This document shows positions 1-64,000 of a stretch of 64,000 nt of DNA, piece after piece (the first letter of the stretch is position 1; each line of letters opens with the position of its first letter). Origin of the DNA: an uncultured Ellagibacter sp. (GTDB lineage Bacteria; Actinomycetota; Coriobacteriia; Coriobacteriales; Eggerthellaceae); assembly GCA_934663775.1 (NCBI GenBank), contig CAKUKU010000009.1, forward strand, positions 20,050 through 84,049, in the 5' to 3' direction. A model generated the notes under the pieces. The model was not told the DNA's origin and made no database searches. It saw nothing but the letters and a program-made list of their open reading frames with translations. The translations under genes and the position numbers were made by a program.

Positions 1-1
1 C

Positions 2-319
2 GCGGCCTGCATGGCGGTCTGCCCCGCGCGCGCCATTCACCGGGACCCGCAGTTCGGCGCCGTGCTCGTCGACCGCGGCAAATGCCTCGGCTGCCGCTAT
101 TGTTCTTGGGCATGCGAGTTCGGCGCACCGCAGTTCGACCGCGACGGGCTCATGACGAAGTGCGACATGTGCATCGACCGTTTGCGCAAGGGGCTCGCGC
201 CGGCATGCGTGGAGTCCTGCTGCGGCGGCGCCATCACCATCGGGCCGGTCGAGACCGCCCGCAACGCGGTGCGGGAGCATGCCGCCAAGAGAATTGCTAC
301 CGCAAGCCGTCTTCTGTAG
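2..319 (+). CDS. dmsB: DmsB-like 4Fe-4S ferredoxin subunit of a molybdopterin oxidoreductase (5' partial)
   Basis: This is the C-terminal part of an electron-transfer subunit that carries electrons between a membrane anchor and a molybdopterin catalytic subunit of the DMSO-reductase family. The frame is open to the left edge, so the true start lies outside the window. Visible cysteine clusters are CMAVCP near the edge, CLGCRYCSWACE about 25 residues later, then CDMCIDR and CVESCC. These fit alternating [4Fe-4S] ligands of DmsB, PhsB and NrfC proteins. The dmsC-like gene starts 4 bases after the stop, so the two are surely one operon. The substrate (DMSO, TMAO, polysulfide or other) cannot be told without the missing catalytic subunit. 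Confidence 0.88.
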   Translation, partial: AACMAVCPARAIHRDPQFGAVLVDRGKCLGCRYCSWACEFGAPQFDRDGLMTKCDMCIDRLRKGLAPACVESCCGGAITIGPVETARNAVREHAAKRIATASRLL

Positions 320-323
320 CGCC

Positions 324-1193
324 ATGTCGATACCTTTGACGCAGGAAGAGCGCAGCGAGTCGGCGCTCGTCGCGTTCACGCTGCTCGTCCCCGCCTCGGC
401 GGGCGTGGCGCTCTTCGCCCTAGCCTTCGGGGGCGGCGTCCGACCCGCCATCACCGCGCTCGCGTTGGCGTGCGTCGGGATGACGGGGTCGATCACGCAT
501 CTCGCGAAACCGCTTCGCGCGCCCACGTCGCTGAGAAACGTTAGGTCCTCCTGGCTTTCACGCGAAATCGCGGCGGTCTCGGTTTTCTGGGCGTTCGAGC
601 TCGCCTGGCTTGCGAGCGAAGCCGCGACGATTGCCGCACGAGAGTCGGCCCTCGGCTTTCTCGTGGATGCGGCGCCTGTTGCTTCGCTACTCTTCCGCAC
701 GTCGGCCGTCTTAAGCGGGGCGCTCCTGCTCGCCGTGATCGCGCGCGCCTACAAAGTCTCCACGCGTCCCGCATGGTGCGGGCCGGAATGCCTCATGGAG
801 CTCACCGCCTGTGCACTTGGCGCTGGGGGCGCGCTATACGCCGCGAGCGCAGGGCTCTCCCTCGGCGGGTTCGGCGTTGTTGGGATCGCCTCCGCGATTG
901 CTGGTGTTGCGGGCCTGGCTCTCGACGTTTTCTCGCACAGGAGAAGGCGCTTGCGTCTTGAAAGCCTGCGCGAGCAAAGCGACGAGCGCATCCCGCTGAC
1001 GCTTACCCGCTATGACGAACTACGTAGCTTGGTTCTCGCAGCTTGGCTCGTCGAAATCGCAGCGGTGCTTCTTGCCGTCGCTACGCTCTTTTGGGTCGCA
1101 TCCTTAGCTCAGCTTGTAGCACATGCGCTGCATCGCCAGGTGTTTTACAAACTGCCTGTGCAAGTCCGTTATACTGCCAAACTGCGTAAGTAA
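324..1193 (+). CDS. dmsC: DmsC-like membrane anchor subunit
   Basis: A 289-residue integral membrane protein, the expected partner of the preceding ferredoxin subunit. It would anchor the oxidoreductase and oxidise menaquinol. About eight hydrophobic segments are visible, starting near residue 15, with a charged loop RRRRLRLESLREQ around residue 215. The pattern TGSITHLAKPLRAPTSLRN near residue 50 resembles the conserved loop of DmsC anchors. The start at 324 follows the dmsB stop by 4 bases; an upstream ATG in frame would overlap dmsB. The length matches the family. The last residues run into a degraded region, so the C-terminus may have been altered. Confidence 0.85.
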   Translation: MSIPLTQEERSESALVAFTLLVPASAGVALFALAFGGGVRPAITALALACVGMTGSITHLAKPLRAPTSLRNVRSSWLSREIAAVSVFWAFELAWLASEAATIAARESALGFLVDAAPVASLLFRTSAVLSGALLLAVIARAYKVSTRPAWCGPECLMELTACALGAGGALYAASAGLSLGGFGVVGIASAIAGVAGLALDVFSHRRRRLRLESLREQSDERIPLTLTRYDELRSLVLAAWLVEIAAVLLAVATLFWVASLAQLVAHALHRQVFYKLPVQVRYTAKLRK

Positions 1194-1369
1194 AGCTCGG
1201 GCGAGAGACAGGAATCCCGTGTCGTTGAGGGCGCCTGAGAGCAAATTATCTTTTCCTTCGCGGGCGATTGCCCATTCGATGCGATCCTGCGCAAATCGTC
1301 GGAATCGAATCCGTCGATTAGGTACCCAGGGATGGCTTTCGCCTGCTCGCTCGAGGTGATGATGCGCAT
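1169..1369 (-). pseudogene. Short ORF with strong ribosome binding site, probably a decayed gene start
   Basis: A 66-codon frame begins MRIITSSEQAKAIPGYL and is preceded by a strong GGAGGAAGC Shine-Dalgarno, so a real gene once started here. After about 30 codons, near base 1280, a second minus-strand frame (reading DRIEWAIAREGKDNLL and onward to about 1104) becomes the more protein-like one, which suggests a frameshift. The frame overlaps the 3' end of dmsC by 25 bases. I recognise no family. It could instead be a genuine short hypothetical protein. Confidence 0.3.
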
Positions 1370-1444
1370 GCTTCCTCCAAACCAAGGAGACGGACATGCG
1401 GCTGTGACAGGCTAAACGCGCCAAAAGGAAGATAGAGATGGCAA

Positions 1445-1725
1445 TTAAGGGTCGTCGCCGTCCTTCGGCGCCATGGCGGCGTCGAGGCTGTGCACGTACA
1501 GGCCGAGCGCCGTGCCCGCAAGGGCGAAGACGGCCAGGACGGCCGCCAGCGCGATGAGGGCGCGCTTGCGCGCCTTGTGCGACTTGTGCTTTTTCCGGAC
1601 GCGGACTACATCGGGGTTCGCGCTAGACGGGTACGCGCCGCCCGGGTAACGAACAGGGGATTGCGCAGACGGGCGCCCCCGTGAGCCATTCCGCGCTTGG
1701 AATAACCGGTGCCGCTATGATTCAT
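1445..1725 (-). pseudogene. Truncated and frameshifted LytR-CpsA-Psr (LCP) family remnant
   Basis: The remnant has a good GGAGG ribosome binding site and starts MNHSGTGYSKRGMAHGG. The frame fails within 35 codons, but a one-base correction in the C5 run at 1676-1680 continues it into a basic stretch (VRKKHKSHKARKRA) followed by a single transmembrane segment (LIALAAVLAVFALAGTALGL) and YVHSLDAAMAPKDGDDP, then a TAA stop. A basic cytoplasmic tail plus one membrane span is the N-terminus of LCP cell-wall ligases in Actinobacteria. The catalytic LCP domain is absent. The family call is an inference from the N-terminal layout only. Confidence 0.5.
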
Positions 1726-1923
1726 CCCGCGAAATCCTCCCGTAGATCTAAGTGTGCATTTGCTTCTTGAAAATCGCGCGCCCGCCGCGTCTTGAACGAC
1801 AGGGCGCCCGCCGAATCGCTTTTCAGATCCTACAATATAGCACCCCCCCCCCGAGGATACTTAGAATTTAAACCAAATGGAGAAATCTGAAGATAATAGG
1901 ATGGCACAACTATTGGCTTTTCC

Positions 1924-3186
1924 CTATTCAGCCGCCAACATGCGACAGGCCCATTGGGCGGCGACCATGCTGCCTTTCGCGAGCACGCTCTCATCGATGG
2001 TGTAGAAGCAGCTGTGCTGCGGGTGGATGGCCCCCACCTCGAGATTGCGCGCACCCACGAAGCAGAACACGCCGGGCACGACGTTCAGGTACTCGCTGAA
2101 GTCCTCGCCCGAAAGCGTCCCGCGATAGCCCGATACCGCGGACTCCCCCAACATGTCCACGACCGCACGACGCGCCACCTCCGCGCACACAGGGTCGTTC
2201 GCAAGCCCGGCGTTGCCCTTCTCGAACGTGAATCTCACCTTCGCGCCGAACGCGTGGCCCACCTTGCTCACAATGCGCTCCAGGCGGTCGGGCACCTCGC
2301 TTCGCAACTGCTCGGTCCAAGTGCGCACCGTGCCCGTAAGGTACGCGTGACCAGCCATGATGTTGCGTGCCTCGCCGCCGTGGAACTCTCCTACGGTGAC
2401 CACGACCGGGTCGAACGGCGACACATCGCGGCTCACGAGCACCTGCAGCGCGTTCACCATTTCCGCACCCACGACCACCGCGTCGACGCCCTTGTGCGGC
2501 ATAGACCCGTGTGCGGAGACGCCCTCGATGTCGATGCGGAACCAGTCGGTGTTGGCCATGCGCTGCCCCGGCGCGCACGACACCGTGCCCGCGTCGACCT
2601 CGCTCCAGATGTGCGCGCCGTAGATGGCGTCGACCCCTTCAAGCGCACCTGCGTCGATCATGGAGAGCGCACCTATCGAGATTTCCTCGGCGGGCTGGAA
2701 AATGATGCGAACCTCGCCTTTGAGCTGCGATTTCAACCCCTGCAGGATGCGCACGGCACCGAGCATCATGGCCATGTGCGCATCGTGGCCGCACGCGTGC
2801 ATGACACCCTCGTTCTCCGAGGCGAAGGGAGCCCCGGTCTTCTCGGTCACGGGAAGCGCGTCGATGTCGGAGCGCAGGGCCACGCGGCGCGCGGGGATCC
2901 CCGCCTCGTCGTAGGCGCCGGAAGCCTCCCCGCGAACCGTCGCGATGATGCCATTGTTGTCGAGCCTGCGGTATTCCACACCGAGGCGATCGAGCTCGCC
3001 GCAAAGCGTTTCCTGCGTATGTTCTTCGTGTCCCGAAATCTCGGGGTGGCGGTGGAAGAGCCTGCGCCACTCGATGATGGCGCCCTCGGCGGCACGCGCC
3101 ACGTCGAGCACGGCGCCAACCGTCGGCGCGCCCGCGAGCTCGGACTGGGCGTAAGCGTACGCTTCAACATCTGCGCGAGGAAGCAT
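1924..3186 (-). CDS. M20-family amidohydrolase (aminoacylase / hippurate hydrolase type)
   Basis: A 420-residue metallopeptidase-fold enzyme that hydrolyses N-acyl amino acids or related amides. The metal-binding motifs are plain: RSDIDALP at residues 105-112, CGHDAH at 132-137, QPAEE at 164-168, and a late SGEDFSEY. The dimerisation domain lies between. The ATG at 3186 gives the normal family length and has AAGGGA upstream; a longer reading frame exists but would add about 100 atypical residues. The substrate cannot be assigned from sequence. It stands alone, with yddG about 290 bases upstream on the same strand. Confidence 0.9.
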   Translation of the reverse strand: MLPRADVEAYAYAQSELAGAPTVGAVLDVARAAEGAIIEWRRLFHRHPEISGHEEHTQETLCGELDRLGVEYRRLDNNGIIATVRGEASGAYDEAGIPARRVALRSDIDALPVTEKTGAPFASENEGVMHACGHDAHMAMMLGAVRILQGLKSQLKGEVRIIFQPAEEISIGALSMIDAGALEGVDAIYGAHIWSEVDAGTVSCAPGQRMANTDWFRIDIEGVSAHGSMPHKGVDAVVVGAEMVNALQVLVSRDVSPFDPVVVTVGEFHGGEARNIMAGHAYLTGTVRTWTEQLRSEVPDRLERIVSKVGHAFGAKVRFTFEKGNAGLANDPVCAEVARRAVVDMLGESAVSGYRGTLSGEDFSEYLNVVPGVFCFVGARNLEVGAIHPQHSCFYTIDESVLAKGSMVAAQWACRMLAAE

Positions 3187-3472
3187 GGGGGATCCCTTCG
3201 TGAAAGTGAATCTGAACAGGCCCTGAGGGTAACGGATGCGCGGGCGGCGAACCCGAACAACACGGCAAATGCACGAAAAGCCAGTCGGAAAACGGGTGAA
3301 CGGCGCTGATGCGCGTTGCACGGGGGCTTGCAGGCGGGGCGCGCCCGACGATGCGGCGGGCGGCACGTGGCGAGGAATCGTCGATTCGCACCGCGCGGGC
3401 GCCACGAGGGCGAGCAGAGGCCGATGCGCATCGCGCAGGCGGGGTGCGATCGCGGGAAAACGGGCGGCAGCT

Positions 3473-4396
3473 CTATTCACCCACCTCCCCTTCCGCCCGT
3501 TTCTCGGCGCGCCTGCCTAAAAAGACGTTCAGGAGCGACCCCGCGACCACGAAGGCAACGCCCGTCCAGAAAAGCCCCGGAAGCGCAAGCCCCAAGATGA
3601 TCGAGCTTGCCACCGCCGAGAGGAACGGCGCCGCATACGATGCGAGCGCCATGCGCGACACGTTGCCGAACAGAAGGCCGTGGTTCCAGCACGCGTACCC
3701 CGCAGCGATCGACGCCGTCGCCCCAAGAAGCGCCAAAATCGAGCCAATCGACGGCACACTTTCGAGGGCAGGCGCGCCCGAGGTGGCGAACATCACCCAG
3801 AACACCGCCGCGACACCGACCATGAAATAGGGCGTGGCGTCCCTGCCGTTCGTGATGCGCGGGGTGACGGCGGAATACGTCGCCCAGGCAATCGCAGCGG
3901 CGAACGTGAGGGCGAAAGGAAGCGGATTCGAGGTGATGTCTGCGACGACGACGCCCACGTCGAGCCCCGCATCTCCCCCTACCGCGAGCATGACGCCCAC
4001 GGCGGCGACAACCGCTCCCGGCACAGCGCGCAAAAACCCGCGCGCGCCGCTTGCCGCCGACGAGGTGAAAAGCACGGTGAGCGAGGGCCAAAGATAGTTC
4101 ACCATGCTGAGCTCGACCGTTTGCGTGGACGAGGCCGCAAGGCCGATCGAGGCGCTGATGGCAGCCTCGTAGAACACGAAAAGCCCGCCGCTTATCAGAA
4201 TGTACTTCTTGGGGAACGCGTGCAGTTTCGATGGGCGCAAGACAACGAAAAGCGAAGTCGCACCGAGCGTGTAGATGAGCGCGCCGCCGAGCAAGACGCC
4301 GAAACCTTGCGAGGTCAGGCGCACGAACCCGAACATCATGCTCCAAAACACGAGCGCGAGAAAGCCCACCATTGTGGCACGATCGCTTTTGCCCAT
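3473..4396 (-). CDS. yddG: YddG-type aromatic amino acid / drug-metabolite (DMT) exporter
   Basis: A 307-residue EamA-superfamily transporter with about ten hydrophobic helices. The N-terminal pattern WSMMFGFVRLTSQGFGVLLG and the later SMVNYLWPSLTVLF match the YddG branch, which exports aromatic amino acids and some toxic metabolites in enterics. The ATG at 4396 has GTGAGGCGT directly before it and puts the first helix near residue 10. A longer frame starting at 4504 lacks a comparable site. The C-terminal tail is charged (RRAEKRAEGEVGE). Substrate specificity is by family only. Confidence 0.82.
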   Translation of the reverse strand: MGKSDRATMVGFLALVFWSMMFGFVRLTSQGFGVLLGGALIYTLGATSLFVVLRPSKLHAFPKKYILISGGLFVFYEAAISASIGLAASSTQTVELSMVNYLWPSLTVLFTSSAASGARGFLRAVPGAVVAAVGVMLAVGGDAGLDVGVVVADITSNPLPFALTFAAAIAWATYSAVTPRITNGRDATPYFMVGVAAVFWVMFATSGAPALESVPSIGSILALLGATASIAAGYACWNHGLLFGNVSRMALASYAAPFLSAVASSIILGLALPGLFWTGVAFVVAGSLLNVFLGRRAEKRAEGEVGE

Positions 4397-4706
4397 ACGC
4401 CTCACGCGGCCGCTTCCTTTCCCACTCGAATTGAACTGCTCAATAATAGAGGAACGTGAGCGTTCGGCCTTGACGGATTTGCCAAAAGAGGGGAGCGGCG
4501 CCACCTGCGGGCAGGCGATCGGAGGACCATCGAGGACTCAAGGGCGGGCAGCCGACCGCCGAGGCGGGAAGCGGGAAAATGGTGCGAGATGCAAAGTGGT
4601 GAGGTGGTGAAGTTAGGCGGCGAGGCTGGGCGGCGCCCGAGGCGATGGACGCCCCTTCGGGCGCTTGTTGCGTCGCGTTGCAAATTCAGTAGCTCCCTCG
4701 TTATCC
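4397..4706. other. Intergenic region without a recognised gene
   Basis: The 310 bases between yddG and tatD hold no convincing reading frame. Near 4632-4660 there is a GCGCCCGA / TCGGGCGC inverted repeat that could end the tcdA-tatD transcript, although no U-tract follows. An AT-rich patch (4437-4450) upstream of yddG may hold its promoter, with a weak TATTAT hexamer on the minus strand. Confidence 0.4.
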
Positions 4707-5585
4707 CTAGCGGAAAAGCCCCCCGCTCGTGGCTGCAATTGCTTCGGCGAGCGCGCGAGCGTCCGCCTCGCGAGCCTGAGCGAGAAGCGACATGGTACGC
4801 TCGAGCCGCGGCGCGATGCTTTCGACGGGATACGCTTCCCCCGGCTTGCTCGGAGCATCGGTCTCGATGAGCAGGCGGTTTTCGGGAATAGCGCGCGCAT
4901 AGGCACGGCCGCGCTTCGTCTTGAGCATGCGCTCGTTCACGGAGAAAAGGCATCCCGCGTCGATGGCGCGAGTAAGCTCCTCTTGCGATCCGGAGAACCA
5001 ATGAAAGATGCAGATACAGGCGTCAAGGCATCCTGTGCGCTCGAGCACATCAAGCGCGCACATCGCTGCCGCCGACGAGTGGATGGACATGACGCGCCGA
5101 GGGGTTTCCGCTGACGAGCCCGCGACGGGCCGAGCATTATCACGCCGCCCAACCTCCGATTCCGCGGAGCGCCAATCCAAACCAACATTGTGTCGCTCTG
5201 CGGCCTTCCCTTCCCCAAGCGGGCGCGCGGCAGCAGCGCACACGCGCTCGAACGCCTCGATTTGCGCATCGCGCGTCTGTGCTCGACGTGGCTGGAAGTC
5301 GAGCCCCACCTCCGAGATAAGGGGCGCGACGGGAGCCAAGCGCTCGAACAGCGCGACTTCCCCTTCCCCGCAGGTGCCGTCGGCTACCCACCATGGATGG
5401 AGGCCCAAGCCAACCCGCACGCGAGACGCAAAGGGGGCGAGCATCATGCGCACGCGCTCGAAATCCCGCGGATCGCAAGTTCCCGATAGCGCGCCGCCAC
5501 ATGCGGCGTATGCAGCGGCAAGTTCCGTCGCATTGTCCGCAAAGTCCAGGTGGCAGTGCGTATCGATGAGCGGGACGTTCGCCAT
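4707..5585 (-). CDS. tatD: TatD-family metal-dependent hydrolase (possible DNase)
   Basis: A 292-residue TIM-barrel hydrolase. Metal and fold motifs are DTHCHLD at the N-terminus, LHPWW, EVGLD, FHWFSGS and LLIETDAP. TatD proteins are 3'-5' exonucleases or quality-control nucleases in the cytoplasm. The ATG at 5585 shares its A with the TGA of tcdA (TGATG), so translation is coupled. Odd feature: about 40 residues lie between the helix ending CAAAARP and the usual I-H-S strand (RVMSIHSS), roughly residues 123-166. This low-complexity Arg/Glu/Ala-rich segment is absent from typical family members and looks like an in-frame insertion. Confidence 0.88.
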   Translation of the reverse strand: MANVPLIDTHCHLDFADNATELAAAYAACGGALSGTCDPRDFERVRMMLAPFASRVRVGLGLHPWWVADGTCGEGEVALFERLAPVAPLISEVGLDFQPRRAQTRDAQIEAFERVCAAAARPLGEGKAAERHNVGLDWRSAESEVGRRDNARPVAGSSAETPRRVMSIHSSAAAMCALDVLERTGCLDACICIFHWFSGSQEELTRAIDAGCLFSVNERMLKTKRGRAYARAIPENRLLIETDAPSKPGEAYPVESIAPRLERTMSLLAQAREADARALAEAIAATSGGLFR

Positions 5586-6421
5586 CACAGCGATCGCCCG
5601 CCGTTTTCCAAACCCATAAGCGAGCAGATGACGTACCCCGCGATCATCTGCCCCATGACGGGCGGCATCCATGAGGTGGTGCCGAGCGGCGATTTCTTGC
5701 GCCGCTCCCCAGGCACTTGTTCGGGCTCGGGCGGGCGTGGTGTGCCCAAAAGCTTGCGCGCCGAGGGCTCGTCGGAATACAGGATGGTCCAGCGCTTGAT
5801 GCCCAGCTTGCGCGCCTCTTTGCGCAGGATTCGGCAAAGCCCGCAATCGTGCGTATCGTAGATGTTCGCGAACGACAGGCGCTCGGGGAAGAAGCGGTCT
5901 GCGGCACCTGCAGAGCACACGAGCGGAAGGTCCCGATCCTCGCACAGCTTCGCGAGAGAGAGTTTCGCGGAGACCGTGTCGATGGCGTCGATCACGAAGT
6001 CGACGTCGCCGTGCGCGTCGAGAAAGGCGGGCAGGTTCTCCGCGAGAACGAACTCGTCGATCGCCTCCACCTGCGCTGCCGGGTTAATCCCGCGCACCAT
6101 CTCGCGAGCGACGTCGGTCTTGCGGCGGCCTATCGTGCGCTCCCAGGCGACCGCCTGGCGGTTCACGTTCGAAGGCTGCACGACATCGCAATCTACCAGC
6201 ACAAACGATCCCACACCGCCGCGAGCAAGCGCCTCAAGGCAATTCGAGCCCACGCCGCCTAAGCCGAACAGCAGCACCTTTTTGCCCGCAAGGGAGCAGA
6301 CGCCGTCCTGCCCGAACACGATGGACAGCCGTCCCCAGCGCTCCTCTAAAGGCGAGGTGCGTGCAACGAGCGGACGCTCATCAGGTGCGGGAATTGTGTT
6401 TGGTTCGGCATTTTCAGCCAT
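5585..6421 (-). CDS. tcdA: tRNA threonylcarbamoyladenosine dehydratase TcdA (ThiF/HesA family)
   Basis: A 278-residue E1-like adenylating enzyme that cyclises N6-threonylcarbamoyladenosine at tRNA position 37. The nucleotide-binding loop is FGLGGVGSNCLEALAR, followed by LVDCDVVQPSNVNRQ, a pattern shared with E. coli TcdA. VIDAIDTVSAK is the next core motif, and a CGLCR motif sits near residue 185. The C-terminal WMPPVMGQMIAGYVI helix is also TcdA-like. The start at 6421 gives normal length. It is first in a two-gene operon with tatD, with TGATG coupling. Confidence 0.88.
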   Translation of the reverse strand: MAENAEPNTIPAPDERPLVARTSPLEERWGRLSIVFGQDGVCSLAGKKVLLFGLGGVGSNCLEALARGGVGSFVLVDCDVVQPSNVNRQAVAWERTIGRRKTDVAREMVRGINPAAQVEAIDEFVLAENLPAFLDAHGDVDFVIDAIDTVSAKLSLAKLCEDRDLPLVCSAGAADRFFPERLSFANIYDTHDCGLCRILRKEARKLGIKRWTILYSDEPSARKLLGTPRPPEPEQVPGERRKKSPLGTTSWMPPVMGQMIAGYVICSLMGLENGGRSL

Positions 6422-6691
6422 GGGTTCGTTCCTTCCAGTGAGCTTTAACGGATTAGGTGAGCGTGAGAGCGGGGGCGTGCGCCCAAATCGAGAGAGGCTG
6501 ATTAGCTGCGAATCCGCAACAGGCCCCAGCGGTTACCCGAGTAGTTTTGCGGCCAGCCTCGACGGCTTGGGGACGGCCCCAAACATGTTGGGCCCGGCTG
6601 GCTATGGACCCGAGCTGAATTTGAAGCTGGCCTGCTACCGATGCAAGGCGATTTCGAGCGATTTAGAGCGTTTCGTGGAGCAGTTGGGCAA

Positions 6692-6864
6692 GTTCGTGGT
6701 CAAGTGAGCGAGTTGTGCGCGCTTGCTCGCCTCCTCCAAAGGGGCGAAAGTCAATAATCGTCACAGCTACACCCCATATAAAGGCAATATGGGGTGTAGC
6801 TGCAGAGTGAACGGCATTCTGATGAGCCATCAACAGCGCACAACTCGTTCTTTTGACCACCAAG
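6692..6864. mobile_element. MITE-like element with 29-bp imperfect terminal inverted repeats
   Basis: Positions 6692-6720 and 6836-6864 are inverted copies of each other (24 of 29 bases match; shared core GTGGTCAA...GAGTTGTGCGC). A perfect 16-bp hairpin lies between them. The 173-bp span has no convincing coding content and sits immediately downstream of the copA stop, between copA and tcdA. Size and structure fit a miniature inverted-repeat element. No target duplication is obvious and no transposase is nearby, so mobility is an inference. Confidence 0.5.
6764..6802. repeat. Perfect 16-bp inverted repeat (hairpin)
   Basis: The arms CAGCTACACCCCATAT and its exact complement are separated by a 7-base loop AAAGGCA. 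No U-tract follows on either strand, so a simple intrinsic terminator is unlikely, although it may still act as a 3' barrier for the copA transcript that reads towards it. It sits in the centre of the MITE-like element. Confidence 0.7.
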
Positions 6865-6875
6865 TGGTAGGTTTG

Positions 6876-9770
6876 CTACTCGACGACCTTCGCCTCGTAG
6901 CCCGCATCGACGATGGCGTCGACAAGCACCTGGTCGGCGACGTTGGCGGAGAGCTTCGCCGTCGCGCTGTTGGAGTCAAGGTCGACCACGGCCTCTTCCA
7001 CGCCCTCGATGCCCTCGAGCGCCTTCTTCACGTGGGCAACGCAGTGCTGGCACATCATACCTTCGACGGACAGTTTCTTCTCCATGATGATCTCCTTCGG
7101 TTTCGCGGTTTGCGCTTCTTCATTATGACCAGCGGAAACAGACGAACCAACGCTGCCTTCCGCAGAGGTCCCGCCTATCGCGGACGCGCCCGGCTCGCTC
7201 GCAAGCGCAGACCCGGACACAGCCCCGGATTCCCGCGCGGCCGTTGATCCCCCCGATGTCGACGCGGATCTCGCCTCCTGCGCCTCGCCGAGCGAAGCGG
7301 GCTTCCATCCGCGAAGGCGAAGCGCGTTCGACACCACGCACACCGAGCTGCACGACATCGCCGCCGCAGCAATCATGGGGTTCAAGGTTATACCCGCAAA
7401 CGAGAGCGCGCCCGCCGCCACAGGGATGCAGATTACATTGTAGATGAGCGCCCAGAACAAATTCTGCTTGATATTGCGCATGGTCGCGCGCGAAAGCGAG
7501 ATCGCCGCAGGCACATCGGCCAGATCGCTTTTCATGAGCACGATGTCGGCGCTGTCGATAGCGATATCGGTGCCCGCGCCAATCGCGATGCCGACATCGG
7601 CGCGCGCGAGGGCGGGAGCATCGTTCACGCCGTCGCCCACCATGGCAACTGTCCCTTGTTTCTGCAGGTCGCGAATAACTTCCTCCTTGCCTTGCGGCAA
7701 CACATCGGCGATGACATCGTCGGTGCCGACGCGCTTCTGGATAGCGTGCGCCGTGCGCTCGTTGTCACCTGTGAGCATGACGGTGCGGATGCCCATTCGG
7801 GAAAGCTCGGCGAGCGCCGCAGCGCTTCGGGGCTTGGGCTCGTCGGCCAGCGCGATAAGGCCTGCGAGCGCGCCATCCACTGCGAAGAAGAGCACCGTCT
7901 TGCCCTCGTCGGCAAGGCGCTGCGCCTCTCCTTCCGCCCCTGTAACGTCGATGCAGCCCTCCCCCATGAGCCGCGCGTTACCGGCAAGGCACGCACGCCC
8001 CGCAATCTGACCGCGAAGTCCGCCGCCAGGGACTTGCTCGAAGGCCTCGACCTCCTCGGCTGCGACGCCGCCCGCCTCGGCGTATGCCACGATAGCCTGG
8101 GCCAACGGGTGCTCGGAGCGCTTCTCGAGGGAGTACGCAAGGGAAAGGAAAGCGGCTGCTTGAGCGTCAACCCGGGAGGCTTGGATAGCTTCGGTGGCAC
8201 CCAGTCGCTCGGCAGTCCTGACTCGCACGAACAGTCCACTGGACTGTTCGGCTCGTGCGGAACTCGCTTTGTGGGCGCCGCCGAAGCCATCTGCCAAGCC
8301 CGGGGCTCCAGCGACGCGACCCGCGGCGTCCGAAGCGAGCGCCGAGGCTCCTTCAGCCACCAGCACCTCGCACACCTCGGGCGCGCCCTTCGTGATGGTC
8401 CCCGTCTTGTCGAGCACGGCCGTCTTCACATCGTGCGCGGTCTGCAGCGCCTCGGCCGACTTCACGAGAATGCCGTTCGCGGCGCCGCGTCCCGTCCCCA
8501 CCATAATGGCGGTCGGAGTGGCGAGGCCCAACGCGCAGGGGCATGAGATGACGAGCACGCTGATCGCGTGGGAAAGAGCGGTCGCCACGCCCGCACCAAC
8601 GAACATCCAGATGACGAATGTGAGAAGCGCAATCGCGATGACCACGGGCACGAACACGCCCGAGATTTTGTCGGCGAGCTTTTCGATAGGGGCCTTAGAG
8701 CTTGTTGCCTCATCGACCATGCGCACGATCCCTGCGAGCACGGTGTCGGCGCCCACGCGCTCGGCGCGCATGGCAAACCATCCCGTGCGGTTCACCGTCG
8801 CACCCGTAACCGCAGCTCCCACGTCCTTTTCCACCGGCACGCTCTCGCCCGTGATGACGGACTCATCGACCGTGCCCGCGCCTTCGATCACCACGCCGTC
8901 GACAGGCACGCCCGCACCTGCGCGAACGATGAGGATATCTCCCGGGCGCACCTGCTCGGCGGGGACCTCTTCCTCAACGCCATCGGCGTTGCGGCGGATC
9001 GCCGTCTTAGGCGACAGGTCCATGAGCTGCGCAATCGCGTCGGTGGTCTTCCCCTTCGCGCGCGCCTCGAAGTACTTGCCGAGCGTGATCAGCGTGAGGA
9101 TCATCGCCGCCGACTCGAAGTACAAATCCATCGCCGCCATGTGCGCGAAATCGATGTCGCCGTGGCCCATCCCCCAACCGATGCGGTAAATCGCGACGAT
9201 GCCGTAGACCGTCGACGCCGTCGAGCCGAGCGCGATGAGCGAGTCCATGTTCGGCGAGCCGTGGAAGAGCGTCTTGAAGCCCACGCGGAAGAACTTGAAG
9301 TTCACGAAGATCACGGGCAGCAAGAGTAGGAACTGGGTAAACGCGAACGTGAGCATGTTCTCATGGCCCAGGAAGAACTCGGGCAGTGGCCATCCGAACA
9401 TGTGCCCCATGGACAAATAGAACAATGGGATGGTGAACACGAACGACACGATGAGCCGCATGCGCACGTGTGCCGCCTCCTTTGCAGCGGCGTTTTCCCT
9501 TGCGACGGCCGCAGGGGCAGGACCGCTCGGGGCACCCGCGGCTGCGGAGGCCTTGACTCGGGGCACGGCACTGTAGCCTGCCTTCTCTACTGCCGCGCTG
9601 ATCGCGGCGAGCGTGGCGGGATCGCCGTCGTATTCCACCTCCATCGAGTTCTTCAGCAGGTTCACCACAGCGTGCTCGACGCCAGCGACGCCCGAGGTTG
9701 TCTTCTCGACGCGAGCGGAGCAGGCGGCGCACGTCATGCCCGAAACCTCGAAGGTTTGCTTTTGCGTCAT
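6876..9770 (-). CDS. copA: Cu(I)-exporting P1B-type ATPase CopA with C-terminal CopZ-like fusion
   Basis: A 964-residue copper exporter, longer than the usual 750-830. Order: N-terminal heavy-metal domain with GMTCAAC (Cys14, Cys17); membrane helices; TGES actuator; CPC in the ion-path helix; DKTGT phosphorylation site; HP motif (SEHPLAQ); GDGVND; last helices; a Ser/Gly/Ala-rich linker of about 75 residues; then a second heavy-metal domain at 896-964 with GMMCQHC (Cys907, Cys910). The N-domain carries an unusual Ala/Ser-rich stretch of about 60 residues near 475-535 that contains a palindromic repeat. It lies 3 bases after csoR, so CsoR surely controls it. Confidence 0.95.
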   Translation of the reverse strand: MTQKQTFEVSGMTCAACSARVEKTTSGVAGVEHAVVNLLKNSMEVEYDGDPATLAAISAAVEKAGYSAVPRVKASAAAGAPSGPAPAAVARENAAAKEAAHVRMRLIVSFVFTIPLFYLSMGHMFGWPLPEFFLGHENMLTFAFTQFLLLLPVIFVNFKFFRVGFKTLFHGSPNMDSLIALGSTASTVYGIVAIYRIGWGMGHGDIDFAHMAAMDLYFESAAMILTLITLGKYFEARAKGKTTDAIAQLMDLSPKTAIRRNADGVEEEVPAEQVRPGDILIVRAGAGVPVDGVVIEGAGTVDESVITGESVPVEKDVGAAVTGATVNRTGWFAMRAERVGADTVLAGIVRMVDEATSSKAPIEKLADKISGVFVPVVIAIALLTFVIWMFVGAGVATALSHAISVLVISCPCALGLATPTAIMVGTGRGAANGILVKSAEALQTAHDVKTAVLDKTGTITKGAPEVCEVLVAEGASALASDAAGRVAGAPGLADGFGGAHKASSARAEQSSGLFVRVRTAERLGATEAIQASRVDAQAAAFLSLAYSLEKRSEHPLAQAIVAYAEAGGVAAEEVEAFEQVPGGGLRGQIAGRACLAGNARLMGEGCIDVTGAEGEAQRLADEGKTVLFFAVDGALAGLIALADEPKPRSAAALAELSRMGIRTVMLTGDNERTAHAIQKRVGTDDVIADVLPQGKEEVIRDLQKQGTVAMVGDGVNDAPALARADVGIAIGAGTDIAIDSADIVLMKSDLADVPAAISLSRATMRNIKQNLFWALIYNVICIPVAAGALSFAGITLNPMIAAAAMSCSSVCVVSNALRLRGWKPASLGEAQEARSASTSGGSTAARESGAVSGSALASEPGASAIGGTSAEGSVGSSVSAGHNEEAQTAKPKEIIMEKKLSVEGMMCQHCVAHVKKALEGIEGVEEAVVDLDSNSATAKLSANVADQVLVDAIVDAGYEAKVVE
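7083..7097 (-). promoter_or_regulatory. Internal ribosome binding site and ATG inside copA, before the CopZ-like domain
   Basis: On the coding strand AAGGAG is followed by six bases and then ATG (start at 7085), in frame with copA. Initiation here would give a separate 69-residue protein starting MEKKLSVEGMMCQHC, which is exactly the size and layout of a CopZ copper chaperone. The site may be a relic of a former free copZ gene fused to copA, or a working internal start giving both products. Confidence 0.6.
8224..8268. repeat. Palindromic repeat inside copA, related to the rnr repeats
   Basis: A palindrome with arms GAACAGTCC / GGACTGTTC around ACT lies at 8229-8249, followed by TCGTGCGGAACT. 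Over 36 bases it matches the complement of the rnr element at 32137-32214 with 5 mismatches. It is translated in frame within the nucleotide-binding domain of CopA (SSARAEQSSGLFVRVRTAER region), where orthologues normally have a short loop. Confidence 0.7.
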
Positions 9771-9773
9771 CTT

Positions 9774-10193
9774 CTACCTCGCAAACTTCTTGATGAGCTG
9801 CATCGCCTCGTCGACGATGGCGGTGTTGCCCGCCTCGATTTGCTCGACGACGCAGGTCTCCAGGTGGTTTTGCAGAAGGATGGCGGAAATGGAATGCACG
9901 GCGGACTCCGCGGCGGCGAGCTGCGTTAGGACATCCCCGCAGTAGCGGTTGTCGTCGATCATGGCTTTCACGCCGTTGAGCTGGCCGATTGCACGGTTGA
10001 GGCGCTTCTGCAGGTCGCGCTGAAACTCCTCCGAGCGCGGCGTTGCTTTATGGTGGCAGCAGCAGTTTTGCGCACGCGAGCCCTTGCTTTCGCAGGCAAC
10101 GGGCTCGGCGCCAACCGGGACCTTGCCGCGCCCGACGTCAACTGGGGCCTTGCCAGCATCCCGCGCCGCCTGCTTGCCGTTTGCCTTCGCCAT
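9774..10193 (-). CDS. csoR: Copper-sensing repressor CsoR
   Basis: A 139-residue CsoR/RcnR-family repressor that releases DNA when it binds Cu(I). The three family ligands are in the exact known spacing: Cys85 (in NRYCGDVL), His110 and Cys114 (in NHLETCV), that is 25 and 4 apart. The N-terminal 50 residues are an extra basic tail ending in a CCCHH cluster, which could bind additional metal. The ATG at 10193 has a purine-rich site (GAAAGGCGGGA) upstream. Longer frames would run back through the operators. Two palindromes lie just upstream; copA follows at once. Confidence 0.92.
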   Translation of the reverse strand: MAKANGKQAARDAGKAPVDVGRGKVPVGAEPVACESKGSRAQNCCCHHKATPRSEEFQRDLQKRLNRAIGQLNGVKAMIDDNRYCGDVLTQLAAAESAVHSISAILLQNHLETCVVEQIEAGNTAIVDEAMQLIKKFAR

Positions 10194-10216
10194 CGCGAAT
10201 CCCGCCTTTCTTTCAC

Positions 10217-10233
10217 ATACCCCCTGGAGGTAT
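10217..10233. promoter_or_regulatory. CsoR operator 1 candidate
   Basis: ATACCCCCTGGAGGTAT is a G+C-centred palindrome with AT flanks, the known shape of CsoR boxes. It lies about 25 bases upstream of the csoR start codon, inside the leader. Confidence 0.6.
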
Positions 10234-10248
10234 CTTTCAAACAGCATT

Positions 10249-10269
10249 ATATACCCTCCTAGGGTATAT
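10249..10269. promoter_or_regulatory. CsoR operator 2 candidate
   Basis: The arms ATATACCCT and AGGGTATAT flank CCT in a near-perfect palindrome, 32 bases (centre to centre about 34) from operator 1. The AT-rich arms could also hold the -10 element of the csoR promoter, so bound CsoR would block RNA polymerase. Confidence 0.65.
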
Positions 10270-10463
10270 GCAAGAGAAAACACGCGAGCAGCGGCGTGCG
10301 CGAAGAAAGAGCGGCGAGTCGTTCGGGATGTCGGCCTCTATCAGGGACAACGCAACTCGCTCACAATGGGAACCCCCGAGAACGCACCCGCAAGCTTAAC
10401 CGAAGACAACTCGCAAAGGCGACGCCTTGCCGGTCGAAGGCGACGCGAGGGCAGCGGCGCGCG

Positions 10464-10531
10464 AGCCCGGGCGAAAACGCCGCCAGCAGAGGGCGGCGCG
10501 GCAAGCCCGGGCGAAAACGTCGCCAGCAGAG
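10464..10531. repeat. 28-bp tandem direct repeat, period 40
   Basis: AGCCCGGGCGAAAACG(C/T)CGCCAG CAGAG occurs at 10464-10491 and again at 10504-10531, with one mismatch. Each copy starts with a CCCGGG palindrome. It lies in the gap between csoR and the membrane protein gene. No function is evident. Confidence 0.6.
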
Positions 10532-10567
10532 CCCCTGCAACCCAGCGGCGGCTTCACCCTCCCAGCA

Positions 10568-12943
10568 TTAGTACATGCCAAAAGCATTCCAGAGCAGGAC
10601 GTTCATGATCACCATAATCACGAGCGTGGTGAACATGAAGTACAGCGAGATGCGATAGACCGACACCGTTTCCGCCGCCTCGCCGCTACCGGCTCGCCCA
10701 CCGCCCGCTGCCCGTGAGCCCACGGCAGAGAACTGCGTCGTCCAGCCCTTCGTGAGGCGTTTTTCGCTCTTGACCTGCAGAAGCGTAAGGAATACAAGCG
10801 CTCCCGCCAAGGCGAAGAACAGCCCGAAGTCGCACACGTAGCGCATGAGGATGCCCGCGCCCTGCAGGTCGAAGATGCACAGCGCGAAAGCCACGCACAC
10901 GAGCGCCACGAACAGCGGCATGAGGCGCTGCTCCTTCAAGTGCGCGCGCACCCGCCCGATGGCGATCCCCAAGATGGCCAGCGTCATCGGGTACAGGAAG
11001 AAGTAGCCGCCGAACATGGGCTCGTAGATGGTGATGCCCTGATACGCCGGGTCGAGGTAGGCTTGCCGCAGGAACGGGAACTGGCTACCGAACACGGGAG
11101 GTTGGAACAGGTACGCGTAGAGCCCGAACGGGATGCGATCGAGGTGGAACCCTCGATGGGTCATGTCGTTCGTGGTGAGGTTGTAGTTCGCGCCGAAGTC
11201 GAACGGCGAGCCGAATCGGGCGGCGTTGTACGCCAATACCGCAACGGCGACCAGGACAAACGGCACCATGGCCACCTTGAAGGCGCCCATGACGTCCCGC
11301 CTGGCCCCACGATCGCCCTTCGAGTCGCGCAGAAACGGCCAGAAAAGGACGAGCCCGAACACCGCGGAGAGCACCATTTGCGGGCGGGAGGCCATGGTCA
11401 GCGCGATGAGCAGCGCGCCGAGCACGATCTTCCCCCGCTCGATATAGCCGCGCGAGGTACCCGAAATCCACAGCCCCAGCCCCCACGAAACGAGCGCGAG
11501 CGACATCGCCTCGGGCATGAAGTACATCGACGGCGTACGCGCAAGGATAATGCCGCCGCCCGCGACGAACAACATCACGTCGAGCACCACGAACACCCCG
11601 ATTGACGTGCGCGGGAACCAGCGGCGGCACATCGCCGAGAGCAAATACATAAGCCCCGCGGCGTACACGCAGTCGCAGATGGCGATGCCAAGCCACGTCG
11701 GAAAGCCCGTGTGCGTCACGAGCAGCCAAGGCACGTAGAACACAAGGCACGGCAGAATGCCGAAGTAGACGTAATACTTCCCGTGGAAATACGCGTGGTC
11801 CCAAAGATAGGGCACGCCCTGCGCCGCTCGCGCCTGCGTATCGTAGGGGTTCGCCATCGCCTGCAGCGCGTCGGAAGGCACGTCGTTCAGGTACAGATGC
11901 CCCTGCGTGAGCGCGACGGCGAGCTTTTGGTACTGGAACTGGTTCTCGTAGGACGGCGTTTGCGTCAAGGACACGTAGTGCGAGTTTGACAGCACGAGCG
12001 CAAGCACGACCACGCACTCGACGCCGACGAGCGCGACGAGCAGAAAGCGGTGGCTCGCCAGGCGCGAGTCGCGAACGCGGCTGTAGAGGCCCGACGCGGG
12101 GCGCAGCGCGAAAAGCACGAGCAGGATAACGAGTACCGAGGCCGCGCGCAGCGGGTCGAAATCGAACGGAACCTTCTGATTGAGCGAGATGCCCGACACC
12201 TGAACTGCGCCGATGTCCGCGAGGTTCGTCATGTTCACCTTGATGGAATGGCACTTGCCGGCGGGGTCGAGCGAGATGTAGGTAGTCGCGGGGTCGGCCG
12301 GGTCGACCGACACGGCGGGGTTCGCGTAGTAGTTTGCGTTGCCCTCGTCGGTGAGCGAGATGACGACCTGGATCTTGCTGTCGGTGGCCTTCGCGGCACC
12401 GACAGCATCGGAGAGCACCGGTGTGAAATGGATGGAGCGCACGGTGGAATCGAGCCCCGTAATCTCAAACGAGCTCGATGACGAATCGAGCGTAATCGCG
12501 TCCACCTGCGAGGGCTGCGCCCCGTTGACGAGGTAGCTTCCCGCATTCGGGTAAGTCATGGAGTAGAAGAACTGGAAATTGTAGCCGAACACTTCGAGGG
12601 CTATGGCCAATAGCAGGCAGACGAGGACGCCCATCGCGTTGCGCGCGCGGCCGTGTGCGCTCGCGCCTGCGGGCCCTGTGGGCGCGACCTGCGGCTGCGC
12701 CTTCTTCTGCGCAACGGCGCGGCCCTGCGCCTTGCGCGCGCCGCCCGAGCGCGCGTGCGACGCGACCTTGCCAGCGCCGGCTGTGCGCGAGCGACCGGCG
12801 GCGGCCCCTCGCTTGCCAGCGGGCGTGCCGCCGTGAGCGCCCCTCGCCTTCTGGTATTTTTGATTTTCGCGTGCGAACTGCTCGAACTCGGGCGTGGAGT
12901 GCCCTGGCTCGAACGGGTCGTATCCCTGATTGTTGTTAGCCAT
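10568..12943 (-). CDS. Large polytopic membrane protein, possible GT-C-type glycosyltransferase
   Basis: A 791-residue protein. Residues 1-105 are polar, rich in Gly, Ala, Arg and Lys, probably cytoplasmic and disordered. A first membrane helix (MGVLVCLLLAIALEVFGY) is followed by an extracytoplasmic beta-type domain of about 160 residues and then nine or ten more helices, with a KYYVYFGILPCLVFYVPWLL motif seen in uncharacterised multi-span envelope proteins. The layout suggests a lipid-linked sugar transferase, but I see no diagnostic catalytic motif, so function is unassigned. The ATG at 12943 has GGGAG upstream. It stands alone, with a divergent GntR gene beyond the start. Confidence 0.75.
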   Translation of the reverse strand: MANNNQGYDPFEPGHSTPEFEQFARENQKYQKARGAHGGTPAGKRGAAAGRSRTAGAGKVASHARSGGARKAQGRAVAQKKAQPQVAPTGPAGASAHGRARNAMGVLVCLLLAIALEVFGYNFQFFYSMTYPNAGSYLVNGAQPSQVDAITLDSSSSSFEITGLDSTVRSIHFTPVLSDAVGAAKATDSKIQVVISLTDEGNANYYANPAVSVDPADPATTYISLDPAGKCHSIKVNMTNLADIGAVQVSGISLNQKVPFDFDPLRAASVLVILLVLFALRPASGLYSRVRDSRLASHRFLLVALVGVECVVVLALVLSNSHYVSLTQTPSYENQFQYQKLAVALTQGHLYLNDVPSDALQAMANPYDTQARAAQGVPYLWDHAYFHGKYYVYFGILPCLVFYVPWLLVTHTGFPTWLGIAICDCVYAAGLMYLLSAMCRRWFPRTSIGVFVVLDVMLFVAGGGIILARTPSMYFMPEAMSLALVSWGLGLWISGTSRGYIERGKIVLGALLIALTMASRPQMVLSAVFGLVLFWPFLRDSKGDRGARRDVMGAFKVAMVPFVLVAVAVLAYNAARFGSPFDFGANYNLTTNDMTHRGFHLDRIPFGLYAYLFQPPVFGSQFPFLRQAYLDPAYQGITIYEPMFGGYFFLYPMTLAILGIAIGRVRAHLKEQRLMPLFVALVCVAFALCIFDLQGAGILMRYVCDFGLFFALAGALVFLTLLQVKSEKRLTKGWTTQFSAVGSRAAGGGRAGSGEAAETVSVYRISLYFMFTTLVIMVIMNVLLWNAFGMY

Positions 12944-13318
12944 ACTCCCAAGTATAAGCGCCCTGTCACCCCGCGCGCTCACTTCCACCGCGCGCCCACA
13001 TCGCGATGATGGGAACCGCGAACAGCTCTCGCATTCGGAGGGCCCGCATCGGATGTCATGGAGGGAGTGGCGCGCCATTCGCGGCTTACCCTGCTATTGA
13101 AAGGACGTCCCCTTGCAAACGCAGCAAGCACCTCCCCCGCAAACGATGCCGAACAGCGAACGTGCATTCTGAATAAGAAGAGCCGCAAATTCCAGCGCCC
13201 GCACGGCGCGGTCGCTACATTGCAAGCAAATTACCCTAGCGTCCGAAATCGTGCTTGCATAACTGTGCATAGTGTGTATATACTGTGCTTACCAGATATA
13301 CACACGTAAGGACTCACC
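12944..13318. other. Divergent intergenic region
   Basis: The region separates the minus-strand membrane protein from the plus-strand GntR operon. The left 250 bases hold nothing recognisable beyond a short low-quality frame. The right 65 bases carry the GntR promoter and its inverted repeat, listed separately. Confidence 0.5.
13255..13305 (+). promoter_or_regulatory. Promoter and operator of the GntR-ABC operon
   Basis: TTGCAT (13255-13260) and TATACT (13279-13284) are 18 bases apart. The inverted repeat GTGTGTATAT (13272-13281) / ATATACACAC (13296-13305) overlaps the -10 box and the start region. A GntR/YtrA-type regulator gene begins 14 bases later, so autoregulation through this palindrome is likely. 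Confidence 0.6.
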
Positions 13319-13699
13319 GTGAATATCATCCTATCCAACTCGAGCGACAAGCCCATCTACGAGCAAATAACCTCGCAGATGAAAGTCCAGATTCTGTCGG
13401 GTGCGCTCCCGAGCGGGGAAAAGCTCCCCTCCATTCGCGCGCTCGCGAACGGCCTCGGCGTCAGCGTGATAACCACCAAGCGCGCCTATTCCGACCTCGA
13501 GGCAGAGGGCTTTATCGAGACCGTGCAGGGAAAAGGCAGCTTCGTCGCCTTGGGAAACCACGAGCTTGTGCGCGAGAATCGCCTGCGCCAAGTTGAGAAA
13601 CTGCTCGCGCAAGCGGGAGAGCAAGCAGCGGAGCTGGGGGTCACTCGGGCCGAGCTGCACGAGATGCTCGACCTCGTTGCGCCTGACGACCTTGCATGA
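13319..13699 (+). CDS. GntR-family transcriptional regulator, YtrA subfamily
   Basis: A 126-residue repressor with an N-terminal winged helix (KPIYEQITSQMKVQILSGAL, then GEKLPSIRALANGLGVS and a QGKGSFVA wing) and only a short C-terminal helical arm, as in YtrA proteins that control ABC exporters. It starts with GTG at 13319, backed by AAGGA. The ABC transporter genes follow at 50 bases and are presumably co-transcribed and regulated by it through the palindrome in the promoter. The ligand is unknown; family members often respond to cell-envelope antibiotics. Confidence 0.9.
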   Translation: MNIILSNSSDKPIYEQITSQMKVQILSGALPSGEKLPSIRALANGLGVSVITTKRAYSDLEAEGFIETVQGKGSFVALGNHELVRENRLRQVEKLLAQAGEQAAELGVTRAELHEMLDLVAPDDLA

Positions 13700-13748
13700 A
13701 GCCACCCACCACAGGCAAAAAGCGCCTCACGACATGAAAGGATACAGA

Positions 13749-14636
13749 ATGCCCATGTCAAACCTTCTCGAGATACGCGACGCGAACCGCCAGGTGAGCG
13801 ACTCCTTCTCGCTTCGAAACGCCAATCTCTCCATCGGGTCGGGGGAAATCGTCGGCCTCGTCGGCGCAAACGGCGCGGGAAAGACCACACTGATTCGAGC
13901 CGCGCTCGGCCTTCTGAAACTCGATTCCGGGTACGCGGCGCTTTTCGGCGAACCCCTTACCGCCGACATCCCCGATCCTGACGCGCGGCGGCTTCGCTCC
14001 CGCGTCGGCGTCGTGTTCGACACGTGCCCGTATCCTTGTGAGCTTACGGTATCCCAAGTGGGGGCATGCATCGAACCCGCCTTTCCCACCTGGGACAACA
14101 CTTGTTTCGAAGCGCTGGTCGACCGATTCGGGCTCGAGCCGAAGAAGAAGGTGAAGTCGCTCTCTCGCGGCATGGGCATGAAGCTGCAGCTCGCCTGTGC
14201 GCTTTCGCACAACGCCGATCTGCTCATCCTCGACGAGGCGACCGCAGGGCTCGACCCGCTCGCCCGCGACGAGCTGCTCGATGAGCTGCGCGACTATGCC
14301 TCAAACGACGATCGCGGCGTGCTCCTTTCAAGCCACATCACGAGCGACCTGGAACGCATCGCCGATCGCGTGGTAGGCATCGACGCGGGCAGCATCATCT
14401 TCGACATGCCGCGCGAGCAGATCACCGACGTTGTCGGCATCGCGCATTGCACAGCTGACCAGGCGCAACGGATTCTCGCATGCGTGGATGGCGCCCGTAT
14501 CGCAAAGCGCGAGTTCAGCTGCGACGTTCTCGTCCCCAACCGCTTCGAGTTCTCCGAAGCCTTCCCCGAAGTGCCCTGCGACCGCGCCTCCATCGACGAC
14601 TACCTACACTTCATCCTGAAAGGAACCAACCGATGA
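13749..14636 (+). CDS. ABC transporter ATP-binding protein
   Basis: A 295-residue ATPase of the BcrA/YtrB type. Walker A is GANGAGKTT near residue 40, the signature is the degenerate LSRGMGMKLQLA, Walker B is LLILDEATAGLDP, and the switch histidine is in SSHITSD. The C-terminal 70 residues form an extra domain typical of this group. The ATG at 13749 is preceded by AAAGGA; a second ATG two codons later is also possible. It overlaps the permease gene by 4 bases (ATGA). The likely role is export of a peptide antibiotic or lipid. Confidence 0.92.
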   Translation: MPMSNLLEIRDANRQVSDSFSLRNANLSIGSGEIVGLVGANGAGKTTLIRAALGLLKLDSGYAALFGEPLTADIPDPDARRLRSRVGVVFDTCPYPCELTVSQVGACIEPAFPTWDNTCFEALVDRFGLEPKKKVKSLSRGMGMKLQLACALSHNADLLILDEATAGLDPLARDELLDELRDYASNDDRGVLLSSHITSDLERIADRVVGIDAGSIIFDMPREQITDVVGIAHCTADQAQRILACVDGARIAKREFSCDVLVPNRFEFSEAFPEVPCDRASIDDYLHFILKGTNR

Positions 14637-15307
14637 AAGCCGCTTTCCTCTCCGAACTTGCCATAGTGCGCACCTTCGTCCTCAGCTTCATCGGCATCCT
14701 CGCATTCGTCTTCGTCTTCATGTGCTGGACGATGGAAAATGCCGTGGGCGCCGCCGCGGTTGTGTGCGCCATGACGCCAATGCTCATCATGTTCTCGCTC
14801 ATGGGCTACGACGACCAAAACGGCTGGCTGCGCTACCGTGCCGCACTCCCCTTCGCGCGCCGCGACATCATCGCGAGCCGCTACGCGACCATCTTGGCAT
14901 GCGCCGTCGCCGTCATTGTTGGCGCTTCGGTGCTTGGCATCGCGCTCAACGGGGTGCTTCCCCGCTTTCTCGAAGGTTTCGAGGTAGCCGAGCCAATCGA
15001 AATCATTTCCTCAAGCATCGCGGCCACGATGATCGTCCTCATCATCGCCGCCATCGCCGAGCCCTTCCTGGTGAAATTCGGCAACACGAAGGGGATGCGC
15101 TATCTCATGTGCGCATTTATCCTGGCAGGATGCATCGACGTCGTCATCCTGACGAACTTCCTCGCCCCCGACGTCATGCAATCGATTCTCGCGTGGATCG
15201 ACGCGCACAGCTGGCCGCTATTCGCGGCGCTCGTCATCATCGCACTCGACATCTACGTCGCAAGCTGTATGGTTAGCATCCGAATTTTTCAGGCGAAAGA
15301 CCTCTAG
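14633..15307 (+). CDS. ABC-2 type membrane permease
   Basis: A 224-residue membrane protein with six hydrophobic segments, starting at residue 10. It follows the ATPase with ATGA overlap, which fixes the start at 14633. The DDQNGWLRYRAALPFAR stretch after the second helix resembles the cytoplasmic loop of ABC-2 permeases of the YtrC/ABC2_membrane_5 kind, in which the ATPase docks. Together with the ATPase it forms a two-component exporter; the substrate is not predictable. Confidence 0.85.
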   Translation: MKAAFLSELAIVRTFVLSFIGILAFVFVFMCWTMENAVGAAAVVCAMTPMLIMFSLMGYDDQNGWLRYRAALPFARRDIIASRYATILACAVAVIVGASVLGIALNGVLPRFLEGFEVAEPIEIISSSIAATMIVLIIAAIAEPFLVKFGNTKGMRYLMCAFILAGCIDVVILTNFLAPDVMQSILAWIDAHSWPLFAALVIIALDIYVASCMVSIRIFQAKDL

Positions 15308-15334
15308 GGAATCGCGGGGTCGCGCCGCGTGCTC

Positions 15335-15364
15335 TTCATCGCTCGCCCTCGCCTTCGCTATAAT
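15335..15364 (+). promoter_or_regulatory. Promoter of the LOG-family gene
   Basis: A perfect TATAAT (15359-15364) lies 18 bases after TTCATC (15335-15340), with the start codon 37 bases further on. It is one of the clearest housekeeping-type -10 boxes in the window. Confidence 0.6.
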
Positions 15365-15400
15365 CAACGTCGACACGAACAAGCACGCGGAGAGGAACCT

Positions 15401-15934
15401 ATGAACATCACCGTCTACCTGGGGGCAAACGAAGGCAACGACCCGTCTATCGCCGAAGCGGCGCGTGAGCTGGGCACATGGATCGGCGCAAGCGGAAATG
15501 CCCTCGTGTACGGCGGGTCGAAGGTCGGGCTCATGGGAATGCTCGCAGAAAGCGCACTCGACGCGGGCGCCGAAGTCACCGGCGTCGAGCCGCAGTTCTT
15601 CATCGACCAAGCCGTGCAGCTCGACACCATCACGCAGCTCATCGTGACCGACACCATGGCCGAGCGCAAAGCGAAGATGATCGAGCTCGGCGACGCGTTC
15701 ATCGCCTTCCCCGGCGGCTCGGGCACGCTTGAGGAAGTGTCGGAGGTCATGTCGATGCTCTCGCTTTCGCACTTGGACGCGCCCTGCATCATCTACAACC
15801 TAAACGGGTACTACGACCACTTGAAAGCCCAGATCAACCTCATGATTGAGAAGGGCTTCTCCACGCCCGAGCGCCTGGAGCACGTCCACTTTGCAAGCAA
15901 CCTTAACGACGTGAAGAACATCTTAGGTCGCTAG
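15401..15934 (+). CDS. LOG-family protein (TIGR00730), cytokinin-riboside phosphoribohydrolase type
   Basis: A 177-residue Rossmann-like protein. The family signature PGGSGTLEEVSE is present near residue 105, together with the YGGSKVGLMG loop and the conserved MAERKAKM helix. LOG proteins cleave nucleoside 5'-monophosphates to base and ribose phosphate; in bacteria they probably act in nucleotide salvage or housecleaning. The ATG at 15401 follows GAGAGGAACCT. It is a single-gene unit with its own promoter. Confidence 0.9.
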   Translation: MNITVYLGANEGNDPSIAEAARELGTWIGASGNALVYGGSKVGLMGMLAESALDAGAEVTGVEPQFFIDQAVQLDTITQLIVTDTMAERKAKMIELGDAFIAFPGGSGTLEEVSEVMSMLSLSHLDAPCIIYNLNGYYDHLKAQINLMIEKGFSTPERLEHVHFASNLNDVKNILGR

Positions 15935-16237
15935 CGCATAAGCCGCCCGACGCCGCGGGGGATCCTGCGCCTCATTGCAGCGCGCGCATCGGCCGACATC
16001 GCGCCCGCACCCCCGCGCGCCGCCCGGACTCGCGCTCACATCCTATCGCGCGTATCGCCCGCCTTCCCACCTCGCGATACGCTCAACCCGCATCCCCTTG
16101 TCATCTGCGTGAAAGCGCGCCGCCTCGTACGCGGGAATAGTACAATATGAATTTGCCGCCCTACGCGCCCATTGAGCACTGCGCTCGCAATCCGCGCGAG
16201 CAGGGCATTTCATTTCCAAGCACGAGAAAGAACCAGC
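15935..16237. other. Intergenic region, probable prfC leader
   Basis: No gene is seen. A TACAAT hexamer at 16141-16146 is a candidate -10 box for prfC, about 90 bases ahead of its start, but no good -35 box stands at the right distance. The rest is G+C-rich and featureless. Confidence 0.4.
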
Positions 16238-17851
16238 ATGTCGACCCTAACGGATCAGATTTCCTCACGGCGCACCTTCGCCATCATCTCGCACCCCGAC
16301 GCGGGCAAGACGACCCTCACCGAGAAGCTCCTGCTCTACACCGGCAGCATCCAGACCGCAGGCTCGGTCAAAGGCAAGTCCAGCTCGAAGCACGCCGTGT
16401 CCGACTGGATGGACATCGAAAAACAGCGCGGCATCTCCGTGACCTCCTCGGTGCTGCAGTTCTCCTACGACGGCTATTGCGTGAACATCCTCGATACCCC
16501 CGGCCACCAGGACTTTTCGGAAGACACCTACCGCACGCTCATGGCTGCGGACGCCGCGGTCATGGTCATCGACGGCGCAAAGGGCGTCGAGGCGCAGACG
16601 AAGAAGCTCTTCAAGGTGTGCACGCTGCGTCATATCCCCATCTTCACATTCGTGAACAAGCTCGACCGCGAGACACGCGACCCGTTCGACCTCATGGAGG
16701 AGATCGAGACGGTGCTCGGCATCGGCACCTACCCGATGAACTGGCCGATTGGCTGCGGGCAAAACTTCCGCGGCGTGTTCGACCGCCAAACCCGCCGCGT
16801 CATCGCCTTCGAGGGCGACGGCCACGCCAACGCCACCAAGAAGGTTGCGGAAATCGAGGCCGAACTCGGCGACGCCGCGCTTGCCGACCTCATCGGGGAA
16901 GCGAACCACGCGAACCTCATCGACGACATCGAGCTGCTCGACGGCGCAGGTGACGAGCTCGACCTCGATGCAGTGCGCACCGGCAAGCTCTCCCCCGTGT
17001 TCTTCGGCAGCGCGCTCACCAACTTCGGCGTCGAGCCGTTCCTGAAAGAGTTTCTGCGCCTCACCCCCACGCCGCTCCCCTACACCGACTGCCTCACGGG
17101 CGAGCCGGTCGACCCGATGCGCGACGAGTTTTCGGGATTCGTCTTCAAAATCCAGGCGAACATGGACAAAAACCATCGCGACCGCATCGCATTCGTGCGC
17201 ATCTGCTCGGGCAAGTTCGAGCGCGGCATGGACGCAATGCACATGCAGGGCGGCAAGAAGCTGAAGCTCGCCACGGGAACCTCGCTTATGGCGGACGATC
17301 GCGCGACGGTCGACGAGGCGTACGCGGGCGACATCGTCGGACTCTTCGATCCGGGCATCTTCTCGATTGGTGACACCGTTTGCGCAGGTAAATGCCGCGT
17401 TCAGTACCCCGAAATCCCCACGTTCGCACCCGAGATCTTCGCACGCGTCACGCAGGTGAACACACTCAAGCGCAAGCAGTTCGTGAAGGGCATGGAAGAA
17501 CTCGCACAGGAAGGCGCCATTCAGATTTTCCGCGAGCCGGGCTTCGGTATGGAAAGCGTCATCGTGGGCGTCGTCGGCGTGTTGCAGCTCGACGTGCTTG
17601 AGCAGCGTCTGAAAAGCGAATACGGCGTCGAGGTACGCAGGCAGGCGCTTCCCTATTCCGAGATTCGCTGGATCATGAACGACCCTTCCACCTACGACAT
17701 CGCGAAGCTCAACCTGACAAGCGACACGCTGCGCGTCGAGGACATGCGCGGCCGCAAGCTGCTTTTGTTCACAAGCGCGTGGAACGTGAATTGGGCGAGC
17801 GAGCGCAACGCTGACCTGGAGCTTTCGGAGGTCGGCAACTTCTCGATTTAG
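16238..17851 (+). CDS. prfC: Peptide chain release factor 3
   Basis: A 537-residue translational GTPase that recycles RF1 and RF2 after peptide release. G1 is HPDAGKTT, the G2 region is RGISVTSSV, G3 is DTPGHQDFSEDT, and G4 is NKLDRE. The RF3-specific insertion and C-terminal domains follow and the length is normal. The ATG at 16238 is chosen because it aligns with the usual MSTLTDQISSRRTFAIISHP start and follows GAGAAAGA; a longer in-frame start at 16172 is unlikely. The pairing with an unusual RF2 in this window is noted separately. Confidence 0.96.
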   Translation: MSTLTDQISSRRTFAIISHPDAGKTTLTEKLLLYTGSIQTAGSVKGKSSSKHAVSDWMDIEKQRGISVTSSVLQFSYDGYCVNILDTPGHQDFSEDTYRTLMAADAAVMVIDGAKGVEAQTKKLFKVCTLRHIPIFTFVNKLDRETRDPFDLMEEIETVLGIGTYPMNWPIGCGQNFRGVFDRQTRRVIAFEGDGHANATKKVAEIEAELGDAALADLIGEANHANLIDDIELLDGAGDELDLDAVRTGKLSPVFFGSALTNFGVEPFLKEFLRLTPTPLPYTDCLTGEPVDPMRDEFSGFVFKIQANMDKNHRDRIAFVRICSGKFERGMDAMHMQGGKKLKLATGTSLMADDRATVDEAYAGDIVGLFDPGIFSIGDTVCAGKCRVQYPEIPTFAPEIFARVTQVNTLKRKQFVKGMEELAQEGAIQIFREPGFGMESVIVGVVGVLQLDVLEQRLKSEYGVEVRRQALPYSEIRWIMNDPSTYDIAKLNLTSDTLRVEDMRGRKLLLFTSAWNVNWASERNADLELSEVGNFSI

Positions 17852-17902
17852 AGCGCGATGCCCGCTGCCCGCAGAACACGAAGCGCGCGGGGGCGGCGAA
17901 AC

Positions 17903-17944
17903 GCAACCGCACGTTGAGCGCGGCCCCGCTCAACGTGCGGTTGC
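17903..17944. terminator. 18-bp perfect hairpin between convergent prfC and ung
   Basis: The arms GCAACCGCACGTTGAGCG and its exact complement flank a CGGCCC loop. The position between two converging genes suggests a bidirectional terminator. Neither side has a clear U-tract, so termination may be rho-assisted or the hairpin may protect both 3' ends. Confidence 0.65.
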
Positions 17945-17954
17945 TCGTGGTGTG

Positions 17955-18719
17955 TCAGTCGGCAAGCGTCCAATCGATAGGTTCCGCACCGTTTTCAACC
18001 AACAGGGCGTTCGCGTGGGAGAAGGGTCTCGAGCCCAAGAAAGCGGGAAGCTCCCCCGCCGCGCGCGAGGCGGAAAGCGGCGAGGGGTGCGTGCTTTTCA
18101 GGATGAACTTGCTCGGTAGCCCGCCGCTCCCAGCGAGCGGCGGGCTCTCTCCCGAGCCGGGCGCCGCTGCGCCCTCGCAATTCGCACGCTCCTTCGCGCC
18201 CTCGATCAGCTTGATTGCAGGCCGCCCCCATGCCAGAAAGACCACCGGCTGCGGCAGGCGCATGCACGCCTCGACGATCGCCGTCGTCACCGCTTGCCAG
18301 CCGAGCTTGCTGTGAGAGTTCGCCTCGTGCTCGCGCACGGTGAGCGTCGTGTTCAAAAGGAGCACGCCCTGGCGCGCCCAAGGGGTCAAGTCCCCGCTTG
18401 AAGGCATATCGCATCCCAGGTCAGCGGACATTTCCTTGTAGATGTTGCGAAGGCTCGGCGGCAGTTTTTGTCCCTTCGGCACCGAAAACGACAGCCCCAT
18501 CGCCTGGCCCGGCCCATGATAAGGGTCCTGCCCAACGATGACCGCGCGCACCTCTTCGGGCGCCACGTAGGCGAGAGCGTTTAAGATGTCGCCCTGAGGC
18601 GGGTAGATGACCTCCTCGCGCCGAAGGCCGTCAACGCGCGCGAGGAGGTCCGCGGCGTCGCTTCGCACCCGCTCAGGCACGAGCGCGAACCACGCGTCAA
18701 TCGATTCCCGCTTCTCCAC
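17955..18719 (-). CDS. ung: Uracil-DNA glycosylase
   Basis: A 254-residue family-1 UDG that removes uracil from DNA. The water-activating motif GQDPYHGPGQAMG and the leucine-loop HPSPLSA are both clear, with LLLNTTLTV and VFLAWG in between. Typical UDGs have about 225 residues. The excess is a Gly/Pro/Ser-rich segment after the KLIEGAKERA helix (about residues 180-205), encoded by a G+C-rich palindrome, plus ASRAAGELPA after HPSPL. The insert sits on a surface turn between two strands. No operon partner is seen. Confidence 0.93.
   Translation of the reverse strand: MEKRESIDAWFALVPERVRSDAADLLARVDGLRREEVIYPPQGDILNALAYVAPEEVRAVIVGQDPYHGPGQAMGLSFSVPKGQKLPPSLRNIYKEMSADLGCDMPSSGDLTPWARQGVLLLNTTLTVREHEANSHSKLGWQAVTTAIVEACMRLPQPVVFLAWGRPAIKLIEGAKERANCEGAAAPGSGESPPLAGSGGLPSKFILKSTHPSPLSASRAAGELPAFLGSRPFSHANALLVENGAEPIDWTLAD
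18118..18146. repeat. Palindrome inside the ung reading frame
   Basis: AGCCCGCCGCTC and its exact complement GAGCGGCGGGCT flank CCAGC. It encodes the extra Gly/Ser-rich loop of Ung. The sequence differs from the rnr/copA repeat family, but the situation is the same: a perfect hairpin in frame at a tolerant surface loop. Confidence 0.65.
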
Positions 18720-18824
18720 CCCATCCTCCTATCGCGCATGACGCCGAATGCCCGCACCTACTTCCAAAGGCTTGCGTGCCTGCGAATACCCCTAATTTGA
18801 ACTGGGGAAATGCCTCTAATTCCT

Positions 18825-21422
18825 CTAGAACGCCTCGAAGCGGGCGCGGCGCTGCTCGACCAAATCTCCCGCCGGAACATCGGCAAGTACCGCAAGTTCG
18901 CGGCGCACGTAGTCGCGCACAACCTCAACAGCAGCTTCCGGGTTCTCGTGCGCGGGCGCGGGTCCTTCTGAGAGCACGTCGTCCACGATGCCCATCTCGT
19001 GCGCCTCGGCGGCGCTCATCTTCATGACGGCGGCCGCCTCGGGCGCGCGCGTGCGGTCTTTCCACAAGATAGACGCGAAGCCCTCGGGCGACAGCACGGA
19101 GTAGACCGCGTGCTCCTGCATGGTCACGCGATTCGCAACAGCGAGCGCAAGCGCACCGCCCGAGCCGCCCTCGCCAAGAAGGACGCTAACGATAGGAACC
19201 TTGATACCTGCCATCGCAAGCAGGTTGTCGGCGATCGCATTGCCCTGCCCGCGCTCCTCGGCCTCCATGCCGCAGAACGCGCCCTGCGTGTCGACGAAGC
19301 ACAGGATGGGACGCCCGAACTTCTCGGCCTCGCGCATGAGGCGAAGGCTCTTGCGATAACCCTCCGGTTGCGGGCAGCCGAAGTTGCGCTTGATACGTTC
19401 CTTGAGGTCGGCACCTTTTTCCTCGGCGATCACCGTGACCGCTTGATTGCCAATCCAGCCGACGCCTGCGACAATCGCGCCGTCGTCGCCGAACCCGCGA
19501 TCGCCGTGCAGCTCGATGAAGCCGTCGACGATGCGGTCGATGTAGTAGCGCGAGGTGGGACGATGCACGTTGCGCGCGAGCTGCACACTCTCCCAGGCGC
19601 TCGACTCCTGAGCGCCCGCCGCGCCCGATTCCCCACCTTCGGCGGCAGGCTCGGCCGCAGGAGCACATGCGGTGGGCGCGCACGCCGCTTCGGCGCAGTC
19701 TTCCGACATGTCGCCCGCATGCGCATCGACGAGGTCGCGCCGACGCTCGGCCTCGCGCTCGAGCTTCTTCGACTTGCCTCCGAGCCATCCGAGCAACGTC
19801 TCGGTGAGCGACTGAGCGCGCTTCTCGTCGTCCGCCTCGCCGCGAAGCAAGTCCTCGTCGACGGGGAGCAGGCCGTAGGTCACCTTGTTGTAGGTGTCGG
19901 TTCCGTGCTTGAGGTTCGACATGACCGAGTCGTACGTGACGATCATGCGCTCCTCGCCCGCGACGGGCTCGCCCTGCGCGCGCGTCGCGTAGTGCAGCGC
20001 GAGCAGCTGCGCTAAGGTGGCGCGCATATCCGTTCGCGAGACGACGGCATCGATAAGCCCATGTGAAAGCGCGAATTCGGCAGTTTGGAAGCCCTTGGGG
20101 AGCTCTTGCTTGATGGTGTCGCGAATCACGCGTTGTCCGGCGAAGCCGATGAGCGCATGAGGTTCGGCGAGGATGATGTCGCCCTGCATGGCGAACGACG
20201 CCGTGACGCCGCCCGTCGTCGGGTCGGTAATTACCGAGATGTAGGGCAGCCCGCGCTCGGCGAGGCGGGAAAGCGCGCAGGACACCTTCGCCATCTGCAT
20301 GAGCGAGGCTAAGCCCTCCTGCATGCGCGCGCCACCCGACGCGGTGAACGCCACGACCGGCAGGCCCTCTTCTGCCGCACGCCGCACGAGGCGCGCCATC
20401 TTCTCGCCAACAGCGGTGCCCATAGACCCCATGAGGAAGGTGGACTCCATGACCGCGAACGCCGCGCGGATGCCGGCAATGCGGCCTTCTCCCGTGCGAA
20501 TCCCCTCGTCAAGTCCCGTTTTCTCACGAAGTCCGGCAATCTTTTCCGCGTACCCGGGAAAATCGAGCGGGTCGGGCTCGGGCATGTGGGCATCCCATTC
20601 CTCGAAGCTTCCCGCGTCGAGCAGATCGGCGATGCGCTCGTCGGAGGTCATGCGGAAATATCCACCGCAGGTAGGGCACACGTAATGCGACGCGGCAAGG
20701 CTTTCCTCGCCGAACTTCAGCCCGCAGTGAGGGCAGGCGCGCCACTTGTCGACCGCAGGAGCCGCCTTCTCCGTGGTGCAGAGCACCCAGCCGAGCGCCG
20801 GCGTGTCGTTCTTCAGCGGGCGGAACACGTTCACGCCGCGCGAGATGGCACGGGAGAGAAATCCGTCGACCTCGCCGAGCGGCTGCGCCTCATCGCACAA
20901 AAGAATCGTCCCCGCCCCGCATTCGGCGGCGGCGGCGAGCACGGCATGGGCATTGCAGAACAGCGCGTCGGAGTACTTCTCACCCAAGCACACCGTCCCC
21001 GTCGCCTGGCGCAGATACGACTCGTAGCGCTTGTCGGCGGTATAGGGCATCCAGACCGCGAAACCAGCGTCGATCGCAGCCTGCAGGTAGTGCTTCGCCA
21101 TGCGTCCGCGCGACATGAGCAGCACGCGGGGACGACTATCCTCAGTTTCCTTACCATCGACCGGGGAATACGCGCTCGCGTCGCCCGCGGGGACGACGTA
21201 GTACTCCGACGAGTCGGCCGATGAGGCGGCGTTCGGCACGAGCGACCCGTCCGCCGCAGCCTCCTCGGCGATGCGCGAGAGGCGATACGCCACGCCCGCC
21301 TCGGGCGCCTGGGTCTGCGACCTTACCGGCGCGGGATCATCGGGGGCGAACTCCCCGTCCGCGTCGAAACTCACATATCCTTGCTGTGCAATCTTCATGC
21401 CAAAAAACCTCAACGACTTCAT
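18825..21422 (-). CDS. accDA: Fused acetyl-CoA carboxylase carboxyltransferase beta-alpha (AccD-AccA) with N-terminal biotin-carboxylase-like domain
   Basis: An 865-residue fusion that transfers carboxyl from carboxybiotin to acetyl-CoA. Residues 230-505 are AccD, with the zinc finger Cys230, 233, 249, 252 and the ASGGARMQEG oxyanion region. A linker of about 75 Ala/Glu-rich residues follows. From about 590 it is AccA (GDRGFGDD, GEGGSGGALA). Residues 98-202 resemble the first domain of AccC (RVLLMSRGRMAKHYLQAA, then a CNAHAVLAAAAECGA segment) but no ATP-grasp follows. It is last in the fab operon, 26 bases after fabZ. ATG 21422 is used; 21398 is an alternative. Confidence 0.93.
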   Translation of the reverse strand: MKSLRFFGMKIAQQGYVSFDADGEFAPDDPAPVRSQTQAPEAGVAYRLSRIAEEAAADGSLVPNAASSADSSEYYVVPAGDASAYSPVDGKETEDSRPRVLLMSRGRMAKHYLQAAIDAGFAVWMPYTADKRYESYLRQATGTVCLGEKYSDALFCNAHAVLAAAAECGAGTILLCDEAQPLGEVDGFLSRAISRGVNVFRPLKNDTPALGWVLCTTEKAAPAVDKWRACPHCGLKFGEESLAASHYVCPTCGGYFRMTSDERIADLLDAGSFEEWDAHMPEPDPLDFPGYAEKIAGLREKTGLDEGIRTGEGRIAGIRAAFAVMESTFLMGSMGTAVGEKMARLVRRAAEEGLPVVAFTASGGARMQEGLASLMQMAKVSCALSRLAERGLPYISVITDPTTGGVTASFAMQGDIILAEPHALIGFAGQRVIRDTIKQELPKGFQTAEFALSHGLIDAVVSRTDMRATLAQLLALHYATRAQGEPVAGEERMIVTYDSVMSNLKHGTDTYNKVTYGLLPVDEDLLRGEADDEKRAQSLTETLLGWLGGKSKKLEREAERRRDLVDAHAGDMSEDCAEAACAPTACAPAAEPAAEGGESGAAGAQESSAWESVQLARNVHRPTSRYYIDRIVDGFIELHGDRGFGDDGAIVAGVGWIGNQAVTVIAEEKGADLKERIKRNFGCPQPEGYRKSLRLMREAEKFGRPILCFVDTQGAFCGMEAEERGQGNAIADNLLAMAGIKVPIVSVLLGEGGSGGALALAVANRVTMQEHAVYSVLSPEGFASILWKDRTRAPEAAAVMKMSAAEAHEMGIVDDVLSEGPAPAHENPEAAVEVVRDYVRRELAVLADVPAGDLVEQRRARFEAF

Positions 21423-21448
21423 GTTTTCCCTGGAAACCGAGCTACTCC

Positions 21449-21892
21449 CTACGAATTCGCAAGCACGTATTTCTGCGTCGCCGTAGCGCAGACTTTATCT
21501 CCCACGCTCGCCTCGACGTCGGCGACGACCATGCGGCTCGACGACTTCACGATGGTCGCCTTGAGCGTGAGCACATCGCCTGGGAGCACCTGATTGCGAA
21601 ACTTCGCCTTGTCGATGCCGGCGAAGAATCCAAGGGTTCCCTCATCTGCGCGATCGACGAGCGCGCAGAATGACGCCGCCTGCGCGAGCGCCTCCATGAT
21701 GATCACGCCCGGAAGCACCGGATGCGTCGGGAAGTGCCCGTTAAATAGCGGCAGGTCGGGGTCGACGTCGAGCTCGGCCGTGATCGAGGTGCCCGGCGTG
21801 CATTCCACCACGCGCGTCATCCACACGAAGGGGTCGCGATGCGGGAGCACCCGCTCGATGTCCTCGCGACCGCAAGGGAACTGAATATCCAT
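21449..21892 (-). CDS. fabZ: 3-hydroxyacyl-ACP dehydratase FabZ
   Basis: A 147-residue hot-dog-fold enzyme that dehydrates 3-hydroxyacyl-ACP in the elongation cycle. The catalytic stretch GHFPTHPVLPGVIIMEALAQ carries the His and Glu of the family, preceded by LPHRDPFVWMTRV. The ATG at 21892 is followed by MDIQFPCGREDIERVLPHR and has AAAGG upstream. FabZ rather than FabA is favoured by length and by the absence of a FabB partner. It lies 88 bases after fabF, a gap with two hairpins. Confidence 0.95.
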   Translation of the reverse strand: MDIQFPCGREDIERVLPHRDPFVWMTRVVECTPGTSITAELDVDPDLPLFNGHFPTHPVLPGVIIMEALAQAASFCALVDRADEGTLGFFAGIDKAKFRNQVLPGDVLTLKATIVKSSSRMVVADVEASVGDKVCATATQKYVLANS

Positions 21893-21920
21893 CAAAAAGA
21901 ACCTTTCTCTTCCGCAAGCG

Positions 21921-21949
21921 CGGGCTGTGAGCCCGAGCAGCACTGCTCG
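21921..21949. repeat. Two adjoining small hairpins between fabF and fabZ
   Basis: CGGGCT-GTG-AGCCCG (21921-21935) is followed directly by CGAGCAG-CA-CTGCTCG (21934-21949). Within an operon such structures can set processing sites or differential expression. Neither has a U-tract. Confidence 0.5.
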
Positions 21950-21980
21950 CGGTTCGTGAATGCGCGAGCAGCGAGCGCCT

Positions 21981-23270
21981 CTATTCCGCCGCAACCTCGT
22001 ACGGCGAGATAGCCAGGCACGCGTTATGCCCGCCGAAGCCGAGCGAGTTCGACAGCGCCACCTTCTGCTTGTAGTTTTCGAGCGGCTCGGTGAGCACGTT
22101 GGCGGGAGCCTCCGGGTCGGGCGTTTCGAAGCCGGCCGTCGGAGGTACGCAATCGTTCGCGACGGAAAGCGCCGTGACAATCGCCTCGACCGCGCCTGCC
22201 GCGCCGAGCGTATGGCCCGTCGTGCCCTTGACCGAGCACACGGGAACCTTCATGCCCGCCTCTTCCCCGCACAGCGCGCGCAGCGCCTTGGACTCGGTGA
22301 GCTCGTTCGCGTGCGTACCCGTGCCATGCGCGTTGAAATGCCCCAGGTCAGCGGGGGTGAACCCACCTTCCTCAAGCGCGATGCGCATCGCGCGGACCAC
22401 ACCCTCCCCTTCTGGGTCGGGGGCGGTCATGTGGTAGGCGTCGCCCGTCGAGCCGAAGCCCACGACCTCTGCAAGCGGCTTCGCACCACGCGCCAGGGCA
22501 TGTTCGAGCGACTCCAAGACAACCGCGCCCGCGCCTTCGCCGGCGACGAAGCCCTCGCGGTCGAGGTCGAACGGGCGGGAAGCGCGCAGGGGGTCCTCCT
22601 CGCGCGAAAGAGCGCCGAGGTTCGCGAAGCCCGCGATGCAGATGGGGTTCACGCTTTCCTCCGCACCGCCCGCAAGCGCCACGTCGGTGTAGCCGTGACG
22701 GATGTCGCGCACAGCCTGCCCGATGCAGTGGGCGCCCGTCGCGCACGCGGTGACGACGTTGATGCACTCGCCCTTCATGCCGTAGCGAATCGCCAGGTTG
22801 CCTGCGGCGATGTTGCCGATCATCGTGGGCACGAACAGCGGGCTCACACGCTTAGGCCCCTTCTCGAACAGCGTCTTGAAGCCGCTCTCGAGCTCGTCGA
22901 TCCCGCCGATGCCGCTGCCGAAGACGACGGACACGCGCGAGGGGTCCTCTTCCTCCATGGAAAGCCCCGCCTGCGCGATAGCTTCGTCGGAAGCGACGAT
23001 CGCGTACTGCACGAAGCGCTCGAAACGGCGCGACTCCTTCTTCGTGAGACCGTGCTCGGTGGCGTCGAAGCCGCAGACCTCGCCAGCATTGTGGACCTCG
23101 TAGTCGGTCGTGTCGAAGCGCTCGATAGGGCGGATGCAGCATTCGCGGCCCATGACCGCCTTCCACAGCGCCTCCACGCCGACACCCGCGGGCGTGATCG
23201 CGCCCATGCCGGTAATCACGACACGGTTCGATCCGTCGGGTCGCTTGGTGTTCACGGTTGCCTCGCTCAT
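21981..23270 (-). CDS. fabF: Beta-ketoacyl-ACP synthase II FabF
   Basis: A 429-residue condensing enzyme that extends acyl-ACP with malonyl-ACP. The nucleophile is Cys176 in [13 protein letters not shown], and the two catalytic histidines lie in NAHGTGT and [18 protein letters not shown] closes the fold. The start ATG at 23270 overlaps the fabG stop (ATGA). No FabH-type initiating synthase is visible in the window, so either it lies elsewhere or another route starts chains. Confidence 0.96.
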
Positions 23271-24031
23271 AGCGCCATACCTCCGTCGATGCAGATAACC
23301 TGACCGGTAATGTAGCCAGCCTCGTCGCTGACCAGGAATTTCACGAGATTCGCCACGTCCTCGGGCTGGCCGAGGCGGCCGCACGCGATGCGCCCGGCGA
23401 TGGCCTCGCGCTGCTTGTCGGAGAGCGCGTCGGTCATGTCGGTCTCGATGAACCCGGGGGCCACGGCATTCACCGTGACGTTGCGCGCCGCGAGCTCGCG
23501 CGCGAGCGACTTGGTGAGCCCGATCACGCCCGCCTTCGACGCCGCATAGTTCGCCTGCCCGGCATTGCCTGCAACGCCCACGACGCTCGACATGTTGACG
23601 ATGCGGCCCGAGCGCTGCTTCATCATGATCTTCGTGGCGGCCTTGCAGCAGTTGAACGTGCCCTTCAGGTTCACGTCGATGACCGCGTCGAAGTCTTCTT
23701 CCTTCATGCGCGCAACGAGCCCGTCGCGCGTGATGCCCGCGTTGTTCACGAGCACGTCGAGCCGCCCGAACGCGGCGTGCGCGGATTCCACGAGCGTCTG
23801 CGCCTCTTCCGCCGACGCGACGTTGCCCACGAGGGCGAGCGACTTCACGCCATAGGTTGCCGAAATCTCCGCGGCGAGCTCCTGCGCCGCGGGAAGACTT
23901 CTCTCGCTCGAGCAGTTCACGCACACGTTCATGCCCGCCTCGGCGAGCGCGAGTGCAACCGCGCGGCCGATGCCGCGGCTCGATCCGGTGACGAGCGCTC
24001 CCTTGCGCTCGGGTTTAACCTGTTCAGTCAT
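23267..24031 (-). CDS. fabG: 3-oxoacyl-ACP reductase FabG
   Basis: A 254-residue short-chain dehydrogenase that reduces 3-oxoacyl-ACP with [15 protein letters not shown] is the cofactor loop, NNAG follows at about residue 95, and the catalytic triad is in the region [21 protein letters not shown] (Ser, Tyr, Lys). The C-terminal [16 protein letters not shown] ending is standard for FabG. It overlaps fabF by 4 bases and follows fabD by 36. Confidence 0.96.
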
Positions 24032-24067
24032 GGGTTTTGCTCACTTCCCAACTAATGGACGGGTGTT

Positions 24068-25000
24068 TTAGCTTGCGTCGGACGCAAGTGACTCGAGCGC
24101 CGCGTCGAAGCTTGCCAGGTCCTGCACGCAGGTCCGCGACGCCTTGCGGTCGATTCGCTTGACGAGGTTCTCGAGCACGCCGCCGAAGCCGACTTCCCAA
24201 AACGTTGTGTGGCCCCGCTCCTCGAGCGCCTTGACGCTTTGCTGGAAACGGACCGGATGCGTAAGATGCTCCGCAAGATGCTCGCGGGCGCAGGCGGCAG
24301 AAAGCGGCGCGGCGTCGACATTGCAGATAAGCGGGATGGAAGGCTCGCTGAACTCGATACCCTCGAGGTATGCCGCGAGCTTCTCGGCCGCGTCGGCCAT
24401 AAGCGGGCTGTGGAACGCGCCCGACGTGGCCAGGCGCGCGAAACGCTTGCCCTCGGCAGCCCACGCCTCTTCCGCGCGCGCAACGGCGTCAGGTGTACCC
24501 GAAATAACAATCTGACCTGGGCTGTTGTAGTTTGCGGGAACGAGCACGTCACCCTGGGCGCACTCCTCGCACACAGCGCGGACGGCTTCATCGTCGGCCT
24601 TGAGCAGTGCGCTCATGACGCCCGCGTGGACGCTCGAAGCTTCCGCCATGTATTCGGCGCGCACCTTCACGAAGCGATAGGTGTCCTCTTCGGAGAGCAT
24701 GCCGGAGACAGCGAGCGCGGACACCTGCCCGAGCGAAAAGCCGAGCACAGCTGCCGGAGCCACGCCGCGAGCCATGAGGGCGCGGGCAATGCCGACCGAG
24801 AGCACGCAAAGCGCAGGCTGCGCGTAGCGCGTGTCGTTGAGCTTCTCGGGGGAAGCCGTTGCCACCAGGTCAGCGAGGTCGTAACCGAGCACGTCAGAAG
24901 CGCACTCGAACGACGAAGCCACCTCGGAGACACTCATCAGGTCGGCGCCCATGCCAGGCTTTTGCGACCCTTGGCCCGAGAACAGGAATACGGGGTTCAT
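24068..25000 (-). CDS. fabD: Malonyl-CoA:ACP transacylase FabD
   Basis: A 310-residue acyltransferase that loads malonyl onto ACP. FLFSGQGSQKPGMG opens the protein, the nucleophile is Ser89 in GFSLGQ, and the catalytic His lies in SGAFHSPLM. The normal second-shell GHS(L/I)G pattern reads GFSLG here, so His before Ser is Phe. The ATG at 25000 has GGAGGAAGG upstream; longer frames overlap fabK. It lies between fabK and fabG in the operon. Confidence 0.95.
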   Translation of the reverse strand: MNPVFLFSGQGSQKPGMGADLMSVSEVASSFECASDVLGYDLADLVATASPEKLNDTRYAQPALCVLSVGIARALMARGVAPAAVLGFSLGQVSALAVSGMLSEEDTYRFVKVRAEYMAEASSVHAGVMSALLKADDEAVRAVCEECAQGDVLVPANYNSPGQIVISGTPDAVARAEEAWAAEGKRFARLATSGAFHSPLMADAAEKLAAYLEGIEFSEPSIPLICNVDAAPLSAACAREHLAEHLTHPVRFQQSVKALEERGHTTFWEVGFGGVLENLVKRIDRKASRTCVQDLASFDAALESLASDAS

Positions 25001-25026
25001 ATGACCGATACCTTCCTCCACCGCGG

Positions 25027-26001
25027 TTACAAGCCCATACGGCGGCGAGCGGCATTCGCGTCGGCCATCTGCTGGAGGGTGCACCCACCGAGCGCCTCGG
25101 CCTCGGACACAAGCTCATCGATGACCTCTTTCGCGCTCTTGCGCTCATGCACCACGGCTGCGATCTGGCCTGACATGATGGTGCCGTTGTCCACATCGCC
25201 CTCGACGGCGCGGCGCAGCGAGCCAACGTACATGCGCTCGAGTTCGTCGCCGTTCTTCGAGAGGTCGCCCTCGAGCTTTTTCACCGAGCGGGCGAACTTG
25301 TTCTTGAGGCAGCGCACTGGATGGCCCGATCCGCGGCCGGTGACGATGGTATCGGAGTCCTTCGCGGAGAGGATTTTCTCCTTGTAGGCGTCTGCCACCG
25401 TGCACTCGTCCACCGTGAGGAAGCGCGTGCCCATCTGCACGCCCTCGGCGCCGAGGGCGAACGCGGCTGCGATGCCGCGGCCGTCGGCGATTCCGCCTGC
25501 GCCGATGACGGGGATGGACACCGCATCAGTCACCGAAGGCAGAAGCGCCATCGTGGTGAGCTCGCCGACGTGCCCGCCCGATTCGGTGCCCTCCGCCACA
25601 ACGGCATCGGCGCCTAAGCGCTCCATGCGAACCGCGAGAGCGGTCGAGGCGACGACGGGGATGACCTTGATACCTGCGGCCTTCCACATCTCCATGTAGT
25701 TCGCGGGGCTGCCGGCGCCCGTGGTAACCACGTCGATCTCCAGGTCGACGAGCAACTTCGCAAGTTCGGCGGCATTGGGGTCCATGAGCATCACGTTTGC
25801 GCCAAGCGGCTTCGACGTGATCTTGCGCGCAGCTTCCACCTGGTCGCGCACCCAATCGAGCGGGGCACCGCCGCAGGCGATGATGCCAAGCCCGCCCGCT
25901 TCGCTGACCGCGCCCGCCAAGCTCGCGTCGGCAATGCGAGCCATGGCGCCCTGAATGATAGGCACCTCAATGCCCAAGAGTTCGGTAACACGTGTTTTCA
26001 C
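25027..26001 (-). CDS. fabK: Enoyl-ACP reductase II FabK (FMN-dependent)
   Basis: A 324-residue TIM-barrel flavoprotein of the nitronate monooxygenase/FabK family, which performs the last reduction of the fatty-acid cycle in anaerobes and streptococci. PIIQGAMARIADASLA, GGLGIIACGG, EGTESGGHVG and GAGGIADGRG are FMN-binding family motifs. The GTG at 26001 is preferred (AAGGA upstream, matching the usual short N-terminus); an ATG at 26061 would add 20 atypical residues. As the first gene of the operon it follows a promoter/operator region. No FabI is needed if FabK works, which implies triclosan insensitivity by family knowledge. Confidence 0.93.
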   Translation of the reverse strand: MKTRVTELLGIEVPIIQGAMARIADASLAGAVSEAGGLGIIACGGAPLDWVRDQVEAARKITSKPLGANVMLMDPNAAELAKLLVDLEIDVVTTGAGSPANYMEMWKAAGIKVIPVVASTALAVRMERLGADAVVAEGTESGGHVGELTTMALLPSVTDAVSIPVIGAGGIADGRGIAAAFALGAEGVQMGTRFLTVDECTVADAYKEKILSAKDSDTIVTGRGSGHPVRCLKNKFARSVKKLEGDLSKNGDELERMYVGSLRRAVEGDVDNGTIMSGQIAAVVHERKSAKEVIDELVSEAEALGGCTLQQMADANAARRRMGL

Positions 26002-26176
26002 GTTCAAAAGTCCTTTCCAAAACTGGAGATATCCCAGCTCGAAACCGCTTGGGTGCGGCAATTCGTCTTTTTGCGTCAGCAGTTTATGGTAGATTTGAGC
26101 CCCTTCGAATGCAAGCGCCGCGCGACCCCTTCACGAGAAGAACGGCCTGCGGAGTCGCAAGGGCCGACTTGCTTTC

Positions 26177-26211
26177 ACACTTGTTAACAGGTGTATAAAT
26201 AACACTTGCAA
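26177..26211 (-). promoter_or_regulatory. Promoter and operator candidate of the fab operon
   Basis: On the minus strand TTGCAA (26206-26211) and TTAACA (26182-26187) are 18 bases apart. The region reads ACACTTGTT-AACAGGTGT (one mismatch palindrome) and then ATAAATA-ACACTTG, so the ACACTTG unit occurs three times in alternating orientation across the promoter. A lipid-responsive repressor is the obvious guess; the boxes do not match the FapR, FabT or FadR consensus I know. Confidence 0.45.
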
Positions 26212-26341
26212 CGGGTCAACTTTACTCCACATCATTCTCAAACCTGGGGATATATGTGGCATGGGGAGATATGCGCCATAAAGAGACGTCCCTCACCAAG
26301 CGAGACGGGGGCGGGGAATTCATCTCGCCCGAGCCGCAAAT

Positions 26342-26383
26342 AAGGGCAGGCCCTTGCGCGACGCGAGCGCGGGGCCTGCCCTT
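26342..26383 (-). terminator. Intrinsic terminator of the SLH-protein gene
   Basis: A 12-bp perfect stem (AAGGGCAGGCCC with its complement) has an 18-base loop that can itself pair, and TTATTT follows on the minus strand, 33 bases after the stop codon. Confidence 0.8.
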
Positions 26384-26415
26384 TCAAAGTGCGGAAACTC
26401 TCTTAGTGCAGAAAC

Positions 26416-29400
26416 TTACTTCAAAACGCCCAGTTCAAAGACGCGCATGAGCACGGTTGCCACGCGCTCGCGAGCGACGTTTTCGCCGGGGGCAAGGCGC
26501 TTGCCCGCTGATTCGTCATAGCCCTCGATAAGCCCCTTGTCGACGGCCCACTTGATATAGGGGGCGGACCACTCGCTCGCATCGACGCCGTCCACGAAGG
26601 CGGAGAGGTCTGCGCCCGCAGCTTCGAGCTCGTCGGGCGCGGCGCAGAGACGACCCAGGATCGTGACCAGCTGCTCGAAGGTCACGGACTCGTCGGCGGC
26701 GAAGTCGAGTGTGCCGCCCGGGCGCTCGATGCCCTTGATGACTCCCTTCGCGACCGCCCAGTTCGCGGCCGCGGTGTAGAACATACCGTCGGCGGACCCT
26801 GCGATGCCCGTGGCGTCTTTGGCAGCCGTGGGGTCGTAGGATGCAGCCTCGTCCGGACAAGCGTTGCGCCAGAGGATTGTGGCCAGTTCGCCGCGGGTGA
26901 GCGCGTTGCCCACACCGAAAATGGTCGCGTCCGCATAACCCGTCATGAGACCGCGACTCGCGACGAAGTCGACGCCGGGGGCGTACCAGGACGAGTAGTC
27001 CACGTCGGTGAAATGCGGCGCAGGCGGGTAGGGCACGTCGGGGGGCACCGGCGCAGGCGGGTGGGGCGCATCGGGGGGCACCGGCGCAGGCGGGTAGAGC
27101 ACCTCAAGCGCGCCTTCGGCTCCCCTGATGATCTCATATTTGTCGCCCCAGTTGTTCTCGTCCGCCTTGAGCTCGGCAATCGGAACGATTCGGTAGACAC
27201 CTGCCTTATTGCAGGCCTCTTCGGCGCTTACCACGTTACCGTCAGCGTCGATCAGCTGATAGCTATAAGCATTTTTAAGCACCTCATCCGCCGTATCGCC
27301 GTCAGCAAAAGCAGAGTACACCTTTCCATTCCGAACGAAATCGAGATAGGTCACCGCAATGTCGGGAAGCGCATCGCCGACCGTGATCCTCGCGCTGCTG
27401 GGCTGGGGCTCGAGGGAGCGCTTGACAACGTTGATGTCGATGCTGCCGACCTGCGCCGCGTATTTCTCCGTCGCCAAGAAGGTGAAGATCACCTCGTAGC
27501 GGGCGGCCTTTGGGAAGACGAAGCTGTCGGCAGGATCGGTCGGGGTGAGATAGCAGCTATTAACTTCGCTCCAAGTGAGGCTCTGCTTTGTGAGGCAAGA
27601 GACGGAACCCTGAAGGCCCTTGACAGGCACGCCGTCTGCCTCGTAACTTACCGCGAAAACAACCCCATCGCCGCAGGTGAGCGTTGCATGAGCCGCTTCG
27701 ACAAAGAGACCAGTTTCCGCGTCCACCGTACCAGCCTTGACCCCCGTCGTGATGACAGGAGGCGTATAGGCCGCAGGCTCGATCGTGCCGGGGATGACCT
27801 TGACCATGCTGGCGCCGGCAGCCTGCAGCGTGACGGTCGCCGTAAAGCTGCCCGCTTTCCCCTCCTGGCTTGCGAAGGTCCCTGCCGTGGCAGCTTGCAC
27901 GTCGCTCACAACGACCGAGCTGTTCTCTTCGGTGATGCCCTCGATCTTGCGGATTTTGCCTAACACCCAAGCGGTGAGGCTGCTCTCTTCGTTGGCATCG
28001 GTCATCGAGACGGTGAAAGAATCGGGCAGGCTATCGACAAGCTCGATCACCACAGGAGCGATGCGGATATGGGGGTACATCCGGTCAATCGGATAAGGAT
28101 AGCCAGCCACCTTGCGCTTTGTCGTGAAGGTGGCCACCTGCACGAGGCCGCTACCCTGGTCCTCATAGAGCTTTTGAGCATTCGAACTGGGAAGATTGAT
28201 GGTTTGGACGGGGTTTAGCATCGCAGAGTGATCGCCTCGCGAAACGGCGTCGAGCATCGCCTGCGGCGAGGTGAAGGTCATCGTGTAGCAGAAGGCAAAG
28301 GCGCTGTCGGCGCTGACCTTCAACGAGACGTCGCCCTCGAGCGTAAGCGAGGACACGTCGATGCCGTACTCGGCGTATTGACCGGTCACCGTAACGGTTG
28401 CCGAGGTACCCTCAGGCGCATAAATCTTGAGATTGCCGCTGCCGCCTGCCGAGCCAAGATCGATGATGCACGGCCCGGTGCCGGCGTTCTGGGAAGACTG
28501 GAACTTCACGTCGCCGTCGACGCACAGGTTGATGTCGCCCTCGGAATAGAGCAGCTTTTGATTGTACGCGGCGGTCACGACAAGGCCGTTACGCAGGAAG
28601 AGGGTGTTCGTGGTCTTATCATAGGATGCGAGGCCGTTGCCGAGGATGTCGGCTTCGTTCCGCTCGCTCACGCGCACGTCGTCAAGCCAAATGTCGTAAT
28701 ACACCGTGTCGTCAACGAACGTCTCGCCTTTGGGAATCGGATAACCGTCGCTGTTCAGCACCCACGTGTTCAGGTTCGATTCGGCATCCATGCTGTAGAG
28801 GTTCTCGTTGAGCGCGGCGAGGAGTTCCCCATCGCTCCCGCCGCCGAGGTTGCCTTTGCCCGTGAAGTGCGGGACGTAAGAGCCCTCGCCTTCGGCGCCG
28901 ATATCGTAAAGACCCGAACCGCCCTCGGCGTAGCAGCCCTGCACAACCACGTTCTGACTGTTCCTGCCGACAAGCGTCGCCACACAGTTTCGTGATCCGT
29001 ACTCTTTGATGCCGGAAATATCGCTTGTCGTATAACAGTTCTTAATCTTTACGGGAGCTTCGCCCACAATACCGCCAACGCGGCTGCCACCATGAAGGTA
29101 CCCCAGGTTCGCGCAGTTGTAGAATTCAGAGACTTCCGCCAGGGCAGCGATGCCGCCGCTTTGTCTGATTGGTCGGTCGGTATTGGCATTGTCGATGTCC
29201 ATCTCGTTCCAGCAGTTCTTGAAGGTTACGCCGGATGAACATCCTACGATGCCACCGAACGCGCCCGAACCCTGAATAGACCCTGAGGCATGCACACCGG
29301 TGACGCTACCGGGCCACGCAAAGCCCACGATACCACCAGTGGCATTGTAACCACTGGAGATCACGATATTGTTCTCCCCGGCGCAATCGTTCAAAGACGT

Positions 29401-29946
29401 CCCAGAGGTTTCGCCCGCGAAGACGCCAATGTAACTTGTATAGCTCTGCGATTGATGAGATGAGTTGACATAGCTGCCCTTAATGGTAAGGTCCCGAATG
29501 TACCCGCTCCCTGTAATCCTACTGATCAAGCCAACCTTCTCTTCGTTGCACTTGATATACATGCCCGAAATCGAATGGCCGTTGCCGTCGATGTGCCAGC
29601 TAGCCTCGCCCATCGGGAGCCATTCGTTGGGCGGAGATGCTATCGTAACCCCCCCCCGCTTCGTAAACGCGCCGCTCTTGTCGAACGTGCCGTCGTTCAA
29701 GACGATGTCGTTCGTGAGCTTCACATAACAGCTGCCAAGCCCTGCCTCACGGGAGTTATCCGCCAGCAGCTTAAGCTCCGCGCCTGTGGATATAAGGTAC
29801 GGGTCGTTCTCGCTCTTTCCGCCACCCCTAAGGCTCGAGGCGGTGCTGCCGTCCCAAACGTCTGGGGTCGCCGCGTGGGCCATCGCCGGCAAAAGCGCGA
29901 TACAGAGTATCGATGTGAGGAGCATGATCAGGGTTTTCTTCTTCAT
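26416..29946 (-). CDS. Secreted surface protein with GLUG-like repeats and three C-terminal SLH domains
   Basis: A 1176-residue exported protein. The signal peptide is MKKKTLIMLLTSILCIALLP with a MAHA cleavage site. Residues 60-400 hold repeated GGIVG-type motifs (GGIVGFAWPGS, GGIVGCSSG, GGIAALAE, GGIVGEAPV) as in GLUG/adhesin beta-solenoids. Two or three beta domains follow, then a Pro-rich PPAPVPPD repeat hinge and three SLH repeats (FTDVDYSSWYAPGVDF, FYTAAANWAVAKGVI, EWSAPYIKWAVDKGLI) that bind secondary wall polymer. The ATG at 29946 has AAAGG upstream. The middle of the gene is lower in G+C than its surroundings. A TetR gene lies 72 bases upstream. Confidence 0.88.
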   Translation of the reverse strand: MKKKTLIMLLTSILCIALLPAMAHAATPDVWDGSTASSLRGGGKSENDPYLISTGAELKLLADNSREAGLGSCYVKLTNDIVLNDGTFDKSGAFTKRGGVTIASPPNEWLPMGEASWHIDGNGHSISGMYIKCNEEKVGLISRITGSGYIRDLTIKGSYVNSSHQSQSYTSYIGVFAGETSGTSLNDCAGENNIVISSGYNATGGIVGFAWPGSVTGVHASGSIQGSGAFGGIVGCSSGVTFKNCWNEMDIDNANTDRPIRQSGGIAALAEVSEFYNCANLGYLHGGSRVGGIVGEAPVKIKNCYTTSDISGIKEYGSRNCVATLVGRNSQNVVVQGCYAEGGSGLYDIGAEGEGSYVPHFTGKGNLGGGSDGELLAALNENLYSMDAESNLNTWVLNSDGYPIPKGETFVDDTVYYDIWLDDVRVSERNEADILGNGLASYDKTTNTLFLRNGLVVTAAYNQKLLYSEGDINLCVDGDVKFQSSQNAGTGPCIIDLGSAGGSGNLKIYAPEGTSATVTVTGQYAEYGIDVSSLTLEGDVSLKVSADSAFAFCYTMTFTSPQAMLDAVSRGDHSAMLNPVQTINLPSSNAQKLYEDQGSGLVQVATFTTKRKVAGYPYPIDRMYPHIRIAPVVIELVDSLPDSFTVSMTDANEESSLTAWVLGKIRKIEGITEENSSVVVSDVQAATAGTFASQEGKAGSFTATVTLQAAGASMVKVIPGTIEPAAYTPPVITTGVKAGTVDAETGLFVEAAHATLTCGDGVVFAVSYEADGVPVKGLQGSVSCLTKQSLTWSEVNSCYLTPTDPADSFVFPKAARYEVIFTFLATEKYAAQVGSIDINVVKRSLEPQPSSARITVGDALPDIAVTYLDFVRNGKVYSAFADGDTADEVLKNAYSYQLIDADGNVVSAEEACNKAGVYRIVPIAELKADENNWGDKYEIIRGAEGALEVLYPPAPVPPDAPHPPAPVPPDVPYPPAPHFTDVDYSSWYAPGVDFVASRGLMTGYADATIFGVGNALTRGELATILWRNACPDEAASYDPTAAKDATGIAGSADGMFYTAAANWAVAKGVIKGIERPGGTLDFAADESVTFEQLVTILGRLCAAPDELEAAGADLSAFVDGVDASEWSAPYIKWAVDKGLIEGYDESAGKRLAPGENVARERVATVLMRVFELGVLK

Positions 29947-30018
29947 GGGTAAACCTTTCTCATGAATGATAAGCGTGGTCATGTCTGACGATCTGGCCGA
30001 ACCGCCCTCATCAGGGCG

Positions 30019-30714
30019 CTACTCGTTTTCAGCTATGAGGGCCTCGAATCCCGCTTCAGCCTGCTGGATGGTTTTCTGGATGATGCCTTCCGCCATCGTG
30101 CGCAAATCCATGCGGAGAATCGCTTCGATGATGGATTCGCGCTTCACTTGGGGCACGTCGTAAAGCTTGAGCGAACAGTCGAGAAACCGCCTGATCTTGG
30201 CTTCCACCGTGAAATACGGGTCGCACGGCACGGACATGAAGCCGCGCATGATGCTCCCGGACGCGATTTCCATCTCGAAGAAGTCTTTCGACTGCGCGTC
30301 GGGCAGATAATCCGCAAAGATTGTCTGCAGGCGCTTTGACGTGGTGCGATAAAGAAAATCCGACGTTGTCGGCAGCGTATACGCCATGACATAGAGCTCG
30401 CGCAAGGGCTCGGTCAGCTCCGCGATATGCAGCTGCAAAGCCGTCTCTACTGCGTACATGAAAACCGGTTCTTGCCCGTCGTTGTGTTGTTCGGCCAGAT
30501 CGAACTGCCCACCGAACATGCGGCGCACGAGCTCTAAGAGAAGCGCTTCTTTGCTGGGAAAGACATGGAAAAAGGAGCTTTGCCTGATTCCCGCCGCAGC
30601 GGCGATTTCGGCGGTCGTGGTTTTGGCGTAGCCTTTTTCCAGGAAGAGCGCCACTGCCGCGCGCAGCACTTTCTGTTGAGTGAGAAGGCCGCTGGCCTGT
30701 TTCCCCCTCGCCAC
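30019..30714 (-). CDS. TetR/AcrR-family transcriptional regulator
   Basis: A 231-residue repressor with an N-terminal helix-turn-helix (TTTAEIAAAAGIRQSSFFHVFPSKEALL) and a helical ligand domain. The GTG at 30714 is chosen because a full AAGGAGGTGAC Shine-Dalgarno precedes it; an upstream ATG at 30831 adds 39 highly charged residues. It lies directly upstream of the SLH-protein gene on the same strand, so the two may be an operon or the regulator may control the surface protein. A 15-bp palindrome lies 57 bases before the start. Confidence 0.9.
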   Translation of the reverse strand: MARGKQASGLLTQQKVLRAAVALFLEKGYAKTTTAEIAAAAGIRQSSFFHVFPSKEALLLELVRRMFGGQFDLAEQHNDGQEPVFMYAVETALQLHIAELTEPLRELYVMAYTLPTTSDFLYRTTSKRLQTIFADYLPDAQSKDFFEMEIASGSIMRGFMSVPCDPYFTVEAKIRRFLDCSLKLYDVPQVKRESIIEAILRMDLRTMAEGIIQKTIQQAEAGFEALIAENE

Positions 30715-30770
30715 GTTGTCACCTCCTTTTCGGGAGGCTCCTTGCCAGGAGTCCTCGTGTTTGGAGCGTT

Positions 30771-30785
30771 CGCGCTTTAAGCGCG
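30771..30785. promoter_or_regulatory. Palindrome upstream of tetR, operator candidate
   Basis: CGCGCTT-T-AAGCGCG is a perfect 15-bp palindrome upstream of the TetR-family gene, at the distance where an autoregulatory operator would lie. Confidence 0.45.
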
Positions 30786-30901
30786 TTCTCTCGATTGGAG
30801 TCCGCTTGCGATTGCAATTCCTATTTTGCATCGTTTTACGAGAGACCGCAAGAAAAACTTCGAGAAATGACCGTGCGCGAAGGCTGTTTTCCGATATGCG
30901 C

Positions 30902-30957
30902 TGCGATGGGCGGGGTGCAGGCGGGGTCTTCGCGAGAAGACGCCTGCCACCATCGCA
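30902..30957. terminator. Long imperfect hairpin downstream of rnr
   Basis: The outer arms TGCGATGG / CCATCGCA enclose a second stem GCAGGC...GTCTTC-GCGA-GAAGACGCCTGC. It starts 36 bases after the rnr stop on the minus strand. There is no U-tract, so it is a terminator-like or RNA-stabilising structure. Confidence 0.55.
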
Positions 30958-30992
30958 CGAAACAGGAAGCGCGCCGCTGCGAACGCCCTGAC

Positions 30993-33266
30993 CTACCGTC
31001 TTGAGCCCTGCGCAAGCCGCAAGTCGATTTGGGGAACACGGGGATCGACCGCGAAGAGGACCACGGCTATGCGCTGCCCGAGCCGATAGCGCGCGCCCGT
31101 TTCCTCGCCCGTGAGCGTATAGCGCGCCGCGTCAAAGCTGAAATAGTCGTCGCCAAGGGTGCGAACAGGGATGAAGCCCTCCGCCGTGTTCTCAAGCCGC
31201 GCGTACAGGCCGCCCTGCGACACGCCTGACACGATGGCGGAAAACGATTGCCCCACGAACTGCTGCAGATATTCAGCCAGCTTGAGTTCCTCAGATTCGC
31301 GCTGTGCATCGTCCGCCTCGCGCTCCATTCCCGACGAATGCTCGCAGATCCAGCCGAGGTTCGTCGTCATCTGGTCGAACTTCTCGGGGCGCCCAAAGAG
31401 CTCGGCTTTCAGCATGCGATGCACCATAAGGTCAGGGTATCTCCTGATGGGGCTTGTGAAGTGGCAGTACGTCGCACTCGCAAGGCCATAGTGGCCGCAG
31501 TTCTTCTCGCGATAGACCGCGCGCTTCATCGAACGAAGCACGAGTGACGAGACGAGCTCGCCCTCGGCGCGGCCACGCGATGCCGAGACCGCCGCCTGAA
31601 GAGCGCGCTGATCACCCGTGAAAAAGCCCACGGGATCGACCCTCTCGAACCAGGGGAACTCTTCGAAGATGGGCACGAGCTGCGCAAGCCCCTCCAGGTC
31701 GGGCGCCTCGTGCACGCGGTAGGCGCAAGGGAACTTCGCACGGGAAAGATGCTCGGCGACGACCTCGTTTGCCCAGATCATCATCTCCTCGACAAGCGAC
31801 GTCGCAGCATTCTTCCGACGAAGCTCCACGCCCTGCGGCTTTCCCGCCTCATCGAGCTTGACGCGCGCCTCGGGCTGGTCGAAGTCGATGCCGCCCTTGC
31901 GTTCGCGCTGCGCATGCCGAAGCGAGGCGAAGCGCGACAGCTGGCGAAGACGCCTTCGAAGGGAAGTCTCCCGTTGTCCCCGAGAATGCGGGGCATACTC
32001 CGTGCTCAAACAGTCCTCGCTGCGCTGCGGAACTGCGCGCGGAACACGCCCCGCATTCTCAGAGATTACTGCTGGCTCAAACTCGCTCGCATTATCGCAA
32101 CGGCTTCCCTGAGGCCCCTGAGGGCGTGGGGTATGCTCCGCGCGCAGTTCCGCACGACGAGAACAGCCCAGTGGGCTGTTCTCCAAAGCAGGACTGTCTG
32201 AGCACGGAGTATGCTTCCCGCCCTCCCCAGCTGCAGCCTCGTCTTCACCTTCCCCTTCGAGCATTTCGAGCGCCTCGCCGTAAGTCAGGCGCGCGTTCGA
32301 GCAGATGAGGGCAGGGTAAATCTCATAGCGCACAAGTTGCGCCCACTCGTCGACATACAAATCGACTGTCATGGAGCGGCGCTGCTCGCCTGGGGCGAGC
32401 GAGCACAGCCCGCACGAAAGCTCCTCGGGAATCATTGGGATCACCCGATCGACCAGATACACGCTCGTGGCACGTCGCCGCGCCGCCAGATCGAGCGCGC
32501 TCCCCCATTCCACGTAATGCGAGACGTCGGCGATGTGCACGCCGATGCGCCAGAGCGAACGGCCCTGGTCTTCCACTTGCTCGATGGAGAGCGCGTCGTC
32601 GAAATCCCGCGCATCATCAGGGTCGATGGTGAATACGAAGCGGTCGCGCAGATCGCGATAGCCCGATGCGAGCGCACCCACCTCGTCGACCGAGGCAGCG
32701 CACGCCTCCGCGAGCGCGGCGTCGGAGAACGCGGTTTCGAACTTATGGCGGGCAACGACAGCGTCGACCCCCTCGTCGAGGCCATCGACATGTTCGAGAA
32801 CTTCCTCAACATGTCCCGTTGCCGCGGAATTGCGGGAGGGGAACTGCGCAATGCGAACGCGAACGATCGCGCCGTCTTCCACATCGGGCGCTTCGGAGAG
32901 CGGGGTGAAGATGTCGTAGGGGATGTGCGGGTCGAGCGGCACGACGACGCCGAACGGCTCGGCCGCCTCGAACCGACCGACTACGACCTCGTGCGCGCGC
33001 TCTATCACCGCGGCGACGCGTGCGGCACGCTTATGCCCGTAGCGACCGCCGCCGGAACCTTCTCGCGAGCGACCCTTCGCGGCATTCGCGGGCAGCGGGG
33101 CAACCTCGACCAGATCGCCATCGAACGCGCCGCCGAGCTTGGAGCGGGGCACGAAGAACTCGCCTTCGGACGTGCGCACGAAGCCGTAGCCTTCGGGATT
33201 CACCTGCATGATGCCACACGGGCGAGAGCGGGCGGTGCGCCGCGTGTGGTTCTTCGAACGGGGCAT
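30993..33266 (-). CDS. rnr: Ribonuclease R / RNB-family exoribonuclease with a large in-frame insertion
   Basis: A 757-residue 3'-5' exoribonuclease. An N-terminal cold-shock domain is followed by the RNB catalytic core (TIDPDDARDFDDALS supplies the metal-binding aspartates; HYVEWGSALDLAARRRATSVYL; HFTSPIRRYPDLMVHR) and a C-terminal S1 domain. Between YGEALEMLEG and the usual RKGGIDFD there are about 130 residues of Ser/Arg/Pro-rich sequence where family members have about 30. That segment is encoded by two inverted copies of a palindromic repeat, yet the frame stays open. The stop of ctpA lies 8 bases upstream of the start, so it is cotranscribed with ftsEX-ctpA. Confidence 0.92.
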   Translation of the reverse strand: MPRSKNHTRRTARSRPCGIMQVNPEGYGFVRTSEGEFFVPRSKLGGAFDGDLVEVAPLPANAAKGRSREGSGGGRYGHKRAARVAAVIERAHEVVVGRFEAAEPFGVVVPLDPHIPYDIFTPLSEAPDVEDGAIVRVRIAQFPSRNSAATGHVEEVLEHVDGLDEGVDAVVARHKFETAFSDAALAEACAASVDEVGALASGYRDLRDRFVFTIDPDDARDFDDALSIEQVEDQGRSLWRIGVHIADVSHYVEWGSALDLAARRRATSVYLVDRVIPMIPEELSCGLCSLAPGEQRRSMTVDLYVDEWAQLVRYEIYPALICSNARLTYGEALEMLEGEGEDEAAAGEGGKHTPCSDSPALENSPLGCSRRAELRAEHTPRPQGPQGSRCDNASEFEPAVISENAGRVPRAVPQRSEDCLSTEYAPHSRGQRETSLRRRLRQLSRFASLRHAQRERKGGIDFDQPEARVKLDEAGKPQGVELRRKNAATSLVEEMMIWANEVVAEHLSRAKFPCAYRVHEAPDLEGLAQLVPIFEEFPWFERVDPVGFFTGDQRALQAAVSASRGRAEGELVSSLVLRSMKRAVYREKNCGHYGLASATYCHFTSPIRRYPDLMVHRMLKAELFGRPEKFDQMTTNLGWICEHSSGMEREADDAQRESEELKLAEYLQQFVGQSFSAIVSGVSQGGLYARLENTAEGFIPVRTLGDDYFSFDAARYTLTGEETGARYRLGQRIAVVLFAVDPRVPQIDLRLAQGSRR
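31982..32060. repeat. Palindromic element copy 1 inside rnr
   Basis: It is bounded by a 13-bp perfect inverted repeat (GAGAATGCGGGGC and complement). It contains GCATACTCCGTGCTCAAAC followed by AGTCCT and, at 32027-32043, GCGGAACTGCGCGCGGA. Both blocks reappear inverted in copy 2. It lacks the 25-bp palindromic core found in copy 2. Confidence 0.75.
32137..32214. repeat. Palindromic element copy 2 inside rnr (inverted relative to copy 1)
   Basis: It contains TCCGCGCGCAGTTCCGC (exact complement of a block in copy 1), the palindrome GAGAACAGCCC-AGT-GGGCTGTTCTC at 32159-32183, and a 25-base tail at 32190-32214 that is the complement of copy 1 with one mismatch. A third relative lies in copA. 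Confidence 0.75.
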
Positions 33267-33273
33267 GGAGCCG

Positions 33274-34557
33274 CTAGGCCTTCTGCTTGGTCTGCGCGGT
33301 CTCGACGGCGAGCACGAGCTGCGGGTCCGTGCCGCCCTCGCTCGACGAAATCGCGATGTCGGGAATCACGCCGACGCCGTCGATATCGTGGCCGAGCGGG
33401 CTTTTGTAATAGCCGGCGGTGTAGCGAATCGCCCCGCCGAAGGAAAGCTCGTGCACAACTTGCACGGAGCCCTTGCCTATTGTGGTCTCACCGACGATGG
33501 TGGCGCGCTGGTTGTCCTGAAGCGCGGCGGCGAGCACCTCAGCGGCACCCGAGGTATAGGAGTTCGTCAGCACGACAAGCGGCAGGTCAGTAGACGTTTT
33601 TCCCGATGCCGACTTAGGGGAGGTGCCTGAAGCGGTCTGCACCTCGACGATGACGCCCGTCTTGATGAACAGGTTCGCCACATCGACCGCCTGGGTAAGA
33701 TAGCCGCCCGGGTTGTCGCGAAGGTCCATCACATAGGACGTGGCACCCTGATCCGCCAAGTCGGCGAGCGCAGAGGAAACGTTGTCCGCCGTGTCCTGCG
33801 TAATCTGACGCACCTTGATGTAGCCCACCTTGCCGTCGAGCGAGTAGGTGACGTTTTGCTCCTTATACGACGAGCACGTAAGCGCCGTAGTGTAAGACGT
33901 GCCCGTTTCCGCGCCGACCGAGGAGGGCCGCATCCACGTGACCACGACCGTCTCGCCCGCATTGCGCGAAAGGCCGCTGATGGCCTCGGTGACCGACCAG
34001 TCGTGCGAGGTGTCACCGTCGATGCCAATGAGCACGTCGCCCTGCTGCACGCCGGCGGCTTGGGCGGCCGAGCCCGAGAACACGTCGGAGACGAGCGCGC
34101 GCCCGTTGTAGTCGGAGAACAGCACGCCGACGCCGGTGTAGGCGCCGTCCGAGCTGTCCTTCACGAAGGCAGCGTAGCGGCTCGGGTCGAGGTACTCGAA
34201 GTACTTGTCGTCGCAGGCGCTCGCAAACCCCTTGAAGACTTCCTTCGTTGCCTCATCGAGGTCGTAGCCGTTAAGGTCGCTTTTCGCGAGAACGTCCTCG
34301 ACCTCACTCAGGCGCGCGGAGATGGACTCGTACGGCGTCTTCTTCACGTCGGCCGCCTGCGTGCCAGGCTTTTGGACGCCGGGGATGGAGAACCCGAGCG
34401 TGGCGAGGAACTGTTCCTGGCTGCGCACGGCGAACCCCGCGCAGAACGCCACCGCCACGGCCACGACGAAGCACAGCAGGCGCAGGATGCGCTTGTTGCG
34501 TTTGTGCTCGCGCGCGAGTACCGCCGCGCGTTGCTTGGTGTCGCCGTGCTTTGCCAT
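33274..34557 (-). CDS. ctpA: S41-family carboxy-terminal processing peptidase (CtpA-like)
   Basis: A 427-residue membrane-anchored serine protease. One transmembrane helix (ILRLLCFVVAVAVAFCAGFAV) follows a short basic N-terminus. A PDZ domain spans about residues 130-215, and the catalytic Ser-Lys dyad lies in TNSYTSGAAE and GETTIGKGSVQ. It would cleave extracytoplasmic proteins at exposed C-termini. Its place after ftsEX, 24 bases from ftsX, fits control of cell-wall hydrolases, as known for divisome-linked Ctp proteases in Gram-positives; this last point is inference. Confidence 0.92.
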   Translation of the reverse strand: MAKHGDTKQRAAVLAREHKRNKRILRLLCFVVAVAVAFCAGFAVRSQEQFLATLGFSIPGVQKPGTQAADVKKTPYESISARLSEVEDVLAKSDLNGYDLDEATKEVFKGFASACDDKYFEYLDPSRYAAFVKDSSDGAYTGVGVLFSDYNGRALVSDVFSGSAAQAAGVQQGDVLIGIDGDTSHDWSVTEAISGLSRNAGETVVVTWMRPSSVGAETGTSYTTALTCSSYKEQNVTYSLDGKVGYIKVRQITQDTADNVSSALADLADQGATSYVMDLRDNPGGYLTQAVDVANLFIKTGVIVEVQTASGTSPKSASGKTSTDLPLVVLTNSYTSGAAEVLAAALQDNQRATIVGETTIGKGSVQVVHELSFGGAIRYTAGYYKSPLGHDIDGVGVIPDIAISSSEGGTDPQLVLAVETAQTKQKA

Positions 34558-34581
34558 GGGTTATGCTTCCGCCTGTGCTTT

Positions 34582-35487
34582 CTAGACCTTGAGGTAGCGA
34601 CGCATCGCAAGCGCCGAGCCGAACAGGCCGATAATCAGGCCCGCAGCGACGAGCGCAACGTAGATGATGGCGAACATGCCGCCCGAGACGTCAATCGCGA
34701 GGAACTTGAGCGCGCCTGCGAGTTTCGGAAGCGCTAAGTTGCGCAGCACCTCAAGCACCGCGACCGCGAACAGCGAGCCAATCACAGCATGCAGCGCGCC
34801 CTCCATGAGGAAGGGCCCACGGATGAAGCCGTTCGACGCACCGACGAGGCGCATGATGGCGATTTCCTTGCGACGTGCGAGGATGGCCAGGCGAATCGTG
34901 TTGTTGATGAACACGAGCGCGATGAAGATCAGCAGCACGATGAGCGCGATGCCGATGTAGCGGACGTACGACGTCAGCTGGAAGAGCTGCTCGACCGATT
35001 TCTGGCCGTACTTGAGCGACTCGGCGGGGGTGTCGTAGCCGCAGATGGAGGCGAACGTGGAGTTGTTCTCGATCTGGTCGGCCACATCCTCGACGAGCTT
35101 CGGGTCGGAAAGCTCGACCTCGATGGAGGCGGGCAGCGGGTTCTGCCCGTCGAGCGCGTCGACGATGTCGGAGTTCGAGGTGGCCTTGAAGTTCTCAAGC
35201 GCCTGATCCTTCGTCGTGAAGTCGACCTTCGCGACGCCGTCGATGCCCTGGATGAACGATTCGACCTTGTCGATGTCGGCCTGCGAGGCGTCGTCGGCGA
35301 TGAACGCCGAGATGGAAACCTCGTTTTCAACCGAGGACATGACGTTGTTCACCACGACGCCACCCACGAGGAAAATGCCGATAATCAGAAGCGACAGGAA
35401 AATCGTGACGATGGAACCTAAGGTAGTGGAGAGGTTGCGCGTGAAGCCGTGCAGCGACTCCTTGAAGAAGTAACCGAGACTACGCAT
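34582..35487 (-). CDS. ftsX: Cell division protein FtsX
   Basis: A 301-residue ABC-type membrane subunit with four transmembrane helices: one at residues 20-45, an extracytoplasmic domain of about 120 residues, and three near the C-terminus. The cytoplasmic stretch [25 protein letters not shown] is the typical FtsX/MacB coupling motif. It overlaps ftsE by 8 bases. FtsEX transmits ATP hydrolysis to peptidoglycan hydrolases outside the cell. Confidence 0.95.
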
Positions 35488-36346
35488 CGAAACCGTACAC
35501 CCCCCTGTCCTGATCGCGGGTCAGGCGACCGCGGTCGAGCGCGATGACGCGGCGGCGCATGTTGTCGACCATCTCGCGGTCGTGCGTGGCGACGAGCACC
35601 GTGGTGCCCGTTCGGTTGATGCGCTCGAGCAGGTCCATGATGCCGCGCGAGGTTTGCGGGTCGAGGTTGCCCGTGGGCTCGTCGCAGATGAGCAACGGCG
35701 GGCGGTTCACGATGGCGCGCGCGATGGAGACGCGCTGCTGCTCGCCGCCGGAGAGCTGGTCGGGGCGCTTGTTCAACTTGTCCTGCAGGCCGACGAGGCG
35801 AAGCACCTCGGGAACCTGGGTCTTGATGACGTGGCGCGACTTGCCGATAACCTCAAGCGCAAACGCGACGTTCTCGAAGACGGTCTTGTTCGGCAGGAGC
35901 TTGAAGTCCTGGAACACGCAGCCGATGTTGCGGCGCAGGTACGGTACGCGCCAGTTGCGCATGGTCGTCAGGTCCTCGTTGGCGATGTAGATATGGCCGT
36001 TCGTAGGCGTGACCTCGTGGATCAGCATGCGGATGAACGTGGTCTTGCCGGAACCGGAATGGCCGACGAGGAAGATGAACTCGCCCGCGTAGATTTGCAG
36101 GGAGATGTCGGAAAGCGCCGGCTTGTTGGGCTGCGCCGGATAGATTTTCGTGACATGGTCGAAGGTGATGACGGGCGACGACGACTGGCGAGGCGCATCG
36201 GCGACGTCAAGCACGGGAAGCGACTGGGAAAGCTGCTGGGTGGCCTGAGCCTGACGGCTGTGAGCCGCCGTCCTCGAACGCGGCCTGGGCGCGTCCGAGT
36301 GGCCAGCAGGACGCACGGCGTTCCCGCGGCTGGAAACATCTGTCAC
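35480..36346 (-). CDS. ftsE: Cell division ATP-binding protein FtsE
   Basis: A 288-residue ABC ATPase. Walker A is GHSGSGKTT, the signature is [14 protein letters not shown], Walker B is [13 protein letters not shown], and the switch His is in [10 protein letters not shown]. The N-terminal 55 residues are an extra Ala/Gln/Arg-rich tail before the usual [12 protein letters not shown] start. If the ATG at 36346 is right this tail is lineage-specific; a later start without a good binding site is also possible. First gene of ftsE-ftsX-ctpA-rnr. Confidence 0.94.
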
Positions 36347-36557
36347 AGTTTGCTCCGTTCAAATAGTGATGTACTGAGACAGAATCAATTCTAGTAGTAA
36401 ACCCGTCCGACCGCCACCGACCAGCCATCCCCTTGCGCAAAAACCACAAGGGAGATTACGAACCCGAAAAGCGACACGCCACCCCCCGACTGCCGCAAGA
36501 ATCGACGGCCCCATGACGTACCTGCCGACATATATGTCGACCCGCATAGAATTTTGG

Positions 36558-39500
36558 CTACCTGGGCTTAACCATGTTGCTGGCTTTAACCGGCAGCTTG
36601 CGAGACCTGCTGCGACGCTTCGTCAGCATGATAAGGGTTGCCACCACGAGGATAGCCCCTGCTGCTCCCGTCGCAACGGCGGCGGCCATCGTGGGCGCGT
36701 TATCGCCGGTGCCGGCCAGTTTGCCGGCCGAGCTTTCGGTCTTGGCGCTGGGGCTGTCGTCTGCCTTCGGCTTGTCCGGATCAGGCGTCTCCGACTTCCC
36801 GGGGATTATCTGATCGGGACCTTTCGACTCTTCGGAATCAACGGGACCGGAGGTATTCACCAAGGTGTGGTCCAGGAACTTCTTGGCGCGCTCGCTTGCC
36901 TGCGTGAATAGGCGATGCGTACGGATCGGACCAGCGTTCACGGTTTCGGGCGCCGTTTCCTCAGCAGCGATGTTTATCAGTGTAATTCCGGTGTCAAGGC
37001 CAACGTCGTTGTATCCCACGTGGCAGTAGTACTGCGCGCCGTCGTCGTTTGCAGTCAGGTCAATCCCGAGCGTCGAGGCCGTTCCGGCTTCGAGGTTGCC
37101 ATCGGCACCCACACGCTTGAACTCGGCCTCGCCACGGCCCTTGCGGTACCAGATGTATGTCGGTGCCAGCTCCGTCTCGTTACTGTCGGCACCGAGCTGC
37201 TTCACGTGGCCAATCGCCGAGAGCGTCAGGTGGCTTCCCGCCGTGCGCTCAACCGAAGAGTCGTATCCAAGATCCGACCCCTCCGCAGCATCCGCCGCAG
37301 GTCCGCTCACGGTCATCGTCATGCCGTCGGGCATGGTCTTGACCGTGATGATTGCCGAGCGAATGCCCGTTTCGGCCGTTGAACCATTCTTAACGGCGGC
37401 GATGGCGAATCGATACTCCGTATTGGGCTGCAACCCACCCCAGGTAAGCGACGTCTGCGTGTTGTCGGCGATCTTCCAGCTGTTCACAACCGCGTCCGCC
37501 GCATTGCTCTGCAGCATGCCCACGCCGTAGCTAAAGCCACTCTTGTTTGCGAGTACATCGTCCCAGCTAAACGTAACGCTGGTCGAATCGACGGCGTTTG
37601 CCGTAAAGCCCGTCACGGCCGGTGCCTTGGGCATCTCGATGTCCTTAACGTCATAGCCCACGATCCAGAACTGATCAGTGTCCTTGGTGCCGAGCTTGTC
37701 GCCCGAGCTGGCCTCGAACTTGTCGACATCCACCGCGTTGACGCCCAGGCGCCACGCAAATCCGTACTTATCCTTCGCGGCCTCGGGCAGGTTGTCGACG
37801 GTGCCGCCGTATTCGGTCGATTCACTCGAGGAGTTACCCGTAGTAAAGCCGGCGTTGGCACCAAAGCACAGGCCGCCAAATAACTCGTGCTTTGCAAGCT
37901 TCGCGCCCATGACAACGCTGCCGTTCAGCGTAAAGCCGTACTCAAACTCCTGCTCCTCGCCCTCCTCGACTTCGATGGTCTGCTCAATGCTCGCCCCCGA
38001 CTGCGCGACGGCGCCGTTAAACCCATCGTGCGTGTAGGCGCGCGTTACGCCAGGCTTGCCCAGGCCAAAGGAATCCCCAACGGGAGTCTCGCCGTTGAGC
38101 GTCGTTTGATAGGTTCCGGGTTCTCCCGACCGGTTGGTCAAAAAGTAGCTGAGCGGCGTCATATTGTGCTGTTTGGCAATGCGGTCATAGGCCTCGACAT
38201 TAACGACCGAGGTCTGCGCGCCGAGCGACACGGGCGCCGCCATCACGCCCTTGCCACCAGTTTCCTCATTTTCAATCTCATACTCGTAATAGACCATCGG
38301 AATCGTGTAGAGCACGGCCTTGTCACCCTCGCCGGCATGCGACTCATAGCTTACGCTTGCGCTGACCGTGCGCTCGCTCCGGTAGTCATAGCATCCCTCG
38401 GCGGCAAAATCGACCGAAGCATTAATCGCGACCAGGGGCGGACCGGTCTGCACCTCGACGGCAACGCCCAACTCGGCGCCAATGGTATAGCCCTGGGATG
38501 TCCCCGTGCTCTTTCCCTCGCCGTATGACGTGCCGCCCAACACCAGATAGCCGTATGCCTGCTCCAGATCCTCAACATAGGGCGCATCCTGCAGCACGGC
38601 AAGCACGCGCGGGTTGGTATAGACCTTGTAGCGGTCCTTGTACGTGATCTTGACGCTGTCGTTGTCGACATCGGGCAGCGCGAGCGAGATAAATGTGCCG
38701 TAGGTAGTGCCGCGACGGTTGCTCTCGCTAATCACCTGCTCCTCGCCGCGGCGCACCCTTCCGTTCTCGTCGAGCGAAAGATGCGAGGCGGTCATCCAAT
38801 AGTAGTCATCGTTCTTGCGCAGGTCCTCGTCGCGGTGCTTGCCCACCACGGCGATAAAACTCTCGTTGTAGCGATCCGAACCCGAGACGCTGCCCGACTT
38901 AACGTCGCTAATCCACACCTGCTCTATACCCTTGTGGTCATGCTTGTTGCTGCTGTTGTATTGCTGACCGCTCATGCTCATGGTTCCGACCATGGACCCC
39001 AAGCCCTTGGCCCCGCTCTGCGCCGTGTTGCAGGCAAAGTCGCGGAACACATCGCCGCCCACGAGCACCTCGTCGACCGCCGGCTGCTCGGACAGGCCGT
39101 CAAGGTTGGCAGTGGCAAGGGCAATAGGCGCCAAGGTGCACGGGTAGCGCTTATCCTGAGCGCTATCCTTCCATGCGCTGTTGGGCACATGCATCAGTCC
39201 ATAGGAGGCGAGGAGCCCGTCTCTGTATTCCTTGCAATCGGAAAGTTTGAACTCGCCAGACTCCGAGTCAAAATACGCGTAGCGGTACAGCGCGCCGTAC
39301 AGCCCCTTGCTGCCGTCAGAAGCGCCGTAATCAAAAGCGCTGCGTTGCCAGTCATAGCCCGCAAGAATAAGGCCCGTGACGGTTTCACCCGTCTTCTTTC
39401 CTTCTTCATCGTAGGCGGCAAACGTGCCGAACGTCGCATTCGCAGCGACCATGGTCTTGCCGTTCGCGGAGAGGGAGATTGCGCCCGCGTCGCCCAGAGC

Positions 39501-40694
39501 ATCGACATGGACGAGCGCACACTTGGACGCATCCCACGAAAACAGCTCGCAATGCGTCGACTTATCAATATTCTTCTTGCCGTAGGGTGCCGAGACCACG
39601 ATGGCGAGGTCATCGCAAAAATCGCGATCGAGGTCGCCGGCCGCTAGCGAAACGACAGGAGCTGACTGAAGCTGCGTCCAGGAGTCGTTCCCGCCCTTGT
39701 TGTGCGTGGTATAGTCCGCGGCGTTACCGGCATCGATCTTGACGACGCTTTGCTTCCAGTTGCCGCCCTCCAAGTCATACATGTCGACTACAGCCTTGCG
39801 CACGCCGTTCTCGTCGACATAGCAGCCCGCGTAGACAAAAAGCTCGTCGACGCCGTCGCCATCGACATCGCCCGCCTCGACATCAAAGACGGCGTCGTGC
39901 TCTTGCAGGTAACCGGCATCCAGGTACTTAAAACGGCCTTCGTACATCATATTGGTGTTGACCGTCACCGGCAGGTGTGTGTCGAGAGTGCGCGTGCGCC
40001 CGTTGCTAAACGAGTAGAGGACCAGCTCAACCTTTCCGGCGTACGACTTGCCGTCAATCGTGGTAGAAGAACTGTCGCCGTAGGCACGAAGCTCGGCAAC
40101 GCGGCTCTTTTTGCCCGTGCTGGCGTCGCTGCAGAACTCAACACTCGTGGCGTGAATGCCCGAGAAACCGTTATTGTCGTTGGCGAGTACTGTTGAGGAC
40201 TCATTGTTGCTTAGGTACGACCAGGTGCCGCCGCCGTAATCGCTGTACTTGTAGAGGTCGCTGTTCGTATCGAAGTTGTTGACGTTTTGCCAGAACTTTG
40301 CGGCGCCCCACACACTTCCATAGCCATCGGTGAGTTTGCTGCTGCCGCCGATATCACGGCGCTCGACGTTCTCGAGCTTATCGCGCAGGGTATAGCGGTT
40401 GCCATGGCTGCCGTTAGCCGCCATGTAGACCTCGCTGCGGGTGGCAAACGTGGTGGGAGTCGTGGTGGAATAGGGGCCGGCGGTATCGTCCGGGATGTCC
40501 TCGCTCGTGCCCAGACCCAGGGCTTGATAATCCTGCTCGGTCATATCGGTGATTGCGGGCGCGTCTGCCGCCTGAGCAACCTGGGGTGTGGCCGTGAAGC
40601 AGGCGACGCTCGTGGCGATCAACGCAGCAAGCGCCGCCATCCCAACAAGCGGGGTTTTCGATAGACGACGGAAAAGAAGGCGGGGAATGCGCAT
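36558..40694 (-). CDS. Giant cell-wall-anchored protein with FG-GAP-like, FN3 and Ig-like regions and LPXTG-type sorting signal
   Basis: A 1378-residue exported protein. The signal peptide spans about residues 1-42 (TPLVGMAALAALIATSVACF, then QAA). Integrin-type Asp-rich repeats follow (AGDVDGDGVDELFVYAG, AAGDLDRDFCDDLAIVV), then a fibronectin type III domain near residues 1070-1165, an Ig-like region with YICH-type pattern (AQYYCHVGYND), and a C-terminal LAGTGD motif, hydrophobic segment and RRSRSRK tail. This is a variant sortase signal with Ala for Pro. Base composition is clearly more AT-rich than its neighbours, so acquisition by transfer is likely. A 14-bp palindrome (36526-36539) follows the stop. 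No sortase gene is in the window. Confidence 0.85.
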   Translation of the reverse strand: MRIPRLLFRRLSKTPLVGMAALAALIATSVACFTATPQVAQAADAPAITDMTEQDYQALGLGTSEDIPDDTAGPYSTTTPTTFATRSEVYMAANGSHGNRYTLRDKLENVERRDIGGSSKLTDGYGSVWGAAKFWQNVNNFDTNSDLYKYSDYGGGTWSYLSNNESSTVLANDNNGFSGIHATSVEFCSDASTGKKSRVAELRAYGDSSSTTIDGKSYAGKVELVLYSFSNGRTRTLDTHLPVTVNTNMMYEGRFKYLDAGYLQEHDAVFDVEAGDVDGDGVDELFVYAGCYVDENGVRKAVVDMYDLEGGNWKQSVVKIDAGNAADYTTHNKGGNDSWTQLQSAPVVSLAAGDLDRDFCDDLAIVVSAPYGKKNIDKSTHCELFSWDASKCALVHVDALGDAGAISLSANGKTMVAANATFGTFAAYDEEGKKTGETVTGLILAGYDWQRSAFDYGASDGSKGLYGALYRYAYFDSESGEFKLSDCKEYRDGLLASYGLMHVPNSAWKDSAQDKRYPCTLAPIALATANLDGLSEQPAVDEVLVGGDVFRDFACNTAQSGAKGLGSMVGTMSMSGQQYNSSNKHDHKGIEQVWISDVKSGSVSGSDRYNESFIAVVGKHRDEDLRKNDDYYWMTASHLSLDENGRVRRGEEQVISESNRRGTTYGTFISLALPDVDNDSVKITYKDRYKVYTNPRVLAVLQDAPYVEDLEQAYGYLVLGGTSYGEGKSTGTSQGYTIGAELGVAVEVQTGPPLVAINASVDFAAEGCYDYRSERTVSASVSYESHAGEGDKAVLYTIPMVYYEYEIENEETGGKGVMAAPVSLGAQTSVVNVEAYDRIAKQHNMTPLSYFLTNRSGEPGTYQTTLNGETPVGDSFGLGKPGVTRAYTHDGFNGAVAQSGASIEQTIEVEEGEEQEFEYGFTLNGSVVMGAKLAKHELFGGLCFGANAGFTTGNSSSESTEYGGTVDNLPEAAKDKYGFAWRLGVNAVDVDKFEASSGDKLGTKDTDQFWIVGYDVKDIEMPKAPAVTGFTANAVDSTSVTFSWDDVLANKSGFSYGVGMLQSNAADAVVNSWKIADNTQTSLTWGGLQPNTEYRFAIAAVKNGSTAETGIRSAIITVKTMPDGMTMTVSGPAADAAEGSDLGYDSSVERTAGSHLTLSAIGHVKQLGADSNETELAPTYIWYRKGRGEAEFKRVGADGNLEAGTASTLGIDLTANDDGAQYYCHVGYNDVGLDTGITLINIAAEETAPETVNAGPIRTHRLFTQASERAKKFLDHTLVNTSGPVDSEESKGPDQIIPGKSETPDPDKPKADDSPSAKTESSAGKLAGTGDNAPTMAAAVATGAAGAILVVATLIMLTKRRSRSRKLPVKASNMVKPR

Positions 40695-40812
40695 GAGGAC
40701 CTCGCTTCACTCGAGGGGAGTCCGCTTAGTTCCCTGAATGATACACCAAACGCGCATAAGATACATCGAATTCCCAGCAATGGAGTGTCTTTTCAAGCCG
40801 GGCTGCAGCATG

Positions 40813-40847
40813 AAAAAGGGCGCGTCCCGTTTTTGGGACGCGCCCTT
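40813..40847 (-). terminator. Intrinsic terminator of the transketolase genes
   Basis: The 13-bp perfect stem AAGGGCGCGTCCC / GGGACGCGCCCTT has a 6-base loop and is followed by U residues on the minus strand, about 85 bases after the transketolase C-terminal subunit. Confidence 0.85.
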
Positions 40848-40932
40848 ACGCGCGACGTCTCGCGCCTGGAGGATGTCGCCTACAAGCAGCTTCGCGCTAG
40901 TGAGCGTAAATTGGAGGTGGTACCCGCGAGCT

Positions 40933-41907
40933 TTATTTGCGGGCGATGGCCGCTTTCACGGCTTCGACGATCGCCGCGGCGTCGAGGTTGAAGTAGCCGA
41001 GCAGCTCCTCGAACTCGCCAGACTTGCCGAAGCGATCCTCAACACCCACGAACTCGCAGGGAGCGGGGTTTTTGCGGGCGAGGCATTCCGCCACAGCGGA
41101 ACCGAGGCCGCCGTGCACGCTGTGCTCCTCGGCGACCACGCAGCAGCCCGTCTTCGCGACGCTCGCCGTGATGGTGCCCTCATCGAGCGGCTTCACCGAG
41201 AACGCGTCGATGACCTCGATGGAAATGCCCTCGGCGGCAAGCGCGTCAGCGGCCGCGAGCGCTTCGCGGATTTCCACGCCGCAGGCGACGACGGTCGCGT
41301 CTGCGCCCTCGCGCAGCACATAGGCGCGCCCGAGCTCGAGTTCGACGTCGTCATCGTAGACGCAGGGCACAGCAGCGCGGCCCATGCGCACATACACCGG
41401 ACCCGGCGTCTTCGCGGCGAGCTTGATGGCGGCGCGCGCGGCGGCGTAGTCGGCGGGAACGAGCACGCGCATGTTGGGCAGCCCGCGCATGAGCGAGACG
41501 TCCTCAAGCATCTGATGCGAGCCGCCGTCGGGACCGACCGAGACGCCCGCGTGCGTCGGGCAGATCTTCACGTCGAGGTTGCTATAGCACACGGTGTTGC
41601 GAATCTGGTCGTAAGCACGGCCGGTGCCGAACACGGCGAACGACCCCGTGTAGGCGACATGACCCGTAAGGGCAAGGCCTGCCGCGACGTCGATCATGTT
41701 CTGCTCGGCGATACCGCAGTTGAAAAGCTTGTCCGCGTTCTCGGGCGCGGCGGCAGCGAACTTCTTGGTGGTGGTGGAACCGGTGAGGTCGGCGTCGACC
41801 GCGACGACGGGCACACCCTCCTCCGCGAGTTCGGCGAGCGTCGCACCGAAGGCGGCGCGGGTCGCGAGTTTCTTTTCGGCCATTTCGGCGCTTGCGAGCT
41901 TAACCAC
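40933..41907 (-). CDS. Transketolase, C-terminal subunit
   Basis: A 324-residue half-transketolase carrying the pyrimidine-binding and C-terminal domains. The Glu that activates thiamine diphosphate lies in NCGIAEQNM, and GPDGGSHQMLED follows. GTG at 41907 is chosen because GAGGAGG stands six bases before it; the start then overlaps the upstream half by 8 bases. An ATG at 41922 is an alternative. It works with the N-terminal subunit in the non-oxidative pentose phosphate pathway. DXS-like function is less likely given split architecture and motifs. Confidence 0.93.
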   Translation of the reverse strand: MVKLASAEMAEKKLATRAAFGATLAELAEEGVPVVAVDADLTGSTTTKKFAAAAPENADKLFNCGIAEQNMIDVAAGLALTGHVAYTGSFAVFGTGRAYDQIRNTVCYSNLDVKICPTHAGVSVGPDGGSHQMLEDVSLMRGLPNMRVLVPADYAAARAAIKLAAKTPGPVYVRMGRAAVPCVYDDDVELELGRAYVLREGADATVVACGVEIREALAAADALAAEGISIEVIDAFSVKPLDEGTITASVAKTGCCVVAEEHSVHGGLGSAVAECLARKNPAPCEFVGVEDRFGKSGEFEELLGYFNLDAAAIVEAVKAAIARK

Positions 41908-42739
41908 GGCAAACCTCCTCATCACGCGCCGCTTCAAGCTCGGCGAGCGCGGCTTCAAGCTGCTCGGCGGACGGCGCCTTGCCGTGCCAGCCAGCCTCGT
42001 TCTCCATAAACGACACGCCCTTGCCCTTCACCGTCTCGGCGATGACGGCATGGGGCTTCCCGTCGCGAGAGTTCTTGCAGGTAGTGAGCACCTCGATGAG
42101 CGCGTCGATGTCATGGCCGTTGACGTGATGGACGTCCCATCCGAACGCCTCGAACTTCACACCCAGATCCTCAGGGCTGCACACCTCGGTCACCTTGCCG
42201 TCGATCTGCAGGCCGTTGTGGTCGATGATCGCCGTGAGATTGTCGAGCTTGCGGTGCGCGGAGAACATGGCCGCCTCCCACACCTGGCCTTCCTCACATT
42301 CGCCATCGCCCAAAAGCGCGAAGACCGAGCCCTCCTTGCCGTCGAGCGAAAGACCGCACGCCGTGCCTGCGGCGATGGAGAGGCCCTGGCCCAAGGAGCC
42401 CGTGGACACCTCGACGCCCGGGCAGAGGTTGCAGTCGGGGTGCCCCTGCAGGCGCGTTCCCAGCTTGCGAAGCGTCATAAGCTCCTCAACGGGGAAGTAG
42501 CCCGCGTGCGCGAGCGCGGCGTAGAGCGCCGGCGCCGCATGGCCCTTCGCCAGGAAGAACCAGTCGCGACCCTCCATCTTGGGATTTTTCGGGTCGTGCT
42601 TGAGCACACCGCCGAAGTACAGCGAGGTCAGGATGTCGGTGCACGACAGCGATCCCCCCGGATGCCCGCTTTTCGCTTCCGCGATCATGCGCAGAATGTC
42701 GCAGCGCAGATCTGTCGCCACACGCGTAAGGTCGGTCAT
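41900..42739 (-). CDS. Transketolase, N-terminal subunit
   Basis: A 279-residue half-enzyme that binds the diphosphate end of thiamine diphosphate. HPGGSLS, KGHAAPALYAAL, GSLGQGLSIAAG and GDGECEEGQVWEAA are the family motifs, with the Mg-ligand Asn in IIDHNG. Split transketolases are common in Gram-positive anaerobes and archaea. The stop overlaps the C-terminal subunit gene. prfB ends upstream and lies 14 bases away on the same strand, so it may share the transcript. Confidence 0.94.
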   Translation of the reverse strand: MTDLTRVATDLRCDILRMIAEAKSGHPGGSLSCTDILTSLYFGGVLKHDPKNPKMEGRDWFFLAKGHAAPALYAALAHAGYFPVEELMTLRKLGTRLQGHPDCNLCPGVEVSTGSLGQGLSIAAGTACGLSLDGKEGSVFALLGDGECEEGQVWEAAMFSAHRKLDNLTAIIDHNGLQIDGKVTEVCSPEDLGVKFEAFGWDVHHVNGHDIDALIEVLTTCKNSRDGKPHAVIAETVKGKGVSFMENEAGWHGKAPSAEQLEAALAELEAARDEEVCRG

Positions 42740-42752
42740 TGCAGTCCTTTCT

Positions 42753-43850
42753 TTATTGCGAAACTCGCCACTTGTGATAACCGATCACGAATTGCTCGAT
42801 ATCGCCTGCGAGCACAGCGTCGACATTGCTCGTCTCAACGCCGCTGCGCAGGTCTTTCACCAGCTGATAAGGATACAGCACGTAGTTGCGGATTTGGCTG
42901 CCGAACGAGTTTTCCATGCGCTCGCCGCGCAGCTCGTCGATCTGCTCCTCACGCTTGCGCTGCTCGATTTCGTAGAGCTTGGCGCGCAGCACGCGGAAGG
43001 CGGATTCCTTGTTCTGCAGCTGCGATTTCTCGTTTTGGCAGGTCACAACGATGCCTGTGGGAATATGGGTCAGGCGCACGGCGGAGTCGGTCGTGTTCAC
43101 GCACTGCCCGCCGGGGCCGCTTGAGCGGTACACGTCGACGCGCACGTCGGCGGGGTTCAAGTTGACCTCGATGTCGTCGGGAAGGACGGGGAGCACCTCC
43201 ACGCTTGCGAACGTGGTGTGGCGGCGCTTTTTGTCGTCGGTCGGAGAGATGCGCACAAGGCGGTGGACGCCGTTCTCGCTTGTGAGCATGCCATAGGCGT
43301 TTCGCCCCTCGATCTGGATAGTCGCCTTGTCAAGGCCGATGCCCTCGCCGGGAACCGCATCGAGCACGGTGACCTTCCAGCCCTTGTCCTCGGCGTAGTG
43401 CAAATACATCTTGTAGAGCATCTCGGTCCAGTCCTGCGCCTCAAGCCCGCCCGATCCCGGGTTGACCGACAGAATAGCGTCGCCCGCGTCGAAGCGGCCA
43501 GAGAACCACGATGAGACTTCAAGCCCGTCGAGTTCCTCGTCGAGCCTCGCGAGCAGGGATTTTGCTTCCTCGGCGAACGACTCGTCTTCGTCTGCGAGCT
43601 CCGCCGCCGCACGCACGTCGTCGAGCAGCGCGCAGGCGCCGTCGTATTCAGCGATGACATCGCGCAAGTTCGACGCCTGCTTCGAGACGCTCTGCGCGCG
43701 CGACGCATCGTCCCAAAAGCCCGGCGAGGCAATTTGGGCATCGAGCCTCTGCAGCTCGACCGTCTTGTCGTCGATGTGCAGGTACGCGTGCGAGTCGGCA
43801 ACGCGCTGGGCGGCGATGTCGATATGTTCTATCAATTCTTTGTCAGCCAT
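42753..43850 (-). CDS. prfB: Peptide chain release factor 2 with SPT instead of SPF
   Basis: A 365-residue class-I release factor. SSGPGGQCVNTTDSAVR carries the catalytic GGQ (residues 247-249). RF2-type features are the N-terminal helices and VNPGSGGLEAQDWTEML. The stop-codon recognition tripeptide, SPF in RF2, reads SPT at 202-204 (RISPTDDKKRRHTTF). The Phe codon is replaced by ACC at 43239-43241. The programmed +1 frameshift found early in many prfB genes is absent: one open frame runs from ATG 43850. It would terminate at UGA and UAA if normal. Confidence 0.93.
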   Translation of the reverse strand: MADKELIEHIDIAAQRVADSHAYLHIDDKTVELQRLDAQIASPGFWDDASRAQSVSKQASNLRDVIAEYDGACALLDDVRAAAELADEDESFAEEAKSLLARLDEELDGLEVSSWFSGRFDAGDAILSVNPGSGGLEAQDWTEMLYKMYLHYAEDKGWKVTVLDAVPGEGIGLDKATIQIEGRNAYGMLTSENGVHRLVRISPTDDKKRRHTTFASVEVLPVLPDDIEVNLNPADVRVDVYRSSGPGGQCVNTTDSAVRLTHIPTGIVVTCQNEKSQLQNKESAFRVLRAKLYEIEQRKREEQIDELRGERMENSFGSQIRNYVLYPYQLVKDLRSGVETSNVDAVLAGDIEQFVIGYHKWRVSQ

Positions 43851-43870
43851 AGCTTGTTTATGTTACCAGC

Positions 43871-43899
43871 AAAAACGCCCCACCGTATATGGCGGGGCG
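43871..43899 (-). terminator. Intrinsic terminator of the DUF4143 ATPase gene
   Basis: The stem CGCCCC-ACC / GGC-GGGGCG (9 bp with a G-U pair) encloses GTATAT, and UUUUU follows on the minus strand. It separates the ATPase gene from prfB. Confidence 0.8.
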
Positions 43900-44039
43900 C
43901 GTCGTGCATAGTTTCTTCGCGGACGGACGGCAGAATGCGACGGCAGTACGAGACGGCGGCAGGCGACAGCGGGCGATGGCGGGCGGCCACCGCATCTCGC
44001 ATCACGCCGGAGCGCCCAATGCACCAGGCGGCCACCGCC

Positions 44040-45401
44040 TTACAGCAGATGCGCCATGTACAACGGCAGGCGCGTGAGGTCGCCCTCCACCTGCACGGGT
44101 TTCGGATGCAGAATATACCGCAGGCCCGCACGCGAGCCGAACTTGGTTTTGAACTTCTCGAGCGATTTCGCGCCATAGCGCTTCGTCGACTTCACCTCAA
44201 TAGGCGAGACGCGCATGCGCCCGGCAGCGTCATCGTAACCGGCCGTGATCAAGAAGTCGACTTCCATGGTGTTTGCGCTGTTCTCGCGGTCGCGCTTCGA
44301 GTAGAAGTACAACCCATGCCCGTTCGAGGCGAGCTGCTGCGCCACCACGTTTTCCGTGAACATGCCCTCGTTGATCTCGAGTTTTCCCAGCAGAATGTCG
44401 CGGTAAAGCTCGTGGGGGGTCTCGGCATTGTCGGCGAAAAGCTGGCAGATCAAAAGCCCCGTGTCGGCCATATAGCACTTGAACGTTCCCTCGTCGGCGG
44501 TTGCCGCGAGGCCCACCGACGGGTCATCGACACCGATACACGTGGCGCTTATGCACGCATCCGCTAGCCAGAAGAAGGCGTCCGCATAGTCCCTGCTGCG
44601 CGCGTTGCTGTCAAGCGAGGACAGCACAAACTTCTTCTCATGGCGCGCCAGCTGGCCGGGCAAGGTCGAGAACACGCGACGGATGCGCAGCGCGTCGGTG
44701 CCGCCGAACTTCTCGATGTCGCCGCGGTACAGCGACAAGATATCGCGCTTCACCCTGTCCACTTTTCCGAAATCCTTTTCGGCAACATACGCATCAACCG
44801 CCTGAGGCATGCCTCCGACCAGCATGTATTCGCGGAAAAGCCGTTCCGCTTTGCGATGGATGGCCTCAGGCAGCGGGGTTTTCCCCTCGAAAGAGGTGCG
44901 GATGGCCGCGGCGAGCTGATCTTCACCTTCCGCCCAAAGGAACTCTTCGAAGTTCAGCGGATTCAAGCGAAGCGCAGTCTCCTCGGAAGGAATGACGATG
45001 CCCTCCACGTTGCGCCGGATGGATATGAGCGAGCCGGTTTCGAGATAGTCGTACCGACCGTCCGCAACAAGCTGCTTGATGAACTCCCGTGCAGGCGGGA
45101 AGCGCTGCACCTCGTCGAACACGATGAGGGAATCTCGGCGCGGCAGCGAAACCCCCGTGAACGCCTGCAGGTACATGAAGAAGGAATCCACGTCCGCACG
45201 ATAGTCGCGAAACAGCATCTTGAGGTCGTCGGACGCTTCGGAGAAGTCTATGACCAGATGGGCGGCGTATTCCCTTTCGGCAAACTCCCTTGCAAGCGTG
45301 CTTTTGCCAACGCGACGCGTACCCTCTAAAAGCAGAGCGCGCGTGCCTTTCGACTCGCGCTTCCAGCGAAGAAGATCGTCGTATGCATGGCGTTTGAACA
45401 T
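44040..45401 (-). CDS. AAA-family ATPase with C-terminal DUF4143
   Basis: A 453-residue protein of a class widespread in anaerobes and archaea. Walker A is EGTRRVGKST near residue 28 and Walker B is SLIVFDEVQRF. The C-terminal half is DUF4143, ending in a restriction-endonuclease-like pattern (ANTMEVDFLI, PIEVKST) that keeps D and ExK residues. Such proteins are thought to be nuclease-linked ATPases of unknown role. The ATG at 45401 follows GAGGGG. A 34-bp tandem repeat array lies immediately upstream. It has no operon partner. Confidence 0.85.
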   Translation of the reverse strand: MFKRHAYDDLLRWKRESKGTRALLLEGTRRVGKSTLAREFAEREYAAHLVIDFSEASDDLKMLFRDYRADVDSFFMYLQAFTGVSLPRRDSLIVFDEVQRFPPAREFIKQLVADGRYDYLETGSLISIRRNVEGIVIPSEETALRLNPLNFEEFLWAEGEDQLAAAIRTSFEGKTPLPEAIHRKAERLFREYMLVGGMPQAVDAYVAEKDFGKVDRVKRDILSLYRGDIEKFGGTDALRIRRVFSTLPGQLARHEKKFVLSSLDSNARSRDYADAFFWLADACISATCIGVDDPSVGLAATADEGTFKCYMADTGLLICQLFADNAETPHELYRDILLGKLEINEGMFTENVVAQQLASNGHGLYFYSKRDRENSANTMEVDFLITAGYDDAAGRMRVSPIEVKSTKRYGAKSLEKFKTKFGSRAGLRYILHPKPVQVEGDLTRLPLYMAHLL

Positions 45402-45431
45402 GGTCACCCCTCGCTCCAATTGATGCCAAAA

Positions 45432-45560
45432 TGCCATTCACGCACGAATGGCACGGTGTAACTTGCTTCGAATATACACGAATGGCACGGTCAGCATGTG
45501 CAATATTATACACGAATGGCACGGTGTAACTTGCTTCGAATATACACGAATGGCACGGTT
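45432..45560. repeat. Four tandem 34-bp repeats plus an inverted half-site upstream of the DUF4143 ATPase gene
   Basis: CACGAATGGCACGGT begins at 45443, 45477, 45511 and 45545, an exact 34-base period. Copies 1 and 3 are the same over the whole unit (…GTAACTTGCTTCGAATATA), copy 2 differs in its second half. An inverted copy TGCCATTC at 45432-45439 makes a hairpin with the first. On the gene's strand each unit reads CCGTGCCATTCGTGTATA. It fits an iterated operator or iteron array. Confidence 0.8.
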
Positions 45561-45605
45561 TCGATGCGATTGAGCGAAGGTGAGCTGTGCACAAAAGGCA
45601 CGAGA

Positions 45606-45637
45606 AAAAGGCCGCTTCCCTGGGGAAACGGCCTTTT
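45606..45637 (-). terminator. Intrinsic terminator of secA
   Basis: The stem AAAAGGCCG / CGGCCTTTT, extended inward by CTTCCC / GGGGAAA, is followed by a U-run on the minus strand. It lies about 115 bases after the secA stop. Confidence 0.8.
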
Positions 45638-45750
45638 GCAATAAAGCTTGGAGAAAGCGCTGCGGCAACTGCATCTCGCGTCACGCCGAAGCGCCCAATG
45701 CAAGGCGGCAGCCTCCGCCTCACAGCAGATGCCATGTACAACGGCAAACG

Positions 45751-48558
<2,808 letters not shown>

Positions 48559-48908
48559 GTATGCCGTCTTTCTTAGAACCCTGCAATTATTCGCGAAATG
48601 CCGCGCAAGCGCGACGCGTGAAACCTTTCACACTCTAGCATAAGGCCCGCACGGCCCCGAGGAATTCACCACACAAGCAGATGGGATGATACTGATATCG
48701 AAATAATGCTGTCGTGGGAAAACGCCTTGCGGTTGGGGAAGCGGGCGGGCGGCACGAGAAGGCGGGCGCGCGAGCGGGCAAAGCGAAGAAGCGAAGAGGC
48801 GGTGCGTTGGCAAGCCGCGCGGGCGGGGCGGGTGCCTGGGCGGCGAGGCGCCCGGCAAACCCGCCCGATTGGAGCGCGATCGCTCGCGCAAGCTTGCGGT
48901 CGCTCAGC
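48559..48908. other. Intergenic region upstream of secA
   Basis: A TATGCT hexamer on the minus strand (48637-48642) is a candidate secA -10 box, and GTGAAA-CC-TTTCAC (48618-48631) is a small palindrome in the leader. 48715-48908 is very G+C-rich and purine-biased with no feature I can name; it forms the 3' flank of the P-loop/BTAD gene. Confidence 0.4.
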
Positions 48909-51458
48909 CTACGCGAGCGCTTCCTCCGCCTCCAGCGCGCTGCGGTACAAGGCGACGATCGACGGCGACGGGTCGATGCCGAGCTCCTCGACGAGGTACT
49001 TTCGACAGGTCGTGTACGTGTCGATCGCAGCGGTGCGCTGCCCGGTGCCAAGCTGCGCCTCCATCAGCGCCGCGCATGCGTCTTCCCGCGAGCGATCGTG
49101 CAGGGACGCCTCGCGGGCGAACCACAGCGCCGCTCGCGGCTCGCCCGCATCGAGAAGGCGGCCCGATGCGCACACGAGCGAGTCGACGAGGTTGACGCGA
49201 ATGCGACGCCGAGCTGCGACGATATCCTCGTTCCCGCGTTCGCTCGGCAAAAGCTCGCCCGAATACGACGCGTCGATCGCCTCGAGGTAGCCCCGCCACC
49301 GCGCAAGGTCGATCTCGCCGAAGCTCAGCTCGCGGCAGATCGAGTCGAGCTCGGCGACGTCGCTTCGCAGAAGGCGCCCCTCAAGGCGCACGGCGCCCTG
49401 GTCGCGCTTCAGATACGGGCAGGACCCTTCGTATTCGAGCCCCTGCTTGAGCTGACTCCACAGCGAGTAGAAGTTCTTGATCGCGCAGCCAGACGGGCTT
49501 TCGGGCCAAAGCGTTTCCATGAGGTGGTCGCGCGAGAGCTCGCGGCCGCGCGCGAGCACGAGCAGAGCGAGGAGCGTTTTCGCCTTCTGCCTGTTGAACG
49601 CTCGCATGTCGACCTGCCTCTCGCCGATGCGGACGCCGAGCCCGCCGAGGAGCTTCACATAGAGGGTCGGCGCCTCGGACGCGGGCGCTTCGACGAGCCC
49701 CGCATGCGTGTATCTCGGCGCGTAGCGCTCGCGCATCGAGCGCTCCCTTTCGGCGCGCGAGCGCTCCTCGCGAAGAGCATCGCGTCTGTGAGCTGCGCAT
49801 TCGGCGAAACGGGCGATTTCCATCGAGCGCGCCTCGGCAAGCGCTCCGGCGTCCGGCGAAAAGCGCCCGGAGAGAAAGCCCTGCTCGACGGCGCGGGCAA
49901 GAGCCAAGGTCGCTACGGCATCGTGCCAGCTCAGCGTTGCCTCATCGCCGCGCGCTGCGACCCCGCGCACCCAGACGGCCACCCGCTCGACAGCGCGCGC
50001 GTCCTCGGCGGAGTCGAATCCCCCGGTCTCTCGCTGCGCGAGCGCACGAAGCGCACAGGCGGCGGAGATGGCGAGCACCTCTCTTGGGGCACCGCGCCGC
50101 TCGAGGTCGCGCCACCTCCCCGCGATTTCCACGACATCCTTCCCAGCGCATGCGGCGACGAGGGAGAGCGCAGATGCGGGCGCGATCTTCCCGCGCACCT
50201 GCGCTCCTGCAGCAACATCTGCGACGACCGCGCCGACGCGCCTTCTATCCTCGTCGTTGCCCGAATAGCCCACGACGAGGAGAAAACGCGCCCGCGAGTC
50301 CGCATCGACGGCGCGCGAGAAGGCGTACTTGCGCGCGAGGAATAGCGCGCAGGGGCCGTCGTCGAGCGCAACCAGGCGCACAGCTTCGTCCGCAGCAAGC
50401 CGAATCTTGTTCTGGCCTGCGCTTTTGCAAGCGAAGAGATAGAGCTCGTGGGCGGGCTTGAAGCACGCCGCGGAAAGCAGGTCATCGCCGTGCGCGGCAA
50501 GCCAGCTCGCGCAGGCGGGCTTCGTCGCGAGATGGCGCACGAAGGCGCAGGCCCGAGCGCCCGCCCCGCGCGCAAGGAGCATCGCCGCGATGCGCACCGC
50601 GAGCTCGTTTGCGTCCCCGCAGCGCGCGCAACTGACGATCTGCCCCGCCGTGCGCGAGAACCCCTGCACGATAACGGGCACTTCCATCGCGACGGCGTCG
50701 AAAGCGTCCTCCCTCGCGCATGCCCCAAGGAATGGATAGTCCTCTTCGATGAGCGAAAACGCCTCGTCAGAGCATCGGTGTCCCACAAGAGGGGCAAGCT
50801 CGGAAAGACTGCCCTGCCCGAGCGCCAGCATGAGAAACGCCGCGAGCATGACGCTTGCGGGCGGCTCCTCGGAAGCGATGCCCGAGACGAGTGCGCGCCC
50901 GTCGTCGCCGCCCCAGAAGGTGCACGCCACGCGCCCCTTCGCGCCGGATGAGCCGCGCGTCTCGCCTAATTCCTCATCGGTGAGCAGAAGCATGCCCGCC
51001 GAAATTTTCACCCGATCGCGATGCGAATCGGAATACGCGTCGCAGGAGGGCGTGCACGTCACGATCACCTCGTTGCCCGACGCGAGCAGCTCGTCGACGA
51101 CCTCGGAGAACTTGTCGACCCGCAAAGCGTCCATATTCGGCAAATCGTCGAACACCACAAGCGAGGGCGCGCCGTCGATCTCGTCCACACGGCGCGCGAT
51201 GACGCCGGCGTCGAGGTCGCGCAGAAAGCACGGGCTTTTCCCGCTGACCCAAAACGTATGTCGAAACGAGAACACAACCTGCGCGTACTCAGCAGCTACC
51301 ATCGACTTGCCGAAGCCCTGGGGCGCCACGATGAAGCGCGCGACGTCGCGCGATCGCAGAAGCTTTGCCACCAGATGCGGGCGCGGCACCGCCGATGAGC
51401 CCGCAATCTGCTTCGGGCGACGGCCCTTGCACGAACAGGACGTAATGAAGTCTGACAT
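48909..51458 (-). CDS. SARP-like regulator: P-loop domain plus C-terminal OmpR-type winged helix and BTAD
   Basis: An 849-residue transcription factor. A nucleotide-binding domain starts with Walker A APQGFGKS (residues 45-52) and a Walker B-like SLVVFDDLPN. A long helical middle follows. The last 250 residues are a winged helix (LYVKLLGGLGVRIGERQVDM ... FNRQKAKTLLALLVLARGRE) and a bacterial transcriptional activation domain with TPR-like helices (EELGIDPSPSIVALYRSALE). This layout matches actinobacterial SARP/STAND activators. The ATG at 51458 has GAGGGG upstream; the longer frame crosses a terminator. Target genes are unknown. Confidence 0.85.
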   Translation of the reverse strand: MSDFITSCSCKGRRPKQIAGSSAVPRPHLVAKLLRSRDVARFIVAPQGFGKSMVAAEYAQVVFSFRHTFWVSGKSPCFLRDLDAGVIARRVDEIDGAPSLVVFDDLPNMDALRVDKFSEVVDELLASGNEVIVTCTPSCDAYSDSHRDRVKISAGMLLLTDEELGETRGSSGAKGRVACTFWGGDDGRALVSGIASEEPPASVMLAAFLMLALGQGSLSELAPLVGHRCSDEAFSLIEEDYPFLGACAREDAFDAVAMEVPVIVQGFSRTAGQIVSCARCGDANELAVRIAAMLLARGAGARACAFVRHLATKPACASWLAAHGDDLLSAACFKPAHELYLFACKSAGQNKIRLAADEAVRLVALDDGPCALFLARKYAFSRAVDADSRARFLLVVGYSGNDEDRRRVGAVVADVAAGAQVRGKIAPASALSLVAACAGKDVVEIAGRWRDLERRGAPREVLAISAACALRALAQRETGGFDSAEDARAVERVAVWVRGVAARGDEATLSWHDAVATLALARAVEQGFLSGRFSPDAGALAEARSMEIARFAECAAHRRDALREERSRAERERSMRERYAPRYTHAGLVEAPASEAPTLYVKLLGGLGVRIGERQVDMRAFNRQKAKTLLALLVLARGRELSRDHLMETLWPESPSGCAIKNFYSLWSQLKQGLEYEGSCPYLKRDQGAVRLEGRLLRSDVAELDSICRELSFGEIDLARWRGYLEAIDASYSGELLPSERGNEDIVAARRRIRVNLVDSLVCASGRLLDAGEPRAALWFAREASLHDRSREDACAALMEAQLGTGQRTAAIDTYTTCRKYLVEELGIDPSPSIVALYRSALEAEEALA

Positions 51459-51772
51459 GTCTTGCCCCTCACCAAAAAAAACGAAAGCTGCGTGGCGCAC
51501 AGTGTAGCGGCGGGTACGGCGAAAAGCGATGATCGACCTGCGGATACGGTGCGGTCTCCCGCGCAGGCGCCCGCGATGCGTCCCGAAGGCGGGACATGCG
51601 ATGCGGCGCTGTAAAACGCAAAACGCCTGCAGCCCACCTAAACAAGGCGCGCTGCAGGCGCGAAAGATTGAAATGCGGGGAAACCGTTCGAATTTGCGCA
51701 GACGAAGCGAACCCGCACAGATTCCGCAGGAATCGCACGCGAGACCGCGCCGATTTCCTGCCAGGTTTTCGC
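51459..51772. other. Intergenic region between rsfS and the SARP-like gene
   Basis: It holds the terminator of the rplU-rsfS operon (51620-51660) and, to its left, the leader of the SARP-like gene with an A7 tract at 51474-51482. No other gene is seen. Confidence 0.45.
51620..51660 (-). terminator. Intrinsic terminator after rsfS
   Basis: The 10-bp perfect stem CGCCTGCAGC / GCTGCAGGCG is followed by TTTTGCGTTTT on the minus strand, about 110 bases after the rsfS stop. Confidence 0.75.
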
Positions 51773-52198
51773 CTACTTTTTCGGCAGAAGCTTCGAGATG
51801 CGGTCGGAATACTCGACGTCGGTGAGCCCCGCTTCCTTCGCCAGATCGAGCACGGGCGCATCGTTCCACAGCTCCTCGAGGCGGTAGTATTCGCGCGTCT
51901 CGGGCTGAAAGACATGCACGACGATCTGGCCGTAGTCGAGCAGCGACCACGAGCCGTCCTGAGTGCCCTCGGCGTGGAACGGCTTCACACCGCCCTTGTC
52001 GCGCAGATCCTCCTTGATGGCGTCGACGATCGAGTTCACCTGACGGCTGTTCGACGCCGTGGCGATCACGAAGTAGTCGGTCTCGCCGATGAGGGCGGCC
52101 ACGTCTTGGACGATGATGTCGGTCGCCTTCTTCTCGTCGGCCGCCTGGGCGGCGATGACCGCGAGTTCGCGCGAAGACTTCTGTTCGATGGTGCTCAC
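51773..52198 (-). CDS. rsfS: Ribosomal silencing factor RsfS
   Basis: A 141-residue factor that binds ribosomal protein uL14 and blocks subunit joining when nutrients are low. The family core is clear: ATDIIVQDVAALIGETDYFVIATASNSRQV and SWSLLDYGQIVVHVFQPETREYYRLEELW. It starts with GTG (52198), whose first base is the last of the yqeK stop TAG (TAGTG), so translation is coupled. Last gene of the rplU operon. Confidence 0.95.
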   Translation of the reverse strand: MSTIEQKSSRELAVIAAQAADEKKATDIIVQDVAALIGETDYFVIATASNSRQVNSIVDAIKEDLRDKGGVKPFHAEGTQDGSWSLLDYGQIVVHVFQPETREYYRLEELWNDAPVLDLAKEAGLTDVEYSDRISKLLPKK

Positions 52199-52863
52199 TA
52201 GCTTTCCTTTCGCTTTGCGTGTAGGTATGGTTTCTCGTTTTTCACCGCGTAGGCGTTCCAGATTTCCACCGTGCGCGGATGCAGCGTCTTTCCCTGTTCG
52301 ATGATGAGAATCGTCCAGTAGCCGAGCACTGCGACGTAGAGCTCCTCGAGCGTCGAGGAGCCGATCATGGCGCGCAGCTCGTCGATACGCCCGAAGCGGC
52401 GGTTCGGCTCGAGCGCGTCGGCACAGTAGAGTACCATATCAAGCGGCGTCATATCGACCTCGCCTGTGGTGTGGCGGTCGATTGCCTGAAGCACGCTTTC
52501 GGGGATGCCGGGGAACTCCCGCCCGAGCGCGACGGCGGCAGTCGGGCCGTGCAGAAGACGCGGCTGGTGGGCGAAAATCCATGGATCGACCTGAAGACCC
52601 AGCTCACGGGCGCGTTCGCGAATCTCCTCGTCATCGTAGGCCTTGTCCCAGTCGTGCAGAAGCCCCGCAAGTCGGGCCTCGCGCACGTCGACCCCGTAGG
52701 CCTGCGCAAGGGTTTCGGCCTCCTCGACCACGCCCATCACGTGCGTGAACCGCTTCTTGCTGACGCGCTGTTCGAGCTCCGCCTTGCGCGCTTCGAAGAA
52801 CTCCTTGCCGAGCACGTCCGACGCCTCGCCCACGCGAGCGTCATCTGCGCCTTTCTTCCCCAC
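52198..52863 (-). CDS. yqeK: YqeK-family HD-domain hydrolase (symmetrical Ap4A hydrolase)
   Basis: A 221-residue HD phosphohydrolase. The metal motif is LAGLLHDWDKAY, preceded by a VSKKRFTHVMGVVEEAE helix and followed by HGPTAAVALGR and DRHTTGEVDMTPLD. YqeK proteins cleave diadenosine tetraphosphate symmetrically. It lies between nadD and rsfS, the usual order in Gram-positive bacteria, with a 3-base gap to nadD. Confidence 0.93.
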   Translation of the reverse strand: MGKKGADDARVGEASDVLGKEFFEARKAELEQRVSKKRFTHVMGVVEEAETLAQAYGVDVREARLAGLLHDWDKAYDDEEIRERARELGLQVDPWIFAHQPRLLHGPTAAVALGREFPGIPESVLQAIDRHTTGEVDMTPLDMVLYCADALEPNRRFGRIDELRAMIGSSTLEELYVAVLGYWTILIIEQGKTLHPRTVEIWNAYAVKNEKPYLHAKRKES

Positions 52864-52866
52864 TTC

Positions 52867-53604
52867 TCAACGCTCCTTTCGGTACAGGCCGTGCGCGCGC
52901 ACGTAGTCGCGCACGCGGGCCATGGTGAGATACCTGATTGATTTGCCCTCGCCGACGCGCCGCCGCAAATCGCTCGAGGAGACGGACAGCCCCGTGATCT
53001 CCAGGAAATCGACCGTGAACGGGCTCGTCGCGAGCGAGGCGCGCATCTCGTCGCCCAGCTCGTAGCCCGGACGGGTCACGGCGATGAAGCGCGCGAGCCC
53101 CGCCACTGCCTCGCTCTCACGCCAGCGGAAAATCTTCGCGATAGCGTCCGCGCCCGTGATGAACACGAGCTCGACGTTGTCGGGATAGTGTTCCCGCAGC
53201 TCGCGCAACGTGTCGACGGTGTAGGTGTCGCCGCCACGCTCGATCTCGATCGCGCTCACGTCGAAGGCGGGGTTGCCCTCGATCGCGAGCCGGCACATGG
53301 CAAGCCGCTCGGGCGCCGGCGTGACGTCCCGATCGCGCTTGAAGACGGGATTGCCGGCGGGGATGAACACGACCGCATCGAGCCCGTAGGCTTCACGCAC
53401 CTGCTCGGCGCAGGCCAAGTGCCCGATGTGGATGGGGTCGAACGTGCCGCCCATGATGCCCAATCGCCGCGGCGTGCCGTCCGCGCCCAAGTCGTCGAAG
53501 CGCTCGCACACGACAGGCGCGTGGACGCTCGAGGCGGCGGCGCGCGGGGCCTGCGGGCGGGAAAGCGTGCGAGGCGATTCGCCCATCAGCGCGTTATCTT
53601 CCAT
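52867..53604 (-). CDS. nadD: Nicotinate-nucleotide adenylyltransferase
   Basis: A 245-residue nucleotidyltransferase that makes deamido-NAD. The signature GIMGGTFDPIHIGHL and the SVSSSDLRRRV motif (ISSTxIR type) are present. About 45 residues precede the usual start, a Pro/Arg/Ser-rich tail; an initiation further in would need GTG or TTG without a clear site, so 53604 is kept. Third from the end of the operon, overlapping nothing, 3 bases from proA stop. Confidence 0.94.
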   Translation of the reverse strand: MEDNALMGESPRTLSRPQAPRAAASSVHAPVVCERFDDLGADGTPRRLGIMGGTFDPIHIGHLACAEQVREAYGLDAVVFIPAGNPVFKRDRDVTPAPERLAMCRLAIEGNPAFDVSAIEIERGGDTYTVDTLRELREHYPDNVELVFITGADAIAKIFRWRESEAVAGLARFIAVTRPGYELGDEMRASLATSPFTVDFLEITGLSVSSSDLRRRVGEGKSIRYLTMARVRDYVRAHGLYRKER

Positions 53605-53607
53605 AAC

Positions 53608-54912
53608 CTAGGCTCTCACCTGGCCGTTTCCGCGCAGCACGTACTTGTACGAGGTGAGCCCGTCGGTTGCGAACGGGCCGCGCACGTGCAGCTTCTGCGT
53701 TGAGATGCCGATTTCAGCACCGAGACCGAACATGCCGCCGTCCGTGAAGGCCGTCGAGGCGTTCGCGTACACGGCCGCCGCGTCGACCTCGTTTAGGAAG
53801 CGCTCGATTGCCGAAGCGCCTGCGGGGTCGGCAGGATTCGCCACGATGGCCTCCGAGTGCATCGTGCCGTAGCGATTCACATGCGCGATAGCCTCATCGA
53901 TGCCCGCGACGCATTTCACGGCGATTTCGGGTCCTAAGTACTCGGTTTCCCAATCCTCCTCACTTGCACGGTCGACGCGAAGCGCGCTTTGCGCCTGGCC
54001 GCGACGGGCGCCCGCGGCAAGCGCCGCTTCGCACGCCAGCTCATCGGCATGGATCGCCACCCCGCAATCGGCGAGCTCGGAGAGCGCTTCGGGAAGGAAC
54101 TCTGCAGCGATGGACGCATCGACGAGCAGCGTCTCGCAGGCGTTGCAGACCCCGAAGCGACGGCACTTCGCGTTCACGAGAATCTTGCGCGCCATGTCGA
54201 AGTCGGCAGATTCGTGCACGTAGACGTGGCAGTTTCCCGTTCCCGTCTCGATGACGGGGACCTTGGCCGTCTCCACGCAATGGCGGATGAGCCCCGCGCC
54301 GCCGCGGGGGACGAGCACGTCGATCAAGCCATGGAGGCCCATAAGAACATCTGTCGCCGCACGGTCGGTCGAGGCGACGATGCCAATCGAGCCCTCGGGC
54401 ATGCCCGCTTCCTCTGCCGCACGCGCGAGCACGCACGCGATCGCCGCGCACGAGCGTGCTGCCATTGAGCCGCCGCGTAAAACGCAGGCGTTTCCCGACT
54501 TCAAACAGATGCCGGCAGCGTCGGCGGTCACGTTCGGGCGCGCCTCATACACGACGGCGACGACGCCTAAGGGGACGCTCACGCGCTCAAGGCGGATTCC
54601 CGATTCGAGCGTACGCCGCTCAAGGGTGCGCCCGATCGGATCGGGAGGCTCGGCAAGGCTTTCCAGTGCAGACGCCATGTCCCCAATGCGGGCATCGTCG
54701 AGCGCAAGCCTGTCAATGAGGCTTTCCTTCGTGCTCTTCTCGCGGGCGGCGGCAACATCGGCCGCGTTCGCCTCAAGAACCTCAGGCGCGCTCGCACGCA
54801 ACGCCTGCGCCATGGCACGCAGGGCACCGTTGCGCTCGGCATCACTCGTCTGGGCCAGGCGCGCGCTCGCCCTCTTCGCACCCACGGCGAGAGCCTCTAT
54901 CTCTTCGTACAT
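53608..54912 (-). CDS. proA: Gamma-glutamyl phosphate reductase
   Basis: A 434-residue NADPH-dependent reductase, second step of proline synthesis. The nucleophile is the Cys in RRFGVCNACETLLVD. SGNACVLRGG, PRGGAGLIRH and the C-terminal GLGAEIGISTQKLHVRGP are ProA landmarks. The ATG at 54912 (MYEEIEALAVGAKRASARLA) gives normal length; a longer frame to 54984 is unlikely. It follows proB by 91 bases. Confidence 0.96.
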   Translation of the reverse strand: MYEEIEALAVGAKRASARLAQTSDAERNGALRAMAQALRASAPEVLEANAADVAAAREKSTKESLIDRLALDDARIGDMASALESLAEPPDPIGRTLERRTLESGIRLERVSVPLGVVAVVYEARPNVTADAAGICLKSGNACVLRGGSMAARSCAAIACVLARAAEEAGMPEGSIGIVASTDRAATDVLMGLHGLIDVLVPRGGAGLIRHCVETAKVPVIETGTGNCHVYVHESADFDMARKILVNAKCRRFGVCNACETLLVDASIAAEFLPEALSELADCGVAIHADELACEAALAAGARRGQAQSALRVDRASEEDWETEYLGPEIAVKCVAGIDEAIAHVNRYGTMHSEAIVANPADPAGASAIERFLNEVDAAAVYANASTAFTDGGMFGLGAEIGISTQKLHVRGPFATDGLTSYKYVLRGNGQVRA

Positions 54913-55003
54913 CCCGAAACCTTCCTCTCGCACACCCTTCTCGCCTGCGAAAACATCTATCTCAAGAAAACACGCGCCCCGCAAGCCGGCTTTCGGCGCA
55001 AAG

Positions 55004-56175
55004 CTATTCGAAGGCGATCAGCTCGTCGCGGTGGATGACCGGCTTGTCGGCGAACGCCGCGAGCAGGCGGTTGCGCTCGAGCTCCTCGCGCGTGCGCCCG
55101 CGGGCAAGTTCCACCTCGTCGCTCGAGAACGCCGTGCGACCGCGGGCGATCACATGCCCCGTCGCGTCCTTCACGTCCACGATGTCATCCACCTCGAAGC
55201 GCCCCTCGACACGCGAGATGCCCACCGACAGAAGCGAGCTTCCGCAGTGGAGCAGCGCGCGCTTCGCGCCGTCGTCGACGATGAGTGCGCCGCGCGCGGA
55301 GTCGCCAAGCGCGATCCACAGCTTGCGCGGCGTAATCTCGTGCTGGCGTTCGCTCGCCGCGAAGCGCGTGCCAATGCGCTCCCCCGCCACCGCACGCACG
55401 ATGGCATCGGAAGCATGGCCAAAGCAGATGGTCATGGGGATGCCCGCCGCCATGAGCACGCGCGCGGCCTTAATCTTGGTGACCATGCCGCCGGAGCCGA
55501 CCGCGCTTCCCGCGTCGCCCGCAACGCCCATGATGCTCTCGTCGATTCGCTCGACGCGCTCGATGAGACGCGCGCCTTCGACCTTCGTCGGGTTCGCGTC
55601 GTAGAGCCCGTCGATGTCGGAGAGGATCACCATGAGCTCCGCCTCAATAAGGCAGGCGACGAGCGCGGCAAGCGTGTCGTTGTCGCCGAAGCGGATCTGT
55701 TCGACCGACACCGTGTCGTTCTCGTTCACGATGGGCACGACCCCCATCTCGAGCAGGCGGGAAAGCGTGTCGCGCGCATGGAGATACGCCGTGCGATCGG
55801 CGGTATCCCGCCTGGTCAGAAGCACGAGCGACGTGGTAATCCCATGCTGGGCGAACGCGCGGGCGTACCCTGCCGAAAGCGCGCTCTGCCCCACCGAGGC
55901 CGCTGCCTGGAGGCTCGGCATGTCAGTGGGCCTCCGCTCGATGCCGAGCGCCTCGAGCCCGCAGGCAATGGCCGCACTCGTCACGATGATGGGAGAGAAG
56001 CCCGTCTCGCGCACGCGTGCCACCTGGCGGGCGACGTCGTCGAGGAACGCGTAGTCGATCTTGCTCTCCGACGTGGTGAGCGTTGAGGACCCTATCTTCA
56101 CCACGAGCGGCCGCAGGTTCGACTCGCCGCGCCCCTCGCCCTCAGAACGCCGGTTTTCAGTCATGCGCCCGCCCA

Positions 56176-56176
<1 letters not shown>
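55004..56176 (-). CDS. proB: Glutamate 5-kinase with PUA domain
   Basis: A 390-residue kinase, first step of proline synthesis. The amino-acid-kinase core begins LVVKIGSSTLT, with IVTSAAIACGLEAL, NENDTVSVEQIRFGDNDTLAA and SDIDGLYDANP following. SGGMVTKIKAARVL is the phosphate loop. A C-terminal PUA domain starts near residue 295. ATG 56176 shares a base with the obgE stop (TGATG), favouring coupled translation; ATG 56164 is an equal alternative. Confidence 0.95.
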
Positions 56177-57669
<1,493 letters not shown>

Positions 57670-57697
57670 CTATCTATGCTGATTGCGCGGTAGCGTG

Positions 57698-57961
57698 CTA
57701 TTCCTGTGCCTCGGCATCGGGGCGGACGTGCACGCGACGCTTCACGCCGCGAGTGAACTCGAGGGTGCCGTCGCACAGTGCGAAAAGGGTGTCGTCCTTG
57801 CCGCGGCCGACGTTCTCGCCGGGATGGAACTTGGTGCCGCGCTGACGAACGATGACGTTGCCGGTGCGGACATGCTGACCGCCGAACATCTTCACGCCAA
57901 GTCGTTGTGCGTGAGAGTCGCGACCGTTACGGCTGGAGCCTAAGCCTTTCTTATGAGCCAT
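57698..57961 (-). CDS. rpmA: 50S ribosomal protein L27
   Basis: An 87-residue bL27. It starts [20 protein letters not shown], without the cleaved N-terminal extension of many Firmicutes, so the mature tail that reaches the peptidyl-transferase centre is made directly. The [18 protein letters not shown] core is standard. It lies 19 bases after rplU. Confidence 0.98.
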
Positions 57962-57980
57962 GGTGTATGCCTCCCTTTAC

Positions 57981-58301
57981 CTATTCGGCGACAGCAGTGC
58001 CGACGGACTTGATTTCCACGCGAGTAAGCTGCTGACGATGGCCGCGCAGCTTCTTGTAGTTCTTGCGCTTCTTGAACTTGAAGACGAGAACCTTCTCGCC
58101 CTTGAACTGCTCGATGACAGTTGCAACCACCTTGGTGGCAGCGGCCTTGGCAGGGTCCGCCTCGACCTTGTCGCCGTCGACGACGCAGATGGCCGGAAGC
58201 TCGACCTCAGCGCCCACCTCGGCATCGAGCTTCTCGATGTTGATGCGGTCTCCGGGGGCAACCTTGTACTGCTTGCCGCCCGTTTTCACGATTGCGTACA
58301 T
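57981..58301 (-). CDS. rplU: 50S ribosomal protein L21
   Basis: A 106-residue bL21. MYAIVKTGGKQYKVAPGD opens the protein and KFKKRKNYKKLRGHRQQLT is the conserved rRNA-binding end. AAGGAGAAGTGA precedes the ATG. It leads the operon rplU-rpmA-obgE-proB-proA-nadD-yqeK-rsfS. The 280-base gap upstream should hold the promoter and an L21-type leader, but I cannot point to a certain element. Confidence 0.98.
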   Translation of the reverse strand: MYAIVKTGGKQYKVAPGDRINIEKLDAEVGAEVELPAICVVDGDKVEADPAKAAATKVVATVIEQFKGEKVLVFKFKKRKNYKKLRGHRQQLTRVEIKSVGTAVAE

Positions 58302-58581
58302 TCACTTCTCCTTATGCGAAATAACTGCATGCGATAACTTTGAAGCGTGGCCGTAGCAAGACTCCGAGGAGCGCATATGCACCGCCTCCGCGTATCATCG
58401 CACTTATTCCCGATTGCGCCATCCGTAGCGCAACCTGTTGAATGATACCAGAAGTCATGGCTACACGCGAGCGCGTTGCATGGATTTTTCATGAGAAAGC
58501 GCAGAAGCGACACAGGGGAAGGCGCCGAAATCGCGGGTAAGACAGGAGTCGAGCACTTTATCTCACTTATTCCGCCCACAG

Positions 58582-60030
58582 CTACGGCAGGCGGTATTTT
58601 TGATTTCTGCTTCTTTCCGCCCCAACCCTCTCCAGCCTCTTCTCGCCGACAAGCTTCTTCAGGCGATACGTGACGGTGCTCCTGGGGATGTTCAGACCAG
58701 CGGAAATCTCGCCTGCGCTGCACGGCTCGTTCGCGGAGACGAAGGAGACTATCTCGTCGTAGGCGGCGCCAATCGACGGCTGGCCCTTGCGCCGGCAAAA
58801 CTCGAGCGAGAACATCGCGACCGAGTCTTTGACGACGGGCGCGTCCATCTGGTTTCGTTCAAGCTCGTGCACCATAAGCTTGAAGCCCGTCCCTCTGTTC
58901 TCCGCAACAAAGCCTCCTTCGTAGGGCGTAGACTCCAGAATGTCGGCAAGATATTGATTCCTCGTCGAGGAGTAACCCGCGGAAGCGACCGTGGCTGCGG
59001 TCACTGTGCCGTAAAGACCGCCTGGGCTCAGGAACTCCAAGCGATCGTCGTACAGGCTCACCTGGACCTGGGTGCCACGGGCGAGCTCGGAGTAGTCCCT
59101 GTGCATAAGTGCGTTGCAGACTGCCTCGCGCACGGCGGCAGGCGGGTAGTCGGGAACGTCGACTCTTGTCGCGCCGACCATGGCACCGCCGAGTCTAGTA
59201 TTCCTTTGCACTGCGGCCACCGTGTCGGCGATAATGGCAGGTATGGGGCCCGCCATCTTCTCGGAGTCGAGATACTTCACGCCGCCCTCAGATGCCTTGT
59301 CGTCATTCGGGTAAGCGGCGAACGTGACGGTAAGGCGGGGGAAGTACTTCTGGGGGTACACGCCCAAGGAGAGGAGGCCTGCCAACGTCGGCCGAAGCAC
59401 ACCGTCCCCATCCCTCGCCGCGATCCTCAGATTGATTGCCGCTTCTTCGTCGTCGAGATTCGCGAACACTCTCGGGTGAAGTGATTTCTGGCGCTGGATC
59501 ACGCCATTAAACAGGCCATTGTCCAAATCGTCCATCGTCGCTTCCGCCACAATCTCGGCATCGTGTGACGGCTGCGTCTTGTCCTCCAGTAGCCTGTCGA
59601 TCTCGTAGGGACTCAGCTTCCTATCGCCGTCGAACGAGCGGATGAAGGAACCCTGGTACATCCCCTTACTCGTGACGTAGCAGGGCTTGTCGCGAGGCGA
59701 AATCTCGTCGATGGCGGCAACGACCACGTTGGCGCCACCATATTCCAGGATATCGATACTGGCGCGCACAGGCGGAGTAAGCTTGTCCGAGCATGCCTGC
59801 GAGAGCGCATCCGCAATCCGATGGGCGTTGAACCTTTCCGCAGGCTCGAAATCGTTTTTTTCGGACAGCCCCAGCACAATTGTGCCGCCCGAACTGTTCG
59901 CGAACGCGGAAATCGTCTCGGCGATGCTCGAGGGCATCTTCCCGACGGATTCTTTCACCTCGACCGACTGGCTGTCGGTGCACGACGATTTCAACTGCTG
60001 AATCACGGCTTCAAGCTCTTTTGCGTCCAT
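58582..60030 (-). CDS. AlbA_2-domain ATP-binding regulator (Schlafen AlbA_2, HATPase_c_4, winged helix)
   Basis: A 482-residue putative regulator. The N-terminal AlbA_2 domain is seen in SQSVEVKESVGKMPSSIAET and NSSGGTIVLGLSE. The middle has the GHKL-like segment PPAAVREAVCNALMHRDYSE and a NRGTGFKLM stretch. The end is a winged helix (AGEISAGLNIPRSTVTYRLKKLV). Such proteins are common accessory regulators in anaerobes and often control themselves. Seven TAGCAAGTT boxes lie 20-100 bases before the start. ATG 60030 is the only reasonable start. Confidence 0.85.
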   Translation of the reverse strand: MDAKELEAVIQQLKSSCTDSQSVEVKESVGKMPSSIAETISAFANSSGGTIVLGLSEKNDFEPAERFNAHRIADALSQACSDKLTPPVRASIDILEYGGANVVVAAIDEISPRDKPCYVTSKGMYQGSFIRSFDGDRKLSPYEIDRLLEDKTQPSHDAEIVAEATMDDLDNGLFNGVIQRQKSLHPRVFANLDDEEAAINLRIAARDGDGVLRPTLAGLLSLGVYPQKYFPRLTVTFAAYPNDDKASEGGVKYLDSEKMAGPIPAIIADTVAAVQRNTRLGGAMVGATRVDVPDYPPAAVREAVCNALMHRDYSELARGTQVQVSLYDDRLEFLSPGGLYGTVTAATVASAGYSSTRNQYLADILESTPYEGGFVAENRGTGFKLMVHELERNQMDAPVVKDSVAMFSLEFCRRKGQPSIGAAYDEIVSFVSANEPCSAGEISAGLNIPRSTVTYRLKKLVGEKRLERVGAERSRNQKYRLP

Positions 60031-60050
60031 ATGAGAATCTCGCTTTTCAC

Positions 60051-60129
60051 AACTTGCTAACTTTTTCTTGCTAGTTTAGCAAGTTACTTAGCAAGTTAGC
60101 AAGTTGTTTAGCAAGTTCCTTAGCAAGTT
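60051..60129. promoter_or_regulatory. Array of TAGCAAGTT boxes upstream of the AlbA-type gene
   Basis: TAGCAAGTT occurs in the same direction at 60077, 60089, 60097, 60109 and 60121 (steps 12, 8, 12, 12). Inverted copies lie at 60051-60059 (AACTTGCTA) and 60067-60074. The array is AT-rich and just before the start codon, so an autoregulatory multi-site operator is likely. Confidence 0.75.
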
Positions 60130-60307
60130 GGCAAGTGGGCAAGTGGGATCGGGACATGGGTCACGATGAGGCAGGGGCCGGGCGATTTGCCTCACTTCCC
60201 ATCGGTCATGCACTTTCAAGAGGGGGCATGCCAGAAATCGGGGTTGCGTGCTAAGTCACGCCCCTGCGAGCCTCAGCACGCGCCGTGCCATGTTTTTCCA
60301 ATCTCAT

Positions 60308-60337
60308 TTGTCAAAACAATTATGTTTTCGTTATACT
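60308..60337 (+). promoter_or_regulatory. Promoter and operator of the AbiE-like pair; leaderless transcript likely
   Basis: TTGTCA (60308-60313) and TATACT (60332-60337) are 18 bases apart. Between them AAAACA-ATTA-TGTTTT is a perfect palindrome (60313-60328). The ATG is at 60344, about 7 bases after the -10 box, where transcription should start, so the mRNA is probably leaderless. No Shine-Dalgarno is present. Confidence 0.65.
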
Positions 60338-60343
60338 TCTGCC

Positions 60344-60886
60344 ATGACAAAATTCGAGTACATATACGAGATTGCTGCCGGCAACCACGGGCTGATCACC
60401 TCTGCGCAGGCACGAGAAGCGGGAGTGAGCAACAACGAGCTTGTCCAATATGCTAAACGCGGACGCATTGCGAAAGTCGGACACGGGCTCTACCAGCTTG
60501 AACAGTGGGTGTCCGGCCCAAGCGACACGTTTGCATGGGCAGTCATGTCTGTCGGGCCCGATGCCCTGCTCTACGGCGAATCCGTCATCGCCATGCTCGA
60601 CCTTGCCCCCACAAACCCCACCCGCATGTTTGTAGCAACACCTCGGCGCACAAGGCGAAAGCTGCCAGAAAGCATCAAGGCCGAATGGATCAGGGGGATA
60701 AAACCAACTGCGGCATACAATGGCATCCCCTGTCAAAGCGCACACGATGCCATCCTCGCATGTGAAGGCAAGATGCGGCCCGATCGCTTGGAAGCTGCGG
60801 CGCGGGCAGCGCACGAGCAAGGCCTCATCAGCAAGCAACAATACCGCACACTGAAGAAGGAGCTGAGGAGCGAAAATGCCCACTAA
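60344..60886 (+). CDS. AbiEi-like type IV antitoxin
   Basis: A 180-residue protein with an N-terminal winged helix (GNHGLITSAQAREAGVSNNELVQYAKRGRIAKVGHGLYQL), the hallmark of AbiEi family antitoxins, and a C-terminal antitoxin domain. These proteins repress their own promoter and neutralise the AbiEii nucleotidyltransferase without binding it. The palindrome in the promoter is its probable target. The gene overlaps the start of the toxin gene by 11 bases, the normal abiE layout. Confidence 0.85.
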   Translation: MTKFEYIYEIAAGNHGLITSAQAREAGVSNNELVQYAKRGRIAKVGHGLYQLEQWVSGPSDTFAWAVMSVGPDALLYGESVIAMLDLAPTNPTRMFVATPRRTRRKLPESIKAEWIRGIKPTAAYNGIPCQSAHDAILACEGKMRPDRLEAAARAAHEQGLISKQQYRTLKKELRSENAH

Positions 60887-61684
60887 AGACCAACCAGCAG
60901 GCAAAACCTCGACCTAGCGCCAGAACGGCTCGTTAGAAAACCAAACTTCATCGCAAAACGCCCAATCGTTGCCCAAATGCTCCCAGATGGGTCTGTCAAG
61001 GGAGGAAGCGCAATTAAGATGAGGCTTGGCGATCGGGCGACCCGTTTCACCACAGACCTAGACGTCGCAAGGGCGTCCTTATTAGACGAGTTCTCCGACC
61101 ATCTTGCTGCCTCCCTGTCAATTGGATGGGAGGGTTTTATAGGAACGTTGGTCAAGGGGAGACAGGCCCGTCCGAAGAACGTGCCCTCCGAATACGTAAT
61201 GCAGCCCTTCTCGGTGAAATTGTCATACAACAGCAAGCCTTGGGTAACTGCGAAGCTAGAAGTGGGTCATAATGAAATTGGCGACGCAGACAGTCCAGAT
61301 GCAATCAACCCCGAAGGAGCCAACGCCATCCTCGAAAAACTTGGCTTTCCTCCACTTGGCCCAATTCCGGTCGTGGCATTGCACCATCAGATTGCCCAAA
61401 AGTTCCATGCGGTCAGCGCACCTGGCAGCACAAGAGCGCACGATCTCATCGACCTGCAGTTGCTTGATGCCTCATACGAAGGCGATTACTCGGATATACG
61501 CGCGACCTGCACAAGATTGTTCGCTTACCGAAAGATGCAGGACTGGCCGCCTGTAATCGAAAAAGGGACCAACTGGGAGACGGCATATGCTGACCAATTG
61601 CCAACTGGCACGCTGATCCCCGAAGTCGATGGAGCCATTACATGGACGAATACCCTTATCAGCCGAATCGACGACTCTCGTTAG
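60876..61684 (+). pseudogene. AbiEii-like nucleotidyltransferase toxin, frameshifted near its start
   Basis: The ATG at 60876 (MPTKDQPAGK) overlaps the antitoxin stop, as expected, but reaches a stop after 13 codons. One extra A in the A4 run at 60903-60906 would join it to NLDLAPERLVRKPNFIAKRP and on through the nucleotidyltransferase core KGGSAIKMRLG and TTDLDVAR to 61684. The core motifs of the DUF1814/AbiEii family (GG-S and DLD) are intact. So either the toxin was inactivated by a 1-base loss, the read has an error, or slippage restores the frame. A start at ATG 60977 would give 235 residues lacking the N-terminus. Confidence 0.65.
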
Positions 61685-61765
61685 CGAGTCGAGCGGGGTA
61701 AACGATGATGCGGTCCTGGGACCAACGATGACGGATGCCCGACTTCTGTCATATTAGCAACAGGT

Positions 61766-62932
61766 TCATACAGGTCGTTCTTTATAAACCGCCTTGATTA
61801 ATTCTGTAACCGAAGCAATATCTTTATCGTTTAACCCTCTATTCAGAAGTGCGCTAGAAATTGTCTTCTCTTCCTTGTCACCGATTTCCCCCTTGATGAA
61901 AATTCGGTCGGCTATTTTGTTGGTGATTTCCCTCTTATCCTCTTCGCTAAGATTCGCAATGAAAGGCTTGTATTCCCTAAGCGTCAGCTCGGTGCGTCTT
62001 GCCGCTTTGGCCTCTCGCTGGTTGTAGGTACCGCGCTTGAAGAGAAAGCCCGAAACGGTAAAGGACGCAACGGAAACGGCTAGTTTGAAAACCGAAGCGG
62101 ACGTCGCATCCGCATGAAGACCGGTAAGAGCGAAAGCGACCAACGCAATGCCAGCAATGGCGAAGAGGATAGCCAGACCATCGTATATTCGAACAGCTTT
62201 CTCCTTGTCCGTCGCATACTTGGCATAGTCCGTCGTCATAGCAATGCCACTGATGGAGTTAGCGGTATTGTTAACCTCATCGAGAATTTGTTCAACTTCG
62301 GACTTAGTCGAATCGAGGCTTTTTTTGTACTCGTTTTCAACGGCGGCTAAGCTCGAGGTGGCCTTATCGGCGCGCTCTTTAACCTCCAACTCGAACTCGT
62401 TGCCCAGCTCATCGCGCCGCTTTTCGAGCTGCGTCTTGGACGCAGCTATCGATTCGGCATACGACGACTTTAGCTCAACGAGCCCAGCTTCGTATTCACC
62501 CTTCTTCTCTTGGAACTGCCGGGACAAATCCTCAACCTTGTTGGCAGCATCCCGCGCTCGCTCTATCCTCTCCTCCGAATCGGCGAAAAATGCATCGCGA
62601 ACCGCTTCGTCGATATCAACAATTTGACGCCCATTGTTTGCAGGCCACTCGGAAGCGAGGATACGCATGCATTCGTCAACTGCGCTATCGATATAACTCG
62701 GGTAATCAGGAAGCCAGTCGCGAATGTTGCACAGCTGTCTGTACATCTCATCAAGCGAAGAAACCCGCACGTAATAGGCGTTAGTAGTTCTTCCTCGTTT
62801 GTCGAGCTGCTCAAGTAAGTATCTTACGTACTGACGTGTATCAAGGGGAAGGCTGGTGATTCTATCATCGCTTTTCAGCTCCTCAACCAGACCCCAGAGT
62901 TGATGTTCGTCAAACGCCTTCTTGTTTTTCAC
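61766..62932 (-). CDS. Coiled-coil protein with two transmembrane helices, function unknown
   Basis: A 388-residue protein. Residues 1-110 are a helical, polar domain. Residues 125-235 are a long coiled coil (RARDAANKVEDLSRQFQEKK, then LEKRRDELGNEFELEVKERA). Two membrane helices follow near 250-300 (LAILFAIAGIALVAFALTGL and FKLAVSVASFTVSGFLF). The C-terminal 90 residues are helical and cytoplasmic. I recognise no named family. The stop/start contact with the type ISP enzyme (shared base at 62932) shows one operon, so it could be a membrane partner of that restriction system or a separate defence protein. Confidence 0.75.
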   Translation of the reverse strand: MKNKKAFDEHQLWGLVEELKSDDRITSLPLDTRQYVRYLLEQLDKRGRTTNAYYVRVSSLDEMYRQLCNIRDWLPDYPSYIDSAVDECMRILASEWPANNGRQIVDIDEAVRDAFFADSEERIERARDAANKVEDLSRQFQEKKGEYEAGLVELKSSYAESIAASKTQLEKRRDELGNEFELEVKERADKATSSLAAVENEYKKSLDSTKSEVEQILDEVNNTANSISGIAMTTDYAKYATDKEKAVRIYDGLAILFAIAGIALVAFALTGLHADATSASVFKLAVSVASFTVSGFLFKRGTYNQREAKAARRTELTLREYKPFIANLSEEDKREITNKIADRIFIKGEIGDKEEKTISSALLNRGLNDKDIASVTELIKAVYKERPV

Positions 62933-64000
62933 TACTCACCAGCCTTCCAGGCGAAAGGCCAGTTGGCGGGTTGCGGAAGCTCGGATACCGGCGGCAGCTG
63001 ATCGACTATCTCCATGGTTTCCATTGAGACGCGAATGAGCTTCTCAATGAGATCGACGATGTAGCGCGGGTCGTCGCTGTACTCGTTGGGATCGTTGACG
63101 ATACCGGACGCCTTGTCAGTCTTCACTTGGTAACGGTCGATCACCCATTCCAGCGGGCTTCTACCGTTGACGGTGTAGCGCTGGGCAACTTCGGGGATGT
63201 CCTTAATCACGAGGTTCTCGTTGTAGATGAGAACGGTATGGTCGTCGACCTTCTTGCCTGTTTCGGAATCCTTGCGCTTGCCCCATTTTATCTTCTGAAC
63301 CGGTCCCGGCAAAAGCGATGAACCCACTTCTTTCACCGGCCAAGGCTCAATCTCCTCATAGCCCAGATGAAGCTTGGCAAGGGCCCGACCTGCAGCGCAG
63401 AACTCACGGAAGTTGCGTGACAAGGGGATGCGCGGCAGCTCTTTTTGAAGGTTAGCCTCGAAGCGACTGCGGTATTCAGGCGAATGGAGAATGCCATACA
63501 CGTAGTAGAAGATATCGACCTTGTTCACGTCAAATCGTTCGTTGCTGTTGGCGATCTTCGAGGGTAGACCATCGATTTTCGCCTGTTCAACAGTACGCCC
63601 CTTGCCGCCGCCGAATGCGTTCGGGTAAGCAGTACGGAACACTTCAAGAGCTTCGTCGGTGATGGCGTCGTGACGAACGTACTTGCCCTGCTTAACATCA
63701 CCCTCGGTGAAAAGGCCGCCGAAGTTTTCACGCTCCTCGTACCAGTAGAGAGGGAAGCACTGGGAGTCGCCACAAAAATGCAAATCAGGAATGAAGTCGC
63801 TTATCAGCACGCTAAACGACCGCCCGCCTGTTATTGCAATAACGCGATTGCCCAAGCAGCGAAGGGAGTGTTGCTGGTAGGTCATTTCGACCCCGCCTTT
63901 TTCCTTCTGCGTTGAGAAGGTATTGGGTTGCTGGTAGGTCCTTTCGGCCTTTTTCCCTTCGCTTGATGCGAGGGGAAAAAGGCGGGGTTGCTGGTAGGTC
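62932..64000 (-). CDS. Type ISP restriction-modification enzyme, C-terminal part (5' end outside window)
   Basis: The frame runs open from 62932 to the right edge, so the gene begins outside the window. The C-terminal 300 residues have the specificity-domain features of single-chain type ISP enzymes: CFPLYWYEERENFG, VDIFYYVYGILHSPEYRSRFEANLQKELPRIPLS (each shorter here) and LAKLHLGYE. The methylase and helicase-nuclease parts would lie upstream. Near the edge the protein repeats a TYQQ unit three times, 19 and 20 codons apart, before the normal NRVIAITGGRSFSVL strand. An ATG at 63885 exists but lies inside the third repeat. Confidence 0.78.
   Translation of the reverse strand, partial: TYQQPRLFPLASSEGKKAERTYQQPNTFSTQKEKGGVEMTYQQHSLRCLGNRVIAITGGRSFSVLISDFIPDLHFCGDSQCFPLYWYEERENFGGLFTEGDVKQGKYVRHDAITDEALEVFRTAYPNAFGGGKGRTVEQAKIDGLPSKIANSNERFDVNKVDIFYYVYGILHSPEYRSRFEANLQKELPRIPLSRNFREFCAAGRALAKLHLGYEEIEPWPVKEVGSSLLPGPVQKIKWGKRKDSETGKKVDDHTVLIYNENLVIKDIPEVAQRYTVNGRSPLEWVIDRYQVKTDKASGIVNDPNEYSDDPRYIVDLIEKLIRVSMETMEIVDQLPPVSELPQPANWPFAWKAGE
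63870..64000. repeat. In-frame tandem repeat with hairpins at the window edge
   Basis: GTTGCTGGTAGGTC occurs at 63870, 63927 and 63987 (steps 57 and 60, both multiples of three). The second unit holds a near-perfect hairpin CCTTTTTCCCTTCGC / GCGAGGGGAAAAAGG (63948-63982), and the first holds CCTTCT / AGAAGG. The unit encodes the TYQQ repeat of the ISP enzyme. The array may continue past the edge. Confidence 0.75.

Follow-up and report, generated by a model that had tools for sequence, protein, structure and literature searches.

Modular palindromic hairpins in frame in Ellagibacter genes and their relatives across Eggerthellaceae

Since the Rickettsia reports it has, to our knowledge, been an open question by what route genes acquire palindromic elements without loss of frame. 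MITEs are small non-autonomous repeats. They sometimes yield in-frame fusions, and the palindromic repeats of about 150 bp called RPEs lie in frame in unrelated genes, as PMC10969869 describes (citing Ogata 2000, 2002). REPs are short hairpins that lie mostly downstream of genes and, in several species, partly inside ORFs (PMC3733652). Template switching between inverted repeats is described to homogenise arms and invert spacers in yeast coding genes, and to create and maintain stems (PMC8604942 and PMC8794818, respectively).

The element described here resembles RPEs in being in frame in 10 unrelated genes of the type-strain genome of Ellagibacter isourolithinifaciens (G001), eight of which have recognisable protein on both sides. 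The host is unrelated, however, and the resemblance is one of described features; the Ellagibacter heads invert between species, have exchangeable cores and locus-specific arms, and form an intergenic majority in two relatives (genomes G057 and G081). Like REPs, the element is a dispersed short imperfect palindrome, of which G001 has at least 28 copies and whose coreless form was found in 30 of 138 Eggerthellaceae genomes, but it has no fixed GTAG/CGTC tag, its stems are longer and locus-specific, and no Y1 match was found in G001. Small size and in-frame gene insertions are shared with MITEs, whereas constant terminal repeats are lacking outside G081 and a clean 144-nt indel shows no target duplication. 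Spacer inversion and, in single cases, arm homogenisation recall template-switch mutations, whose published cases (PMC8604942, PMC8794818) concern ordinary sequence, whereas the repeats here are dispersed and lie in housekeeping genes. In-frame palindromes are already known from Rickettsia RPEs and from REPs in ORFs; invertible, core-swapping heads on locus-specific arms are what is added here. A literature search reaching a minority of subscription papers gave no description of such repeats in the Eggerthellaceae/Coriobacteriia group, and Eggerthella, Coriobacter and Slackia are not mentioned in the main text of PMC3733652.

In-frame hairpins in the RNase R and copA genes

The window, that is, the whole stretch of 64,000 nucleotides analysed here, is 89.7% identical to the E. 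isourolithinifaciens type strain over 20.7 kb (L001) and 86.5% identical to a MAG of the same genus over 5.0 kb (L006). Judged by these identities, it is from an Ellagibacter lineage near, yet distinct from, the type strain and the MAG. The features of its RNase R gene are as follows.

30993..33266, minus strand: RNase R gene (rnr), 757 aa, an intact ORF with Pfam RNB, CSD2, OB_RNB and S1 and with two elements in frame
31982..32060, minus strand: element copy 1, coreless form, from inverted repeat and fold; head on the minus strand, arms 31982-31994 and 32048-32060
32011..32034, minus strand: conserved 24-nt coreless head of copy 1 with GCA triloop, from motif match
32061..32119, no strand: spacer separating the two rnr hairpins, module C of the RNase R alleles, from the protein module map
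32120..32225, plus strand: element copy 2, core-bearing form, from inverted repeat, head typing and fold
32159..32183, plus strand: palindromic core of copy 2, GAGAACAGCCCAGTGGGCTGTTCTC, from inverted repeat and core search
31983..32252, minus strand: RNase R codons 339-428, predicted disordered loop (AlphaFold2 pLDDT below 50)

Inverted-repeat analysis of the window showed that copies 1 and 2 are imperfect palindromes in opposite orientation. An earlier note on this DNA had described such a pair inside RNase R, ending at 32214; the pair is present and reaches 32225. The 25-base arms are identical at 24 of 25 positions (31993-32017 versus 32190-32214), and a second arm pair of 37 bases is 81% complementary, with at least 17 bases in a row pairing exactly, in line with the two shared blocks noted before. 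The inverted arrangement stands, but not the spacing of about 77 bases given with it, as 59 bases separate the facing edges of the hairpins. At up to three mismatches, the 25-mer arm occurs in the window only at the two rnr sites (0 in shuffles); at the same tolerance the 17-mer alone was not significant, with 45 of 100 shuffles reaching two hits. The core of copy 2 is absent from copy 1 in the window, as had been stated, and the type strain has a different core, GAACGTGCCCTCTGGCACGTTC, at the site where copy 1 of the window is coreless. Both rnr elements of the type strain are oriented as in the window.

A search of the window with the core GAACAGCCCAGTGGGCTGTTC returned one further site, 8229-8249, with two to three mismatches (0 in shuffles), and BLAST of the rnr pair against the window recovered the same copy at 8213-8264, inside a copA-type gene.

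6876..9770, minus strand: copA-type P-ATPase gene with a third in-frame element; Pfam E1-E2_ATPase, Hydrolase 448-725 and HMA
8185..8290, minus strand: third element copy, whose inner arms are the alternative pair CACAAAGCGAGTTCC / GGACTGCCGAGCGACTG; core 8229-8249, outer limits by eye

Folded as single-stranded DNA, rnr copies 1 (z -5.2) and 2 (z -4.0) both beat 200 of 200 dinucleotide shuffles. The copies at L221 and L138 also beat all 200 shuffles and that at L222 beat 199 of 200; the copA copy folds more weakly (z -1.8, 8 of 200 shuffles equally good).

AlphaFold2 (30 sequences) gave pLDDT below 50 for RNase R residues 339-428 and above 70 for most of the rest, placing the predicted loop between helices 329-337 and 429-457. 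The loop comprises about 97 residues (342-438) versus 11 in B. subtilis RNase R (8cdu), and about 102 versus about 31 in Gordonibacter when counted by eye. The earlier note had proposed an in-frame replacement of about 30 residues by about 130; the ORF is indeed intact, but these loop lengths show that 130 is too high. The catalytic fold is expected to be unaffected by the insert, and in intragenic copies the head is probably translated into a stretch of a disordered loop at the protein surface.

Anatomy and distribution of the hairpin family

The element consists of an asymmetric hairpin head that is conserved and ends in either a GNA triloop or an exchangeable palindromic core. This head stands on complementary arms that differ from locus to locus. 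The head is bulged and 24-60 nt long; its coreless form is AGTTCCGCAGCGNAGCGAGGACTG, the middle of which is replaced by GAACAGYCCAGTGGRCTGTTC, GAACGTGCCCTCTGGCACGTTC or close variants in core-bearing copies. The coreless tip is GC-GNA-GC, and d(GCGNAGC) is an unusually stable DNA mini-hairpin. With the three loop bases left free in the search, the triloops of 75 distinct coreless copies were GAA (39), GCA (33), AAA (2) and GTA (1), and one GGA was found in G024. A few heads in G068 and G070 are tipped AGCYCTGC instead of GC-GNA-GC, which would lengthen the stem. The longest complementary run between arms averages 12.1 within a locus versus 5.6 between loci (74 copies), and the flanking arms are for the most part locus-specific; in G081, however, 19 of the 20 copies inspected have nearly the same inner-left arm.

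The coreless head can be read through in five of its six frames: one register contains a TGA in one orientation, and the other two are free of stops on either strand. Among 271 SPRxAAEL protein segments, which are database proteins rather than independent alleles and were seen as residues rather than codons, x is F in 167, C in 73, Y in 30 and S in 1. These four residues are all the products of TNC, so the second codon position seems variable while the first and third are fixed, opposite to the pattern of protein constraint.

The coreless head is present in 30 of 138 Eggerthellaceae genomes at up to three mismatches, most listed matches being exact (reversed-pattern control 0). The alternative-core pattern was found in 49 of the 138 at up to two mismatches, with the reversed-pattern control at 0 in every row; outside Ellagibacter this is a count of pattern matches, so some of these 49 genomes may instead contain a different hairpin family that shares the core. 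In a class-wide draw at up to two mismatches, 17 of 197 genomes contained the coreless head (control 0), and four of these positives (G274, G278, G282 and G299) are outside the 138-genome set. The suggestion of a modular in-frame palindromic family in Coriobacteriia is therefore supported: besides the copA copy, many others occur in two genomes of the same genus, cores, spacers and orientations differ between copies and alleles, and the family is also spread across Eggerthellaceae, where it is largely intergenic in two relatives.

The type-strain genome holds at least 28 elements, typed as core-bearing or coreless. When genes were called by codon score, with the window as training sequence, 14 of the 28 copies fell inside ORFs, spread over 10 genes. 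The hosts are rnr (2), copA, ksgA/rsmA, folC (2), hisH, a murT-gatD fusion, a tsaB-rimI-tsaD fusion, a gene for a CitMHS-type transporter (2), one for a Cthe_2159 protein (2) and one for an ABC ATPase; the names tsaB, folC and hisH are in part putative. In the first eight of these genes, with 11 of the 14 intragenic copies, the element is flanked by recognisable parts of one protein, whereas the 3 copies in the Cthe_2159 and ABC ATPase genes precede the domain on its N-terminal side, which leaves room for a downstream start. Since a gene-breaking copy would score as intergenic, these intragenic counts cannot measure selection for frame. Intragenic copies place the same head in different registers.

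Strong hairpins on the coding strand raise the alternative that the inserts are untranslated, the hairpin being skipped by the ribosome or cut from the mRNA. We consider this highly improbable, because the 11 G001 copies between protein parts are stop-free in frame, which excision would not need, and because no intact coreless intragenic head was seen in the TGA-containing register.

Intergenic copies near gene ends prevail in the two relatives, comprising 9 of 12 inspected copies in G057 (which has 14 coreless hits) and 20 of 20 in G081 (which has 25), that is, 29 of 32; in G001, 14 of 28 copies are intergenic. Among these 29 intergenic heads, 27 are antisense to the gene with the nearest end (two-sided p ~1.6e-6, from a count by hand under a rule set after the data were seen). 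Most copies in G057 and G081, being at gene ends in one orientation, would probably be transcribed as 3' hairpins. This bias, together with a conserved loop on a variable stem, is also consistent with a conserved functional RNA or protein-binding element acting in 3' end processing or mRNA stability, whose stem need only pair and whose intragenic copies are accidental. Such a role is conceivable but doubtful, because orientation is mixed in Ellagibacter, 108 of the 138 family genomes are without the coreless head, and no Rfam family was matched at gathering score in eight loci or at positions 31800-32400 of the window, all matches being sub-threshold. A known RNA family was rejected on the same Rfam result. 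Intrinsic terminators were likewise rejected, as a five-T run within 50 bases past the stem occurs in just 1 of 32 copies, an intragenic one, a count that also speaks against the functional RNA.

Other repeats were observed nearby. In G081, a second short repeat, GTCATCCTGAGCGMAGCGAAGGATCT-like and with a GNA-type centre, comes after the element at L234, L241, L243, L247 and L249. Another hairpin family, in which GTGCTCGGGGTT stands beside CAACAGTCCACTGGACTGTTG or GAAAAGCCCACTGGGCTTTTC, was seen at L087 (G001 C2:134211 and 134328), L089 and L152, with a common CCASTGG centre and covarying flanks. At 45443-45559 in the window, copies of CACGAATGGCACGGT recur at 34-base spacing, possibly as operator sites.

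Inversion, probable arm rewriting and alleles

Orthologous copies were compared between G001 and G003, a genome from another Ellagibacter species. Of 23 pairs, 16 have the same orientation and 7 the opposite one; five of the 28 G001 copies are omitted from this count, namely the two RNase R copies, for which G003 has no sequence, the L120 copy, whose site is empty in G003, one L145 copy, because of a contig end, and one of the L212 copies, where G003 has just one. L140 at 11993 was counted as same orientation, against the script, because the synteny alignment pairs it with a same-orientation degenerate copy. Five of the inverted copies are in genes (ksgA, murT-gatD, tsaB, hisH and, for one copy, folC), and the other two are intergenic, at L086/L108 and L090/L100. 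The arms at both intergenic sites are unrelated, and these two inversions could be separate insertions. As inversion preserves length, it preserves the frame.

Arms also differ between the species. At L143/L217 the right arm differs by one base and the left arm in a tight cluster, and the G001 version of this cluster extends the pairing with the right arm (no outgroup gives polarity). In tsaB, pairing of the outer right arm is seen in G001 and is absent in G003. Across 17 copy pairs, three of them against the window, 355 arm pairs were comparable after 20 gapped pairs, 3 N pairs and two sites with unrelated arms had been set aside. Of these, 289 were unchanged and 66 had changed. In 7 of the 66 both sides differ and still pair, 24 involve G-T, and pairing is broken from one side in 33 and from both in 2. 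Because this bulk covariation is modest, the argument for homogenisation comes from single cases.

Presence and absence of an element were seen at L120/L210, where a clean 144-nt difference between the species has both arms inside and no target duplication. The KsgA alleles had suggested that the outer arms are native flank; this was rejected, as the 144-nt indel holds both arms and, at L086/L108 and at L090/L100, a single site carries unrelated arms in the two genomes. A separate species difference of nearly 300 nt, between L150 (G003 C44) and L140 (G001 C22), contains an element and has TTGCAACCT direct repeats at its bounds, and AACCTCGCAGGTTGA-like sequences recur beside several elements.

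In database proteins, RNase R relatives have 65-159 residues between fixed anchors (111 of 120 with both anchors), and by eye the same segment has 37 and 51 residues in two other genera. The earlier note had set against the repeat the case of all orthologues carrying the same insert; they have no one common insert. The RNase R modules comprise copy 2 in two versions, the spacers B and C, a copy 1 that is coreless or has either core, and an inverted coreless copy. Module orders scored numbered 22, including artefacts from patterns that miss some modules, and at least 15 remain after missed modules are discounted. KsgA alleles, for which anchors failed in 17 of 120 proteins and 8 of 30 loci, occur in either orientation, differ in their cores and include, in Ellagibacter-like proteins, a tandem double as well as a short allele (ALAKYAPRPLG...); in other genera, other palindromic inserts occupy the same loop. 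FolC alleles carry one to at least three elements, with a tandem duplication in P0242 (anchors failed for 63 of 120 proteins). As protein databases list ORFs, broken alleles are invisible in them.

The ksgA loop is a hot spot, where other genera also carry in-frame palindromes (L253, L263, L264): G057 has an unrelated one (L253), and G009 and G011 have core-bearing relatives of the element in another register. The loop has 14-27 residues in L269-L271 and L273-L279. In other ksgA genes, peptides like VILSGARSAESKDP resemble the translation of a GTCATCCTGAGCGMAGCGAAGGATCT-like repeat.

Heads that are near-invariant across genera, inversions and combinatorial alleles would also be produced by programmed site-specific inversion and cassette exchange, in which the head would be the recognition site of a recombinase that inverts or exchanges it, generating protein diversity. 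This appears quite improbable: the inverted repeats would lie in the arms rather than in the head, the same inversions are expected from template switching, the host genes are housekeeping genes, and no recombinase was identified in a search that covered Y1_Tnp. It is also improbable that the family acts as a natural in-frame diversity generator, whose conserved single-stranded head would be recognised by an enzyme of the host or of a mobile element, inserted, inverted and core-swapped in essential genes with the frame kept, giving many loop architectures per gene.

Dispersal and the proposed mechanism

A search for Y1_Tnp (PF01797) gave 0 matches in G001 and one match each in G003 and G081, and G057 is outside the 71 of 138 family genomes that are positive. 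With no match in element-rich G001, a Y1 transposase was rejected as the obvious mobiliser. A 40-base coreless query matched none of 72,556 plasmid or 50,697 phage records, and the 24-nt head matched nothing in a viral contig collection; transport by phages, plasmids or viral contigs was rejected on these collections. At a fixed offset, the commonest GTAG occurs in 3 and the commonest CGTC in 4 of 74 coreless copies. Constant terminal inverted repeats were not found, the outer arms being locus-specific and near-identical only within G081.

These results bear on the classical REP/MITE explanation, in which the hairpin is a miniature transposon moved by a Y1 transposase (RAYT or IS200/IS605-like) and differences in orientation and arms reflect independent insertions. 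The bulged hairpin, the dispersed copies, their position near gene ends in two relatives and Y1_Tnp in 71 of 138 genomes fit it, and the near-identical arms of 19 of 20 G081 copies suggest recent amplification. We nevertheless find it unlikely, given that both G001 and G057 are rich in elements and neither is among the Y1_Tnp positives, that a fixed GTAG/CGTC is found in at most 4 of 74 copies, and that the clean 144-nt indel shows no target duplication and no phage, plasmid or viral contig matched. New copies may be dispersed by an enzyme that acts on the head in its single-stranded form, which we tentatively consider the likeliest agent.

The explanation that we favour, and regard as probable, is a REP-like hairpin family rewritten in place by template switching plus recombination, with open frames kept by selection. 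The element would be a short, apparently non-coding REP-like hairpin of Eggerthellaceae with the head as its heritable part. Template switching, our preferred agent of change, would act during replication at the hairpin, copying one arm from the other (homogenisation) and inverting the head, and recombination between alleles and sister copies would exchange cores and spacers; together the two processes may give rise to the combinatorial RNase R, KsgA and FolC alleles. In Ellagibacter, where about half of the copies are in ORFs, selection would retain only those that leave the frame open. Mutation alone leaves the near-invariant heads across genera unexplained, which counts against this explanation, as do the modest arm covariation, the 144-nt indel with both arms inside and the absence of a linked transposase.

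In summary, the same sites are visible in both orientations, with several cores, and with and without the element, across strains of a culturable gut genus. Because both states are seen at the same sites, insertion, inversion and arm rewriting are directly observable. Replication errors at hairpins are thus a possible route to new protein loops, and this element family would repeatedly rewrite loops of essential proteins by flipping in place and reshuffling between strains.
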